Below are positions 1-64,000 of a DNA stretch of 64,000 nt, in pieces. Origin of the DNA: Herminiimonas sp. KBW02 (GTDB lineage: Bacteria > Pseudomonadota > Gammaproteobacteria > Burkholderiales > Burkholderiaceae_D); NCBI RefSeq assembly GCF_003852535.1, contig NZ_QAJP01000004.1, positions 668,719 through 732,718 on the forward strand, written 5' to 3'. Each line of letters starts with the position of its first letter. Within the stretch, counting starts at the first letter, position 1. The notes under the pieces were generated by a model. It was given only the letters and a program-made list of their open reading frames with translations, searched no databases and was not told where the DNA came from. Position numbers and translations under genes: made by a program.

Positions 1-1065
1 GCCATTTTCAAAGCGGTTGCCATGGTGCACAAACGTGTACGTGGTTCGTATGCAGTCACCGCGCAAATCGCTGGTTACGGCTTGCTGGCTTTCCGCGATC
101 CGTTCGGCATTCGCCCGCTGTGCATCGGTTTCAATGAAACTGATCACGGTACCGAGTACCTGGTAGCCAGCGAGTCGGTGGCGCTTGAAGGTCTGGGCTT
201 CCGTTTCTTGCGCGATGTGTTGCCAGGCGAAGCGATTTTTATCGACCTCGACGGCAAACTGTATAACCAGCAATGTGCTGAAAACCCAACGCTCAATCCA
301 TGTGCGTTTGAGTTCGTTTATTTCGCACGCCCTGATTCCATCATTGATGGTGCTTCGGTCTATGCGACGCGCCTGAAAATGGGTGAGTATCTGGCAGAGA
401 AGATCAAAAAAGAAGTTCCGCTTGGCGATATCGATGTCGTCATGCCTATCCCTGATTCGTCGCGTCCGGCTGCGATGGAACTGGCGCAAAAGCTGAATAT
501 TGAATACCGCGAAGGCTTTATCAAAAACCGTTACATCGGTCGTACCTTCCTGATGCCGGGACAGGCGATTCGTAGCAAGTCGGTGCGCCAGAAACTGAAT
601 GCAATCGGTTCCGAATTCAAAGGCAAAAATGTATTGCTGGTCGATGACTCCATCGTCCGTGGTACGACCAGCCGTGAAATCGTCCAGATGGCACGTGAAG
701 CCGGCGCGAAGAAAGTCATCTTCGCTTCGGCCGCGCCACCGGTGATGTATCCAAACGTATACGGTATCGATATGCCGACCCGTGCGGAATTGATCGCCTA
801 TGGCCGTAGCACCGAAGAAGTGTGCCGTGAGATCACTGCAGATGCATTGATTTATCAGGATATCGAAGCCTTGAAACGTTCGATCTCTGATGTGAATCCT
901 GCATTGAAGAGCCTGGAAGCATCGTGCTTTGACGGCATCTATGTGACCGGTGATATTTCACGCGACTATCTGGATCGTATTGAGTTCGCGCGTAACAATC
1001 CAAAACCGGAAGTGGACGATAGCGTTCGCTCGCAATTGAATTTGAATCTGGCACAGGTAGATTAA
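1..1065 (+). CDS. purF: Amidophosphoribosyltransferase, 3' part (5' end outside window)
   Basis: Catalyses the first committed step of de novo purine synthesis, making 5-phosphoribosylamine from PRPP and glutamine in the cytoplasm. The reading frame is open from the first base, so the gene continues upstream; about 354 residues are visible of a family length near 505. The N-terminal glutamine amidotransferase start with its catalytic Cys is outside the window. The PRPP-binding motif VLLVDDSIVRGTT is seen near 630-668, and PIPDSSRPAA near 448-477 is typical of PurF. A strong hairpin terminator follows directly. The purF-metZ order is common in Burkholderiales. Confidence 0.97.
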   Translation, partial: AIFKAVAMVHKRVRGSYAVTAQIAGYGLLAFRDPFGIRPLCIGFNETDHGTEYLVASESVALEGLGFRFLRDVLPGEAIFIDLDGKLYNQQCAENPTLNPCAFEFVYFARPDSIIDGASVYATRLKMGEYLAEKIKKEVPLGDIDVVMPIPDSSRPAAMELAQKLNIEYREGFIKNRYIGRTFLMPGQAIRSKSVRQKLNAIGSEFKGKNVLLVDDSIVRGTTSREIVQMAREAGAKKVIFASAAPPVMYPNVYGIDMPTRAELIAYGRSTEEVCREITADALIYQDIEALKRSISDVNPALKSLEASCFDGIYVTGDISRDYLDRIEFARNNPKPEVDDSVRSQLNLNLAQVD

Positions 1066-1089
1066 TTCTATTTAAGCTACGTTACTGCT

Positions 1090-1134
1090 ATGCCTGATTT
1101 GCACACGCAAGTGTGCATTCAGGCATTTTTTTCT
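1090..1134 (+). terminator. Rho-independent terminator of purF
   Basis: A two-part stem (ATGCCTGA/TCAGGCAT outside, GCACAC/GTGTGC inside, gcaa loop) is followed by a run of T. It ends about 9 bases before the metZ ATG at 1143, so it argues against the upstream GTG at 1113 as the metZ start. Confidence 0.85.
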
Positions 1135-1142
1135 TGGCCATC

Positions 1143-2384
1143 ATGACAGACTCCAAAAAATACGGCTTTACCACCACTACCTTGCATAGCGATCGCCAAA
1201 AAGAGATCGAGCACGGTTCGCTGCACAAACCTATCCATACCTCGGTCACCTTCGGCTACAACGACGCACGTGAGCTGGCTACCGTATTCCAGGGCAAGAA
1301 GCCTGGTTATCGCTACGGACGTCAGGGCAATCCGACAGTGGCAGCGCTGGAAGACAAAGTGAACAAGATGGAAGAAGGTCTTTCCACGATTTGCTTTGCG
1401 ACCGGTATGGCTGCGATAGGCGCAGTGGTACAAGCCTTGTTGCGCGAAGGTGATCATGTGGTGTCGTCGGCTTACTTGTTCGGTAATACCAATAGCCTGT
1501 GGCAAACCGTAGGCGGGCAGGGCGTCAAAATCTCCATGGTGGATGCGACCGACGTCAAAAACGTGGAAGCAGCGATCCAGCCTAACACGCGTATCGTCTT
1601 TGTCGAAACTATCGCCAATCCGCGCACCCAGGTTGCTGATCTGGCGCGCATAGGCAAGCTGTGTGCAGAGCGCGGGATCCTGTATGTAGTCGATAACACC
1701 ATGACTTCGCCGTATCTGTTCCGTCCGAAAACGGTAGGTGCCAGCATCGTCATCAATGCGCTGACCAAATCAATAGGGGGCCATGGCAATGCGCTGGGTG
1801 GCAGCCTGACCGATACTGGTTTGTATGACTGGGCGCGCTTCCCGAATATCCTGGAAACTTATAAGCGTTATCCTGCTGCACAGTGGGGTATGGCACAAAT
1901 ACGTGCCAAGTCCTTACGCGATTTTGGTGGTTCGCTCGGGCCGGAAGCGGCGCATCATCTGGCCGTTGGCGCGGAAACCATGGCGCTGCGTCTGGATCGT
2001 GAATGTGCGAATGCACTGGCTGTGGCGCAGATGCTGGAAGCAGATGAGCGTGTCGCGGCGGTGTATTACCCAGGCTTGAAGTCACACCCACAGCACGCGA
2101 TCTCGACCGAGCTGTTCCGCGCGTATGGCAGCCTGTTCAGCTTCGAACTGAAGGATGGTATCGATTGCTTCGATTATCTGAACCGCCTGCAACTGGGCGT
2201 GTCGGCCAGCAATCTCGGTGATACCCGTACGCTGGTGATTCCGGTTGCCCATACGATTTTCTATGAAATGGGTGCAGAGCGCCGCGCCAGCATGGGAATA
2301 GCAGAATCCCTGATCCGTGTTTCGATCGGGATAGAAGACACGGCTGACCTGGTGGAAGATTTCCGCCAGGCGCTGGATGCCTGA
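1143..2384 (+). CDS. metZ: O-succinylhomoserine sulfhydrylase
   Basis: PLP enzyme of the Cys/Met metabolism family that makes homocysteine directly from O-succinylhomoserine and sulfide in methionine synthesis. The protein has 413 residues, a normal length. The PLP-lysine context LTKSIGGHG is seen, with the Schiff-base lysine at about K209, and YRYGRQGNPT near the N-terminus is typical of the family. I chose ATG 1143 (MTDSKKYGF) because an in-frame GTG at 1113 lies inside the purF terminator hairpin. No good ribosome site precedes 1143. O-acetylhomoserine sulfhydrylase is the nearest alternative, but position next to purF and the sequence favour MetZ. Confidence 0.93.
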   Translation: MTDSKKYGFTTTTLHSDRQKEIEHGSLHKPIHTSVTFGYNDARELATVFQGKKPGYRYGRQGNPTVAALEDKVNKMEEGLSTICFATGMAAIGAVVQALLREGDHVVSSAYLFGNTNSLWQTVGGQGVKISMVDATDVKNVEAAIQPNTRIVFVETIANPRTQVADLARIGKLCAERGILYVVDNTMTSPYLFRPKTVGASIVINALTKSIGGHGNALGGSLTDTGLYDWARFPNILETYKRYPAAQWGMAQIRAKSLRDFGGSLGPEAAHHLAVGAETMALRLDRECANALAVAQMLEADERVAAVYYPGLKSHPQHAISTELFRAYGSLFSFELKDGIDCFDYLNRLQLGVSASNLGDTRTLVIPVAHTIFYEMGAERRASMGIAESLIRVSIGIEDTADLVEDFRQALDA

Positions 2385-2396
2385 TTTGGTGGGGTA

Positions 2397-2993
2397 TTAA
2401 GGCAGCAGTGTTTTAGCTGCCAGCGCATCCAGCACCTTGGTGCTGGGTTGCGGCACAAAAGTCTGCAGTCGTATCATGAGTGCAAGCGGCGTTGTTTCAT
2501 GCATCATCAATGAGGCCTGATTGTCTTTCACAAAACCTTGGGCGACCTGGTTTTGCAGGAAGGCGATCAGTCCGTCATAAAAACCATCTACATTCAATAC
2601 GCCTATCGGTTTCTGATGGAAACCAAGCTGTGACCAGGTCAGAATCTCAAACAGCTCTTCCAGTGTACCTATGCCGCCCGGCATCGCGACGAAACCATCC
2701 GATAGTTCTGCCATCAAGGCCTTGCGTTCGTGCATGTCCTTGACCACGTGTAAATGCGTTAGCTCTTTGTGGCCGACTTCCTTATCCATCAAGGCTTGCG
2801 GAATGACGCCGGTAGCCTTGCCACCGAGGCGCAGGATTTCATTGGCAATCACACCCATCAAGCCGACATTGCCACCGCCATAGACCAGCTCGATCTGGCG
2901 ATCGACCATTTCTTTGGCCAGTGAGCGAGCACCTTCGGCATAAACCGGTTTGACTCCATAAGACGAGCCGCAATAAACACAAAGAGATTTCAT
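2397..2993 (-). CDS. LOG-family cytokinin riboside 5'-monophosphate phosphoribohydrolase (TIGR00730)
   Basis: A 198-residue Rossmann-like protein of the LOG family, often labelled 'lysine decarboxylase' in error. Family members hydrolyse the N-glycosidic bond of AMP-type or cytokinin nucleotides. The signatures GGGNVGLMG (39-47) and PGGIGTLEE (105-113) carry the expected catalytic region. The start at 2993 (MKSLCVYCGSS) matches the family N-terminus; a longer frame to 3059 adds a non-conserved stretch. It converges on metZ with a 12-base gap. The physiological substrate here is unknown. Confidence 0.9.
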   Translation of the reverse strand: MKSLCVYCGSSYGVKPVYAEGARSLAKEMVDRQIELVYGGGNVGLMGVIANEILRLGGKATGVIPQALMDKEVGHKELTHLHVVKDMHERKALMAELSDGFVAMPGGIGTLEELFEILTWSQLGFHQKPIGVLNVDGFYDGLIAFLQNQVAQGFVKDNQASLMMHETTPLALMIRLQTFVPQPSTKVLDALAAKTLLP

Positions 2994-3076
2994 TTTCGGT
3001 ACAGGGAGAGGGTGGCTGGATGTGCTGATGTTGCAGATGCGGGTTTGCGCCAGGCGCAAACCCTGCGGTACGTGGC

Positions 3077-3673
3077 TTAAGCGGTTTTTACTGCTGCTTT
3101 GCGTGCTGCCGGCTTTTTCGCTGCAGCTTTTTTGACAGGTGCTTTTTTGACAGGTGCTTTCTTGGCTGCAGGTTTAGCTGCTGCTTTTTTCGCTACGGCT
3201 TTCTTCGCCGGAGTTTTCTTGGCAGCAGCTTTTTTGCCTGCAGTTTTCTTGGTTGCCGGTTTCTTTATGCCAGCGGCTGCCGCACCTTTATTGGTGAGCG
3301 TATCTATGCGTTTATGCAGCGCTTCCAGTTCTTTTTTGGTTGTAACGCCAAAATGATTGAGGGAGTTGGCTACCGTGTTTTCGATTAATTGCTCGAGTTT
3401 GTCCCAGGAGCTGGATGCCTGCTTGCCGACATTGTTGCTGAGTTTGAGCAAGCCGTCCGAGACATCGGCCACTTTGCTTTCGGCGATCTTGCGTGTGCGC
3501 TTTTGCAGGCTACTGCCTTTTTTTGCCAGCTTGGCGAGCACGCGTTCACCTTCTTGCTGTGTTTTGGCAAAGGCTTCGAGGCCTGCTTGCCAGATTTGCT
3601 GAGCCGAGGCGTGTACGCCGTCGCTCAATTGTTTGCTTCCTGATTTCGTTGTTTTTTTCAGTTTCTTTACCAT
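3077..3673 (-). CDS. Phasin-type polyhydroxyalkanoate granule protein with histone-H1-like lysine/alanine tail
   Basis: 198 residues. The first ~130 residues form a predicted amphipathic helical/coiled-coil region resembling the PhaF/PhaI phasin family (KIAESKVADVSDGLLKLSN, then a heptad-like LEALHKRIDTLTNKG). The last ~65 residues are almost only K, A, P and T in repeats such as KKAAAKK and KKAPVKK, like histone H1 C-termini. Known PhaF-type proteins coat PHA granules and bind DNA through such a tail, linking granules to the nucleoid. A GGAG lies 7 bases before ATG. The repeat tail is GC- and Lys-codon-biased DNA that may vary in length between strains. Confidence 0.8.
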   Translation of the reverse strand: MVKKLKKTTKSGSKQLSDGVHASAQQIWQAGLEAFAKTQQEGERVLAKLAKKGSSLQKRTRKIAESKVADVSDGLLKLSNNVGKQASSSWDKLEQLIENTVANSLNHFGVTTKKELEALHKRIDTLTNKGAAAAGIKKPATKKTAGKKAAAKKTPAKKAVAKKAAAKPAAKKAPVKKAPVKKAAAKKPAARKAAVKTA

Positions 3674-3862
3674 GTGACTTCTCCACTTTTTGGTTAAACA
3701 AAAATGCCGTTACAGGCATGACACGTCAATCAAGATGAATACTGAAGTTACGACTCATTCTACCTATGCATAGACCATAAGGAAGCAACAAGATTCACTT
3801 TTAACACTAAATAGCGAAGAGAGAGGCAGGGCGGCATGCCTGCGCGCTGGCAGGAAATGGAT

Positions 3863-4360
3863 TTATTTGATTTTACTGAGCTGGATCAGTTTGGTGCCGG
3901 CAATGCGGTCATGCAGGAACTGGCGGCTAGGATGTACATAAGCGGCGAGTGCCCACGCAGCGACGTTGGCGCAGACGATGGCAACCGACGTCCATGCCTT
4001 GGCGTCAAGTGCCCATGCAATCGCCAGACCAGGCAGGAACCAGAACCAGGCAAGGAAGTAGCGCGCGACTGCATGCTTGAAACTCAGCGTATGGTTATCA
4101 ACTGTTACCACGCGTATGCGCCAGGTTTTCATCGGCAGGGTCTGGCCGCTGTGGATCCAGAACCAGACGAAATAGGCGCCGACGACAAAGAATAGCCAGT
4201 ACTGCAAGGCATGGCGCAGGTAGAGGGCATTACGTTGCTGGAAAATCGTGGAGAACAGCAGGCCAGCGATGGCGATCACACCGAATAGCAATACGCCTTC
4301 ATAAATCATTGTAGTCAGGCGGCGTTTGATCGTAGGCGTATCAGAACTATTCAATGACAT
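3863..4360 (-). CDS. RDD-family membrane protein
   Basis: 165 residues with four hydrophobic segments (about 21-41, 52-72, 100-120 and 124-142). It ends in the family pattern RQFLHDRIAGTKLI. RDD proteins are inner-membrane proteins of mostly unknown role; some take part in ion transport. It is the last gene of a minus-strand run behind a sigma factor, DUF3619 and DUF3106 genes, with only an 18-base gap to DUF3106, so it is probably co-transcribed with them. Confidence 0.85.
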   Translation of the reverse strand: MSLNSSDTPTIKRRLTTMIYEGVLLFGVIAIAGLLFSTIFQQRNALYLRHALQYWLFFVVGAYFVWFWIHSGQTLPMKTWRIRVVTVDNHTLSFKHAVARYFLAWFWFLPGLAIAWALDAKAWTSVAIVCANVAAWALAAYVHPSRQFLHDRIAGTKLIQLSKIK

Positions 4361-4378
4361 AAGGCGAGGGCGGTAGTT

Positions 4379-5107
4379 TTATTGCGATTGTACCGCAGAC
4401 GCCGGGGCCGGCACCGCTGCCGGTGGAGGTAATGAAGGTTGTATCGCTTCCTGTCGCGGCACCGGTTGTTTCGCGGGCACAGCTTTAGGCGCCACTTTTA
4501 CTTGCGACGGATTTTGATCGTTGCTTAAGCCGTTACTGGCGCTACCGCTCAGGCGTGGCGGATTGACGATGCGCTTAGGCGGCGGCGCGGTATCAGCCAA
4601 TTGCTTTTTCTTTTCGTCCGGCAGCTGTTGATACTCTTCCCACTGCCTGGCCTTTTGTTCTGCATTCAGTTTTTTTGCGCGATTATAGTTTTCGCGCGCC
4701 AGGCGTCTTTGATCCGGAGTCAGCTTGACCCAGTCGCGCATGCGTTCCTGCATGCGTTCCTGTTCAGGCGGCGTCATGGTGGCAAAGCGATTTGCCAGTT
4801 CCAGCCACTTTTCCTTGCGGAAGGAATCCAGCTTGTGCCAGTCGCCAGCCAATGGCTCGAGCGCCTTCTTTTGCGCCGGGCTGAGTTTGTTCCATTCTGA
4901 CTTGGTACTGGTCTTGGCAGTAGGGGCCGGGCTTGCTTTGACGATAGGTTTGCTATTTGCAACCGGGGGCGTGCCCGCAGGTGCAGGCGTCGGCGCGCTA
5001 GCCGGCGCTGCTTGCGTTGCACTGGTGTATGCAAGGGACAAGGCGAAGAGGGTATTAGTGATTTTCCCGAGAGCAGATGCATTCAGGGAAAAAATCCATG
5101 CCTTCAT
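4379..5107 (-). CDS. DUF3106 protein, predicted periplasmic, with LTxxQ-like repeats
   Basis: 242 residues. An N-terminal signal peptide ends near ATQAAPA (about residue 34). An Ala/Pro-rich linker follows, then a helical region with repeated short motifs LSPAQKK, MTPPEQE, LTPDQRR, LNAEQKA and LPDEKKK. These resemble the LTxxQ repeats of Spy/CpxP periplasmic stress sensors; that likeness is my inference. The C-terminal third is Pro/Ala/Gln-rich and low complexity. The gene starts 2 bases after the DUF3619 stop, so it is very likely translated from the sigma-factor transcript. Function not established. Confidence 0.8.
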   Translation of the reverse strand: MKAWIFSLNASALGKITNTLFALSLAYTSATQAAPASAPTPAPAGTPPVANSKPIVKASPAPTAKTSTKSEWNKLSPAQKKALEPLAGDWHKLDSFRKEKWLELANRFATMTPPEQERMQERMRDWVKLTPDQRRLARENYNRAKKLNAEQKARQWEEYQQLPDEKKKQLADTAPPPKRIVNPPRLSGSASNGLSNDQNPSQVKVAPKAVPAKQPVPRQEAIQPSLPPPAAVPAPASAVQSQ

Positions 5108-5109
5108 GC

Positions 5110-5520
5110 CTATTTGTCCCCTTTTGTCAAAAATGCATCAAAACCATGATCCAAGTAAGCGGATATAGGCAAATCATCAGTTAACACTTCGGCATCAATC
5201 GATGCTGAATCCATGATTTGCTGGTGTTGTTCAAATTGATAGATGGCGAACAGGCCGAAAACCAAAGCTGCCAGCGGTACCGCCATACCCATGCGACCCA
5301 GCCAGGCCCAGCGATTGCCGGACGAAGAATCAGCGTCGCCATGGGATGCCAGTGCTGGTTGCGCGACGAAAGCAGGTGCCGTCGCAGTCTGCTTTTTATG
5401 GGATAGCGCGATTTTACGCGCAGATGCCAGGCGTTCGGCGGTGTTTGCCGAAACCTTGTTGGCGCTTTCATCCAGCGCGTGGCTTAACTTGTAAGCGAGG
5501 TCCAGTTCTTTGGTTTTCAT
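5110..5520 (-). CDS. DUF3619 single-span membrane protein, candidate anti-sigma factor
   Basis: 136 residues from MKTKELDLAYKLSHALDES. One hydrophobic helix near residues 85-102 (MAVPLAALVFGLFAIYQF) splits a cytoplasmic N-terminal helical part from a short C-terminal part. The ATG overlaps the sigma-factor stop as ATGA, which implies translational coupling. Size, topology and position directly behind an ECF-like sigma gene match anti-sigma factors, but no zinc-binding HxxxCxxC motif is present. The anti-sigma role is inference only. A longer frame extends upstream into the sigma gene and is not needed. Confidence 0.8.
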   Translation of the reverse strand: MKTKELDLAYKLSHALDESANKVSANTAERLASARKIALSHKKQTATAPAFVAQPALASHGDADSSSGNRWAWLGRMGMAVPLAALVFGLFAIYQFEQHQQIMDSASIDAEVLTDDLPISAYLDHGFDAFLTKGDK

Positions 5521-6086
5521 AGGTAAATTCCTTTGGCTTTGAGCGCCTGAGCCAAGGCATGCGTTGCACGGGAACAGTGCGTTTTTACACTTCCTTCGGA
5601 GCATCCCATTACGGCGGCAGTTTCTGCCACGTTCAGATCCTGCCAATAACGCATCAGGAAGGCTTCTCGTTGACGTGATGGGAGATTTTGTACTTCGTGC
5701 TCTATGAATTCGAGAATTTGCTTGCGTTCCAGCTTAACCAGACCGGTTTCGGAGCCGAAGCTGCCTTCCTCTGCCTCTATCATATCCATCGCGTCGAAAT
5801 TTTCCTGGTCTTCCTGTTTATTTCCAAAGCTGGAAAACAGGCTGATCCACGAGGAGCGGACTTTTTCACGGCGAAAATAATCGCGGATGGTATTTTGCAG
5901 GATGCGCTGGAACAGCATGGGTAGTTCTGGCGCCGGCTTGTCGCCGTATTTCTCTGCGAGTTTGATCATGGCATCCTGGACGATGTCCAGTGCCGATTCT
6001 TCCTTGCGAACCGCGTACACCGCCTGCTTGAAGGCGCGGCGTTCGACATCTTCGAGAAAATCCGAAAGTTCTTTATCAGTTGCCAT
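5517..6086 (-). CDS. RNA polymerase sigma factor, sigma-70/ECF family
   Basis: 189 residues from MATDKELSDFLEDV. Region 2 is visible as ALDIVQDAMIKLAEKY and FQRILQNTIRDYFRRE. Region 4 is LPSRQREAFLMRYWQ followed by the helix-turn-helix ETAAVMGCSEGSVKTHCSRA. It is the first gene of a four-gene minus-strand run with DUF3619, DUF3106 and RDD genes. Start choice: ATG 6086 gives the expected N-terminus of region 2; a TTG at 6155 would add 23 unconserved residues. No clear ribosome site precedes 6086, so the start is moderately sure. Confidence 0.9.
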   Translation of the reverse strand: MATDKELSDFLEDVERRAFKQAVYAVRKEESALDIVQDAMIKLAEKYGDKPAPELPMLFQRILQNTIRDYFRREKVRSSWISLFSSFGNKQEDQENFDAMDMIEAEEGSFGSETGLVKLERKQILEFIEHEVQNLPSRQREAFLMRYWQDLNVAETAAVMGCSEGSVKTHCSRATHALAQALKAKGIYL

Positions 6087-6602
6087 TGGATGCAGCGCAT
6101 TCGATTGAACGCTGCCTAGGGTGTTTCGGGATGAGATGTCTAAACAATTCGACAATCACGTTTTTAAACTGCACGCATGCTAGCAAAAAAGCCTCGTTTG
6201 CGGGTGTTTTTTGCGCAAAATCGTTGATTCCATACAGCTTTCCAGCGATTTAGCTTGACCTATATTGTGCAACGCAGTAACGTAGCGTTCCCCTTACCAT
6301 CTCAAAGGGTACCCATGGTCTTTCCGCATATTGCGCATGATGCAATCTTGTTGAAAGACGCGCTTCAAACAATTTGAAAGCTGTTTGCTCTAACCCGCGC
6401 CACAAGCGCGAGAAATCCGTCATTACCCCAGAACCTCTGGCTGAACGAGTCGCGTTAAGCGTCTTTTTGAAACACATACACACATGTGTGACGAATCGGC
6501 GTGACCGCACAAAAAAGGGATGCCTAAGCACTGGAGCATTTAGCGGTTTCATCAGGAGAGAGCATCCGATCAATTTCCAATGGACCTTGAAAGGACGTTA
6601 GC
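6087..6602. promoter_or_regulatory. Divergent control region between the sigma operon and ilvIHC
   Basis: 516 bases without a convincing gene. Three dyads stand out: ATTGC-N7-GCAAT at 6330-6346, TTCAAA-caa-TTTGAA at 6364-6378, and the palindrome CACACATGTGTG at 6479-6490. A possible plus-strand promoter is TTGACC (6255-6260), a 17-base spacer and a poor -10 TAACGT (6278-6283). A GAAAGGA ribosome site at 6589-6595 precedes ilvI. No Ile/Leu/Val-rich leader peptide with an attenuator hairpin was found, so control by a DNA-binding regulator is more likely than classical attenuation. Confidence 0.5.
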
Positions 6603-8353
6603 ATGACCACTGAAACAAGTACTACCAGCAATAATAAAATCGGCGAAGAACTGACTGGCGCCGAGATCGTTGTCCGTTGCCTGGCTGAAGAAGGTGTTGA
6701 ACATGTGTTCGGCTACCCTGGCGGCGCAGTGCTTTACATCTACGACGCGATTTTCAATCACAGCAAATTCCAGCATATCCTGGTGCGCCATGAACAGGCC
6801 GCCGTGCATGCTGCTGACGCATACTCCCGCAGCTCCAATAAAGTCGGCGTTTGCCTGGTGACCTCTGGTCCTGGCGTAACCAATGCCGTTACCGGTTTGG
6901 CGACTGCGTATATGGATTCGATTCCGATGATCGTCATTTCCGGTCAGGTGCCTTCGCACGCGATCGGCCTGGATGCGTTCCAGGAATGCGATACCGTCGG
7001 TATTACGCGTCCATGCGTTAAACACAATTTCCTCGTCAAGGACGTCAAGGATCTGGCAGCGACCATGAAGAAAGCGTTCTTCATTGCTACCACCGGCCGT
7101 CCAGGTCCGGTGCTGATCGACATCCCTAAAGACATCACGATGCACAAGTGCGTGTTCGAGTATCCGCAAGAAGTTGAAATGCGCTCGTACAAGCCGGTAG
7201 ACAAAGGCCACTCCGGTCAAATCCGCAAAGCGGTGCAGCTCTTGCTGCAAGCTGAACGTCCGATGATTTATACCGGCGGCGGTGTGATCCTGGCCAATGC
7301 TTCGGAAGAATTGAATCGTCTGGTTGATCGTCTCGGTTTTCCATGCACCAACACCCTGATGGGTCTGGGCGCGTACAAAGCCTCGAGCGATAAATTCGTC
7401 GGTATGCCAGGTATGCACGGCACCTACGAAGCCAACATGGCGATGCAGCACTCGGACGTGATGATTGCGATCGGCGCGCGCTTTGATGACCGCGTGATCG
7501 GCAACCCGAAACATTTCTCTGCAACCCCGCGCAAGATTATTCATATCGACATCGATCCATCGTCGATTTCGAAGCGCGTCAAGGTTGACATTCCTATCGT
7601 CGGCAACGTCAAGGAAGTGCTGGTTGAATTGCTGGCGCAACTGGATGCAGCTGACGCCAAACCGAACAGCGTTGCGCTGTCGGCATGGTGGAAACAAATC
7701 AATGAATGGCGCAAACGCGATTGCCTGAAGTTTACTGATTCGACTGAAGTCATCAAGCCGCAATCGGTGATCCAGAAAGTCTGGGAAGTCACCAAGGGTG
7801 ATGCATTCATCACTTCGGACGTAGGTCAGCATCAAATGTGGGCGGCACAGTACTATCCGTTCAACAAGCCGCGTCGCTGGATCAACTCGGGTGGTCTCGG
7901 CACCATGGGCGTCGGCTTGCCATACGCGATGGGTGTGCAAAAGGCGAATCCGGATGCAACCGTGGCCTGTATCACTGGTGAAGCATCGATCCAGATGTGT
8001 ATCCAGGAGCTGGCGACCTGCAAGCAGTACCACCTGACACCGAAAATCATTCTGTTGAACAACCGCTTCCTCGGTATGGTTCGTCAGTGGCAACAGCTGG
8101 AATACGGTTCACGTTATTCCGAGTCCTACATGGATTCCCTGCCTGACTTTAACAAGCTGGTTGAGTCTTACGGTCACGTCGGTATGAAGATCGAAAATCC
8201 GGCTGATGTCGATGGCGCACTGAAAGAAGCGTTCGACATGAAAGACCGACTGGTATTCATGAATTTCATTACGGATCAAACCGAAAACGTCTGGCCTATG
8301 GTCAAGACAGGCAAAGGTTTGACTGAAATGCTGTTGGGTTCGGAGGATCTGTG

Positions 8354-8354
<1 letters not shown>
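6603..8354 (+). CDS. ilvI: Acetolactate synthase (acetohydroxyacid synthase) large subunit
   Basis: 583-residue ThDP enzyme making acetolactate or acetohydroxybutyrate, first common step of valine/leucine/isoleucine synthesis. The catalytic glutamate lies in VRHEQAAVHAADAY (E64). The FAD/ThDP-binding regions GAYKASSDKFVGMPGMHGT and NNRFLGMVRQWQQ are clear. The ThDP/Mg motif that is usually GDG reads GEA (residues 459-461), a departure worth noting. AAAGGA lies upstream of ATG. The stop overlaps the ilvH start (TGATG), so the two subunits are coupled. It may equally be called ilvB in other annotations. Confidence 0.96.
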
Positions 8355-9900
<1,546 letters not shown>

Positions 9901-9930
9901 GATTCTTAGATCTTAAGCCGGGCATCATCC

Positions 9931-9954
9931 GGCATGTGCTTGCAAGCACATGCC
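9931..9954. repeat. Perfect 24-bp palindrome downstream of ilvC
   Basis: Each half is GGCATGTGCT, separated by TGCA. There is no T run, so it is not itself a simple terminator. It sits between the ilvC stop and the main terminator and may protect the mRNA 3' end or serve as a protein-binding site. Confidence 0.6.
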
Positions 9955-9960
9955 GCGCTC

Positions 9961-10000
9961 GGACGAAAAGCCACGCATTAGCGTGGCTTTTTTTCGTCCT
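9961..10000 (+). terminator. Rho-independent terminator of ilvIHC
   Basis: Stem of AAAAGCCACGC with its complement GCGTGGCTTTT around an ATTA loop, extended by GGACG/CGTCC, with a run of seven T. Symmetric A and T runs make it usable from either direction. Confidence 0.92.
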
Positions 10001-10131
10001 TACGTGCCTTGGATCGCTAAAAACAAATTACCTAATCTTGTAAAAAAGTGTGACGATTGCTGGTCGGAAAGAACTTAAGCAATAAGCTGGCTGTCGAATC
10101 GCAGCTTGCCTTTCTTTTACGGAGATTTCAT

Positions 10132-10872
10132 ATGTCACAATTCAAAACCCTGCTGGCTCTTGGTTGCGTTGCCGCTAGTGCGACTGCATTTGCTCAGGCG
10201 CCGGTACAAACGACAGGCACCCTGGTCATCGTTCCTGCTTACGGCGAAGTCAAACATGCGAATGACGAAGCGCGCCTGACGTTGATGGTGGAAGAGCAGG
10301 ATAAGGACAAAGCTGCGGCTGCTTCGCGCGTAAATCAAAAAATGAAGCAGGGTACCGAGATCGTCCGTAAAGCCGATCCGCAGGCCGTGTTGAGCACACG
10401 TGGCTATTACACCTATGCGGTTTATCCAGAAGACCAGCCGCGCCAGTCCAATAAAGCGCGCCAGCCTACCGCATGGCGCGTCGGCCAGTATCTGGAAGTG
10501 AAAACTACCAACCTGAACGCTTTGCCTAAGACGGTCTCGGCAGCCCAGGGCGTGCTGGCCCTGAATGGCCTGCAATTCGGCCTGACCGATGCGACGGCGA
10601 AGAAACTCGATGCAGAACGTATCGACGCCACTTATAAAAACCTGACTGAACGTACTGCCGCGATTGCACGTGCGATGGGGCGCAATCCGGCTGATGCCGT
10701 GATGGATACCGTGGACTTTGAAGGTTCCGGCAACTACGCAGAAATGGCGGCTGCGCCCAAGATGATGCGTGCCTCGATGGCGGCGGATGCGGCGCCGGTG
10801 GAAGAGCCTAGCTTTGAACCTGGTGAAACAACGCTGAATATGCGCGTGGTAGGCAAGGTCAAGTTCCGTTAA
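10132..10872 (+). CDS. SIMPL-domain (DUF541) periplasmic protein
   Basis: 246 residues from MSQFKTLLALG, with a signal peptide cleaved near ATAFAQA. The rest matches the SIMPL/DUF541 fold, whose members are secreted or periplasmic with poorly known roles, some linked to oxidative stress. ACGGAG lies 7 bases before ATG 10132; a longer frame from 10057 would put the signal peptide internally. It has its own transcription unit between the ilvC terminator and a hairpin at 10931. Confidence 0.85.
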   Translation: MSQFKTLLALGCVAASATAFAQAPVQTTGTLVIVPAYGEVKHANDEARLTLMVEEQDKDKAAAASRVNQKMKQGTEIVRKADPQAVLSTRGYYTYAVYPEDQPRQSNKARQPTAWRVGQYLEVKTTNLNALPKTVSAAQGVLALNGLQFGLTDATAKKLDAERIDATYKNLTERTAAIARAMGRNPADAVMDTVDFEGSGNYAEMAAAPKMMRASMAADAAPVEEPSFEPGETTLNMRVVGKVKFR

Positions 10873-10930
10873 GAGCGGCCGCGATATCGTCGCGGCTGCT
10901 TGATATCGCATCGCAGCATAAAATCCAAGG

Positions 10931-10966
10931 ATGGCCGCTACCCCGGTAGTGGCCATTGTCGTTTTT
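10931..10966 (+). terminator. Probable terminator after the SIMPL gene
   Basis: Near-perfect hairpin (ATGGCCGCTACC with GGTAGTGGCCAT, tight loop) followed after four bases by GTTTTT. A second GC-rich hairpin at 10874-10902 lies just after the stop but has no T run. Confidence 0.65.
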
Positions 10967-11100
10967 AACGCATTTTCATCCCTGTTGCAGGGCAAGAATT
11001 ATGCGATGTTTATAGCTGCCAGCCGCCGGTTACATTGCCCGTCTGATACACTACGCCTCCTGATCCTCCATCCATAGCGCTAGCTGAAAACAGGATAAGC

Positions 11101-11988
11101 ATGTCAAGTTTCAATCGTCGAAAAGCGAAAAATAGCAAAGTCCCTTTTACCAAGCCACGTCCACTGGGCCGACTTGCACGTAGCAATCAAATTTTGCCAT
11201 CCGAGACGGAGGAGGTTGTTATGCCGCGTCCCACTTTGCGCCGCCGTGGTATTTACCTGTTGCCGAATGCATTCACTACCGCCGGACTGTTTTGCGGCTT
11301 TTATGCAATCGTGATGGCAATGGGACAAAAGTTCGACTACGCTGCAATTGCGATTTTCGCCGCGATGGTGCTGGATGCGATTGATGGTCGTGTCGCGCGT
11401 CTGACGAATACCCAAAGCGAGTTTGGTGCGCAGTACGATAGTCTGGCCGATATGGTTTCCTTCGGCGCAGCACCCGCGTTGGTGGTGTATGTCTGGGCAC
11501 TGCAGGATATGGGCAAACTTGGCTGGCTCGCCGCTTTTGTTTACTGCGCGGGCGGTGCTTTGCGCCTGGCACGTTTCAATACGAATATTGCCGTGGTCGA
11601 TAAACGTTACTTCCAGGGCTTGCCTAGCCCGGCCGCAGCGGCACTGGTCGCTGGTTTTATCTGGCTGATGCAAGACCTGGGTTTTGTCGGTCCTGACCTG
11701 AGCTGGATCGCGTGGGGTATTACCCTGTACGCCGGTCTGACCATGGTGACTAACGTCCCGTTCTATAGCTTCAAGGACATCAACTTCCGCAAGTCGGTAC
11801 CGTTTATCGGGATTTTCCTGATCGTGCTGGCTTTCGTGGTGGTATCCAGCGATCCGCCTAAAGTTTTGTTTGGTTTGTTTGTTCTGTATGGCTTGTCTGG
11901 CTACTGTGTTTATTTCTGGCGTCTGGCCAAAGGCAAGCCGGTCAGCAGCATCGTGCAGACCGAACTGGAACCACACGACGATCATTAA
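11101..11988 (+). CDS. pssA: CDP-diacylglycerol-serine O-phosphatidyltransferase
   Basis: 295-residue inner-membrane enzyme that makes phosphatidylserine, the precursor of phosphatidylethanolamine. The CDP-alcohol phosphotransferase motif is complete: LDAIDGRVAR, then EFGAQYDSLAD with its two further aspartates. Several hydrophobic spans follow. The first ~40 residues are basic and poorly conserved. AGGA lies 6 bases before ATG 11101; a second in-frame ATG at 11221 (MPRPTLRRRG), after GGAGG, is a serious alternative start. It precedes leuA by 78 bases. Confidence 0.93.
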   Translation: MSSFNRRKAKNSKVPFTKPRPLGRLARSNQILPSETEEVVMPRPTLRRRGIYLLPNAFTTAGLFCGFYAIVMAMGQKFDYAAIAIFAAMVLDAIDGRVARLTNTQSEFGAQYDSLADMVSFGAAPALVVYVWALQDMGKLGWLAAFVYCAGGALRLARFNTNIAVVDKRYFQGLPSPAAAALVAGFIWLMQDLGFVGPDLSWIAWGITLYAGLTMVTNVPFYSFKDINFRKSVPFIGIFLIVLAFVVVSSDPPKVLFGLFVLYGLSGYCVYFWRLAKGKPVSSIVQTELEPHDDH

Positions 11989-12066
11989 TCTGATTTTTAC
12001 AATAACACTTACACGAATAGCTTTTACCAGAAGCATTTCCCAAGGCGCATTTCCCAAGGACTCAAC

Positions 12067-13608
12067 ATGTCATCCAACAAACTCATCATATTTGACACCA
12101 CCCTGCGTGATGGTGAGCAATCTCCCGGCGCTTCGATGACGAAGGATGAAAAAATCCGTATCGCACGACAACTGGAACGTTTGAAGGTAGACATTATCGA
12201 AGCTGGTTTCGCTGCTGCGTCGCAGGGCGATTTTGAATCCATCCATGCGATCTCCGGCATCATCAAGGATGCGACGGTGTGTTCGCTGTCGCGCGCGAAT
12301 GACAAGGATATTGCACGTGCTGCCGAAGCGTTGGCGCCAGCCGAAAGAAAGCGTATCCATACCTTCCTCGCGACGTCTCCGTTGCACATGGAGAAGAAGT
12401 TGCGCATGACGCCGGATCAGGTATTTGAACAAGCGAAGATGGCGGTGCGTTATGCGCGCAATTTCACTGACGACATCGAGTTTAGCCCGGAAGATGGCAG
12501 CCGTTCAGATATCGATTTCCTGTGCCGCGTAATTGAGGCAGTCATCAAGGAAGGTGCGACCACCATCAATTTCGCAGATACCGTCGGTTACGGCGTGCCT
12601 GGTCTGTACGGCAATATGCTGAAGACCTTGCGTGAACGCATCCCGAATTCGGATAAGGCAGTCTGGTCCGTGCATTGCCATAACGATCTCGGTATGGCGG
12701 TGGCGAACTCGCTGGCTGGCGTGATGATCGGTGGTGCGCGTCAGGTGGAATGTACGATTAATGGCCTGGGCGAGCGTGCGGGTAATACCGCACTGGAAGA
12801 AATCGTCATGGCGGTGCGTACCCGCAAGGATCACTTCAATCTGGAAGTCGGCATCGATACCACTCAAATCGTGCCGACCTCCAAGCTGGTGTCGCAGATT
12901 ACCGGTTTCGCCGTACAGCCGAATAAATCCGTGGTCGGTGCAAATGCATTTGCGCATGCATCCGGCATCCATCAGGATGGCGTGTTGAAGGCGCGTGACA
13001 CCTATGAAATCATGCGGGCGGAAGACGTGGGCTGGAGCACCAACAAGATTGTGTTGGGCAAATTGTCCGGTCGCAACGCATTCAAGCAGCGTCTGGAAGA
13101 GCTGGGCATCACACTTGATTCCGGCGCAGAGATGGACGCTGCGTTTGTACGCTTCAAGGAATTGGCGGATCGTAAGTCCGATATTTTTGATGAAGACATC
13201 ATGGCCCTGGTATCCGATGAACAGCAATCACACGAGAAGGAATACTACAGCTTTGTCTCCTTGTCGCAGCAATCGTCGACTGGTTCTAAACCGGCAGCGA
13301 ATGTCGTCTTTGCTATAAATGGCAAGGAAGAAAGCTGCAAAGGCGAGGGTAATGGCCCGGTTGACGCTATCGTCAATGCGATTGAGTCCAAGGTTGAGAG
13401 CGGTGCTGAGTTGTTGCTGTTTTCGGTGAATGCCATCACTACCGGTACCGAGTCGCAAGGCGAGGTAACCATGCGTCTGTCCAAGGCAGGTCGTATCGTC
13501 AATGGCGTTGGTGCGGATCTCGATATCGTTGTCGCTTCAGCCAAAGCCTATATTTCTGCATTGAACAAATTGCATTCGAAGATAGAGAAGCTGAATCCGC
13601 AATTGTAG
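12067..13608 (+). CDS. leuA: 2-isopropylmalate synthase
   Basis: 513 residues. It condenses 2-oxoisovalerate with acetyl-CoA in the first step specific to leucine. The HMGL-like catalytic domain opens with [12 protein letters not shown]; the metal ligands fit HCHNDLG and the Gly-rich HASGIHQDG. The C-terminal third is the LeuA regulatory domain that carries leucine inhibition. AAGGA precedes ATG. Closely follows pssA and ilvIHC, consistent with shared branched-chain amino-acid supply. A strong terminator follows. Confidence 0.97.
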
Positions 13609-13630
13609 TGTGCGCGGGTAGTTGATCATG

Positions 13631-13664
13631 AAAAAGGCCTTGCTTGATAGCAAGGCCTTTTTGT
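13631..13664 (+). terminator. Rho-independent terminator of leuA
   Basis: Stem AAAAAGGCCTTGCT with its exact complement around TGAT, ending in TTTTT. Confidence 0.92.
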
Positions 13665-13789
13665 TTGCAGCTGTGCAAAAATGATTTGTCGTCTGGGTGC
13701 GGCAGCGCACAGAGAGATGTATCGCGTCAATTTAAAATCGCAGCTCCTATACATCGCTTGATCACACTTGTTGTGCAAGGGGAGGCTGT

Positions 13790-14026
13790 ATGGAGCATGC
13801 AGATAATCCGCATATCTTCCGACTTTTCCTGACCGCTTTGAGTCTGGTGGTTTTTACCATTGCTGCTGCAATAGCGATCGTTGCCTGGATCTCTGCGGTA
13901 CCGGAAGCATACGCTGTTGATCTGGGACAGGCGCAGACATTGACTCCATATATGGTGTGGCACCAGTCCTGGCACTACAGCGCATCCTTATATGATCCGC
14001 TGACACTGGCCTACTGCCCAAAATAA
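13790..14026 (+). CDS. Small hypothetical membrane protein (78 aa)
   Basis: Unrecognised. One strong hydrophobic helix spans residues 12-36 (FLTALSLVVFTIAAAIAIVAW), followed by a short polar tail rich in aromatic residues and ending in YCPK. AGGGGAGG lies 5 bases before ATG, a good ribosome site, which is the main reason to call it real. It ends one base before the 3' end of the convergent MHYT-GGDEF-EAL gene. A secreted or membrane-anchored microprotein is possible. Confidence 0.6.
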   Translation: MEHADNPHIFRLFLTALSLVVFTIAAAIAIVAWISAVPEAYAVDLGQAQTLTPYMVWHQSWHYSASLYDPLTLAYCPK

Positions 14027-14027
14027 A

Positions 14028-16157
14028 TCAATGCTGGATCTGCAGGCCGGTGCTGCCCATGTTGTCTGGCGCATGCAGATTTAACTGCATGGCCTTCAGC
14101 GCATCAATAGCTGCAATGAATTGTTCGGACGCCATCGGGTGGCCCATAAAATAGCCTTGCAGCGTATCGCAACCCAGGGTCGTAAGAAATTCCTGCTGCT
14201 TCTCGGTTTCTACGCCTTCCGCCACGATACGCAAATTCAGCGAACGGCCCAGCGCCACAATGGCGGAGACGATAGACGCATCATCCGTACCCTGCGCCAG
14301 ATCACGTATAAAGCCGCGATCTATCTTCAGTTCAGTCGCAGGCAGGCGCTTCAGGTAGAGCAGGCTGGAATAACCAGTGCCGAAATCGTCTATCGAAATT
14401 TCCACGCCGAGGTTGACCAATTGTTCAAGGATGGTCAGGCTGGCTTCGACATTGTGCATCGCGGTGGATTCGGTGACTTCCAGCATCAGCGATGTTGCGG
14501 GCAAGTTGTTGCGCTCCAGCGTTTCTTTGACCATCTCAACCAGATTGTCATTGCTGAACTGGACGGATGACAGATTGACCGCCATCTTCCATTCCTGGTA
14601 ACCCTCGTCATACCATTTACGCATTTGTCGGCACGCTTCATCCAGCACCCATTCACCGATAGGGACGATCAGGCCGGTTTTTTCCGCCAGGCCGATGAAG
14701 TCAGCAGGTGCAATGATGCCGCGCACAGGATGTTGCCAGCGCAGCAGTGCTTCGGCACCGACGACGACGCCATCGGTGGTATTGAACTTGGGCTGATAGT
14801 GCAGACGGAATTCCTTGCGCTCCAGTGCCGTGCGCAAATCCTGTATCACCTGCAACTGATTGTGCGCATTGATATTCATCGATGATTCGAAGAAGTGATA
14901 GCCGTTACGTCCGGTACTCTTGGTGTGGTACATCGCTGCATCGGCGTGCACCAGCAAATCATGACGGGTCTTGCCGTCTTCCGGATACACCGCAATACCG
15001 ATACTGGCCGAGATGCCAAGATTGTATTGCGCGATAGCGAAAGGCAGGCTTAGCGTGGTACAGAGTTTGTCCGCGACTGAGGCAGCATCTTCCGGCTCCT
15101 TGACTTCGATCAGCATGACGAATTCATCGCCGCCCAGACGGGCGGCAGTATCCTGCGCGCGGATGTTGTCGCGTATGCGTTGCGCCACATCGATCAACAA
15201 CAAGTCGCCGATATGATGGCCGAGCGAGTCATTGATGGCCTTGAAACCATCGAGGTCGATAAACATCAGGGCAAAGCGACCTTGCTCGCGCACTGCCTTG
15301 TGCACCATTTGATCCAGGCGGTCTTCCAGTAAGGTGCGATTAGGTAATTTGGTCAGGTTGTCCTGCAATGCCTGCTTGGTCAATTCCTGGTTGGCAAGAG
15401 CCAGTGAACGCACCAGTTTGCCGGTCTGCGAATCGAGGCGGGCATCGAGTACGGAGGTCAGCAGTGCGATCGCCAGCACGGCGAGGGTGGTGACGATGAC
15501 GACGATAGCCAGCCAACCGGGGCTGACGCCTGCGATCGCGGCACTGCAGATACTACCGAGCGGAAAACTAGCTGCGGCCATACCGGTGTAGTGCATGCCG
15601 ATGATTGCTACACCCATCACAATGGCCGCCATTGCACGTAAGCGGCCGACATTTGGGGTGTTACGACGCAGGCGGAAAGCAATCCACAATGCAGCACCTG
15701 ACGCACTGATCGCGATCAGGATCGATAGTGTAAATAGCCACGGATCATATTCAATGCCCGGTGTCATACGCATTGCTGCCATCCCGGTGTAATGCATGGC
15801 GGCGATGGCTACGCCCATCAATACGGCGCTGCTCAGCAATTTCGGGAATGGTAGTTCGGGTTGGCTGATGCGCCATAAGGCAAAACCGGAAGCGATTATT
15901 GCAATTAATAATGAGAGGATCGTAATGCCCAGATCGTAGCCGAGTGCGATCGGCAGGTTGAAGGACAACATGCCGATGAAGTGCATGGACCAGATGCCTA
16001 TACCCATCGCTATTGCGCCGCCGACCAGCCATAAGGCGGCCCCCTTGTCGCTGGCGGAGTTGATCCTGCCAGCCATGTCCAGCGCCGTGTAAGAGGCGAG
16101 AATGGCGACCAGTAATGAGATCAATACCAGTAGCGAGTCGTAGTGTGCGGTCAGCAT
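14028..16157 (-). CDS. MHYT-GGDEF-EAL cyclic-di-GMP signalling protein
   Basis: 709 residues. The N-terminal ~250 residues form the seven-helix MHYT membrane sensor, with three M-H-(Y/F)-x-G-M motifs (SMHFIGM, AMHYTGM, GMHYTGM), thought to bind copper and sense O2, CO or NO. The GGDEF domain keeps RLGGDEF (about 340). The EAL domain keeps AEALLRWQHP (about 468), NLSSVQF, DDFGTGYSS and AEGVET, so phosphodiesterase activity is plausible. Both catalytic domains look intact, so the net activity cannot be told from sequence. Confidence 0.92.
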   Translation of the reverse strand: MLTAHYDSLLVLISLLVAILASYTALDMAGRINSASDKGAALWLVGGAIAMGIGIWSMHFIGMLSFNLPIALGYDLGITILSLLIAIIASGFALWRISQPELPFPKLLSSAVLMGVAIAAMHYTGMAAMRMTPGIEYDPWLFTLSILIAISASGAALWIAFRLRRNTPNVGRLRAMAAIVMGVAIIGMHYTGMAAASFPLGSICSAAIAGVSPGWLAIVVIVTTLAVLAIALLTSVLDARLDSQTGKLVRSLALANQELTKQALQDNLTKLPNRTLLEDRLDQMVHKAVREQGRFALMFIDLDGFKAINDSLGHHIGDLLLIDVAQRIRDNIRAQDTAARLGGDEFVMLIEVKEPEDAASVADKLCTTLSLPFAIAQYNLGISASIGIAVYPEDGKTRHDLLVHADAAMYHTKSTGRNGYHFFESSMNINAHNQLQVIQDLRTALERKEFRLHYQPKFNTTDGVVVGAEALLRWQHPVRGIIAPADFIGLAEKTGLIVPIGEWVLDEACRQMRKWYDEGYQEWKMAVNLSSVQFSNDNLVEMVKETLERNNLPATSLMLEVTESTAMHNVEASLTILEQLVNLGVEISIDDFGTGYSSLLYLKRLPATELKIDRGFIRDLAQGTDDASIVSAIVALGRSLNLRIVAEGVETEKQQEFLTTLGCDTLQGYFMGHPMASEQFIAAIDALKAMQLNLHAPDNMGSTGLQIQH

Positions 16158-16748
16158 AGAAAGGCTTTATTCATTTAAAAAGGCAAACTGGTTTGATACG
16201 AAATTCGCAAGCTTCCTTGGTATTTCTTTCAGCGCGACTCTTGGCAGAAAAGCGCAGACGCTTTCTGTCTTTTATGCTCGTTTGGCTAAATGAAGATTGG
16301 CTTGATATTTCAACAACTTCTGCGGTGTTGAGGCAGCAAGAATGAAGTGGAATGGCGCGGATACTACGATTCCAATCGATGGCTCAGTATGCCTAACGCA
16401 GCGGACATTGTACCTTGCCTGTCAGAAATGTGGATTTAGCAGCAATAAGCGCCTATTTTGCCTTGAATTGCGCATCTGAATATATAACTAATGTGAAATC
16501 GAGACTTCATAGTTATATGTGCGTTGCCGAACAGAGTTGTGCGCGACATTGCTTCATATTGATTTTTACTGCCATCCCATACTGATAGTTATCGATCGGT
16601 ATCTTCCACCAAAGAAAACGCGCTCAAAAAATTTTCACGCATGCTCGGATCGGTAGTGGCGATTCGCGGTCGAAGTTATACGTGACAGAATTCTCTACGG
16701 CACTCAGAGGAAAAACATGAGGGTCGGATTTGATGTTTTCTGAAAGGA
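16158..16748. promoter_or_regulatory. Divergent intergenic region with a long dyad and a mini-ORF
   Basis: 591 bases without a standard gene, between the MHYT protein and the DUF2383 gene. It is AT-richer than its neighbours. A dyad at 16482-16518 pairs ATATAACTA with TAGTTATAT and has a second short complement TGAA/TTCA inside. Near the plus-strand gene an eight-codon frame MRVGFDVF (16717-16743) follows AGAGGAAAAAC, a good ribosome site. I saw no clear sigma-70 promoter. Confidence 0.45.
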
Positions 16749-17207
16749 ATGATGATGAGAGAGGACGTGCTGGCGACCCTCAATGAATTAATTGAGGCAT
16801 GCAGAGATGGTGAAGCAGGTTTCAAGAGCTGCGCCGAAGATATACATGATGGTCAATTGAAGCAACCTTTCCTGAGCCTCGCGCATGGTTGTAATGATGC
16901 GGCTCAGGAGTTAAGTGTCTTGCTGGTTTCACGCGGTGGTAATCCCGAACGGAGTCAACGTACGGCTGGTGGCTTGCACCGCCGCTGGATAGATATCAAG
17001 TCATCGCTAATGGGTAAAGACGATGATGCAATCATGAAGGAATGCGAACGCGGTGAAGATCTGGCGCTGAAAAGTTATCGTCGTGCGCTGGAGCAGGATT
17101 TGCCGCTGGATGTAAGAGCCGTGGTGGAGCGTCAGTACCAGGGTGTGATCCAACAACATGAGCTCATGAAAAATTTGCGTGATCGAGCTCATTTGTCCAT
17201 GAATTGA
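16749..17207 (+). CDS. DUF2383 / PA2169-family four-helix-bundle protein
   Basis: 152 residues, all-helical, ferritin-like four-helix-bundle family whose Pseudomonas member is PA2169. Recognisable by LNELIEACRDGEAGFKSCAED and later QHELMKNLRDRA. Three ATG codons in a row (16749, 16752, 16755) follow AAAGGA; the third has the best spacing. Function unknown; family members are often stress- or stationary-phase induced. It lies 83 bases before a DUF883 gene that is of similar stress-associated type. Confidence 0.85.
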   Translation: MMMREDVLATLNELIEACRDGEAGFKSCAEDIHDGQLKQPFLSLAHGCNDAAQELSVLLVSRGGNPERSQRTAGGLHRRWIDIKSSLMGKDDDAIMKECERGEDLALKSYRRALEQDLPLDVRAVVERQYQGVIQQHELMKNLRDRAHLSMN

Positions 17208-17290
17208 TAGCCCGCCCCTGATGCTTTGAACAGGGCGTTTTTTCGTACCGCTGCCAGGCGGAACATTGATGCACCTTTTAGGAGAAAACG

Positions 17291-17593
17291 ATGATGGAAT
17301 CCAAAGTAGATGATATTTCGAAAGATCTGCAAGCCTTGTCCAAGGATACGAAAGAGTTGGCACGTGAAGCCAAATCGCAGGCGGTAGAGAAAACCGGTGA
17401 GCTGAGTAAGAAATATGTAGAGTTCATGGACTCTGCTATTGCCGCCGCCAAAGAAATCCCGACCGTTGCAGTAAAAAAAACCAAGGAAGTTGCGTCGACC
17501 ACAGATGACTATGTCACGCATAACCCATGGCGCGCAGTTACCATTTCCGCGGGGCTTGGTCTGGTGCTGGGATTTTTGTTTTCGCGCAAATAA
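17291..17593 (+). CDS. DUF883 / ElaB-YqjD-family membrane-anchored protein
   Basis: 100 residues. A charged helical N-terminal part (KDLQALSKDTKELAREAKSQ) is followed by the conserved NPWRAV motif and a C-terminal hydrophobic tail ending FLFSRK. E. coli ElaB and YqjD are tail-anchored inner-membrane proteins that bind ribosomes in stationary phase and are RpoS dependent; rpoS is 9 kb downstream here. AGGAG lies 6 bases before ATG ATG. Two hairpins follow the stop. Confidence 0.88.
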   Translation: MMESKVDDISKDLQALSKDTKELAREAKSQAVEKTGELSKKYVEFMDSAIAAAKEIPTVAVKKTKEVASTTDDYVTHNPWRAVTISAGLGLVLGFLFSRK

Positions 17594-17652
17594 GTCAGGC
17601 TTATGCCTTAGCGCGTATGTTCGCTCCGACCGAGGTCGGATAAATTCATCAG

Positions 17653-17683
17653 CCAGTCAGGTTCACGCCTGACTGGTTTTTTT
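17653..17683 (+). terminator. Rho-independent terminator after the DUF883 gene
   Basis: Stem CCAGTCAGG/CCTGACTGG with loop TTCACG and seven T. A smaller dyad, TCCGACC-GA-GGTCGGA at 17625-17640, precedes it. Confidence 0.9.
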
Positions 17684-17706
17684 ACGAACTTAGGTTGCCT
17701 GCGAAT

Positions 17707-20508
17707 TTATTTTCTATCCAGTGCCGGATAGAACGGTTTCCTGGGATGTAGCGCGCTGCCTTGCACATAGCCGATGCCTATGCTGCGCAATCGCTCCAGG
17801 GTCGCGTCGCTATCGACATTCGGTGCGATTGTTTTGATGCCCATTACATTGCTGATGTGTTGTATCGCTTCTATCTTCGCGAAATCGACCGGATCGTTTT
17901 CCATGCCGTGGATATAACCGCCATCGATTTTCAGGAAGTCCACGTCCAGATGTTTCAGGTAAGTGAAGGAAGACATGCCGCTACCGAAGTCATCCAGCGC
18001 GAAGCGGCAACCAAGTGGTTTCAATGTATCGATAAAACTCAATGCACGCGTGAGGTTGGTGATGGCGGTGGTTTCAGCAATCGCGAAACAAATCGAATCA
18101 TAAGGCAGGGCAAAATGCACGAATTGTTCCCGTACGAAATCGATGAAGGTTTCATCATCGAGTGAACTGCCGGATATCTTGATCAGCAATACACGCAGAT
18201 TGCCCTCTGACTTTAGTATCGATGCGGCTTGTTGCGCGAATACGGTACGTATTACCCAGCGATCTATGGTGGGCATGTAGTGGTAACGTTCGGCGGCAGG
18301 AATGAATGCGGTAGTCGGAATCAGGCGGCCGGCATCATCTGTCATGTAGAGACGTAGTTCATCAAAGAAGAAGCTGCCGTTGTCGCGGCGGATGTTGACG
18401 ATTTCTTGTGAGTAGAGACAGAAGCCATCGTTTTCAAAGGCTTTTTGTATGCGCTCATTCCATTTGATTTCGCCTTGGTTCTGCGCCAGTTGATGATCTT
18501 CCGCGCGGTAAATATGAACGCGATTGCGACCGGTGTCCTTGGCGACATAGCAGGCGGCATCGGCAGCGCTCAGCAAGTCCGGCAGGGAGAGCGCATCGCT
18601 GTTGAAATTAACCAGGCCTATGCTGACGCCGATAGGAAAGATTTTGTCTTGCCACACAAAATGGAAGTCGCAGATAGTCTGGCGTAATTTTTCAGCAATG
18701 CGTACCGCGGAATCAGGTGTGCAATTCTCGAGGAAGGCACCAAATTCATCGCCACCCAGGCGTGCCAGTGTATCGCTGTCACGCACCAATGGTTGTAGCA
18801 AGGCAGTGATCTGGCGCAGTAGCTCGTCACCAGCGCTGTGGCCGCAGGTGTCGTTGACGATCTTGAATTGATCCAGATCCATATATAGCAAAGCATGCTG
18901 TTTGGATTGCAATGCCAGTGTATCGATAGCCACTTCCAGCCGGCGCTCGAATTCGCGACGATTGAATAAGCCAGTTAAAGGATCATGTGCGGCCTGGTGC
19001 GACAGCTGTATGGCAAGTTTGCGCGAGTCACTGACATCGTGGAACACCAGTACCACGCCGATGATTTTTCCTTCGCGATCGCGTATCGGCGCAGCTGAAT
19101 CTTCAACCGCGTATTCGTTGCCATTGCGGCTGAGGAGAACCGTGTCCTTGATCAGCTCCACATTGCTTTGCTGCTCGAATACCAGTTCCACCGGATTCGG
19201 TACAGGCTCACGCGTGTGACCATTGATAATTTTGAAGACGCGGGTCGATGGCAAACCTTCGGCTTCAGTTTTACTCCAGCCGGTCAGGTTTTCAGCAACC
19301 GGATTCATGTATTCAATATTGCCCAGCTTATCGGTAGTGATGACGGCATCGGCAATCGATTCCAGCGTAACTTGTGCACGTTCTTTTTCAGCGAACAGAA
19401 TAGCCTTCGATTGTTCACGTTCTGCTTCATGTTCCTGTAGTGAGTTGGCCATGCTGTCGAAGGCGCGTGCCAACTGGCTGATTTCTTCTTTACCGTATCT
19501 GATGCCGGTACGCGCATTCAGGTTGCCGCCCGCAAGCTGATCTGCGGTGCGTACCAGTGCTTTGACCCGGCGCAAGATGATGACGTCACCGACAAACCAG
19601 GCAGCGATCAGCGCCAGTAAAGCAATCACCGCTAGCGTGGTGAGTTCCATCATCTGCAGATGATTGGCGGGTGCCACGATGTCGTCCATCGGGATGCCGA
19701 TGCTGACCTTGAAATTCGAGATATTGTTGGTGCCGACCGGTGCGAACGCATGCAGACGCGTCACGCCATCCGCATCTGTCAATGCGGAGGTGCCGAAGCC
19801 GACTTTGATCATCACATCGAACAGCGATTGCGGGGTACGTGTGCCTATCCATTTTTCCGGATTCGGTCGTCGCGCAATGATGGTGCCGTTGCTGTCCGCG
19901 GTGACCAGTACTGCACCGACCGGCAGTTCGATATCACTGACAAAACGATCCAGTACACTTAAATCGAGCGCCGCAAAAATCACGGCTTGTACATCACCGC
20001 TGTTGCCAATGATCGGATACATCAGGTTGATCGTATGTTTGCGTACGGTGCGGCCCATGATGTAATCGCCGGTGGCAAATGTTTTATTCTGCACAGCGCG
20101 TTTGAAATGAGCGCGGTCACCGAGATTGGTTTTTTCGGCCAGAGGTAGTGCGCTGCAACTGACGTCACCATTTAATTGAGCCACGCCAAAATTGACGTAG
20201 CCTTCATTTTTCTTAAGGATGGTGTTGAGGAATTGACCACATGTTTTTGCATCGCCACGCAATTCCGGAATAACCGACAGGACTGTTAACAGCTGTCGTG
20301 CTCCTTCGATTGAACGTGCTTCACTGGTCGCTGCCAGTTGCGTCAATTGTTGCAGATTGTCTTCTGCCATGCGTATGGCTTGTTGCCGCTCCTTCCAGGC
20401 GCCGTAGACCGTCAGAATGACCGGCGGCACAATCGCGAGCAATACCAGTACCAGCAAGCGCACGCGCAAGCTGTCGAAATTGGAACGGGAGGGCAGAGTT
20501 TTTTTCAA
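17707..20508 (-). CDS. Cache-HAMP-PAS-GGDEF-EAL(degenerate) cyclic-di-GMP protein
   Basis: 933 residues. A first membrane helix (about 13-33), a periplasmic Cache-like sensor, a second helix (about 285-305), a HAMP linker, and a PAS domain (about 375-490, NPVAENLTGWSKTEAEG). The GGDEF domain keeps RLGGDEF near 585 and should be able to make c-di-GMP. The EAL domain is degenerate: the EAL site reads DELRL near 717, the asparagine motif reads KISGSS, and the usual EGVE reads APNVD; DDFGSGMSS is kept. Likely a cyclase whose EAL part senses or regulates rather than hydrolyses. Confidence 0.88.
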   Translation of the reverse strand: MKKTLPSRSNFDSLRVRLLVLVLLAIVPPVILTVYGAWKERQQAIRMAEDNLQQLTQLAATSEARSIEGARQLLTVLSVIPELRGDAKTCGQFLNTILKKNEGYVNFGVAQLNGDVSCSALPLAEKTNLGDRAHFKRAVQNKTFATGDYIMGRTVRKHTINLMYPIIGNSGDVQAVIFAALDLSVLDRFVSDIELPVGAVLVTADSNGTIIARRPNPEKWIGTRTPQSLFDVMIKVGFGTSALTDADGVTRLHAFAPVGTNNISNFKVSIGIPMDDIVAPANHLQMMELTTLAVIALLALIAAWFVGDVIILRRVKALVRTADQLAGGNLNARTGIRYGKEEISQLARAFDSMANSLQEHEAEREQSKAILFAEKERAQVTLESIADAVITTDKLGNIEYMNPVAENLTGWSKTEAEGLPSTRVFKIINGHTREPVPNPVELVFEQQSNVELIKDTVLLSRNGNEYAVEDSAAPIRDREGKIIGVVLVFHDVSDSRKLAIQLSHQAAHDPLTGLFNRREFERRLEVAIDTLALQSKQHALLYMDLDQFKIVNDTCGHSAGDELLRQITALLQPLVRDSDTLARLGGDEFGAFLENCTPDSAVRIAEKLRQTICDFHFVWQDKIFPIGVSIGLVNFNSDALSLPDLLSAADAACYVAKDTGRNRVHIYRAEDHQLAQNQGEIKWNERIQKAFENDGFCLYSQEIVNIRRDNGSFFFDELRLYMTDDAGRLIPTTAFIPAAERYHYMPTIDRWVIRTVFAQQAASILKSEGNLRVLLIKISGSSLDDETFIDFVREQFVHFALPYDSICFAIAETTAITNLTRALSFIDTLKPLGCRFALDDFGSGMSSFTYLKHLDVDFLKIDGGYIHGMENDPVDFAKIEAIQHISNVMGIKTIAPNVDSDATLERLRSIGIGYVQGSALHPRKPFYPALDRK

Positions 20509-20746
20509 TGCATGATCTTTTCAAATGGCGACGGCTTGCACGAAGCCCGGATTGACGCCGGACTGTACAAGCTATCTAGGCGCTGAAAGATATGTCTGAA
20601 TGAGGATTTTCAGCGACCGCTGCTTACCTTGCGGTAGTGGTATGGTTAAGAATTTTCCTGCTTTGTTAGAAGCTAACGGGTAGCGGCAGCCTCGTCAAGC
20701 AGGGCGGGCTAATTAGCCCGTTGCTTGTAAATTTTTCAAATCGTTT

Positions 20747-21553
20747 TCAAACTGCGCTGCGCATTTTTTTAATTGTATAGTCTTTGACTTCCTTGGCTGG
20801 TTTGACCAGTTTGACTATGGCTAAAGTGCAATTGTCGGCCTTGCTGCCGGCGGCGCGTTTGCGCGCATTCGTAATCAGCATTTCGGAAGCCTTGCGCGGT
20901 GTATTCATGGCGATTGCAGCACCAAGTTCTGCATCGCTGAAATATGACCAGAGGCCATCGGTACATAAGAGGAAGGAATCACCCGCCTTCAGACCGTCGC
21001 GGCGATTCAGGCTGATATTGAAATCATTGTTACTGTTGCCAAGCACATTCACCAGCAGGTTGGCCAGCAAGGGATCTCTGGCCTGGGCCTCATCCAGCTT
21101 GTTTTCGGCTTTTAGCTGCTCCAGATAGGTGTGATCTGTCGTGCGCTTGATGCAGTTCGGGCCGTCGAAGTAATACAGGCGGGAATCACCTACATGCGCC
21201 CAGATCGCACTGTTTTGTGGCGTGATGACCAGCAAGACGACGGTGCTGTGTGGTTTCTTGTCGGATGACATGGCCGACAGCTTGATGACGGTATCAGCTT
21301 CACCCGCTATCGTATGCAGGACGGCTTCCGGATTGTCGGTCAGCGGCGAGAAACGCTCAAAAATCTGTTGCGCCGTACGCACGACTTGCTCTGCAGCCAG
21401 GGCGCCGCCGGATAAACCGCCCATGCCGTCGGCAATGACGGCTAACATATAGCCAGGTGCTTTTGGTGCGGCAAACAGGGCGACACGATCCTGTTGTTCG
21501 CTGCGGTCGCCTATGTGTTGCCCGGTTCCTGCTTCTATCTCGTATTGGCGCAT
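20747..21553 (-). CDS. PP2C-family serine/threonine protein phosphatase
   Basis: 268 residues, soluble. The metal-binding motifs of PP2C/PPM enzymes are in order: EQQDR near the N-terminus, ADGMGGLSGG (about 42-51), GDSRLYYF, CTDGLWSYF and KADNCTLA. Typical of stand-alone bacterial Stp1/PrpC enzymes that reverse Hanks-type kinase phosphorylation or act in secretion and stress control. No kinase gene is adjacent in this window, so its partner is unknown. Confidence 0.9.
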   Translation of the reverse strand: MRQYEIEAGTGQHIGDRSEQQDRVALFAAPKAPGYMLAVIADGMGGLSGGALAAEQVVRTAQQIFERFSPLTDNPEAVLHTIAGEADTVIKLSAMSSDKKPHSTVVLLVITPQNSAIWAHVGDSRLYYFDGPNCIKRTTDHTYLEQLKAENKLDEAQARDPLLANLLVNVLGNSNNDFNISLNRRDGLKAGDSFLLCTDGLWSYFSDAELGAAIAMNTPRKASEMLITNARKRAAGSKADNCTLAIVKLVKPAKEVKDYTIKKMRSAV

Positions 21554-21644
21554 GCGTGTTAGTGGATTAAACTGATGGCTAGGAATTGTTGCGTTTGATT
21601 ATTGCATGCAGAGTCCTGCTGAAGTGAAAGCAGGGCTTTTAAAT

Positions 21645-21663
21645 TTGTAAGAATTTTTTACAA
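21645..21663. promoter_or_regulatory. AT-rich dyad between PP2C and ydcH-like genes
   Basis: TTGTAA and TTACAA separated by 7 bases, in the divergent region. It resembles a binding site for a dimeric regulator. No matching factor can be named from sequence. Confidence 0.35.
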
Positions 21664-21817
21664 TTGAATGACGGTAGTTGACCGATGGTTTGAGGGCATT
21701 TGACGGCTGCAAAATGGCTGAATACCAGGGGAGGAGCCTGATCGCCGCTGTTTGCCGGGCCGGATGCGGCTACCCTGAAAATTTGAATTGTTTCATCGAC
21801 AAGAAGACAGACAAGAT

Positions 21818-22027
21818 ATGACTATGAACACTGCGCACGCTCTTCTTCATCAACGTATAGTCGAACTGGAAGTCGAGCACCGGGATCTGGATGCCGTGAT
21901 TGAAACCCTGGTAAGTGACGGACGCCATGAAGAGTTACAATTGCGCCGTTTGAAGAAACGGAAATTGCAGCTGAAAGACAATATTACATTGCTTAAAATG
22001 CAATTGATTCCGGATATTCCAGCCTGA
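21818..22027 (+). CDS. YdcH-family (DUF465) small helical protein
   Basis: 69 residues from MTMNTAHALLHQRIVELE. Two antiparallel helices are predicted, with the family core HRDLDAVIETL and the basic LRRLKKRKLQLKD. Function of the family is unknown. I chose ATG 21818 over TTG 21788 because the family begins there. It precedes the helicase gene by 78 bases. Confidence 0.8.
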   Translation: MTMNTAHALLHQRIVELEVEHRDLDAVIETLVSDGRHEELQLRRLKKRKLQLKDNITLLKMQLIPDIPA

Positions 22028-22105
22028 GTCCTGCCCTCAGTCGCACGGATATTTTGATGTGCGCTTGTTCCCTTATTCCCCAACGTTTATAGCTAGACAG
22101 TTATT

Positions 22106-24139
22106 TTGATCGACGAACCTTCTGCATTGCCTGTAGCCGCCACACACGATGCCGAGATCGATCAGTTGTTTGGTGTAGATAGTCCGCTGGGTCATGCGGT
22201 GGGCGCTTTTCGCCCGCGTCAGTCCCAGACTGAGATGGCCAAGGCCATTGCACATGCCATCTCCAATCAAAGTACGCTGATCGCGGAAGCCGGTACCGGT
22301 ACCGGCAAGACGTTCGCCTATCTGGTGCCTGCGCTGCTATGGGGCGGCAAGGTGATCGTTTCGACCGGTACCAAAAACTTGCAGGATCAGCTATACCTGC
22401 GTGACATCCCGAGCGTACGCAAGGCTTTGAATGCACCGGTTTCGGTTGCGTTGCTGAAAGGGCGTGCCAACTACGTTTGCCACTTCCATCTGGAACGCAC
22501 TTTGCAAAACGGGCGCCTGACTTCGCGTGATGACGTCGGCCACTTGCGCGAGATTTCTCGCTTCATGAAAACCACCAGTTCCGGCGATAAGGCAGAGCTG
22601 TCGAAAGTGCCGGAAACCGCTTCCATCTGGAATCTGGTGACGTCGACTCGCGATACCTGTATGGGCGCAGAGTGTCAGTACTACCAGGACTGCTTTGTGA
22701 TGAAGGCGCGCAAAGAAGCGCAGCAAGCCGATGTGGTCGTGGTCAATCACCATTTGTTCTTTGCCGATGTGGCATTGAAGGATACTGGCGTCGCCGAATT
22801 ACTGCCGTCGGCCAATACGATTATTTTCGATGAGGCGCATCAGTTGCCGGATACCGCGACGCTCTTCTTTGGTGACACGATTTCAACGTCGCAAGTGCTG
22901 GAGCTGTGCCGCGATGTATTGGCCGAGGGTTTGTCACATGCCCGTGATGGTGCCGACTGGGCGGCTACGGTAACTCCGGTGGAGCGTGCGGCGCGCGATT
23001 TACGCCTGACTTTCCCGCAGGATATCGTGCGTCTGGCAGTCAACCAGATTGCTCCTTCGAGCACCTTCTTCCCGGCGCTGGAAACCCTGAAAGACCAGCT
23101 CGACAATATGATCGCCGTGCTGCAAAAGCAGGCTGAACGGGCAGACACCATAGAACAGTGTCGGGTGCGGGCGCTGGAACTGGCGATGCGACTGGACGCA
23201 TGGAACAAGCCGCAGACCGAAGATGTCATCATCGGCCAGGAGTGCGTGTTGTGGGTGGAAGCGTACTCGACCTCGCTGCAATTGCACCGGACGCCTTTGT
23301 CTATCGCACCGATTTTCAACAAGCAACGCGAAGGTGTGCCGCGCAGCTGGATCTTTACTTCCGCTACGCTGGCAGTCAAAAACGATTTCAATCACTACAG
23401 CGCGCAAATGGGTTTGTGGGACGAACCGGCGCAATCCTGGCCCAGCCCGTTTGAATATGGCGAGCAGGGTTTGCTCTATGTGCCGACCAGCTTGCCGCAG
23501 CCGAATTCGCCGGAGTATACCGACGCCGTGATCGATGCCGCCTTGCCGGTAATCGAGGCTGCGGGTGGCGGCGCCTTCCTGCTCTGCACCACGATACGCG
23601 CGGTCAACCGTGCGGCCGAGCGTTTGCGCGAAGAGTTTGAACGACGCAAGCTGCCATTCCCGTTAATGGTGCAAGGCGAGGCTGGACGTACCGAATTACT
23701 TGATCGCTTCCGCGCTGCCGGAAATGCGGTGCTGATAGGCAGCCAGAGTTTCTGGGAAGGCGTGGACGTGCGCGGCGACGCTTTATCTGTCGTGATTATC
23801 GACAAGCTGCCATTTTCACCACCGGATGATCCGGTGCTGGCAGCGCGTATCGAAGCACTGGAGCGCAAAGGGCTGAACGGCTTTATGCATCATCAGTTAC
23901 CTGCTGCCATTATCAATCTGAAGCAGGGTGCAGGCCGTCTGATCCGTGATGAGAGGGATAAGGGTGTGCTGATGATTTGTGATCCGCGTCTGATTTCCAA
24001 GCCCTATGGCAAGCGCATCTGGCAAAGCCTGCCGCCATTCAAGCGCACGCGTGAACTGGCAGTGGTGCAGGATTTCTTTAGCGCGATAGATGCGGCAGCC
24101 GGGATGGCAGAACAATCTGTGCATACAGACCAAGCCTGA
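22106..24139 (+). CDS. DinG/YoaA-type ATP-dependent DNA helicase with Fe-S cluster
   Basis: 677-residue superfamily 2 (XPD/DinG-like) helicase. The Q-motif FRPRQSQ is followed by Walker A AEAGTGTGKT (about 58-67), an iron-sulfur cysteine set (NYVCHF, then CMGAECQYYQDC at about 186-197), the DEAH box IIFDEAHQ (about 240), and the C-terminal motif GAGRLIRDERDKG. Such helicases unwind 5' to 3' and act in replication-linked repair. The start is TTG 22106: a stop lies just upstream in frame and no later start keeps the Q-motif. The length fits YoaA better than DinG proper. Confidence 0.9.
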   Translation: MIDEPSALPVAATHDAEIDQLFGVDSPLGHAVGAFRPRQSQTEMAKAIAHAISNQSTLIAEAGTGTGKTFAYLVPALLWGGKVIVSTGTKNLQDQLYLRDIPSVRKALNAPVSVALLKGRANYVCHFHLERTLQNGRLTSRDDVGHLREISRFMKTTSSGDKAELSKVPETASIWNLVTSTRDTCMGAECQYYQDCFVMKARKEAQQADVVVVNHHLFFADVALKDTGVAELLPSANTIIFDEAHQLPDTATLFFGDTISTSQVLELCRDVLAEGLSHARDGADWAATVTPVERAARDLRLTFPQDIVRLAVNQIAPSSTFFPALETLKDQLDNMIAVLQKQAERADTIEQCRVRALELAMRLDAWNKPQTEDVIIGQECVLWVEAYSTSLQLHRTPLSIAPIFNKQREGVPRSWIFTSATLAVKNDFNHYSAQMGLWDEPAQSWPSPFEYGEQGLLYVPTSLPQPNSPEYTDAVIDAALPVIEAAGGGAFLLCTTIRAVNRAAERLREEFERRKLPFPLMVQGEAGRTELLDRFRAAGNAVLIGSQSFWEGVDVRGDALSVVIIDKLPFSPPDDPVLAARIEALERKGLNGFMHHQLPAAIINLKQGAGRLIRDERDKGVLMICDPRLISKPYGKRIWQSLPPFKRTRELAVVQDFFSAIDAAAGMAEQSVHTDQA

Positions 24140-24212
24140 CAGACGCAGAATTTATGTGAATTGAGCTGCAAGCTTATGCGGCAGCGGCACTTGCTTCAGG
24201 TAAAATTCAGGG

Positions 24213-24950
24213 ATGAAAATCCTTATCAGTAACGATGACGGTTACCTGGCACCGGGGCTGATTGCCCTGGCCGACGCGATGGCAGCAATTGCCGACATCG
24301 TAGTGGTAGCGCCAGACAGCAATCGCTCCGGCAGTTCCAATTCCCTTACCCTTGATCGTCCTTTGTCCGTTTACCAGGCGGCGAACGGTTTTTATTTCAT
24401 CAACGGTACACCATCGGATTGCGTCCATATCGCGCTGACGGGGATTATGTCGGAACCGCCGGATTTGATCGTCTCGGGGATTAATCAAGGGCAAAACATG
24501 GGGGATGACACCCTGTATTCCGGCACGGTGGCTGCGGCTACCGAAGGTTTCCTGTTCGGTATCCCGGCCATAGCGTTTTCACAAGTCAACAAAGGCTGGG
24601 ATCAGATTGATGCTGCAGCACGGGTGGCACGCGATATCGTCGAACGTCGTTTCGATAACTATGGCAAGCCGTTTCTGCTGAACGTCAATATCCCCAACCT
24701 GCCTTACGAGCAATTGAAACCGCCAGTGGCGACCCGCCTTGGCAAACGCCATCAATCGGAGGCAGTGATCAAGACACAGGATCCGCATGGTCGCGACATA
24801 TTCTGGATCGGTCCCTGTGGCGGGCAAAAAGATGCGGGCGAGGGTACTGATTTTCATGCCACTGCGCTGGGTCATGTATCGATTACGCCATTGCAGATCG
24901 ATTTGACGCATACCGCGCAACTGGAAGCCTTGAAGAAGGTTTTGGTATGA
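24213..24950 (+). CDS. surE: 5'/3'-nucleotidase SurE
   Basis: 245 residues. A metal-dependent nucleoside monophosphatase with survival roles in stationary phase. [10 protein letters not shown] at residues 6-15 holds the metal-binding Asp pair, and [22 protein letters not shown] is the conserved active-site region. The stop overlaps the pcm start (ATGA). It opens the surE-pcm-nlpD-rpoS cluster that is conserved across Proteobacteria. Confidence 0.97.
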
Positions 24951-25813
24951 CCGAAAAAAGCAAGCGCTTCCCGCTGTCCCTGTCTTCCATCGCCGAGAAA
25001 ACACCGCGCAACGGTGCCAGGGCGGAACCGCAGCGCAAGGTAGCTACGCCGCAAACTGCCACCCTGAATGCCTCGCAACACAGCAAACGCACAGTGACTA
25101 CGACGCGCACTGTTGAAGTGCCACGCAAAGCCGCCGCAGCGCCAGTGGCAACAGAACGTGCGACGCCGCTGGTATCGGAGTCCGTGCGCAAGGCGATGAC
25201 TGCGCGCGTTGCGAAACAAGGGGTCAAGGACAGCAAGGTGCTGGCGGCGATGGACGCTGTGCCACGTCATTTATTCATGGAGCCGGCGCTTGCCAGCCAG
25301 GCCTACATCGATGCTTCGTTGCCAATTGGTTATCATCAGACCATCTCGCAACCGTACATCGTGGCAAGAATGATTGAAGTCATGCGGAACAATCAGCAGG
25401 GTGGTGTACTCAATCGTGTGCTGGAAATCGGCACCGGCTGCGGTTACCAGGCTGCGGTTTTGTCGCTGGTGGCCAAGGAAGTCTATTCCATCGAACGGAT
25501 CAAGGGTTTGCACGAATTGGCAAAAGCCAATTTACGGCCTATGCGGGTTGCAAATATCCGCTTGCATTACGGAGATGGTATGCTTGGTTTGCCCCAGGCG
25601 GCCCCGTTTGATGGCATCATTTTGGCTGCGGCCGGACTGGAAGTGCCGCAGGCTCTGCTGGAACAAATGACGATAGGCGGGCGTCTGGTCGCCCCGGTTG
25701 GCGAGCGTCATCAGGTGTTGCAACTGATAGAGCGCGTCAGCAAATTTGAATGGAAAAGTTCGACGCTGGAGGATTGCCATTTTGTGCCGCTCCGTCCAGG
25801 TACCGTAACTTAG
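24947..25813 (+). CDS. pcm: Protein-L-isoaspartate O-methyltransferase with basic N-terminal extension
   Basis: 288 residues. Repairs isoaspartyl damage in proteins with SAM. The catalytic part starts near residue 76 and carries the SAM motif [13 protein letters not shown] and the substrate region [18 protein letters not shown]. The first ~75 residues are an added basic, Thr/Ala-rich, low-complexity segment absent from the ~210-residue classical form; related extensions occur in Burkholderiales. ATG overlaps the surE stop. Confidence 0.95.
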
Positions 25814-25853
25814 TCCCCGTATGCATAACATCGCTAAAGAATAATTGAACGTA

Positions 25854-26801
25854 ATGAGAATAAACACAACTCGACAGATATTCCTGATATCGCTGGTCGG
25901 CTTACTCAGCGCCTGTAGTTCTACCCAGAACTCGGCCCCGGTTAGTGAGCGCAGAATCGGCGGTACCACCACTCCGCCCAAAGCGGCGGTGGAAGACCGT
26001 ACCAGCTACACCGTAAGAAAAGGCGATACCCTGTATCGCATTGCGCTCGATTTTGGTCAAAGTTATAGCGAAATCGTGGCCTGGAATAATTTGGCCAATC
26101 CGAACGATATTAAAGTCGGGCAGGTGTTGCGTGTGGCACCGCCGGATGCCGCTTCCGGACGTAGTGGCGGTGCCCAGATCGGCACGATAGCCAGTTCGTC
26201 AGGCGTGGAAAGCCGTCCTCTGGGACCGCCGTCGGGTGCAACGGCCAGCACGGCCGCCAGCAATAAAACCAGTCCGCGCGGTGAAAAAAAGCCGTACTCG
26301 GATGCGACTTTAGCCGAAATGCAAAAACCGGATAGCGCGCAGACGGCGGCTACGGCGCCAGTACCTGTTGCCTCAACTGCCAAACCGGCAGCGCCGACCG
26401 AACCTGCCGCACCGGTAACATTGGCTACGGACGACGACAGCGTATCCTGGATGTGGCCAGCCGAAGGCAAGGTAGTCGGTACTTTTGATGACGGTCGCAA
26501 AGGCCTGGATATCGCGGGCAAGTCGGGGCAGGCTGTCATGGCAGCTGGTGCCGGCAAAGTGATGTATGCGGGTAGCGGTATCCGTGGTTACGGCAACCTG
26601 GTGATCGTCAAGCACACCAGCAATTTATTGTCCGCATACGCCCATAACAAGGCTATCCTTGTAAAAGAAGGACAAAATGTTAATAAAGGTCAAAAAATTG
26701 CTGAAATGGGGGATTCCGATTCCGATTCAGTTAAATTACATTTTGAAATTCGCCAGCAAGGCAAACCAGTCGATCCATCGAAGTTTTTACCTGGCCGATA
26801 A
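25854..26801 (+). CDS. nlpD: NlpD-like LysM/LytM lipoprotein (amidase activator)
   Basis: 315 residues. A lipoprotein signal with lipobox LLSAC is followed by a LysM domain (YTVRKGDTLYRIA) and, after an Ala/Pro/Thr linker, a C-terminal M23/LytM domain. The LytM metal ligands are lost: the HxGID position reads KGLDIAG and HLHFE reads KLHFE. As in E. coli NlpD it should activate an amidase, not cut peptidoglycan itself. I chose ATG 25854 over TTG 25845. The last ~120 bases are unusually AT-rich, which may mark the rpoS promoter region. Confidence 0.92.
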   Translation: MRINTTRQIFLISLVGLLSACSSTQNSAPVSERRIGGTTTPPKAAVEDRTSYTVRKGDTLYRIALDFGQSYSEIVAWNNLANPNDIKVGQVLRVAPPDAASGRSGGAQIGTIASSSGVESRPLGPPSGATASTAASNKTSPRGEKKPYSDATLAEMQKPDSAQTAATAPVPVASTAKPAAPTEPAAPVTLATDDDSVSWMWPAEGKVVGTFDDGRKGLDIAGKSGQAVMAAGAGKVMYAGSGIRGYGNLVIVKHTSNLLSAYAHNKAILVKEGQNVNKGQKIAEMGDSDSDSVKLHFEIRQQGKPVDPSKFLPGR

Positions 26802-26807
26802 TCGCTA

Positions 26808-27845
26808 ATGACACGCAACCGCGACGTTCACGCAGAAGATGATGAAAACTCGGATGCATTGTCGTCCGAGCTCTCGCTGCAAGCCGACGATGATGCCGAG
26901 AAATCCGACATCACCGATGAAGACGGCGACGCTGTCGAATTGGGGGAGCGTGTCGCACCGGTAGAAGTTGCCGGTATCGACGAACTCAAGAAGGTTCTGG
27001 CAACCGAGCTGTCAACGGATGCCACCCAGCATTACCTGAATCAGATCGGTACACGTCCTTTGCTGACAGTGCCGGAAGAAGTGCATTACGCAACGCTGGC
27101 CAAACAAGGTGACTTTGCAGCGCGCCAGAAAATGATAGAGCACAACCTGCGACTGGTTGTGTCTATTGCCAAGCACTACATCAATCGCGGCGTCATCCTG
27201 CTGGACCTGATCGAAGAGGGCAATCTCGGTCTGATGCGGGCGATCGACAAATTTGAGCCTGAGCGTGGTTTTCGCTTTTCGACCTATGCCACCTGGTGGA
27301 TACGCCAAAGCATAGAGCGCGCGATCATGAACCAGGCGCGTACCGTGCGTTTGCCGGTGCATGTGGTACGCGAACTGAATCAAACCTTGCGTGCCAAATT
27401 CCATCTTGAGGCCCAGCATCACGACGGCAAGGATGCGACCGCCGAAGATATCGCCCATCTCGTCGATCGCAGTGTGGAAGATGTGCAGGACATCCTGGCG
27501 CTGTCTGAGCATGCAACTTCGCTGGATGCGCCGCTGGATGGCGATCCGCAATCCAGCCTGATGGATTTGCTGCAGGGTGACCATGCCAACGATCCGGATG
27601 CGCTGGCCGAGCACAATGAAATGACAGTGCTGGTGCATGACTGGCTGGAAAAATTACCCGATAAACAGCGTCTGGTGATCACCCGTCGTTTCGGTCTGGA
27701 CAACGATGATCCGGCCACGCTGGAGGCATTGGCAGCTGAGATGCACGTTACCCGTGAACGCGTGCGGCAGATTCAGCAAGAAGCGTTAGTCAAACTGAAA
27801 CGTTCGTTGACGCGCACCGGAGTCGGCAAGGACTCCTTGCTCTAG
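26808..27845 (+). CDS. rpoS: RNA polymerase sigma factor RpoS
   Basis: 345 residues. Stationary-phase and general-stress sigma factor. An acidic N-terminal ~60 residues, then region 1.2 ([11 protein letters not shown]), region 2 ([17 protein letters not shown]), region 3 and region 4 ([34 protein letters not shown]). It starts 6 bases after nlpD. Likely regulated from within nlpD, as in other Proteobacteria. A GC dyad GGCGCC-ag-GGCGCC follows near 27880. Confidence 0.96.
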
Positions 27846-27992
27846 TCTTGCCCAAATACGCGACAAAATGAGCGGAATTCGGCGCCAGGGCGCCGCAGTT
27901 TGATATCATCCGCCTTCGCTTTCTTTATCCCATTTAACGCAAGCCGCTTACGCACCTGATTCGCTTACGCGCTTGATTCTGAATTAGCTCCT

Positions 27993-29366
27993 ATGCAGCA
28001 AACCATTATTGATATCGAATCCCTCGACATGGAAGCACGCGGTGTCGGCCATTTGCAAAATGAGGATGGCACACCGGGCAAAGTAGTTTTCGTCGAAGGT
28101 GCGCTGCCGAAAGAGCGCGTCGTTTACTCTTCCTATCGCAAGAAACCGAACTGGGAAGCAGCAAAAATGATGTCGCTGATCAAGGAATCGTCGCTGCGTA
28201 CCAATCCTAAATGCGTATATTTTGGCGTTTGCGGTGGCTGCTCCATGCAGCATCTGGAGCCGAGTGCGCAGGTCGCATTGAAACAGCGCATTCTGGAAGA
28301 TAACCTCAAGCACATCGGCAAGGTTAAGGCGGAAACCATGCTTCGTCCGATACATGGGCCGACCTGGGGTTACCGTTACCGCGCCCGTATTTCAGTGCGG
28401 AATGTGGTGAAAAAAGGTGGTGTGCTGGTTGGTTTCCATGAGCGCAAATCGTCTTTCATCACCGATATGAAGACCTGCGAAATCCTGCCGCCACATGTGT
28501 CGGCGATGCTGGTTCCCTTGCGTGAACTGATCGCATCGTTGTCGGTGATAGATGATTTGCCGCAAATTGAATTGGCGATCGGCCAGGGGGCGCAAGAGAA
28601 AGTCACGGCGATGGTCTTGCGCATCATGACGGCGCTGACAGCTGATGACGAAGTGAAGTTAAAGGCTTTTGCAGACCTGCATCAGGTGCAATGGTGGTTG
28701 CAGCCAGCAGGGCCGGACAGCGCTTATCAGTTCTATCCGACAGAAAATAACCTGCACTACGCACTGCCGGAATTCAACGTAAAGATGCCGTTCAAGCCGA
28801 CAGATTTCACGCAGGTAAATCACCAGATCAATCGCGTGTTGGTCGCGCGTGCCTTGCGTTTGCTGGATGCGCAGCCGACCGATCGTATCGCTGATTTGTT
28901 CTGCGGATTGGGTAACTTCACTTTGCCGATCGCGACGCAAGCGCGTGAAGTCGTCGGTATAGAAGGCAGCACCACGCTGACGGAGCGTTCGCTGGAAAAC
29001 GCGACTGCCAACGGCCTGGCCGATAAGACATCGTTTTATTGCCGTAACCTGTTTGAAGCGAAAGCAGGGGACTTTGTTGAGTTGGGTAAATTCGACCGCA
29101 TGCTGATCGATCCGCCGCGTGATGGTGCGTTGGCCGTATGCGAGGCCTTGTCGGAATTGGGCAAGAGCCATCCGGACCTGCTGCCTGGTCGTATCGTTTA
29201 TGTCTCGTGTAATCCATCGACGCTGGCACGTGATGCTGCGGTATTGGTGAACGAAGGGCAGTACGATTTGAAGAATGCGGGTGTGATCAATATGTTCCCG
29301 CATACCTCGCATGTGGAATCTATGGCAGTCTTTGAGCTGCGTCAGACACCTGCAGCGACTGCGTAA
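27993..29366 (+). CDS. rlmD: 23S rRNA (uracil(1939)-C5)-methyltransferase
   Basis: 457 residues. A TRAM domain at the N-terminus, then the 4Fe-4S cysteine pattern CVYFGVCGGC (about 71-80), and the SAM domain with DLFCGLGNFTLPIA. The catalytic Cys lies in YVSCNPSTLARD near 405. Methylates U1939 of 23S rRNA; previously called RumA. It is followed by a bidirectional terminator shared with the convergent gene. Confidence 0.95.
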   Translation: MQQTIIDIESLDMEARGVGHLQNEDGTPGKVVFVEGALPKERVVYSSYRKKPNWEAAKMMSLIKESSLRTNPKCVYFGVCGGCSMQHLEPSAQVALKQRILEDNLKHIGKVKAETMLRPIHGPTWGYRYRARISVRNVVKKGGVLVGFHERKSSFITDMKTCEILPPHVSAMLVPLRELIASLSVIDDLPQIELAIGQGAQEKVTAMVLRIMTALTADDEVKLKAFADLHQVQWWLQPAGPDSAYQFYPTENNLHYALPEFNVKMPFKPTDFTQVNHQINRVLVARALRLLDAQPTDRIADLFCGLGNFTLPIATQAREVVGIEGSTTLTERSLENATANGLADKTSFYCRNLFEAKAGDFVELGKFDRMLIDPPRDGALAVCEALSELGKSHPDLLPGRIVYVSCNPSTLARDAAVLVNEGQYDLKNAGVINMFPHTSHVESMAVFELRQTPAATA

Positions 29367-29382
29367 GCAAGCTGCAGGAATT

Positions 29383-29413
29383 AAAAAAAGCCGACTGAAA
29401 AGTCGGCTTTTTT
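29383..29413. terminator. Bidirectional terminator between rlmD and the BI-1 gene
   Basis: AAAGCCGACT/AGTCGGCTTT stem with GAAA tetraloop, flanked by A and T runs on both sides. It lies between two convergent genes. Confidence 0.92.
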
Positions 29414-29434
29414 GTTTATTGCACTGAAAGTTTA

Positions 29435-30124
29435 TCAGTCGCGTTCGCCACCAAAGATGCCGAGCAGTGCCAGCAAATTGGAGAAAATGTTATAGACGCT
29501 CAGGTAAATGCCCAGGGTCGCGGTGACGTAGTTGGTTTCGCCGCCGTTGATGATGCGTTGTACATCATACAAGATGAAGGCAGAGAAGATACCGATCGCT
29601 ACGACCGAGATCGTCAGTTGCAAAGCTGGCAATTGCAGCCAGATATTTGCCAGTGCGGCAACGATGATCACCAGTACGCCCATGAACAGCCATTTGCCGA
29701 GGCCGCTGAAGTCGCGTTTGGATACGGTTGCTACCGATGCCATAGTTGCAAGGATTGCAGCAGTGCCGCCAAAAGCCGTCATGATCAGCGAAGTGCCGTT
29801 GGCAAAGCCGAGGATGTGACCGATCAGGCGCGACAGCATCAAGCCCATGAAGAAGGTGAAGCCCAGCAGGAGGGCGACGCCCAGGCCGGAATTTTTGGTC
29901 TTTTCAATTGCATAAAAGAAACCGAATGCAATTGCCAAAAAGATAATCATGCCCATGAATGGGCTGCCAGCGAAGAAGGCAAATTTAAACTGTACGCCTA
30001 TCCAGGCACCCAGCACGGTAGGGATCATCGAAAGGGCGAGCAGCCAGTATGTATTGCGCAAGACGCGATGGCGTACCGCCGTGGTGTCATAGGTAGACCC
30101 AAAGGTCTGCTGTAAATTGCTCAT
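29435..30124 (-). CDS. Bax inhibitor-1/YccA-family membrane protein
   Basis: 229 residues with about seven hydrophobic spans, the BI-1 fold. The family is related to E. coli YccA, which modulates the FtsH protease, and to calcium-leak channels. The C-terminal motif ILYDVQRIINGG with its conserved aspartate is seen near 190. That the FtsH regulators HflK and HflC are encoded 11 kb away is of interest but proves no link. Confidence 0.92.
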   Translation of the reverse strand: MSNLQQTFGSTYDTTAVRHRVLRNTYWLLALSMIPTVLGAWIGVQFKFAFFAGSPFMGMIIFLAIAFGFFYAIEKTKNSGLGVALLLGFTFFMGLMLSRLIGHILGFANGTSLIMTAFGGTAAILATMASVATVSKRDFSGLGKWLFMGVLVIIVAALANIWLQLPALQLTISVVAIGIFSAFILYDVQRIINGGETNYVTATLGIYLSVYNIFSNLLALLGIFGGERD

Positions 30125-30332
30125 GGTTTCTCCAGGTAAATATCAAGCTCGAGTTGTTGCCAAGCAGGTTCTTGACATGCACATAGTATAAACGGTTCTG
30201 TTCTTAACGCTATCTTCACATTAAAAGCTCTTGTTTCTGCTTCAAGTAGATGGGGCTTTCATGGTAGAATTAAAGGTTAGTTGAAATATCAGAATTTTGT
30301 CTTAACCCTTTCATTTTATTGGAGTTTTTCAG

Positions 30333-30758
30333 ATGGCAATCGAACGCACACTGTCGATTATTAAACCGGATGCAGTAGCAAAAAACGTAATCGGTCAGAT
30401 TTATAGCCGTTTCGAAGGCGCAGGCCTGAAAATCGTCGCTGCTCGCATGACGCAATTGTCGCGTGCTGAAGCCGAAGGTTTCTACGCTGTGCACAGCGCA
30501 CGTCCTTTCTTCAAAGACCTGGTCGATTTCATGATTTCCGGTCCTGTCATCATCCAAGTGCTCGAAGGCGAAAACGCAATCATCAAGCACCGCGACCTGA
30601 TGGGCGCAACCGATCCGAAAAAAGCAGACAAAGGCACCATCCGTGCTGATTTCGCTGATTCAATCGATGCAAATGCTGTACACGGTTCCGACGCAGAAGA
30701 AACAGCGAAAGTTGAAATCGCTTACTACTTCCCGGCATTGAACGTTTACTCGCGTTAA
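30333..30758 (+). CDS. ndk: Nucleoside diphosphate kinase
   Basis: 141 residues. Balances nucleoside triphosphates through a phosphohistidine. [12 protein letters not shown] opens the protein; the catalytic His117 is in NAVHGSD. TTGGAG lies 8 bases before ATG. A weak extended -10 (TAGAAT, about 30264-30269) is the best promoter candidate upstream. rlmN follows after 69 bases. Confidence 0.98.
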
Positions 30759-30827
30759 TTTGAAATTCTGTCTGTCGCCGACCATACTGGTTAAGGCGAC
30801 TGGCAGACAGAAGCAAAAAGTGTTTTT

Positions 30828-31991
30828 ATGACGACTCTCACCAATTTGCTGGATCTGGATCCTGCGCAACTCATCGCTTACTGCGGCGAGTTGGGTGAGA
30901 AGCCGTTTCGCGCCAAGCAATTGCAACGCTGGATACATCAATTCGGTGCCAGCGATTTTGACGCGATGACCGATTTGGCTAAATCGCTGCGTGACAAACT
31001 CGCCACGCGCGCGATCATCGCTGCACCCGCCGTGATTTCTGATCACACCTCTGCCGACGGCACCCGCAAGTGGCTGGTCGATGTGGGGCAGGGCAATGCA
31101 GTTGAAACAGTTTTTATTCCTGAAGAAAACCGCGGCACGCTGTGTATTTCGACACAAGCCGGATGCGCGGTGAATTGCCGTTTTTGCTCGACTGGCAAAC
31201 AGGGCTTTAACCGGAATCTTTCGGTTGGCGAAATCATCGGCCAACTGTGGATGGCCGAGTTCGAATTACGTCGTACCAAAGGCATAGAGCCAGGCCCTAA
31301 GGGCGAGCGCCAGATCACCAATGTGGTGATGATGGGCATGGGCGAGCCTTTGTTGAACTATGAGCCTACCGTTACCGCATTGAAGCTGATGCTGGACGAT
31401 AATGCCTACGGCCTGTCGCGCCGCCGTGTAACGCTGTCGACCAGCGGCGTGGTGCCGATGATAGACAAGCTGTCGCAGGATTGCGCAGTTGCGCTGGCAG
31501 TATCGCTGCACGCATCGAACGATGCCTTGCGCGATGGGCTCGTGCCATTGAACAAAAAATACCCGCTGGTGGAATTGATGGCTGCCTGCAAGCGCTATCT
31601 GGAGTTCGCGCCGCGTGATTTTGTTACCTTCGAATATTGCATGCTGGATGGTGTCAACGATAGTGACCAGCACGCACGTGAACTGATCGCTCTGGTGCGT
31701 CAGGCCGATGTGCCGTGCAAATTCAATTTGATCCCGTTTAATCCATTCCCTGAATCGGGTTTGACGCGCTCGCAGAATCCACGCATTAAAGCCTTCGCAC
31801 AAGTGTTGATGGATGCAGGCATCGTGACCACTGTACGCAAGACGCGCGGTGATGACATCGATGCGGCGTGCGGACAGTTGGCAGGTGAAGTGCAAGATCG
31901 TACACGCGTACAAGACCGCATGAAGAAAATGGCGGAGTACCAGGAAAAATTTGGCAAGAATTTCGGGCGTATTGTGGAGATTTCATCTTGA
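30828..31991 (+). CDS. rlmN: Dual-specificity rRNA/tRNA adenine C2-methyltransferase
   Basis: 387-residue radical SAM enzyme that methylates A2503 of 23S rRNA and A37 of some tRNAs. The radical SAM cluster motif CAVNCRFC is near residues 113-120; the methyl-carrying cysteine is near the C-terminus in [11 protein letters not shown]. The stop overlaps the pilW start (TGATG). The rlmN-pilW-rodZ-ispG-hisS order is conserved widely in beta- and gammaproteobacteria. Confidence 0.97.
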
Positions 31992-32788
31992 TGACAGCAC
32001 GTCGATCGGCTTGGTTGGGAATGTCCCTGTTATCTGCAATCCTGTTGTTGGGTTGCGCCGCCAAACCTGCTGTTGCACCTGATAGTGAGCTGGCCACCAG
32101 TTTCGACAAAACAGATAATCAAAAGCGTGCCCGCATACGCTTGCAACTGGCGATAGGATATTACCAGCAAGGCCAGTTGAATGTGGCCCTGGACGAAGTC
32201 AAGCTGGCTTTGCAAACCGATCCTAATTCGGCTGATGCTTATAGCATGGCGGCCCTGATTTATATGGACCAGGGTGAAGCTCGCCAGGCTGAGGAAAATT
32301 TCATGCGTGCGCTGCGTCTGGCGCCGAACGATCCGGATTTGAGTAATAACTATGGCTGGTTCCTGTGTCAGAACGGACGCGCGAGTCAAGCCATTCCGTA
32401 TTTCGAAGCAGCCCTGCGCAGCAAGACTTATCAGTCTCCTGCGAAGGCGCTGAATAATGCCGGCACTTGCAGCCTGATCCTGAAGGACAAGGTCGCCGCA
32501 GACCGTTATTTTAATGAAGCATTTCGCCTTGATCCCGGCAACCTGACGACCAGTACCAATCTGGCGCGTCTGAATTATGAGCGTGGTGATCTGGAGCGTG
32601 CCCGGTTTTATATCAATCGCGTGACCAAAGCAGATGTGCTGAGCGCGGAAGTGTTGTGGTTAGCAATCAAAATTGAGCGCAAGGTGGGCGATCGTGCCGC
32701 AGAAAACAGCCTCGTGACGCAATTGCGCCGCCGTTATCCGGACTCGGCTGAGTTTGCTGCCTATCAGCGTGGAGCCTTTAATGAGTAA
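31991..32788 (+). CDS. pilW: Type IV pilus biogenesis/stability lipoprotein PilW (PilF), TPR
   Basis: 265 residues. Lipoprotein signal with lipobox LLLGC (Cys22), then TPR repeats (IGYYQQGQLNVALDEVKLAL, AALIYMDQGEARQAEENF and others). In other bacteria it is the outer-membrane pilotin for the PilQ secretin. ATG 31991 is fused to the rlmN stop. Overlaps the next gene by 8 bases, so translation is coupled. No other pilus gene is in this window. Confidence 0.9.
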   Translation: MTARRSAWLGMSLLSAILLLGCAAKPAVAPDSELATSFDKTDNQKRARIRLQLAIGYYQQGQLNVALDEVKLALQTDPNSADAYSMAALIYMDQGEARQAEENFMRALRLAPNDPDLSNNYGWFLCQNGRASQAIPYFEAALRSKTYQSPAKALNNAGTCSLILKDKVAADRYFNEAFRLDPGNLTTSTNLARLNYERGDLERARFYINRVTKADVLSAEVLWLAIKIERKVGDRAAENSLVTQLRRRYPDSAEFAAYQRGAFNE

Positions 32789-33815
32789 TGACGTGCCTGT
32801 GAATGAAGCTTTGAATGATGCGGTCCCGGAAGCGGCGCCAGAAACCGAGAAACGTGAGCCTGTGATTTCCGCAGGTGTACAACTCGCGGCCTTGCGCGAA
32901 GAACGCGGCTGGACCGTAGAGCAGGTCGCGAATCAACTGAACCTGGCCAGCCGTCAGATCCTGGCACTGGAGGAAGATAACTATGCGGCTTTGCCTGGCA
33001 TGGTGATCGTGCGTGGTTTCATCCGTTCGTATGCGAAAGTCTTGCGCGTTGATCCTGCACCTATCCTGGCAGGAATCAAGGATGACACAGCCGCACCGGC
33101 GGTTTTGCCGCCTGAACGCAGTCCGCTTTCTGCTTCGTTTTCTGAAACCAAATTGCTGGCGTCGAATTCGCGTGGTCTGAATTCGAAGATGGTGCTCGGT
33201 GGCGGCATACTGGTAGTGCTGGGTGCGCTGGCTTATGCCGGTCAACACATGGGGTGGTTGTCGCACAGCACTTCCGGCTCACCGGCCAAAGTGGAAGAAA
33301 AGCTGGCGCCGATAGAGTTATCGGACGCGCCTGCAGCTGCGGTAGTAGAAGTGCCGCCGCCGATAGAAATTACTGAAGCCGGCCCGACAGAAAGCAAGCC
33401 GGCTGAAGTCAAACCGACCGAAGCTGCCAAGCCTGCGGCTGAAGCTGTGGCTGCGAAGTCGGCCGCGCCTGCAGTCGCTGCCGCAACAACTGCTGCGCCA
33501 GTAACGCCTGCCGCGGCACCTGCTGCAAAACCGACGCCGGTTGCAGCGGTGGTCAAGCCTGTTGTTCCGGTTGATAGCAAGAATGCCCTGGCGATCAATG
33601 TACGCGAAGATTCCTGGGTGGAAATCAAGGGCGCTGACAATAGCGTGTTGTTGTCCCGTCTGCTGAAAGCTGGCAGCTCTGAAGCTGTTGCCGTCACCGG
33701 TCCGGTGTCGGTAGTCATTGGTAACGCAGCAGGTGTAGATGTCACTTTGCGCGGTGCGCCGGTTGATGTGGTCACTGGAAACAGCAGCAACGTTGCCCGA
33801 TTGAATTTGAAATAA
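32781..33815 (+). CDS. RodZ-like helix-turn-helix membrane protein
   Basis: 344 residues. N-terminal Cro/CI-type helix-turn-helix ([20 protein letters not shown], about 36-92), a single membrane helix (about 138-156), a long Ala/Pro/Thr/Lys linker, and a C-terminal DUF4115 domain ([18 protein letters not shown]). This layout matches RodZ, which links MreB to the cell wall machinery and sets rod shape. GGAGC precedes ATG 32781 inside the end of pilW. The linker is of low complexity. Confidence 0.88.
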
Positions 33816-33822
33816 AGCACTT

Positions 33823-35094
33823 ATGTCGTCATCCAATCCGATAGCTACCGGCCCAGTTACGCGTCGCCAAAGCCGTATAGCGGTAGTCAGTTACGGCGGC
33901 CGTGAAGTTCGTATAGGCGGAGACGCGCCGGTGGTGGTGCAATCGATGACCAATACCGATACCGCGGACGTCATCGGCACCGCGATCCAGATCAAGGAAT
34001 TGGCACGTGCCGGTTCGGAAATGGTGCGTATCACCGTCAATACGCCGGAAGCTGCAGCGGCAGTGCCGGAAATTTGCGAGCAACTCGACAAGATGGATAT
34101 CGTCGTGCCGCTGGTCGGCGACTTCCATTACAACGGTCATAAATTATTGAATGACTATCCGGAATGCGCGAAAGCGCTGGCGAAATATCGCATCAATCCG
34201 GGTAATGTCGGCAAGGGTAATAAACGCGATACGCAGTTCGCGCAAATGATAGAAACCGCGTGCCGCTTTGATAAGCCGGTACGCATAGGTGTGAACTGGG
34301 GCAGCCTGGATCAGGAACTGCTGGCACGCATCATGGATGAAAACGCGGCACGTGCGACGCCGTGGAGTGCGCAAGCCGTCATGTATGAAGCATTGGTGAC
34401 GTCGGCAATAGAAAACGCAAAGCGCGCGGAAGAAGTCGGCCTGGCGGGTGATCGCATCATCCTCTCGTGCAAGGTATCAGGTGTACAGGATTTGATCGCG
34501 GTGTATCGCGAACTGGCGCGTCGTTGTGATTATCCGCTGCACCTTGGTCTGACTGAGGCAGGGATGGGCAGCAAGGGTATCGTTGCTTCGACGGCAGCCT
34601 TGTCGGTGTTGCTACAGGAAGGCATAGGCGACACCATACGTATTTCGCTGACGCCGGAACCAGGTGGTGACCGCACCAAGGAAGTCGTAGTGGGGCAGGA
34701 AATTTTGCAGACCATGGGCTTGCGTAAATTTACGCCTATGGTGATTGCATGCCCGGGTTGTGGTCGCACGACTTCGACTGTGTTCCAGGAATTGGCAGAC
34801 GGCATACAAACCTATCTGCGTGATCAGATGCCGGTATGGAAGAAGGAGTATCCGGGCGTGGAAGCGATGAACGTCGCAGTCATGGGTTGCATCGTGAATG
34901 GTCCCGGTGAATCCAAGCATGCAAATATTGGCATCAGTTTGCCGGGTACCGGCGAATCGCCGGCGGCACCGGTATTCGTTGATGGTGAAAAAACCGTGAC
35001 CCTGCGCGGCGACAATATCGCCGAAGAATTCCACGCGATTGTGCTCGACTATGTAAAGAGCCACTACGGTAAAGAAAAAACCAGCGCTGCTTAA
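33823..35094 (+). CDS. ispG: 4-hydroxy-3-methylbut-2-enyl-diphosphate synthase
   Basis: 423 residues. The penultimate step of the MEP isoprenoid pathway, with a 4Fe-4S cluster. The cluster motif CPGCGRTT is near residue 310 with the third ligand in [12 protein letters not shown]. Begins 7 bases after the RodZ-like gene and continues the same operon. Also known as gcpE. Confidence 0.97.
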
Positions 35095-35145
35095 ATTGCA
35101 GGCGCCACAAACAACTAGTTGCAGTAAATAAGTCTTTAAAAATAA

Positions 35146-36495
35146 ATGTCAGATACCAAAAAAACAGAAAAAATCGTCGGCGTAAAGGGAATGAATGACA
35201 TTCTTCCGGCTGACGCGCCTTTGTGGGAATTGTTTGAAAACACCGTGCACACTGTGCTCAAGAGCTATGGTTTTCAACAGATACGTACCCCTATCGTAGA
35301 GCCGACTGCATTGTTTGCACGCGGCCTGGGCGAGGTGACCGACATCGTCGAGAAGGAAATGTATTCCTTCACCGATTCCATGAACGGCGATCAACTGACT
35401 TTGCGTCCTGAATGCACGGCAGGTGTGGTGCGTGCTGCGCTCGAACACAATCTGACCTATGACGGCCCGAAGCGCTTGTGGTACGCGGGTCCGATGTTCC
35501 GTCACGAAAGACCGCAACGTGGTCGCTATCGCCAGTTTCATCAAATCGGTGCGGAAGCAATCGGCTTTGCTGGTCCGGATATCGATGCCGAACTGATCAT
35601 GATGTGTCAGCGTCTGTGGGATGACCTCGGCCTGCAGGATGTGCGTCTCGAACTGAACTCTATCGGTAATGCCGAAGAGCGTAACAAGCATCGCGCCGAT
35701 CTGATTGCATACTTTGAAAAGAATGAAGAGTTGCTGGATGCAGAAGCGAAAAAGCGCTTGCACAGTAATCCTTTGCGCATCCTGGATACCAAAAATCCGA
35801 CTATGCAGGATATGGTCAATGCCGCGCCCAAGCTGCTCGACTACCTGGGTGAAGAATCGCGCGCGCACTTTGAAGGCGTGCAAAAGATTTTGCGTCACAA
35901 TGCGATTCCGTTCACCATCAATCCGCGCCTGGTGCGCGGGATGGATTACTACAATCGCACCGTGTTCGAATGGGTCACTGATCAACTCGGTTCGCAAGGT
36001 ACGGTTTGCGGCGGTGGTCGTTATGATCCGCTGGTTGAAATGTTTGGCGGCAAACCGACGCCGGCCTGTGGTTTCGCGATGGGTGTGGAACGCTTGCTGG
36101 AGTTGATGAAAGCAAGCGGCGAACAGTTTGCGCCGAACCAATGCGACGTCTATATCGTGCATCAGGGCGAGGAAGCGCAGTTGCAGGCGTCAGTCGTGGC
36201 GGAACGTTTGCGTGACGCCGGACTCGATGTGGTATTGCACTGCGCTGCAGCGACCGGCATCGGCAGCTTCAAATCGCAAATGAAACGCGCGGACGGCAGC
36301 GGTGCTGCTTACGCCGTGATTATCGGTGAAGACGAAATTGCGCAGGGCACGGCAGTCGTCAAGGAAATGCGCAACGTGGAAGCGGCTGGCAACCAAGCCA
36401 GTGTGCCATTTGAAGGCATTGCGGATTATCTGGTTGATCAGATCGTTGGCGCGCATGACCATGCGCACGACGAACACGTACATTATCATCATTAA
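35146..36495 (+). CDS. hisS: Histidyl-tRNA synthetase with His-rich C-terminal tail
   Basis: 449 residues, class II synthetase. Motifs are [29 protein letters not shown] and the histidine-binding [15 protein letters not shown]. An unusual feature is the tail [14 protein letters not shown], with 7 His in 13 residues, which the standard enzyme lacks. It could bind metal or make synthesis of the tail sensitive to histidine supply; both are inferences. yfgM follows after 12 bases. Confidence 0.96.
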
Positions 36496-36507
36496 ACTTG
36501 GACCATC

Positions 36508-37158
36508 ATGGCATACGATCACGCAGAGCAAGAACAATTAGCTACTCTTAAATCCTGGTGGAATCAGTACGGCAACATCGTTACCTGGGTACTCATCGTC
36601 GTGCTCGGTGCGTATGCAGCCTGGGCCGGTTGGGGGGCTTACCAACGTAGCCAGGCGACGCAGGCAGCGCAGTTGTATGAAGAGCTGCAAAAAGCCGTCG
36701 CTGCGCAAGACAAGGAAAAAGTGCAGCGCGCTGCAACGGATATGGAAGCCAAGTTCGCCGGCACTGCTTATGCGCAAATGAGTGCGCTGGCAGCGGCCAA
36801 GTCGGCATTTGATGCGAATGACTTCAAAACAGCCAAGGCGCAATTGCAATGGGTAATCGACAAAGGCAACAGCGATGAATACAAGGCTGTCGCCAAAGTC
36901 CGCCTGGCTGGCATTCTGCTGGATGAAAAAGCATACGATGAAGGCCTGAAAGTATTGGCAGGTACATTCCCGGCGCAATTCGCGAATGTAGTCAGCGATC
37001 GTAAAGGCGACATCCTGGTTGCACAGAACAAGCTGGATGAAGCGCGTGCTGCATATCAGGCTGCACTGGAAAAAACCGATGCCAAGAATCCTGCGCGTCA
37101 GCTGATCCAGATCAAGCTGGACGCCATCGGCGGTGCACCGGTCAAAAAAGCAGCATAA
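36508..37158 (+). CDS. YfgM-family TPR membrane protein
   Basis: 216 residues. An N-terminal cytoplasmic start (YDHAEQEQLATLKSWWNQYG), one membrane helix (about 22-42), then a periplasmic helical/TPR region. The E. coli homologue YfgM binds the SecYEG translocon with PpiD and sits next to bamB as here. Good co-directional context between hisS and bamB supports the call. Confidence 0.9.
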   Translation: MAYDHAEQEQLATLKSWWNQYGNIVTWVLIVVLGAYAAWAGWGAYQRSQATQAAQLYEELQKAVAAQDKEKVQRAATDMEAKFAGTAYAQMSALAAAKSAFDANDFKTAKAQLQWVIDKGNSDEYKAVAKVRLAGILLDEKAYDEGLKVLAGTFPAQFANVVSDRKGDILVAQNKLDEARAAYQAALEKTDAKNPARQLIQIKLDAIGGAPVKKAA

Positions 37159-37176
37159 AAGCTCAAAGGAAAAGAA

Positions 37177-38343
37177 ATGCAGAAGTATCGAATCGCATTA
37201 AAAGTACTGTCGGCCAGCCTGTTGTTGGCGACTGCCGGATGCTCATTCCTGTCATCGATGAATCCGTTTGCCAGCAAGCCATCGACGCGTAATACACCAG
37301 CGCCGCTGGTTGAGTTCAAGCAAACCATGACTGCCCGTACTACGTGGACGGCATCTGTCGGTAAAGCAGGAAACTATGCTTTTTCACCAGTTTTGGTGCG
37401 TAACGATCTTTATACTGCAGCTGCAGACGGTACGATTACCCGTCTGGATGCGACCAATGGCCAGTCGCTCTGGCGTATCAATGCCGGCATGCCTTTGACA
37501 TCCGGTGTCGGCAGCGATGGCCAGACTATTGTCGTCGCAGGTGAGAAGGGCGTGGTACTGGCCTTTGATAACCAGGGCAAACTGCGCTGGAAGGCACAGG
37601 CCAGCAGCGAAATCCTGTCGACACCAGCGGTAGGCATGGATACTGTCGTTATCCGCAGCCTGGATAATCGCGTCGTTGCCTATGATGCAGAAACCGGCAC
37701 CCGTAAATGGTTTGCCCAGCGTACAGCGCCACCATTGACGCTGCGTACTTCACCAGGCATCAGCATTGCGAATGGCAATGCCTACATCGGCCTGGCTGGT
37801 GGTCGTTTGCTGGCGGTTGCGTTGAGCACCGGTGCGCCACGCTGGGAAGTTGCGGTGGGTGATCCACGCGGTACCACCGAGCTGGAACGTATTGCTGATA
37901 TCTCCGGCGCGCCGTTTGTCGCTGGTCGTGACGTATGCGCAGTATCGTATCAAGGCCGTATTGCCTGCTTCGATACCGTCAGTGGCACGCCGCGTTGGGG
38001 TAAAGCCTTCTCCAGTGATGTCGGCGTCGATGTTGATGGCAGCGCGGTGTATGCTGCGAATGAGCGCGGTACCGTGCAGGCATTTGCCCGTGATAGTGGT
38101 ACCAGCATCTGGCAAAACGAGCAGTTAAAAAACCGTCGTCTGTCGACGCCGGTTTCATCCAACCGTGCGGTAGCGGTTGGTGACTACCAGGGTTATATCC
38201 ATTTCTTCTCGAAAGACAATGGCTTGTTATTGGCACGTGTGAACACTGACGGCAGCCCGATACTCGGCGTGCCGGTTCGCACTGATGCGAATCTTATTTT
38301 TCAAACTCAATCAGGAACAGTGGTTGCCATCGCAGCCGAGTAA
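37177..38343 (+). CDS. bamB: Outer-membrane assembly lipoprotein BamB
   Basis: 388 residues. A lipoprotein signal ending in TAGC (Cys22) and an eight-bladed PQQ-type beta-propeller with repeats such as [19 protein letters not shown] and [15 protein letters not shown]. BamB helps BamA fold outer-membrane proteins. AAAGGA lies 7 bases before ATG. der follows within 8 bases. Confidence 0.95.
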
Positions 38344-38351
38344 AACATTTG

Positions 38352-39695
38352 ATGAAGCCGGTTATTGCACTTATAGGTCGACCTAACGTCGGCAAATCCA
38401 CGCTATTCAACCGACTAACCCGGTCGCGTGATGCGTTGGTCGCTGACCTTCCGGGCTTGACGCGTGACCGGCACTACGGCGAAGGCCGTGTGGGCGAACG
38501 TCCGTTCCTGGTGATAGATACTGGCGGTTTCGAGCCTGTTGCCAAAGAAGGCATCATGCATGAAATGGCCAAGCAGACGAAACAGGCTGTCGCAGAAGCG
38601 GACGTCGTGGTTTTCATCGTTGACGGTCGTCAAGGCTTGACGCCGCACGATAAAACTATCACCGACTTCCTGCGCAAATCCGGTCGTTCCGTGATGCTGG
38701 TGGTGAATAAAGCCGAAGGCATGAAGTACACGACGGTTACTGCCGACTTCTATGAGCTCGGCATGGGTGATCCTTATGTGATCTCGGCCGCGCATGGTGA
38801 CGGTGTTGCCGATCTGGTCGAGGAAGCACTGAACATTGCGTTCGCGCAGCGTCCGCCGGAAGAAGAAACACCGGCATCGAACGACAGAAGTATCAAACTT
38901 GCGATTGTCGGCCGTCCGAACGTAGGTAAATCCACGCTGGTCAATACCTTGCTGGGTGAAGAGCGCGTCATCGCATTCGATTTGCCGGGTACCACCCGCG
39001 ATTCGATCGAAATCCCGTTTGAACGCGACGGCAAGCATTACACCTTGATTGATACTGCGGGTATCCGCCGTCGCGGCAAGGTATTTGAAGCGATTGAGAA
39101 ATTCTCGGTAGTCAAAACCCTGCAATCAATTTCGGAAGCCAATGTCGTCTTGCTGTTGCTGGACGCCCAGCAAGATATCTCCGAGCAGGATGCGCATATC
39201 GCCGGCTTTATTCTGGAGTCTGGTCGCGCCCTAGTCATCGGTGTGAATAAATGGGATGGCCTGACTACTGACCGTCGTGATGCGATCAAGATGGATCTGG
39301 AGCGCAAACTGAATTTCCTGTCCTTTGCAAAAACACATTTTGTTTCGGCCTTGAAATCGAGCGGTATCGGTCCGATGATGAAATCTGTTGATAGCGCTTA
39401 CGCGGCAGCCATGACCAACCTGTCTACGCCTAAGCTGACGCGTGCACTGATCGAAGCGGTCGAGCATCAGCAGCCGCGGCGTAAAGGTTCTATCCGTCCG
39501 AAACTGCGCTATGCGCATCAGGGTGGTATGAACCCGCCGATTGTTGTCATTCACGGTAATGCGCTGGAAGCGATCGATGCAAACTACAAACGCTTCCTGG
39601 AAAAGCATTTCCGAGAAACTTTTTCGCTTGTCGGGACTCCACTACGTATCGAGTTACGTTCTGGTAAGAATCCTTTCTCGCGTTCGGAAAAATAA
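38352..39695 (+). CDS. der: Ribosome-assembly GTPase Der (EngA)
   Basis: 447 residues with two tandem GTPase domains, each opening with [10 protein letters not shown] (about residues 9 and 188), DLPGLTRD and DLPGTTRD as switch regions, NKAEG and NKWDG as G4 motifs, and a KH-like C-terminal domain. Needed for 50S maturation. I chose ATG 38352; a TTG at 38349 directly precedes it. Confidence 0.97.
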
Positions 39696-39728
39696 GCGAT
39701 TTGGCGAAAATGCCAGAAATCGATTACA

Positions 39729-39743
39729 TTCCAATGGTTGGAA
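39729..39743. promoter_or_regulatory. Dyad in the hfq upstream region
   Basis: TTCCAA-TGG-TTGGAA, a perfect dyad about 60 bases before the hfq ATG. It could form a small hairpin in the leader or a DNA-binding site. E. coli Hfq represses its own mRNA through the leader, but no such evidence exists here. Confidence 0.35.
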
Positions 39744-39802
39744 CACTTGAAAAATAGCAAGATGCCTCAACCTCTTAAACACAACAACACACTGGAGCTG
39801 TC

Positions 39803-40039
39803 ATGACCAACAAAGGGCAACTGTTACAAGACCCATTCCTCAATGCTTTGCGCAAAGAGCATGTACCCGTTTCGATCTACCTCGTTAACGGCATCAAACT
39901 CCAGGGTCATATCGAATCTTTTGATCAATACGTCGTCCTCTTGCGTAATACTGTCACCCAAATGGTGTACAAACACGCAATTTCCACCGTTGTTCCTGCA
40001 CGTGCCGTGAACCTGAGCCTTGAATCAGAAGCTGAATAA
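39803..40039 (+). CDS. hfq: RNA chaperone Hfq
   Basis: 78 residues, the short betaproteobacterial form. Sm1 motif with [11 protein letters not shown] and the Sm2 motif with [10 protein letters not shown], both diagnostic. Hfq is a hexamer that pairs small RNAs with mRNAs. CTGGAG lies 5 bases before ATG. hflX follows after 35 bases, the classical order. Confidence 0.98.
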
Positions 40040-40074
40040 TTTATACGTCACCCAGTCGTGGGCGCAGGATTAAT

Positions 40075-41193
40075 ATGCGCGCAGTACTGGTAGGCCTTGA
40101 TTTTGGCAAAGGCGATTTCGCTGCAAGCCTCGAAGAACTTTCCCTTCTTTCCAGATCGGCAGGTGCCGATCCGATCATGACGATCACTGGCAAGCGTTCC
40201 AGTCCGGACGCTGCCTTGTTTGTCGGCTCGGGTAAAGCAAATGAAATCGCTGATGCGGTCGTCGACCACGAGCTTGATATTGTCATTTTCAATCATGCTC
40301 TGTCGCCGGCGCAGCAGCGTAACCTTGAGCGTCATCTCAAGGTGCGCGTGGTGGATCGTACCAGCCTGATCCTGGATATTTTTGCGCAAAGGGCGCAAAG
40401 CCACGAAGGTAAGGTGCAGGTTGAATTGGCACAGTTGCAACATCTGGCGACGCGGCTGATACGCGGCTGGACTCACCTGGAGCGGCAAAAGGGTGGTATC
40501 GGCTTGCGCGGACCGGGTGAAACGCAGCTCGAAACTGATCGTCGTTTATTGGGTGTGCGGGTCAAGGCCTTGCGCGCCAAGCTGGATAAGCTGCACAAGC
40601 AGCATGCTACGCAGCGTCGTGCGCGTGGTCGTAATAATGCATTTTCAGTGTCGCTGGTCGGTTATACCAATGCTGGTAAATCGACCTTGTTTAACGCGGT
40701 GGCTAAAACCAGGGTACTGGCAGCCGATCAGTTATTCGCGACGCTGGACACGACCTCGCGTCGGATTTATTTGGGCGAAGCCGGGAATGTAGTCATTTCC
40801 GATACAGTTGGATTTATTCGCGAATTGCCGCACCAATTGGTTGCCGCTTTTCGCGCTACGCTGGAAGAAACCATCCATGCGGACTTGCTGTTGCACGTGG
40901 TCGATGGTGCGAGCCCGGTCCGGATGGAACAGATAGAGCAGGTGAATATGGTCTTGCGTGAAATCGGCGCCGACCATATCCCGCAGATTCTGGTTTGGAA
41001 CAAGATTGATGCTGCCGGTCTGGAACCTGCTTTGGAACGTGATGAATATGATAAAATTCGTCGTGTTTTTATTAGTGCCCAGACTGGAAGCGGATTGGAT
41101 CTATTGCGAGAAGCAATAGCCGAATGTGCGCAGGAGCGCGCCGCTGGATTAGAAGATGTATCACTAGTTGCATCTGACGACGTCAACGTATAA
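40075..41193 (+). CDS. hflX: Ribosome-associated GTPase HflX
   Basis: 372 residues. N-terminal nucleotide-binding domain, the connecting KGGIGLRGPGETQLETDRR, then a G domain with GYTNAGKSTLFNA (about 198), DTVGFIRELPH and NKID. HflX splits stalled 70S or 100S ribosomes in stress. The last ~130 bases are richer in A and T than the rest and may hold a promoter for hflK. Confidence 0.96.
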   Translation: MRAVLVGLDFGKGDFAASLEELSLLSRSAGADPIMTITGKRSSPDAALFVGSGKANEIADAVVDHELDIVIFNHALSPAQQRNLERHLKVRVVDRTSLILDIFAQRAQSHEGKVQVELAQLQHLATRLIRGWTHLERQKGGIGLRGPGETQLETDRRLLGVRVKALRAKLDKLHKQHATQRRARGRNNAFSVSLVGYTNAGKSTLFNAVAKTRVLAADQLFATLDTTSRRIYLGEAGNVVISDTVGFIRELPHQLVAAFRATLEETIHADLLLHVVDGASPVRMEQIEQVNMVLREIGADHIPQILVWNKIDAAGLEPALERDEYDKIRRVFISAQTGSGLDLLREAIAECAQERAAGLEDVSLVASDDVNV

Positions 41194-41244
41194 GTATTTA
41201 CTTGGCCTTCCAACCCATTATTTTTCAGCCCGGACCGCAAAAGA

Positions 41245-42552
41245 ATGCTCGTTTCCCTACTTAAAAAATTTGGTTTGAAGTTTTCGCTCAATGACCCGCG
41301 TTGGGGTCGTGGTTCCGATGACAATAATAAAAATCAGGATAACAAGCGTCCGAACGACGGCCCGCCTGATCTCGATCAATTGTGGCGCGATTTCAATCAG
41401 CGCCTGAGTGGCATTTTCGGCAACAGGAAAAATGGCGGCGGCGGTAACGGTGGCGATTCTTCCGGCGGCGGCGGCATAGGCGGCTTCAAGCCCGATATGC
41501 GCGGTGCCGGCATAGGCGCTGCCATCATTGCGGCGATCGTTGCATTCCTGTGGCTGGTCAGCGGCTTCTTCATCGTGCAGGAAGGTCAGACCGGCGTGGT
41601 CATGACTTTTGGTAAATACAGCCACATGACACCTGCCGGTTTCAACTGGCGCTGGCCGACCCCGATTCAAAGCCATGAAATCGTCAACGTCTCGCAAGTG
41701 CGTACGGTTGAAGTCGGCTATCGCGGCAACGTCAAGAACAAGCAACAGCAGGAATCGCTGATGCTGACTGAAGATGAAAACATCATCGACATCCAGTTCG
41801 CCGTTCAATACACATTGAAAAACGCATCCGATTGGGTCTTCAACAATCGTGAACAGGAAGAAATGGTCAAGCAGGTTGCCGAGACCGCGATTCGTGAAGT
41901 AGTCGGCCGCAGCAAGATGGATTTCGTCCTGTATGAAGGCCGTGAAAAAATCGCCTTCGACAGCAGCCAGTTGATGCAGCAAATCGTTGACCGTTACAAG
42001 TCAGGCGTACAGATTACCAATGTCACGATGCAAGGCGTTCAACCGCCAGAGCAAGTGCAGGCATCTTTTGATGATGCGGTTAAAGCAGGACAGGACCGCG
42101 AACGTCAAAAGAATGAGGGGCAGGCTTACGCCAATGACGTGATTCCACGTGCGCGTGGTGCGGCTTCGCGCCTGATGCAGGAATCGGAAGCATATCGTTC
42201 CAGCGTGACTGCGAATGCACAGGGTGAAGCGTCGCGCTTCAAACAAATTCTGGTTGAGTATCAAAAAGCGCCTGCCGTTACCCGGGATCGTATGTACCTC
42301 GAAACGATGCAGAAAATTTTCTCTAGCACTACTAAGGTTATGGTCGATTCAAAAGGTAATAACAGCCTGATTTATTTGCCGCTCGATAAGTTGATTTCCC
42401 AGTCTGCGGCGCCTGCCGGTGCTGCAGCGGATGTCGGTGCGATCAGACCGCCTGCTACCTCGTCTACAAGTGCGCCGGATACGGCCGCGCTGGAAGCACA
42501 GGAGTCGAGAGCCCGAGATAGCCGTAGTTCGCGTGATCGGGAGGTACGATAA
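41245..42552 (+). CDS. hflK: HflK subunit of the HflKC membrane complex
   Basis: 435 residues. Gly-rich N-terminal segment, one membrane helix (about 93-112), then a stomatin/prohibitin (SPFH) domain with YRGNVKNKQQQESLMLTEDEN. HflK and HflC surround the FtsH protease and limit its action. The ATG of hflC shares its first base with the hflK stop, so the pair is translated together. Confidence 0.96.
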   Translation: MLVSLLKKFGLKFSLNDPRWGRGSDDNNKNQDNKRPNDGPPDLDQLWRDFNQRLSGIFGNRKNGGGGNGGDSSGGGGIGGFKPDMRGAGIGAAIIAAIVAFLWLVSGFFIVQEGQTGVVMTFGKYSHMTPAGFNWRWPTPIQSHEIVNVSQVRTVEVGYRGNVKNKQQQESLMLTEDENIIDIQFAVQYTLKNASDWVFNNREQEEMVKQVAETAIREVVGRSKMDFVLYEGREKIAFDSSQLMQQIVDRYKSGVQITNVTMQGVQPPEQVQASFDDAVKAGQDRERQKNEGQAYANDVIPRARGAASRLMQESEAYRSSVTANAQGEASRFKQILVEYQKAPAVTRDRMYLETMQKIFSSTTKVMVDSKGNNSLIYLPLDKLISQSAAPAGAAADVGAIRPPATSSTSAPDTAALEAQESRARDSRSSRDREVR

Positions 42553-43442
42553 TGAATCGCCTGATCTCTTATGTCATCGTCGCGGTCATCGGCTTCATCG
42601 CTTTGTCGTCGACCCTGTTTGTGGTTGATCAACGCCAGTACGCAATTGTGTTTGCGCTGGGTGAAGTAAAGACTGTTATCAGTGAACCTGGCTTGCACTT
42701 CAAATTGCCGCCACCGTTCCAGAACGTCGTATTCCTGGACAAGCGCATCCTGACTCTGGATACGCCGGATGCAGATCGCTTCATTACTGCGGAAAAGAAA
42801 AACATCCTGGTTGATGCTTTCGTTAAATGGCGCATTGTTGATCCACGCCTGTACTTCGTCAGCTTTAGCGGTGACGAACGCAGCGCGCAAAACCGTATGG
42901 CGCAGATCGTCAAGGCTTCGCTGAACGAAGAAATTACCAAGCGCACTGTACGTGAAGTGATTTCCGGTGAGCGTGGCAAGGTGATGGACGGCATCCAAAA
43001 GAAAGTCACGGAAGAAGCCAAACAGATCGGTGTTGAAATCGTTGATGTGCGCCTCAAGCGCGTTGACTATGTCGACCAGATCAATAACTCGGTGTTTGAC
43101 CGTATGAAGTCTGAACGTGCACGCGTCGCCAATGAGTTGCGTTCGACCGGTGCGGCGGAGTCTGAAAAGATCCGTGCAGATGCCGACAGACAGCGTACCG
43201 TTATTCTGGCTGAAGCCTATCGTGATGCTGAACAGATCCGCGGTGAAGGTGATGCCAAAGCGTCGCAAATCTATGCACAGGCATTTGGTCAAAGCCCCGA
43301 GTTCTATAAGTTTTACCGTAGCCTCGAAGCGTATCGTGCCAGCTTTAAAACACGTAACGATATGCTCGTGATCGATCCTAACTCCGAGTTTTTCAAGTAT
43401 TTTAAAAACCCGACTTCGAGCGGAGCAGGCGCGAAAAAATAA
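42552..43442 (+). CDS. hflC: HflC subunit of the HflKC membrane complex
   Basis: 296 residues. N-terminal signal-anchor helix (about 5-22), then an SPFH domain and a long helical part (RVANELRSTGAAESEKIRADAD). Partner of HflK. A strong terminator follows at 43471. In many relatives a small DUF2065 gene lies between hflC and hisZ; I could not find one here. Confidence 0.97.
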   Translation: MNRLISYVIVAVIGFIALSSTLFVVDQRQYAIVFALGEVKTVISEPGLHFKLPPPFQNVVFLDKRILTLDTPDADRFITAEKKNILVDAFVKWRIVDPRLYFVSFSGDERSAQNRMAQIVKASLNEEITKRTVREVISGERGKVMDGIQKKVTEEAKQIGVEIVDVRLKRVDYVDQINNSVFDRMKSERARVANELRSTGAAESEKIRADADRQRTVILAEAYRDAEQIRGEGDAKASQIYAQAFGQSPEFYKFYRSLEAYRASFKTRNDMLVIDPNSEFFKYFKNPTSSGAGAKK

Positions 43443-43470
43443 GCCTGAGCGCCGTGTAAGCGAAATACAT

Positions 43471-43510
43471 GCATGAAGTGATAGCCATCACTTCATGCAG
43501 TTTCTTTTTT
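43471..43510 (+). terminator. Rho-independent terminator after hflC
   Basis: Perfect 12-bp stem GCATGAAGTGAT/ATCACTTCATGC around AGCC, then TTTCTTTTTT. It ends the long ndk-to-hflC run. A smaller dyad AACCCG-tttg-CGGGTT lies near 43560. Confidence 0.9.
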
Positions 43511-43651
43511 ATGGCGGCGACATGCATAAACGCAAATAAATTTAGTTTCTGGCGGAAATAACCCGTTTGCGGGTTGTCTCTTGCCTCGCTGATATAAGCC
43601 TGCCGTACGCTGTATCCCAATTTCCTTTTTCTGACTTTTTCGTTTCCCGTC

Positions 43652-44803
43652 ATGCCAAACTGGCTGCTGCCTGAAAATATTGCTGATGTTTTGCCGTCTG
43701 AAGCGCGCAAAATTGAAGAACTACGTCGTGTCATTCTCGACAACTTCCACCTGTACGGGTACGAACTTGTCATGCCACCTATGCTCGAGTACCTGGACTC
43801 TCTGCTGGCTGGTGCAGGGCATGACATGGATTTACGCACTTTTAAACTGGTTGATCAGTTGTCCGGTCGTACGCTGGGCCTGCGCGCAGACATGACTACC
43901 CAGGTAGCACGGATAGACGCGCATTTGCTGAACCGTGCTTCGGTCACGCGCCTTTGCTACTCCGGCAGCGTGCTGCATACCCGCCCGAACGGTTTGCACG
44001 CTACCCGTGAGCCTTTGCAGATCGGTGCCGAGATATACGGCCACGGTGGACTGGAAGCCGATGCTGAAATCCAGGAATTGGCGCTGGCGTCGCTGGCTTT
44101 GGCTGGTTTCACCCAGGTAAGACTGGATTTATGCCATGTCGGCGTGTTGCGGGCGATCATCGAAAATGACGCAAATGCGCAAAAAGACGAGTCGGCACTG
44201 TATACTTTGCTCCGCGCCAAAGATGTTCCGGCGCTGCAGGAGATAACAGCTGCTTACAGCGACGAATCACGCCGTGCCTTGCTGGCTTTGCCTAGCCTGT
44301 ATGGTGATGTGACGGTGCTGGCGCGAGCGCGCAAGGAATTGCCGGCTTTGCCGGGTATTACCAAGGCCCTGGATGAGCTGGCAGCATTGGCCAGCCTCGC
44401 GGGTGAAGCAAACGTGACGATAGACCTGGCCGATCTCGGTGGCTATCAGTACGAGAGCGGTGCGATGTTTGCGATTTATGTGCCGGGCCTGCCGAATGCT
44501 GTCGCGCGTGGTGGTCGTTACGATCACGTTGGTGAAGCGTTTGGACGTGCCCGTCCGGCGACTGGTTTCTCTATGGATTTACGCGAACTGGCGCGCTTAT
44601 TGCCAGTAGCGGAACGCAAGCGCGCAATTCGTGCGCCGTGGGGCCGCGAAGCAGCATTGCGCACCAAGATAGTTGCATTGCGCAAGGCTGGGGAAGTAGT
44701 GATACAAAGCTTGCCCGGCTACGAAAACGATCAGGACGAGTTTGAGTGCGACCGCGTACTCGTACTTGAAGATGGAAACTGGATTATCAAAAATTTAGGT
44801 TAA
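43652..44803 (+). CDS. hisZ: ATP phosphoribosyltransferase regulatory subunit
   Basis: 383 residues. A catalytically inactive relative of histidyl-tRNA synthetase that activates the short-form HisG at the start of histidine synthesis. Class II fold motifs are seen ([59 protein letters not shown]). hisS itself is 7 kb upstream, so both paralogues are in one window. The stop is 3 bases before the purA start. Confidence 0.95.
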
Positions 44804-46120
<1,317 letters not shown>

Positions 46121-46147
46121 AAATTACTTAGTCCGACGAGTTGCACG

Positions 46148-46684
46148 ATGCCAGAATCAGGCGATAAAGATCTATGGGTGACATGGGAAGCCTATCACCA
46201 GGCAATCGAGCGTCTGGCTCTGCTTGTGCACGAGTCGGGTTGGGAATTTGACCAGGTACTATGCCTGGCGCGTGGCGGTCTCCGCCCCGGCGATGTGTTC
46301 TCACGTATCTTCAATGTGCCGCTGGCGATTTTGTCGACCAGCTCATATCGCGAAGATGCGGGCAAAGAGCAGGGCTCGCTGGATATCGCCAAACACATCA
46401 CGATTACAAACGGAACTCTGGGTGGCAAGGTATTGCTGGTCGACGATCTGGTCGATTCCGGAGTCACGCTGGAACAAGTGCAGCGTCATCTTTCCGAAAA
46501 ATTCCCCGCAGTGACAGAAGTAAAATCTGCCGTCATCTGGTACAAAGCTTGCTCGTCTGTAGAGCCGGATTTCTATCTCGACTATTTGCCGCATAATCCG
46601 TGGATACACCAGCCATTTGAAGAGTACGATGGCTTGCGTCCGCATCAATTAGCAGCATGGTTGCGCAAAGGTGAAACAGAATAG
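46148..46684 (+). CDS. Type I phosphoribosyltransferase (hypoxanthine/xanthine-guanine type)
   Basis: 178 residues. The PRPP motif VLLVDDLVDSGVT (about 98-110) and LARGGLRPGDVFSR identify the purine salvage type. Exact base specificity cannot be told from sequence. It lies 27 bases after purA, fitting a joint de novo and salvage purine unit. Confidence 0.88.
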   Translation: MPESGDKDLWVTWEAYHQAIERLALLVHESGWEFDQVLCLARGGLRPGDVFSRIFNVPLAILSTSSYREDAGKEQGSLDIAKHITITNGTLGGKVLLVDDLVDSGVTLEQVQRHLSEKFPAVTEVKSAVIWYKACSSVEPDFYLDYLPHNPWIHQPFEEYDGLRPHQLAAWLRKGETE

Positions 46685-46883
46685 GGCACGTCGTCACTGA
46701 TGTGTCATTTTCTGCAGGCAATATCTATGCGTTGCAGAAGTAAGCAACAAAATAAGTAACGAAGAAAAAACGTAGGAATTAAAAACAAGTTTTCGCAAAG
46801 AGATTTTTGCGATATCTGAAGTGTGCTGCGTGCGTTTGAAGTGAGCTCGTATGAGCCAGGAAATAAATGCGACCGGAAAAAGA

Positions 46884-46913
46884 AAAACCCCGTTGACGAA
46901 TCAACGGGGTTTT
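46884..46913 (-). terminator. Terminator behind tRNA-Leu
   Basis: AAAACCCCGTTGA/TCAACGGGGTTTT stem with CGAA loop and T runs on both sides. It ends the minus-strand tRNA-Leu and can also serve plus-strand reading. Confidence 0.88.
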
Positions 46914-46920
46914 AATAACT

Positions 46921-47005
46921 TGGTGCCCACGGAGGGACTCGAACCCCCACACCTTGCGGCACATGGACCTGAACCATGCGCGTCTACCAATTCCGCCACG
47001 TGGGC
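46921..47005 (-). tRNA. tRNA-Leu (anticodon CAG)
   Basis: 85 bases including encoded CCA. Acceptor stem GCCCACG/CGTGGGC, D arm with GGTAGACGCG, anticodon stem CATGG/CCATG around TTCAGGT (anticodon CAG), a variable arm TGCCGCAAGGTG typical of Leu, and T arm GGGGGTTCGAGTCCCTC. A good promoter lies just upstream on the minus strand. Confidence 0.97.
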
Positions 47006-47023
47006 CTTACATGAAAGATGAGC

Positions 47024-47051
47024 AGTATAGCGGATATTCATTGGAAGTCAA
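47024..47051 (-). promoter_or_regulatory. Sigma-70 promoter of tRNA-Leu
   Basis: On the minus strand: TTGACT (47051-47046), a 16-base spacer, TATACT (47029-47024), about 18 bases before the mature tRNA 5' end. Near-consensus. Confidence 0.75.
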
Positions 47052-47155
47052 TCATTGATTGCGATTAATTTGCATGTTTCTCGACTTATTATGCAAATAC
47101 TGTCGTCGTCCGTTACACTGACTCCCGTTCTAATAACAATTAACCAAAACAGCTT

Positions 47156-49600
47156 TTGAGCCAATACTCTTATACCATTCCCAGCCGCGAGGAAATTCTC
47201 GGCATCTTACGTACGGCCACCGGTTCGCACGACGCCTCCACACTTGCTACTGCTCTCGGCGTAAAGCCTGATGAGATGGACGGTCTGATGCGTCGCCTGA
47301 ATGCGATGGAGCGCGATGGACAAATCAAACCAGATCGCGCCGGCAATTATCAGCTTGCCCATTCTTCCAACTTTATTGAAGGCCGCGTAAGCAGTCATCG
47401 TGACGGCTACGGTTTCCTGATTCCTGACGACGCCAGTGCCGATATCTTTTTGCCTGAAAAAGAAATGCAAAAAGTACTGCACGGTGATCGCGTGCAGGCA
47501 CGCATCATAGGCACTGACCGTCGTGGTCGCCCTGAAGGCACCATCGTCGAAGTTGTTGCACGTGCAAACACACATGTCATCGGTCGCTTGCTGAACGAAA
47601 ACGGCGTGTGGGTAGTTGCACCTGAAGACAAGCGCATCGGCCAGGACATCATGCTGGCCGGTTCGCCAGGCAAGGCAAAAACCGGGCAGGTCGTCAGTGT
47701 AGAACTGACCGAGCAACCTTCGCGTTTCAGCCAGCCTGTCGGCAAGATCGTCGAAGTCCTCGGCGACATTGATGACCCAGGCATGGAAATCGAAATCGCA
47801 GTGCGCAAATATGGCGTACCGCATGAATTTTCTGAAGCAGCGAAAAAAGCGGCAGCCAAATTGCCGAACGAAGTGCGTGCGGTTGATTTGCATGATCGCG
47901 TCGATTTACGCGATGTGCCTTTGGTCACCATTGATGGTGAAGATGCACGTGACTTCGATGATGCCGTGTATTGCGAACCATGCAAAATTGGTCGTGCTGA
48001 TGGCTTCCGTCTGATCGTTGCGATTGCAGACGTTAGTAACTACGTCAAACCGAATGAAGCAATCGATGTCGATGCACTGGAGCGCAGCACCTCGGTGTAT
48101 TTCCCGCGTCGCGTGATTCCTATGCTGCCGGAGAAATTGTCTAACGGTTTGTGTTCGCTCAATCCGGGCGTGGATAGATTGACGCTGGTGTGTGATGCCG
48201 TGATTACTGCCAAAGGCGAAATCAAGGCTTACCAGTTCTATCCGGCAGTCATCCATTCGGCTGCGCGCCTGACCTATACCGAAGTAGCGGCTATCCTGGG
48301 CAATACCAAGGGCATAGAAGCGACCAGGCGTCCGGCGCTGGTGCCGCACCTGCTGAATCTGTATGGCGTCTACCAGGCCTTGCTGCAAGCACGTCATGCA
48401 CGCGGTGCGATCGACTTTGAAACAACCGAAACCTATATCGTCTGCAATGAAGTCGGCAAGATCCAGCAGATCCTGCCACGTACGCGTAATGAAGCGCACA
48501 AACTGATTGAAGAGTGCATGCTGGCGGCCAACGTGTGCGCAGCTGACCTCTTGCAGCGTCACAAGCATCACAGCCTGTATCGTGTGCATGCGCTGCCGAC
48601 CAAGGAAAAATTGAATCAGGTTCGCACCTTCCTCAAGCAGGTCGGTTTGAATCTGGGTGGCGGTGATAAGCCGACTGCATCGGATTACGCAGAACTGATG
48701 CCGAAGATTAAAAATCGTCCGGATGCATTACTGTTGCAGACCATGTTGTTGCGCTCCATGCAGCAAGCTGTCTACAGCCCGGAAAATATCGGCCACTTTG
48801 GTTTGTCGTATGAAGCCTATGCGCACTTCACCAGCCCGATCCGTCGTTATCCGGATTTGCTGACCCATCGCGCCATCAAAGCCATCCTGCAAGGCAAGAA
48901 GTATGAGCCGCGCGGTATGGATACCAGCACGCTGAATACCATGTTGTCGCCTGCAGCGCGCAAGAAGCACGCGCAGGACAAAGCCGAAGGCAAGCAAAAG
49001 GCAGAAGGCGACCTGGCGATCTGGGAAGCACTGGGCATCCATTGCTCGGCGAATGAACGCCGTGCTGATGAAGCATCGCGTGACGTTGAAGCCTGGCTCA
49101 AGTGTTACTTCATCCGTGACAAGCTGGGTGAGGAATTCACCGGCACGATTTCCGGCGTGGCGACTTTCGGCATCTTCGTGCAGCTCGACTCCCTGTTCAT
49201 CGAAGGCATGGTGCATGTCACCGAGCTCGGTGCGGATCATTTCAAATTCGATGAGGCGCGTCATGAGTTGCGCGGTGAACGTACCGGCATTCGTTATCAG
49301 CTGACCGACCGTGTAACCGTCCAGGTCAGCCGTGTCGATCTGGATGCGCGCAAGATAGATTTGCGTCTGGTGAACGAACCTGGCATCCGTACCGTGCTGA
49401 AAAACGAAGCACGTCGTGCCGACAACGAACATCAGCAACGTAGCCAGAAAGCGGAAAAGAAAGCAGCGAAATCTGCAACGAAAACAACTGCTGTGCCGAC
49501 CGCGGCGGCTAAAAAGACCAAAGCCAAGCGCACCCCGGCAACACCGCATAAACAACGTGCACCAGCAGTGCACTCTAAATCAGGTAAGAAGAAGCGATAA
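47156..49600 (+). CDS. rnr: Ribonuclease R
   Basis: 814 residues. 3'-5' exoribonuclease able to degrade structured RNA. Order: N-terminal helical and cold-shock domains ([20 protein letters not shown]), RNB catalytic domain with [16 protein letters not shown]1 domain ([17 protein letters not shown]) and a basic Lys/Ala/Pro tail. The start is TTG 47156 ([15 protein letters not shown]); no ATG in this region keeps the conserved N-terminus. rlmB begins 3 bases after the stop. Confidence 0.95.
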
Positions 49601-49602
49601 AA

Positions 49603-50346
49603 ATGAAGAGCAAGATGATTTTCGGCTTTCACGCCGTCACGGCGCGTTTGCGCCATGAAGCCTCTTCGGTAGAAGAAATCTATATTGACGCCGGTCGTCA
49701 TGACCAGCGCATGAAGGACTTGATACGCGCGGCCGAAGGTGCCAAGGTACGTATTATTCCCGCCGACGACGCACGTCTGAGCAGCATCGTCGGCACCCGT
49801 CGCCATCAGGGCGTGGTGGCCAAGGCCGGTGAATTGTCGCTGGCGCGCAATCTCGACGAGTTGCTGGACGCGATTGAAGGCCCGCCTTTGTTGCTGGTAC
49901 TGGATGGTATTACCGATCCGCATAATCTCGGTGCCTGCCTGCGCGTCGCTGACGGTGCCGGTGCGCATGCGGTCATCGCACCGAAGGATCGCGCTGTCGG
50001 CCTGAATGCGACCGCTGCCAAGGTCGCCAGTGGTGCTGCCGATACCGTGCCTTACATCACGGTAACGAATCTGGCGCGTACCCTGCGCGAATTGAAAGAG
50101 CGCGACATCATGCTGATCGGTACAACCGACGACTCCGAAAAAGGTTTGTACGAAGCCGACTTCTCCGGCCCGGCTGCTCTGGTCATGGGCTCGGAAGGTG
50201 AGGGCATGCGTCGCCTGACGCGCGAAACCTGTGATGTCCTGGTTGGCATCCCGATGTTTGGCTCGGTAGAAAGCCTGAATGTCTCGGTAGCCTCCGGCGT
50301 CTGTCTCTACGAAGCCCGCAGACAGCGCATCGCCACCGGTTCTTAA
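49603..50346 (+). CDS. rlmB: 23S rRNA (guanosine(2251)-2'-O)-methyltransferase
   Basis: 247-residue SPOUT (TrmH) family enzyme. [14 protein letters not shown] opens the substrate-binding domain; the knotted SAM site shows [35 protein letters not shown] and [18 protein letters not shown]. Methylates G2251 of 23S rRNA. Next to rnr, as in E. coli. Confidence 0.96.
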
Positions 50347-50360
50347 GCAGCGCCTGACAG

Positions 50361-50406
50361 CATGGCGGCACCGGCCAGAAATCGCCGGTGTCCGCCATGA
50401 TTTTCG
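50361..50406 (+). terminator. Probable terminator after rlmB
   Basis: Long GC hairpin ATGGCGG-CACCGGC paired with GCCGGTG-CCGCCAT, followed by GATTTTCG. It covers the alternative cysE ATG at 50397, which supports the later start at 50460. Confidence 0.6.
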
Positions 50407-50459
50407 TTAACAGGCTAATATTGCTACCTGAGCATTTTCCGCATATCCATATTTACTTT

Positions 50460-51203
50460 ATGTTTAGCCGTATTCGAGAAGACATCGCCAATATCATCGC
50501 CCGCGACCCTGCTGCGCGCAGCGAATGGGAGGTTATTACCTGCTATCCGGGCTTGCACGCCATCGTCATGCAACGCTGGGCACATTGGTTCTGGAACCAC
50601 GATTTAAAGTGGCTGGGACGCTTTACTTCGCATATCGCACGCTGGCTGACCGCTATCGAAATCCATCCTGGTGCAAAAATAGGACGTCGCGTTTTTATCG
50701 ACCATGGTTTCGGCGTAGTGATCGGTGAAACCGCTGAGGTCGGTGACGATTGCACGATTTATCAGGGGGTGACCTTGGGTGGTACTTCGCTCAGTAAAGG
50801 GGCGAAGCGACATCCTACCCTGGGTGCAGGTGTGATTATTGGTGCCGGTGCGCAAGTCTTGGGTGGCTTTACGGTCGGTGAGGGCGCCAAGATCGGTTCC
50901 AATGCAGTGGTGGTGCGCGAAGTCCCGCCAGGTGCCACCGCAGTCGGTAACCCGGCGCGGATTATCCAGAAAGACAATGCCCGCGATGAAGCCGCTGCGC
51001 GCATGTTTGCTGCGTATGGTGTGACACCAAATGGCGATGATCCTTTATCCAAGGCTTTGCACGGTTTGATCGATAATGCCGCGACACAGGAACATCAGAT
51101 CGAGCGTATTCTGGCGGCACTGAAGTGCGCCGGCATCGATTGCGAAACCCTGAATGCCACCGAGAAATTTGATCCTGAACAGTTGAACAAACTGGTTGAG
51201 TAA
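50460..51203 (+). CDS. cysE: Serine O-acetyltransferase
   Basis: 247 residues. Makes O-acetylserine for cysteine synthesis. N-terminal helical domain (MFSRIREDIANIIARDPAAR), then the left-handed beta-helix hexapeptide repeats (HPGAKIGRRVFIDHG, GETAEVGDDCTIYQGVTLGG). The start at 50460 matches the family; a frame to 50388 would read through a hairpin. No clear ribosome site. Confidence 0.95.
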   Translation: MFSRIREDIANIIARDPAARSEWEVITCYPGLHAIVMQRWAHWFWNHDLKWLGRFTSHIARWLTAIEIHPGAKIGRRVFIDHGFGVVIGETAEVGDDCTIYQGVTLGGTSLSKGAKRHPTLGAGVIIGAGAQVLGGFTVGEGAKIGSNAVVVREVPPGATAVGNPARIIQKDNARDEAAARMFAAYGVTPNGDDPLSKALHGLIDNAATQEHQIERILAALKCAGIDCETLNATEKFDPEQLNKLVE

Positions 51204-51211
51204 GTAAAGCC

Positions 51212-51910
51212 ATGACAGATGAAGTAAGCAATATTCCTGCTGCCGATGCGCAGGGTGACGGACAGGTCGTATTCGATGCGGGTGCACTGCGTGTGCTGGC
51301 AGTATTAGCCGAAAAAGAAGCGCTGACGCCGGATGCCTATCCGATGTCTATCAATGCACTCACCAATGGCTGTAACCAGCTGACCAGTCGTGATCCGGTG
51401 ATGGCGCTGACCGAAGCTGATGTGCAGCGTATCCTGCAGGATTTGATCGCAGACAAATTTGTCTCCGAGGTGAATCAGGCGGGCGCACGCGTGAGCAAGT
51501 ATGAGCACAGACTGCGCATGAAGTGGACGCTGGAGCAGGATAAGCTGGCCGTGCTGACGGTCTTGATGTTGCGTGGTATCCAGACTGCTGGTGAGATACG
51601 TACGCGCTCAGGCCGTTTGCATGAGTTCGCTACGATTGCTGATGTGGAAGCAGCATTGCAATTCCTGATCGACAAATATCCGCCGCTGGTCGCACGCTTG
51701 CCGCGCGCGCCTGGTACCAAGGAAACGCGTTATGCGCCCTTATTATCGGGAGAGGTATTTCCTGAGTCGGGTGAGTTGCCTGCAGCTGCAAGCGGTGGTG
51801 TAAGCCGCCATGACCGCATCGGTCAGCTGGAAGCAGAAGTGGCTGGCCTGCGCGACGAAGTCGAAGCTTTGAAAGCGCAGTTCCAGCAATTCAAACAGCA
51901 GTTCGAATAA
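51212..51910 (+). CDS. YceH-family (DUF480) protein
   Basis: 232 residues. Two winged-helix-like halves with the family motifs LRVLAVLAEKEALTPDAYP and LTVLMLRGIQTAGEIRTRS. C-terminal leucine-rich coiled coil (QLEAEVAGLRDEVEALKAQ). Family function is unknown; a DNA-binding role is often suggested by the fold. It lies 8 bases after cysE and is probably in one unit with it. Confidence 0.9.
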   Translation: MTDEVSNIPAADAQGDGQVVFDAGALRVLAVLAEKEALTPDAYPMSINALTNGCNQLTSRDPVMALTEADVQRILQDLIADKFVSEVNQAGARVSKYEHRLRMKWTLEQDKLAVLTVLMLRGIQTAGEIRTRSGRLHEFATIADVEAALQFLIDKYPPLVARLPRAPGTKETRYAPLLSGEVFPESGELPAAASGGVSRHDRIGQLEAEVAGLRDEVEALKAQFQQFKQQFE

Positions 51911-51929
51911 GTATTAGCCAAGTCGGTGC

Positions 51930-52748
51930 CTAGTTGCCGACTTCGCTTCCATTCAAGGTGTAACGGTGGATATTGCTTGCCGTATCCAGTGCCAGCCAGT
52001 CACCGCGCTCCGCCGGAGCGTGATCCAAATCCCAGTCTGACAATACATAGCGTATGCGTGCTGCACCATCGATTTGATAATCGTGTTTTGCCGGGCGATG
52101 AGTATGACCATGGATCATGGTGGCACTGCCACTGAGACGGAATAAACCTGCAATCGCTTCCTGATTTACATCCATGATGTCGTAAGACTTGTCACGTTGG
52201 GCGGCACGGCTGCCGGCGCGCAAGTTTTCGATGATGGCTTTGCGTTGCGCCAGAGGCTGAGCCAGGAAGTTTTGTTGCCATTCGGGCTGGCGTACTTGCG
52301 CACGGAATTGCATGTATGCGGCATCGTCGGTGCAATAGGCGTCGCCATGTGTCAGCACCAGCAAACGGTTGGCGATCGTGGAGACATAGGGATCGGGCAG
52401 CAAGCGTATACCGGTTGCCTCTGCAAACCTGGTTCCGACCAGGAAGTCGCGATTGCCGGCCATCCAGAAGATTTCTACGCCGCTTGTACTGACTCGTTTC
52501 AGTGCATGGACGACTTGCTGATAGTAGGGATCGTCCAGGTCGTCATCACCGGCCCAGGCTTCGAAGATATCGCCGAGCAGATAAAGTTGTCGCGTGTGTA
52601 CTGCGTGTTGTTGCAGGAAATTAAAAAAAGCCTGCGTGGTGCGAGGCATGGCTGCCTGCAAATGCAAATCGGAAACAAAAAGCGCAGCCATTGCTGGCTG
52701 CGCTTGATTCGTCGAAGCAGAGGATAGGGAAGAGCTCATATCGTGCAT
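51930..52748 (-). CDS. lpxH: UDP-2,3-diacylglucosamine hydrolase
   Basis: 272 residues. Makes lipid X in lipid A synthesis. The metallophosphoesterase motifs are in order: SDLHL, GDIFEAWAGDDD, GNRDFLVG, LTHGDAYC and HGHTHRPAKH. The first ~20 residues (Ser-rich) are not conserved, so translation may begin at 52691 (MAALFVSDLHL) instead of 52748. Confidence 0.94.
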   Translation of the reverse strand: MHDMSSSLSSASTNQAQPAMAALFVSDLHLQAAMPRTTQAFFNFLQQHAVHTRQLYLLGDIFEAWAGDDDLDDPYYQQVVHALKRVSTSGVEIFWMAGNRDFLVGTRFAEATGIRLLPDPYVSTIANRLLVLTHGDAYCTDDAAYMQFRAQVRQPEWQQNFLAQPLAQRKAIIENLRAGSRAAQRDKSYDIMDVNQEAIAGLFRLSGSATMIHGHTHRPAKHDYQIDGAARIRYVLSDWDLDHAPAERGDWLALDTASNIHRYTLNGSEVGN

Positions 52749-52779
52749 CGAGATAGCTAAGTAAGTAAATGTCGGGCGC

Positions 52780-53268
52780 TTAGATTACTTCTGCTTTTTC
52801 GATGACTACGTCGTCTACCGGTACGTCTGCGAACATGCCGCTGCGTGTGGTTTTGACTGCGCGGATTTTTTCAACGACATCGGTACCGTCGGTGACTTTG
52901 CCGAATACGCAGTAGCCCCAGCCGTCCTGACCTGGATAGTCGAGGAAGCTGTTGTTGTTGACGTTGATGAAGAACTGAGCGGAAGCCGAGTGTGGTGCCG
53001 AAGTACGTGCCATTGCCAGTGTGTACATATCGTTTTTCAAGCCGTTCTTGGCTTCGTTTTCGACTGGTTCATTGGTCGGCTTTTGTTTCATGCCAGGTTC
53101 GAAGCCGCCACCCTGAATCATGAAGCCATCAATGACGCGATGGAAGATGGTGCCGGCATAGTGACCAGAGTTCACGTAGGCGAGGAAGTTCTCTACCGTT
53201 TTTGGCGCTTTTTCTGCGTCGAGTTCGATAGTGATGTTGCCGTGATTGGTGGTGAGCAGAACTGCCAT
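52780..53268 (-). CDS. ppiB: Cytoplasmic peptidyl-prolyl cis-trans isomerase (cyclophilin B)
   Basis: 162 residues, no signal peptide. The cyclophilin active site appears as [15 protein letters not shown], then SAQFFINVNNNSFLD and GYCVFGKVTDG. It lies just behind a second, secreted cyclophilin gene of the same strand, with 56 bases between. Confidence 0.95.
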   Translation of the reverse strand: MAVLLTTNHGNITIELDAEKAPKTVENFLAYVNSGHYAGTIFHRVIDGFMIQGGGFEPGMKQKPTNEPVENEAKNGLKNDMYTLAMARTSAPHSASAQFFINVNNNSFLDYPGQDGWGYCVFGKVTDGTDVVEKIRAVKTTRSGMFADVPVDDVVIEKAEVI

Positions 53269-53324
53269 ATTTATTCCTTGATAAATGTAGGGGGATGAAA
53301 AAGACTAAAAATCAGTGTTGATGA

Positions 53325-53903
53325 TTAATTGATGACGGTAGCTGATTCTATGATGACTGGTGTGGTTGGTACATTTTGATGGCCGCCACGATTGCCGGTG
53401 CTGACGTTCTTGATCTTATCGACGACTTCGGTGCCTTTGATGACTTTGCCGAAGACTGCATAGCCCCAGCCGTCACGGCTAGGATAGTTCAGCATACTGT
53501 TATTTGCGGTGTTGATAAAGAACTGTGCAGTAGCGGAGTGCGGCGAGCTGGTGCGTGCCATCGCGATGGTGTAGATGTCATTCTTCAGGCCGTTCGACGC
53601 TTCGTTCTGGATAGGCGCGCGTGTCGCTTTCTCTTTCATGTCTTTATCGAAGCCGCCGCCCTGGATCATAAAGCCATCGATCACGCGGTGGAAAATGGTG
53701 CCGTTGTATTGGCCGCTTTTTACATACTGCACAAAATTCTCTACGGATTTAGGTGCTTTGTCCTGGTTCAGTTCCAGCACGATCTCGCCCATATTCGTTT
53801 TCAGTAATACCTGTGGTGCATCGGCAGCTTGCGCAAATTGCAGCATGCCTGACATTGATACGGCGGCAACCATGGCCAGGGCGTGGCGACGAGAAAATTT
53901 CAT
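53325..53903 (-). CDS. ppiA: Periplasmic peptidyl-prolyl cis-trans isomerase (cyclophilin A)
   Basis: 192 residues from [11 protein letters not shown], with a signal peptide cleaved near QFAQAADA. Same cyclophilin motifs as the neighbouring gene ([15 protein letters not shown]). The pair looks like a tandem duplication with different cell location. Start 53903 follows AAGAAG at good spacing; 53918 is possible. Confidence 0.93.
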
Positions 53904-54357
53904 GCGGGCTTCTTTCATTTAAATGAAGGTGGGTAGTTCTGTAAGCTAGAGCTGGTTCCTGGTACAGATGAAGCTAAAGGATAAATATTCAATAGCCCTC
54001 AGCTTGCAGGATCACTCGCGCTGTCATATTATGCCGTCCCGCTTGCGCTTCGGTACGGAGCCGTCTCTAATTTTGTGCAGGTTTCAGTGCGGCGGGAAAG
54101 GCAAAGATAAAATGCAATCTTGCGCCAGAACCAGTGCAGATAAGCAACTTGGTCGGCGGTTGCGCTTTTTATCAATGCTATACTGCTACAAATTCGTGCT
54201 GCCTAACATGCCGCGAAACGAGCATTTTATCAAAAAAGAAGCATCACTAAGTGTTTTGGCAGCGTTGCCGCAGCTGCGCCCCGGAGTTGCTGATGCGCGT
54301 AAATGGCGATGCGCAGCTAGCCTTGTGACAAATCTTAGCCGAAACAGACAACCATTC
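53904..54357. promoter_or_regulatory. Divergent control region between ppiA and cysS
   Basis: 454 bases. Plus-strand promoter candidates: TTGCAG (54004-54009), 17 bases, TATTAT (54027-54032); and an extended -10 TGCTATACT (54176-54184) with poor -35. Either gives a cysS leader of at least 165 bases. The cysS frame stays open upstream to 53968, but that stretch shows no domain and odd composition, so I do not take it as coding. Confidence 0.5.
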
Positions 54358-55752
54358 ATGAGTGCCCTGAAGATCTACAATACGCTGGCGCGTGATAAGC
54401 AGCCGTTTACTCCTATTGAACCGGGCAAAGTCCGGATGTACGTATGCGGCATGACCGTATACGACTACTGTCACATCGGACATGCGCGCGTTATGGTGGT
54501 ATTCGATCTGGTGCAGCGCTGGTTGCGGGCTTCTGACTATGAAGTTACTTATGTGCGCAACATCACCGATATAGACGACAAGATCATCAGGCGTGCCGCC
54601 GAAAATGGCGAGTCCATTTCTGCCCTGACACAACGCTTTATCGATGCGATGGATGAGGATGCCGCTGCGCTGGGCGTACAAAAACCGGATCACGAACCGC
54701 GTGCGACCAATTTCGTGCCGCAAATGCTGGGTCTGATCGAAGCGCTGGAACGTAATGGCCTGGCTTATAAATCATCCGATGGCGACGTGAATTATTCCGT
54801 GCGCGATTTCCCCGGGTATGGCAAGTTGTCCGGCAAGTCGCTGGATGATCTGCGCGCGGGTGAGCGTGTGGACGTCAACACCGGTAAACGTGATCCGCTG
54901 GATTTCGTCTTGTGGAAATCATCAAAAGAATCCGAGCCGGAAGAAGTGAAGTGGGCATCGAAATGGGGCAGTGGTCGCCCGGGCTGGCATATTGAATGCT
55001 CGGCCATGGCGTGCGAGTTGCTGGGTGAGCAATTCGATATACACGGCGGCGGTGCCGATCTGCAGTTCCCGCATCACGAAAATGAAATTGCACAGTCCGA
55101 AGGTGCGAGCCAGCATACCTTCGTCAACTACTGGATGCACAATGGTTTCGTGCGTGTCGACAATGAAAAAATGTCGAAGTCGCTGGGTAATTTCTTCACT
55201 ATTCGTGAAGTACTGGCGAAATACGATTCCGAAGTCGTGCGCTTCTTCATCTTGCGCGCGCATTACCGCAGCCAACTGAATTATTCCGATGCGCATCTGG
55301 ATGATGCACGCAACGCCTTGACACGTATGTATACCGCACTCAAGGATGTGGCGCCGGATGATGCACCGCTGGACATGGCGGAAGCACATGCCGTGCGCTT
55401 TGCCGATGCGATGAACGACGATTTCAATACACCGCTGGCAGTGGCCGTATTGTTTGAGCTTGCAAACGAAATTAATAAAACAAAATCGCCCGCTTTGGCG
55501 CGCCAACTGGTTGGACTCGCTGGTATAGTCGGTCTCTTGCAGCGCCCGGCCCAGCAATTCCTGCATGCCGGACTAGCTAACGGGGAAGATGGCGGGATGG
55601 AAACATTTGTCGTCGAGCAAATCAATGCGCGTGTTAACGCCAAGAAGGCGAAGAACTTTGCCGAAGCTGACCGCATCCGTGCCGAGCTGCTGGAGAAAGG
55701 TATCATCCTGGAAGATAAACCGGGTGGCCTGACTGAATGGCGAAGGGCTTGA
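54358..55752 (+). CDS. cysS: Cysteinyl-tRNA synthetase
   Basis: 464 residues. Class I motifs: [11 protein letters not shown] (HIGH) and [10 protein letters not shown] (KMSKS). Zinc ligands include CGMTVYD and the ECSAMA cysteine. ATG 54358 ([10 protein letters not shown]) gives the family length. No strong ribosome site. The next gene begins 4 bases after the stop. Confidence 0.97.
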
Positions 55753-55756
55753 GCTG

Positions 55757-56404
55757 ATGGGGAAAACGATCGCCACTGCGGAAACCCGTATCCTGCCAGT
55801 CTACTGGGAGGAGGCCAAGGCCGAGCTGATGAAGCGCGACCGTATCCTGCGCAAGCTCATCCCGCAATTTGGCGATTTGCATCTGGTCGGTCGCGGTGAG
55901 GCATTTTCCACATTGGCACGTTCCATCATCGGACAACAAATTTCGACCAAAGCTGCCGACTCGGTCTGGCAGCGCTTCCTCGAAGTCTGCCCAAAATGCA
56001 CGCCGGCACAGGTGATCAAGGCTGGTGACAAGCTGGCAACTTGTGGCTTATCCAAGCGCAAAGCAGAGTATATTTTCGATCTGGCCGACCATTTCAAGGC
56101 AAAACGTGTCAATTGTGACAAGTGGGCCGAGATGGAAGATGAAGAAGTTATCGCAGAGTTAATTCAAATTCGCGGCATCGGACGCTGGACAGCGGAGATG
56201 TTTTTGATATTTAATCTGCTCCGACCAAATATTTTGCCGCTGGACGACCTTGGTTTGCTGGCGGGTATTAGCCGTAATTATTTTTCTGGCGAGCCGGTTT
56301 CGCGCAGCGATGCGCGGGAAGTAGCCGCCAACTGGGAGCCTTACCGTACTGTTGCGACCTGGTATCTGTGGCGTAGCCTGGATCCGGTAGAAGCAGCAAA
56401 CTAG
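55757..56404 (+). CDS. DNA-3-methyladenine glycosylase II family protein
   Basis: 215-residue HhH-GPD base-excision repair enzyme. The helix-hairpin-helix is IQIRGIGRWTAEMF (about 136-149), followed by the catalytic aspartate in LPLDDLGLL. AlkA-like in sequence but without the AlkA N-terminal domain. Preceded by cysS (4-base gap) and followed by accA after 43 bases. Confidence 0.9.
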   Translation: MGKTIATAETRILPVYWEEAKAELMKRDRILRKLIPQFGDLHLVGRGEAFSTLARSIIGQQISTKAADSVWQRFLEVCPKCTPAQVIKAGDKLATCGLSKRKAEYIFDLADHFKAKRVNCDKWAEMEDEEVIAELIQIRGIGRWTAEMFLIFNLLRPNILPLDDLGLLAGISRNYFSGEPVSRSDAREVAANWEPYRTVATWYLWRSLDPVEAAN

Positions 56405-56447
56405 GTAGATACGAAATCCACCACGTGTTGAATCATAAAGGTGCACG

Positions 56448-57422
56448 ATGAGTAAAACGACTTTCCTCGGCTTTGAACAGCCGATAGCAGAACTCGATTC
56501 CAAGATCGAAGAGCTGCGCTTTGTACAAGATGACTCTGCAGTTGATATCTCGGAAGAGATCGATCGTCTGTCGAAGAAGAGCCAGCAACTGACTAAAGAT
56601 ATCTACGCCAAGCTCACGCCATGGCAAGTGTCGCAAATCGCACGTCATCCGCAACGTCCATACACCATGGACTATGTGAATGAAATCTTCACTGACTTCC
56701 ACGAATTGCACGGCGACCGCAGCTACGCGGACGATTTGTCCATCGTCGGCGGCCTGGCACGTTTCAATGGCATGCCTTGCATGGTCATCGGTCATCAAAA
56801 AGGTCGTGACACCAAAGAACGCAGCATGCGTAACTTCGGTATGCCGAAGCCGGAAGGCTATCGCAAGGCGATGCGCCTGATGAAGCTGGCTGAGAAGTTC
56901 GGTTTGCCGGTGTTCACATTTGTCGACACCCCGGGTGCATTCCCTGGTATCGACGCGGAAGAGCGCGGACAGTCAGAAGCGATTGGCCACAATCTGTACG
57001 TTATGGCCGAATTGAAAGTGCCGCTGATTGCAACCATTATTGGTGAAGGCGGTTCAGGCGGCGCGCTGGCAATTGCAGTCGGTGATGCAGTATTAATGTT
57101 GCAGTACTCGACCTACTCGGTGATCTCGCCGGAAGGTTGTGCTTCGATTCTGTGGAAATCTGCAGAGCGCGCATCTGATGCTGCAGAAGCACTCGGTCTG
57201 ACCGCGCATCGCCTGAAAGCCATGGGCCTGATCGACAAGATCATCAATGAGCCGCTGGGTGGCGCACATCGCGATCCTAAGCAAATGGCTGCATTGGTCA
57301 AACGTGCGCTGGCCGATACCGTGCGTCAGTTCCAGGGCATGAAAACCAAGGACCTGCTGGCAGCACGTCATGAGAAACTCATGAGCTACGGTAAATTCAA
57401 AGAGCTCAATACACCGGAATGA
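56448..57422 (+). CDS. accA: Acetyl-CoA carboxylase carboxyltransferase subunit alpha
   Basis: 324 residues. First step of fatty-acid synthesis, with AccD. Motifs [46 protein letters not shown] and [11 protein letters not shown] are diagnostic. tilS begins 3 bases after the stop. Confidence 0.97.
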
Positions 57423-57425
57423 TGC

Positions 57426-58820
57426 GTGACGAATAAAGAAACTGCGTCTATGCAAGCTGGGTTTGAACGCGCGTTAGGGGAGATCCGGACGCGCGTTTCT
57501 CTTTCCGGCTCCGGTGTCGCTAAAATCGCGCTGGCTTACAGTGGTGGCCTTGATTCAGCGGCCTTGCTGAATTTACTGCATGCATACGGACAAGCGCAAC
57601 AGCTGGAAGTCTATGCCTTCCATGTACATCATGGCTTAAGTGCAAACGCCGATGACTGGCTGGAGCATTGCCGCGCGCAGTGTGCCGCACTGGGTGTGAC
57701 TTTCGATGCGCGTCAGGTACAGATCGTCAATAAGGAAAAGAGCGGTGTAGAGGAAGCGGCGCGGCAAAGCCGCTACGCGGCATTGGGCGATATGTGCCGT
57801 GCGCATGGCGTGCCGCTGCTATTGACTGCGCATCATCTGGATGACCAGGCAGAAACCGTGTTGCTGCAACTCTTGCGTGGCTCCGGTGTGGCTGGGCTGT
57901 CAGGCATGGATAGCGCGAATCATGCAGCGGATCTGCTCGGTGATGCGAGCTTGCTGATGGGGCGTCCGTTGTTACAGGTGACACGTGAGGATTTGCAGGC
58001 CTACGTTAGCGCGCACGCGATCCAGTTTGTCGAAGATGAATCCAATCTTGATCCGCGCTATGCGCGTAATTCCTTGCGTCATCAGGTCATGCCTAAACTG
58101 GAAGAGCATTTTCCAGGTTTCCAGCAACGCTTTGCGCGCACCGCACAGCACGCACAATCAGCACAACGTTTATTGATAGAACTGGCCGCTGAAGATTTGC
58201 AGCAATGCTTGGATGGCAAGTGCGTGGATGTGAGCAAGCTGAAGCTGTTCAGCGCAGACCGCATCGACAATATGCTGCGTTACTGGTTTGGTTTGCGCGG
58301 TGTGCGCATGCCGTCAACTGCCTGGCTGAATGAAATGCGCACGCAATTGCTGGAAGCAAAACACGATGCGCAGTTATGCGTCACGCATGCAGACTGTCAT
58401 ATCCGGCGCCACCGTGACCGTGTCTACATCACGCCTAAATTCGATCCGGACCTGTTGCTGCAGCCGCCGCGTTCGTTCAACTGGCAAGGCGAAGCCAGCC
58501 TGCATTTCCCCAGTTTCGGCGGCACTTTGTTCTTTGATCCGGCGGAGCAGGGCATCGCTGCCGATTGGTTACGTGCGCAAACACTGTCTATCCAATTGCG
58601 CAGCGGCGGCGAACGTTTGAAACCGGCATGGAATCGCCCGACCAAAAGTTTGAAGTACCAATACCAGGCGTGCGATGTCCCTGCCTGGGAGCGTGAGCGC
58701 CTGCCACTGGTTTTTGCAGGCAGGCTGTTGTTTGCTGCTGGTATCGGCATGGATTGTCACGCACTCAACACCGAGGCCGGCAGCAATATTCAACTACGTT
58801 GGCAGTTCGATCAGACTTAA
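57426..58820 (+). CDS. tilS: tRNA(Ile)-lysidine synthetase
   Basis: 464 residues. Modifies C34 of tRNA-Ile(CAU) to lysidine. The PP-loop SGGLDSAALL is near residue 39, followed by HVHHGLSANADDWLEHC and the substrate-binding C-terminal domain. Start is GTG 57426 or ATG 57450. Closely coupled to accA. Confidence 0.95.
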   Translation: MTNKETASMQAGFERALGEIRTRVSLSGSGVAKIALAYSGGLDSAALLNLLHAYGQAQQLEVYAFHVHHGLSANADDWLEHCRAQCAALGVTFDARQVQIVNKEKSGVEEAARQSRYAALGDMCRAHGVPLLLTAHHLDDQAETVLLQLLRGSGVAGLSGMDSANHAADLLGDASLLMGRPLLQVTREDLQAYVSAHAIQFVEDESNLDPRYARNSLRHQVMPKLEEHFPGFQQRFARTAQHAQSAQRLLIELAAEDLQQCLDGKCVDVSKLKLFSADRIDNMLRYWFGLRGVRMPSTAWLNEMRTQLLEAKHDAQLCVTHADCHIRRHRDRVYITPKFDPDLLLQPPRSFNWQGEASLHFPSFGGTLFFDPAEQGIAADWLRAQTLSIQLRSGGERLKPAWNRPTKSLKYQYQACDVPAWERERLPLVFAGRLLFAAGIGMDCHALNTEAGSNIQLRWQFDQT

Positions 58821-58992
58821 ATAGCGCCGTATCAAGAACAGAAAGCGCGCAGACCCGGGATTTTTGGTGATTTTGATAAGGCAAGGCGCTGGCACGGCCT
58901 TGTCGGACTTGTCATTCTGCGCTGCACGCTGTAAAGTCGAGGGTTGATTTTTCACGCTTTTCTCTTCTTTTAAGAGCTCGTTCACTATCCCT

Positions 58993-60246
58993 ATGGCTTT
59001 AATCGTTCACAAATACGGCGGCACTTCGATGGGCTCCACCGAGCGCATCAAAAATGTTGCCAGACGCGTCGCCAAATGGCATGACGCTGGTTATCAAATC
59101 GTAGTGGTGCCATCGGCGATGTCCGGTGAGACCAATCGTTTGATCGGATTGGCCAAAGAAATCATGCCGCAACCGGATCCACGCGAACTGGATATGCTGG
59201 CTTCGACCGGCGAGCAGGTTTCTGTCGCCTTGCTGGCCATGGCTTTGCAATCTATCGGCAAGGAAGCCGTATCGTACGCAGGCTGGCAAGTCGCGATTAA
59301 GACGGATTCCGCTTTCACCAAAGCGCGTATCCAGTCTATCGACGATGTAAAAGTGCAGAAGGATCTGGATGCAGGCCGTATCGTCATCATCACTGGTTTC
59401 CAGGGAGTGGACGATGACGGCAATATCGCAACGCTGGGTCGTGGTGGTTCCGATACTTCGGCAGTGGCTGTTGCAGTAGCGTTGAAAGCGCAGGAATGCC
59501 TGATTTACACAGATGTTGACGGCGTCTATACGACTGACCCGCGTGTCGTGTCGGAAGCGCGTCGCCTGAATACCGTTACCTTTGAAGAGATGCTTGAAAT
59601 GGCATCGCTGGGTTCGAAAGTACTGCAGATTCGTTCTGTCGAATTTGCTGGTAACTACCGGATGCCGACACGCGTGCTGTCGTCGCTGACCGATCCTATG
59701 ATACCGCTGGAAGAAGAAGCAAAATCCGGCACCCTGATTTCGTTTGAGGAAGATACACACATGGAACAAGCTGCCATCACCGGTATAGCATTCAATCGCG
59801 ATGAAGCGAAAATTACCGTACTGGGCGTACCAGATCGTCCAGGCATCGCGTATCAGATCCTGGGGCCGATTGCTGCGGCAAATATCGAAGTCGACATGAT
59901 CATTCAAAACCAGTCCGTCGACGGCAAAACAGACTTCACCTTCACCGTGCCACGCGGCGATTACGCCAAGGCTGTGGATGTGCTGAATGAAAGTGTGAAA
60001 GCACACATCGGCGCTGCCAGCATCCAGGGCGACACTAAAGTATCCAAAGTATCCGTGGTTGGTGTCGGCATGCGCAGCCATGTTGGTATTGCATCGCAAA
60101 TGTTCCGTACTTTGTCGGAAGAGGGCATTAACATCCAGATGATCTCTACTTCGGAAATCAAGATTTCGGTCCTGATCGACGAGAAGTATATGGAATTGGC
60201 GGTTCGTGCTTTGCACAAGACATTTGATCTGGAAAAAAGTAACTAA
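58993..60246 (+). CDS. lysC: Aspartate kinase (lysine-sensitive type) with internal beta-subunit start
   Basis: 417 residues. First step of the aspartate pathway to Lys, Met and Thr. Kinase domain opens with HKYGGTSMGSTERI and holds GRGGSDTSAVAVA. Two C-terminal ACT domains (from about 262) bind effectors. An in-frame ATG at 59761 (MEQAAITGIAFNR) has GAGGA 10 bases upstream and lies at the point where separate beta subunits start in Corynebacterium and Bacillus, so an alpha2beta2 enzyme is likely. Confidence 0.96.
   Translation: MALIVHKYGGTSMGSTERIKNVARRVAKWHDAGYQIVVVPSAMSGETNRLIGLAKEIMPQPDPRELDMLASTGEQVSVALLAMALQSIGKEAVSYAGWQVAIKTDSAFTKARIQSIDDVKVQKDLDAGRIVIITGFQGVDDDGNIATLGRGGSDTSAVAVAVALKAQECLIYTDVDGVYTTDPRVVSEARRLNTVTFEEMLEMASLGSKVLQIRSVEFAGNYRMPTRVLSSLTDPMIPLEEEAKSGTLISFEEDTHMEQAAITGIAFNRDEAKITVLGVPDRPGIAYQILGPIAAANIEVDMIIQNQSVDGKTDFTFTVPRGDYAKAVDVLNESVKAHIGAASIQGDTKVSKVSVVGVGMRSHVGIASQMFRTLSEEGINIQMISTSEIKISVLIDEKYMELAVRALHKTFDLEKSN
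59746..59763 (+). promoter_or_regulatory. Internal ribosome-binding site and start for LysC beta subunit
   Basis: GAGGA at 59746-59750, ATG at 59761, in frame with lysC. The product would be a 161-residue two-ACT-domain protein. The N-terminus resembles the known beta subunit of Corynebacterium LysC. Confidence 0.6.
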
Positions 60247-60284
60247 AAAAGAAAATAAGTCATACTGAAATGCATAGTTTTGGG

Positions 60285-60313
60285 TTGACCAGACATGCAT
60301 GAAAAGTTATGAT
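60285..60313 (+). promoter_or_regulatory. Sigma-70 promoter of tRNA-Ser
   Basis: TTGACC (60285-60290), 17-base spacer, TATGAT (60308-60313), about 45 bases before the mature tRNA. Confidence 0.75.
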
Positions 60314-60358
60314 GCTGGACCTTCTGGTAACGGGCTGTCGACGTTGCTGAAGTAATGT

Positions 60359-60452
60359 GGAGACGTGGCCGAGTGGCCGAAGGCACTTCCCTGCTAAGGA
60401 AGCATATGGGCTTAAACCTGTATCGTGAGTTCGAATCTCACCGTCTCCGCCA
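60359..60452 (+). tRNA. tRNA-Ser (anticodon GCU)
   Basis: 94 bases with encoded CCA. Acceptor GGAGACG/CGTCTCC with G discriminator, D arm GTGGCCGAGTGGCCGAAGGCAC, anticodon stem CTTCC/GGAAG around CTGCTAA (anticodon GCT in DNA), a long variable arm, and T arm GTGAGTTCGAATCTCAC. Good class II serine tRNA. Confidence 0.97.
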
Positions 60453-60460
60453 AAGAATTG

Positions 60461-60492
60461 AAAGCCCTTGATGAAAATCAAGGGCTTTTTTT
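60461..60492 (+). terminator. Terminator of tRNA-Ser
   Basis: AAAGCCCTTGAT/ATCAAGGGCTTT with GAAA tetraloop and T run, 8 bases after the tRNA. Confidence 0.92.
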
Positions 60493-60535
60493 CTTTCTCG
60501 AATTGGATAGAGTCACTTTTACTGGAATACGTATT

Positions 60536-61054
60536 TTGAACACGAAGAGAAGCAAGCGCTGGGATGGGAAGATAGATACGCTGACCGCGGATTACCTGAA
60601 GGATGTCGTAACGCAGATGAAGTCCTACGGCGATCGCGTGCAGTTCGCATTGAATGGGCCGGGACAAAAGCCTCACTATCAGGTCATCAATAGTTTTGAA
60701 AAAAAAATGGCATTCGACAGCAATAATCATTTGCTGCATCCGACTGAAGAAGAGTTCGTCGGCGCCAATGCAACGCCTGTGCTGACGCTGGCGCAGATAG
60801 AGAATGCAATAGCCAGTGTTGGTGTGAAGCGTGTGACCACCACCACGCGTGCGGTACGCAGCGTACGAGGCAGCAGCACGCCGGCAACGCGTCCGGGTGA
60901 CCTGATCGATATCCAGAAGTACGAATACTTCAAGAACAACGTACAGAAGCTGCCGGAAGGCATACGCGCCTATTCGCAAGACATTACCAATCTGATGAAG
61001 AAGGGCATGACGGCTGAAGCTGCTTTTGGTGAGATCGTCGAACAATACTTCTGA
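60536..61054 (+). CDS. Orphan hypothetical protein downstream of tRNA-Ser
   Basis: Unrecognised. The frame is open back into the tRNA, but transcription should stop at the terminator at 60461-60492. Candidate starts are TTG 60503, TTG 60536 (giving LNTKRSKRWDGKID, with TGGA upstream) and ATG 60617; I use 60536 with low certainty, giving 172 residues. Composition is like core genes. A basic Thr/Arg-rich middle (VKRVTTTTRAVRSVRG) separates two predicted helical parts; the end is KGMTAEAAFGEIVEQYF. A terminator follows. Position behind a tRNA hints at past integration, but no integrase is present. Confidence 0.55.
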   Translation: MNTKRSKRWDGKIDTLTADYLKDVVTQMKSYGDRVQFALNGPGQKPHYQVINSFEKKMAFDSNNHLLHPTEEEFVGANATPVLTLAQIENAIASVGVKRVTTTTRAVRSVRGSSTPATRPGDLIDIQKYEYFKNNVQKLPEGIRAYSQDITNLMKKGMTAEAAFGEIVEQYF

Positions 61055-61089
61055 CGGACCGGCGAGCATGACTCGCCTGGTCTGGATCT

Positions 61090-61124
61090 AAAAAAGCCCG
61101 CATCGTCTGGATGCGGGCTTTTTT
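61090..61124. terminator. Bidirectional terminator between the orphan gene and the 68-aa gene
   Basis: AAAAAAGCCCGCATC with its exact complement around GTCTG, A and T runs on both sides, between two convergent genes. Confidence 0.92.
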
Positions 61125-61190
61125 ATTGGCCGTAGCGGTCAGTGTGTGGCCATCCGGCGCTGAGATGACGTCTGTGCGTAATTGGCGCAC

Positions 61191-61397
61191 TCAGACTCGG
61201 TAAATTTTTTCCCCGGTCTGCACAATTTTAAATTTTGCATCGGATAGCGGGTCGAGTGCGCGGCCATCTGCCAATTGATAAGTTTTGGAGCCTGGCAGTT
61301 CGTCCGGGTCGGGCGTACTGATAGGCGTTTGATAAACCTCAACGTGGTAAGCGGCACCGGTCTTTCCTTTGGCATCGAATTTTTCTACCAAATCCAT
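61191..61397 (-). CDS. Small hypothetical protein (68 aa)
   Basis: Unrecognised. From MDLVEKFDAKGKTGAAYHV to the stop; a mixed alpha/beta composition with no signal peptide. AAAGGAGA lies 5 bases before ATG 61397, a strong ribosome site that decides the start over the longer frame to 61511. It has its own unit between the flagellar control region and the shared terminator. Confidence 0.7.
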   Translation of the reverse strand: MDLVEKFDAKGKTGAAYHVEVYQTPISTPDPDELPGSKTYQLADGRALDPLSDAKFKIVQTGEKIYRV

Positions 61398-61531
61398 AAG
61401 AGTCTCCTTTGGGTTGAGGGTGAGATAACAATACCAGATTTTGTTAGTCGTGCCAGTGGCATTCTGATGGTCGTTAAATGATTGCCTGAACAATAACAAA
61501 TCATTTATCAACTAAGGAGAAGGGCATCTGA

Positions 61532-61564
61532 TTTGCTTATTGAGTTGTCAATTCAATAAGCAAA
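61532..61564. repeat. 12-bp perfect inverted repeat upstream of flhDC
   Basis: TTTGCTTATTGA at 61532-61543 and its exact complement at 61553-61564, with a 9-base centre. No T run after it. Possible operator for the 68-aa gene or flhDC. Confidence 0.5.
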
Positions 61565-61608
61565 GTGTAATAAATCGAAAAAAAATCAAAATATTTTCAT
61601 GTAAACCC

Positions 61609-61635
61609 TAAAGTTCCGGTTTTCGCGGCCGTTAT
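61609..61635 (+). promoter_or_regulatory. FliA (sigma-28) type promoter 1 upstream of flhDC
   Basis: TAAAGTTC, 11 bases, GCCGTTAT. Consensus is TAAAGTTT-N11-GCCGATAA. AAAATATTTT sits 21 bases upstream of the -35 start. Confidence 0.65.
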
Positions 61636-61708
61636 CAAATTCAGACAGCAGGGATTCTTTCCTGATTTTGGGCTCTGAAAATATTTTAAAAATATTTTGT
61701 TTGAACCC

Positions 61709-61735
61709 TAAAGTTTGGAAAAAACGTGCCGTTAA
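61709..61735 (+). promoter_or_regulatory. FliA (sigma-28) type promoter 2 upstream of flhDC
   Basis: TAAAGTTT, 11 bases, GCCGTTAA: one mismatch to consensus. Starts exactly 100 bases after promoter 1, with the same AAAATATTTT box 20 bases upstream and the same AACCC lead-in. Confidence 0.75.
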
Positions 61736-62087
61736 AGAGACAAGAGCCTCAAAAGAAGTTCATTTTTTTGTCTCTGGAGTCGATTTTTGGAAAATTCTGT
61801 ATCCCCCAGAATTACTGAAAATTGCCCCAAAACATGCTTTTTTATAAGCAACATCTGAATATGGAATGAATGCTCAGATGCAATATACAAGCCACTCTCC
61901 GCCTCATTTCATGTGAGCGCGTATTGAATGCTGGTCGACGTTTGTAAGACAAACGCCTACCGGCTTATTGTCGTTTTCTCTGTATAAAAATACAGAGGCC
62001 TGCCTATTCCAGCCCCTAGTTTCCCCCTGCAGAATGCAATCACTGGCTACACATTACCGCCAGGAAATTCACAGATCAGGGGATAAC

Positions 62088-62405
62088 ATGACAACTAACG
62101 ACATCATTGCTGAAATTCGTGACGCCAATCTGGGTTACTTAATGCTTGCACAACAAATGATCCGTTCCGATAAGGCGACCGCAATTTTCCGCCTCGGGAT
62201 CAGCAATGAGATCGCTGACCTGATCGAAGGCATGAACAATGCCCAGATCCTCAAACTCGCTGGCGCCAATATGATGCTGGCCCGCTTCCGCTTCGATGAT
62301 GGTGCCATCCTCGGCATGCTGACCAATTACAACAAAGATCGTTCGCTTGCGCATTCGCACGCAGCTATCCTGATGGCAGGACAAGCTGTTGAGCAAATCG
62401 CTTAA
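62088..62405 (+). CDS. flhD: Flagellar transcriptional master regulator FlhD
   Basis: 105 residues from MTTNDIIAEIRDANLGYLMLAQ. Forms the FlhD4C2 activator of class II flagellar promoters. Identified by LAQQMIRSDKATAIFRLGIS. Start 62088 follows AGGGG; a longer frame to 61968 covers the leader hairpin and is not coding. flhC follows after 52 bases. Confidence 0.96.
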   Translation: MTTNDIIAEIRDANLGYLMLAQQMIRSDKATAIFRLGISNEIADLIEGMNNAQILKLAGANMMLARFRFDDGAILGMLTNYNKDRSLAHSHAAILMAGQAVEQIA

Positions 62406-62457
62406 TTAAGCAGTCGCTGATCGTATTGTTGTAATTCTTCAGAAGCGAGCGAAAAAA

Positions 62458-63003
62458 ATGGCCAAGAAAAGTGTAGTGACAGAAGCACAAGAAATTCAGC
62501 TTGCAATCGAGCTCATTAATTTGGGTGCACGTCTGCAGTTGCTGGAATCGGAAACCACTCTGTCGCGCGAGCGCTTGCTGAAGTTGTATAAAGAATTGCG
62601 TGGTGTATCTCCACCTAAGGGGATGCTGCCATTTTCGACTGACTGGTTCATTACCTGGCAACCGAATATTCATTCTTCATTGTTTATGGGCATCCATAAA
62701 TACCTGATCGAACACGCACAAATCTCTGGTATTCAGGCTGTGATGAAAGCGTACAAGCTTTATCTGGAGCAGGTTGAGCTGGGTACTGATGGCGAGCCTG
62801 TTTTGTCATTGACGCGCGCCTGGACTCTGGTACGATTCTTCGATAGCAAAATGCTGGCAACCGCATGTTGCAGCGAGTGTGGCGGCAACTTCGTCGTGCA
62901 TCGCCTCGATTTGAATGCAAATTACACCTGTGGCTTGTGCCACATGCCATCCCGCGCAGGTAAAACCAAACGTGCCAAGGCAGACAGTCTGCTGGCAGCC
63001 TGA
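62458..63003 (+). CDS. flhC: Flagellar transcriptional master regulator FlhC
   Basis: 181 residues. DNA-contacting partner of FlhD. N-terminal helices (VVTEAQEIQLAIELINLGARL), then the zinc site with four cysteines in CSEC and CGLC (near 139 and 158), as in E. coli FlhC. Confidence 0.96.
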   Translation: MAKKSVVTEAQEIQLAIELINLGARLQLLESETTLSRERLLKLYKELRGVSPPKGMLPFSTDWFITWQPNIHSSLFMGIHKYLIEHAQISGIQAVMKAYKLYLEQVELGTDGEPVLSLTRAWTLVRFFDSKMLATACCSECGGNFVVHRLDLNANYTCGLCHMPSRAGKTKRAKADSLLAA

Positions 63004-63035
63004 ACGGATCGCCTTATTATTGAAAGAGTGTCTGT

Positions 63036-63836
63036 GTGAAGAAAGTGGGGCGCTCCGGCGCAAAGTCGGCGCCTCCAGGGACGGTATTCCAGATACCGGC
63101 AGTGCAAGCCCTCCTGTTTCAAATCTCCTCCTTTTTTATAGTCTTGCTGCTGGCTTATAGCCTGGCGGCGCTGTCCGGCTGGTCCATGAATGTGCTGGTC
63201 GCTGCATGCCTGCAAGGTGTGATCGCTGCCGGGCTGTCATGGTGGCGCGGCATGGCGCCGTGGTGGTTGCTGATACAATTGCTGTTTTTACCGGTGCTGT
63301 TGCTGACCTTGAGCTTGCAGTGGTCGCCATTTATTTTCCTGGCGGCCTTCCTGATCTTGTTATTCCTGTACTGGAGTACGTTTCGTACGCAGGTTCCGTA
63401 TTACCCGTCACGTCTGTCTACATGGCAGGCGGTCGAAGGTTTGCTGCCGCCTGAGCAAAAAATCAGCTTTATAGATATCGGCAGTGGTCTTGGCGGCCTG
63501 GTGATGAGTCTGGCACGACGACGCCCGGAAAGTCGTTTCGTCGGCATTGAAATTGCACCATTGCCGTGGCTGGTGAGCAGCTTGCGCGCGCGCTTCGGTG
63601 CCAGTGGTGCACACTTTGAGCGGGGTGATTACGGTCGCCTGAATTTTACCGATTACGATGTGGTGTTTGCCTATCTGTCGCCAGCCGCGATGCCGGATTT
63701 GTGGCGCAAGGCGAAGGCAGAAATGCGCAGCGGTACTTTGCTGCTTAGTTATGAGTTCATCATCCCCGGGGCTCCGCCCGATATCGTGCTGGCACCCGAC
63801 GCAAGTGGCGTCCAGCTTTACGGCTGGCGTATCTGA
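63036..63836 (+). CDS. Membrane-anchored SAM methyltransferase, FAM173-like
   Basis: 266 residues, start GTG 63036. The first ~115 residues hold about four hydrophobic helices. The C-terminal half is a class I SAM domain: FIDIGSGLGGLVMSLARR, then GIEIAPLPWLVSSLRARFG, YDVVFAYLSPAAMPDLWRK and LLLSYEFIIPG. These pieces align by eye with the FAM173 lysine methyltransferases (ATPSCKMT/ANTKMT). Sits directly behind flhDC, 32 bases after flhC, so co-expressed with motility genes. Substrate unknown. Confidence 0.8.
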   Translation: MKKVGRSGAKSAPPGTVFQIPAVQALLFQISSFFIVLLLAYSLAALSGWSMNVLVAACLQGVIAAGLSWWRGMAPWWLLIQLLFLPVLLLTLSLQWSPFIFLAAFLILLFLYWSTFRTQVPYYPSRLSTWQAVEGLLPPEQKISFIDIGSGLGGLVMSLARRRPESRFVGIEIAPLPWLVSSLRARFGASGAHFERGDYGRLNFTDYDVVFAYLSPAAMPDLWRKAKAEMRSGTLLLSYEFIIPGAPPDIVLAPDASGVQLYGWRI

Positions 63837-63891
63837 GCCAATCTAAGCTTGCCTCCGGACTTTATTTCAGCGATTCCTCTCCGATAATCAC

Positions 63892-63918
63892 TCAAGTTCC
63901 AATAATTCACGCCGTTGA
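63892..63918 (+). promoter_or_regulatory. FliA-like promoter before the next flagellar gene
   Basis: TCAAGTTC, 11 bases, GCCGTTGA. Two mismatches in each half, but the same spacing and the GCCGTT form of the two sites before flhDC. The gene it would serve lies beyond the window. Confidence 0.45.
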
Positions 63919-64000
63919 ATGCATATGAGCGCTTGAGCGGTCAATACCACCCTTATATACAACAGGTACGGTGTCATCCTGGTTGCGCGTATGCAACTGT

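Follow-up and report, generated by a model that had tools for sequence, protein, structure and literature searches.

Flagellar control is usually drawn as a one-way cascade that runs from flhDC to FliA, and the locus analyzed here raises the question of whether FliA also acts in return on transcription of flhDC. The window (i.e., the whole stretch of 64,000 nucleotides from Herminiimonas sp. KBW02 that was analyzed) carries flhD (62088..62405, + strand; Pfam FlhD, 1.6e-43) and flhC (62458..63003, + strand; Pfam FlhC, 1.3e-89), two adjacent genes whose families were confirmed by Pfam and which represent the flhDC operon; its rank as top regulator is taken from the literature. The FlhC encoded in the window is 99% identical to that of H. 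contaminans, the nearest named record.

FliA-type sites upstream of flhDC

Direct inspection of the sequence upstream of flhD revealed two sites on the + strand, both of which read toward flhDC. Site 1 (61609-61635) consists of TAAAGTTC-N11-GCCGTTAT, with the -35 at 61609..61616 and the -10 at 61628..61635, and site 2 (61709-61735) consists of TAAAGTTT-N11-GCCGTTAA, with the -35 at 61709..61716 and the -10 at 61728..61735; all four boxes were assigned from the sequence, an E. coli matrix and identity within the genus. Both sites show the sigma-28 architecture, i.e., a -35 of the form TAAAGTTT, an 11-bp spacer and a -10 of the form GCCGATAA, which they match closely (near-consensus). Each is preceded by AACCC and by AAAATATTTT (61588-61597 for site 1 and 61689-61698 for site 2), and an extra copy of AAAATATTTT is located near site 2 (61678-61687, + strand). 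The AAAATATTTT copies ahead of the two sites are part of AT boxes that resemble an UP element, namely AAAATATTTTC at site 1 (61588..61598, + strand; L006, 10/11 against the consensus) and AAAAATATTTT at site 2 (61688..61698, + strand; L007, 11/11). At site 1, CCC stands immediately 5' of the -35 (61606..61608, + strand) and is identical in 13/13 genus genomes; CC was found at this position in 246 of 272 Oxalobacteraceae sites. As a purine peak falls 34 nt past the first T, transcripts are predicted to start at approx. 61643 (site 1) and 61743 (site 2), which would give leaders of approx. 445 and 345 nt, respectively, up to flhD. A near-perfect 33-bp palindrome is also located 5' of site 1 (61532-61564); alignment by eye indicated no evident conservation of this palindrome in the genus.

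The window was scored with a matrix built from 25 FliA sites mapped by ChIP-seq in E. coli (the rows of Table 2 in PMC4183435 with a score > 4; the accompanying passage of that paper gives 26). With 20.6 and 19.3 bits, the two sites ranked first and second among the 127,946 positions of the two window strands, followed by a match with 15.0 bits and, in fourth place, a weaker FliA-type site 5' of motA (63892..63918, + strand; MotA was identified by Pfam and lies beyond the window). Sequence and matrix rank thus bear out the claim of an earlier note on this DNA that two FliA-type boxes, each led by AAAATATTTT and AACCC, are placed ahead of flhDC.

In the 3.64-Mb genome, the pattern TAAAG-N14-GCCGNTA showed 8 exact matches, including 2 at flhD, 1 before flgM, 1 before a YjfB-type motility gene and 4 inside ORFs. 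When up to one mismatch was allowed, the pattern was rarer than its reversed control (84 as compared to 206 matches). By itself, the loose pattern is thus no proof, and the evidence rests on the full motif and its conservation. The genome encodes a single FliA above the family cut-off (1.5e-84), and FliA-type sites also precede flgM, motA, the YjfB-type gene, fliC and a flgK-like ORF (the last judged by eye, the YjfB-type gene and MotA by Pfam); the fliC, motA and flgK-like sites scored below the flhD sites. The site L008 (G000:C11:858225) lies ahead of the gene for the YjfB-type putative motility protein (Pfam, 5.7e-17). As scores of at least 10 on the sense strand between flhD and fliA occurred only at the flhD and motA sites, the FliA site of fliAYZ that is known from E. 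coli seems to be missing here, which would place the loop higher.

The 100-bp distance between the two sites had been taken as a repeat of the whole unit, suggestive of duplication or helical phasing. The AT box, CCC, -35 and -10 are indeed alike at both sites; the spacers differ, and to speak of the whole unit was an overstatement. The measurable direct repeat comprises 39 nt (72% identical, start-to-start distance of 100), and site-to-site spacing in the genus ranges from 76 to 100 bp, and the value of 100 bp is confined to a few strains. The data thus do not support duplication of a 100-bp unit, as the likeness ends at the promoter module and the spacing varies. With regard to phasing, the 134 related Oxalobacteraceae pairs less than 135 bp apart (spacing 66-132) showed a period of 10.7 bp that none of 500 null draws reached, a signal that vanished over distinct spacings, where 500 of 500 draws reached it; the periodicity may therefore reflect shared ancestry.

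Conservation of the sites and of the UP-element-like block

Both sites were found in 13/13 genus genomes, at -454 to -479 and at -377 to -382 relative to flhD. Mean pairwise identity among these genomes was 94% for the -35 of both sites, 88% (site 1) and 96% (site 2) for the -10, and 100% for CCC, as well as 72% (site 1) and 81% (site 2) for the UP block, as compared to 42% (site 1) and 75% (site 2) for the spacer. The boxes thus exceed the spacer at both sites, and the conservation in related genomes on which the earlier note had staked its proposal was observed. At site 2, the spacer (75%) almost matches the UP block (81%), which counts against our main reading of the sites as UP-bearing promoters of flhDC (see below).

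Among 89 non-redundant loci, 160 sense-strand sites were located within 600 bp 5' of flhD, as compared to 3 on the opposite strand, and sites of the same type elsewhere in these loci numbered 17 in 469 kb; at least one site was found in 79 of the loci and at least two in 64 (these counts, like that of leader terminators given below, omit L032-L035, i.e., four named loci that duplicate genomes of the genus). The sample was also extended at the order level (111 genomes with FlhD matches, which yielded 100 stretches from 99 genomes after leaving out G000, which was already included, 11 weakly matching genomes and second copies except one) and at the family level (132 genomes with matches, which yielded 21 new loci and 80 stretches). 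The 294 loci collapsed to 273 distinct regions, one of which (L353) has only 189 bases. At least one site was present in 137 of the 172 distinct Oxalobacteraceae (f1) regions, at least two in 111 and at least three in 24, counts which do not represent independent events as the regions are related sequences; a site on the reverse strand occurred in 10 of the 273 distinct upstream regions from all families. When the E. coli matrix was applied with a cut-off of 14 bits, at least one, two and three sites were found in 116, 75 and 14 of the 172 Oxalobacteraceae regions, respectively, as compared to 4/172 on the reverse strand and 0.4/172 expected from dinucleotide shuffles. The remaining 35 of the 172 regions had no site, which indicates that the feature is dispensable and likewise counts against our main reading; 7 of 8 Herbaspirillum-named loci belong to those without a site, and the eighth (L096) has two. 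Judging by these sequences, FliA sites have been lost or were never gained in parts of Oxalobacteraceae.

Outside this family (family codes are labels internal to this analysis), sites were present in 4/4 regions of f24, which includes Methylobacillus, 6/7 of f33, which includes Sulfuriferula, 5/5 of f41, 5/8 of f23 and 12/13 of a mixed named set, and were sparse in f14 (2/8), f4 (1/7), f8 (1/5) and f47 (1/2). No site was found in the regions examined from f30 (7 regions), f48 (7), f19 (5), f21 (4), f45 (4), f3 (3), f6 (3), f18 (2), f37 (2) and f9 (2), or from f15, f17 and f22 (1 each). The E. coli matrix gave slightly different results, i.e., a site in one region of f3 and in one of f9, no site in f8, and 11/13 in the mixed set.

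The UP element of rRNA P1-type promoters has the consensus AAAWWTWTTTT followed by NNNAAA. Assuming this consensus and its usual distance, we liken the AAAWWTWTTTT block of the flhD sites to such an element: it matches AAAWWTWTTTT then NNNAAA at an equivalent distance, and is attached here to a sigma-28 core promoter instead. Scores were taken for the 11-mer that spans -21 to -11 relative to the first T in the -35, using the best of three neighbouring offsets. Across the 272 Oxalobacteraceae sites, the mean score was 9.43/11 at offset 0 and at most 7.66 at 13 other offsets; 212 of these sites scored at least 9/11 at offset 0, as compared to 82/272 for the next best offset, and outside Oxalobacteraceae 28 of 46 sites reached this score. 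A strict FliA-type search gave 42 matches, which were spread over 20 of the 40 genomes, as compared to 6 for the reversed control, and among the 31 loci scored for the UP block a score of at least 9 was reached by 14 of 16 flhD sites as compared to 2 of 15 other strict sites, some of which may not be promoters (Fisher p = 5e-5). These data suggest that the flhD blocks would serve as UP elements bound by alpha-CTD. Bacillus subtilis hag, which encodes flagellin, has a sigma-D promoter with an UP element and thus likewise combines a flagellar sigma factor with such an element; its output is flagellin, unlike the master regulator encoded here.

Leader, dyad and possible outcome of the proposed FliA-dependent transcription

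Between the FliA promoters and flhD, approx. 145 bp 5' of the latter, lies an operator-like dyad, TGTAAGACAAACGCCTACC (TGTMRG-N7-CYTACA; 61943..61961, + strand), that was recognized by its conservation. It is part of the best-kept stretch of the leader (61928-61987, 90% identical within the genus, as compared to only 47-57% for 61743-61892). With up to 2 mismatches, 162 of the 172 Oxalobacteraceae regions have the dyad in the 300 bp that directly precede flhD, as compared to approx. 10 expected in shuffles. The dyad also occurred in families without FliA sites (f30, 5/7; f48, 5/7; f19, 5/5) and was less common in f4 (1/7), f33 (2/7) and f8 (2/5). Within the genome, the copy at flhD was the sole exact match to a fuller dyad pattern; three other rows, one of them the flhD place on the opposite strand, did not exceed the reversed control.

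A sigma-70 scan of 61050-62500 found no promoter-like site, with 2.7 expected by chance, so a class I promoter, if present, would be of non-standard form. A candidate class I -10, TATAAA (61983..61988, + strand), looks similar in the genus alignments. As the centre of the dyad lies approx. 43 bp before the start that this TATAAA would give, the dyad would suit an activator site of the class I promoter, and we regard it as probably a class I regulatory site. Passages of a study of Acidovorax citrulli (PMC7060138) describe lowered flhD and flhC RNA upon deletion of AcrR, a LuxR-type regulator that we would guess to be one candidate for acting at the dyad.

In six loci (L097, L102, L104, L107, L108 and L109), the dyad is located inside perfect or near-perfect hairpins of 17-21 bp, approx. 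-160 to -195 from flhD, the outer stems of which vary in sequence yet stay complementary. These hairpins could mean an RNA element; the widely kept TGTMRG-N7-CYTACA seems to fit a DNA operator better than an RNA hairpin. A 19-codon ORF, MLVDVCKTNAYRLIVVFSV (61928-61987), also overlaps the dyad; its frame is kept in 13/13 genus genomes (start codon ATG, GTG or TTG), 12 of which also keep the stop, and it could be a by-product of conserved DNA.

A scan of the window revealed no terminator-like site in the interval from site 2 to flhD. In the leaders of relatives (79 leaders, the 10 of 89 loci without a site being left out), terminator-like hairpins were present in 22/79, with 24/79 on the reverse strand, i.e., with no strand bias, as compared to 4.1 expected from shuffles; these hairpins count against our main reading. 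Overall, the motif, its orientation and conservation, and the lack of a terminator-like site before flhD support the suggestion of the earlier note that FliA feeds back on flhDC. We consider it likely, on these sequence features, that the tandem UP-bearing sigma-28 promoters transcribe flhDC and that freed FliA, by binding there and reading through into the operon, makes more flhDC and closes a positive loop. According to this model, the cascade would begin at a separate, proximal class I promoter controlled by the conserved dyad, FlhDC would activate the middle genes, including fliA, and completion of the hook-basal body would let FlgM leave and so free FliA; FliA-RNA polymerase, aided by alpha-CTD at the UP block, would then transcribe flhDC from both sites, such that the sigma factor itself would link the last tier back to the first. 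With less confidence, we lean towards a broader version in which FliA transcribes flhDC from one to three UP promoters in Oxalobacteraceae, in Methylophilaceae and in certain further families of betaproteobacteria, such that cells would commit to motility in a switch-like manner on completion of the hook-basal body; the UP-bearing composite module would then be kept at one place in several families, and the cascade would not be one-way.

The placement of the dyad fits our main reading but also bears on the sign of this feedback. As 263 of 266 Oxalobacteraceae FliA sites in regions that have the dyad are located 5' of it, the FliA promoters might fire through the class I promoter and the dyad and occlude them, which would amount to a promoter switch or to negative feedback, and strong UP-like promoters would favour such interference with the class I promoter. 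In a variant of this explanation, flhDC mRNA started by FliA would be poorly translated; in Salmonella, a sigma-28 transcript of fliA is, by the title of the report, translationally inert. However, RNA that reads through would carry flhDC itself, and the leader in the window has no terminator-like site; we regard occlusion or poor translation as an unlikely yet real rival.

The earlier note had also proposed a short RNA in the leader. The two promoters might mainly make a leader-derived sRNA, which would then arise much as the sigma-28-dependent sRNAs from E. coli UTRs do, and two observations favour this: a stretch comprising the leader and the first part of flhD has a more stable predicted fold than its shuffles (z -4.66), and UTR-derived sigma-28 sRNAs are described in passages of PMC10578931. 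On the other hand, the low identity of 61743-61892 within the genus, the missing terminator-like site and the lack of any Rfam match in 61158-64000 at E values up to 1 do not point to a conserved short RNA, and this explanation appears improbable. One sRNA unit per promoter was set aside as a main reading, as the 76-bp spacing would leave approx. 20 nt between a start and the UP block that follows, and conservation of the leader is low. Finally, it is hardly credible that the AT boxes of this AT-rich region nucleate an H-NS-like silencer with the FliA motifs as by-products of AT-rich DNA, as shuffles give 0.4/172 expected against 116 found, the AT block is fixed in offset and several Massilia-named loci retain the boxes even though their spacers are GC-rich.

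Relation to known flagellar feedback

The idea that FliA controls flhDC is not in itself new, since in enterohaemorrhagic E. coli FliA reportedly regulates flhDC transcription, as proposed here, to go by the title of the 2005 work of Clarke and Sperandio. By its title, the 1997 work of Kutsukake concerns autogenous control of flhD; further works cited in this literature are those of Tanabe (2011) and Singer (2013). The enterohaemorrhagic E. coli precedent lowers the surprise and makes the widespread version worth testing. In its passages on flhDC, a 2022 review (PMC9387321) credits Clarke and Sperandio 2005 with QseB binding at flhDC, and these passages make no mention of FliA acting there. 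The 52 sites listed for E. coli K-12 by FliA ChIP-seq (PMC4183435) include none 5' of flhD; the one that comes closest to flhD is located within flhC and serves motAB. The FliA promoters described there for E. coli K-12, with targets that include flgM, motA and fliC, share the TAAAGTTT-N11-GCCGATAA architecture; compared to these, the sites at flhD in Oxalobacteraceae have CCC and an UP-like block in addition and occur mostly as two or three copies.

Passages of other studies describe feedback through FliZ, on FlhDC activity by way of YdiV in Salmonella (PMC5809477) and on flhDC expression in Xenorhabdus (PMC3814329), as well as negative feedback through RflM in Salmonella (PMC3946378). As far as these descriptions go, enteric fliAZ autoregulation and FliZ feedback likewise let a late flagellar product raise flhDC or FliA output; the enteric route uses fliA's own promoter or FliZ, whereas in the present case the target of the sigma factor would be flhDC. 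In Herbaspirillum seropedicae, a fliA deletion is reported to be non-motile, and flhD is absent from the main text of that paper. Among the matches listed from the open literature, no passage mentioned FliA promoters 5' of flhDC in betaproteobacteria.

As far as the listed literature shows, the novelty lies in the tandem, UP-bearing arrangement and its conservation across betaproteobacterial families; its parts are of known kinds. If true, a direct return from FliA to flhDC that is conserved in several families would mean that many environmental bacteria are expected to show different dynamics (e.g., latching, two-state motility). The reading also names the exact bases to mutate. The same alignments also reveal a broader conserved flhDC element, i.e., the dyad.
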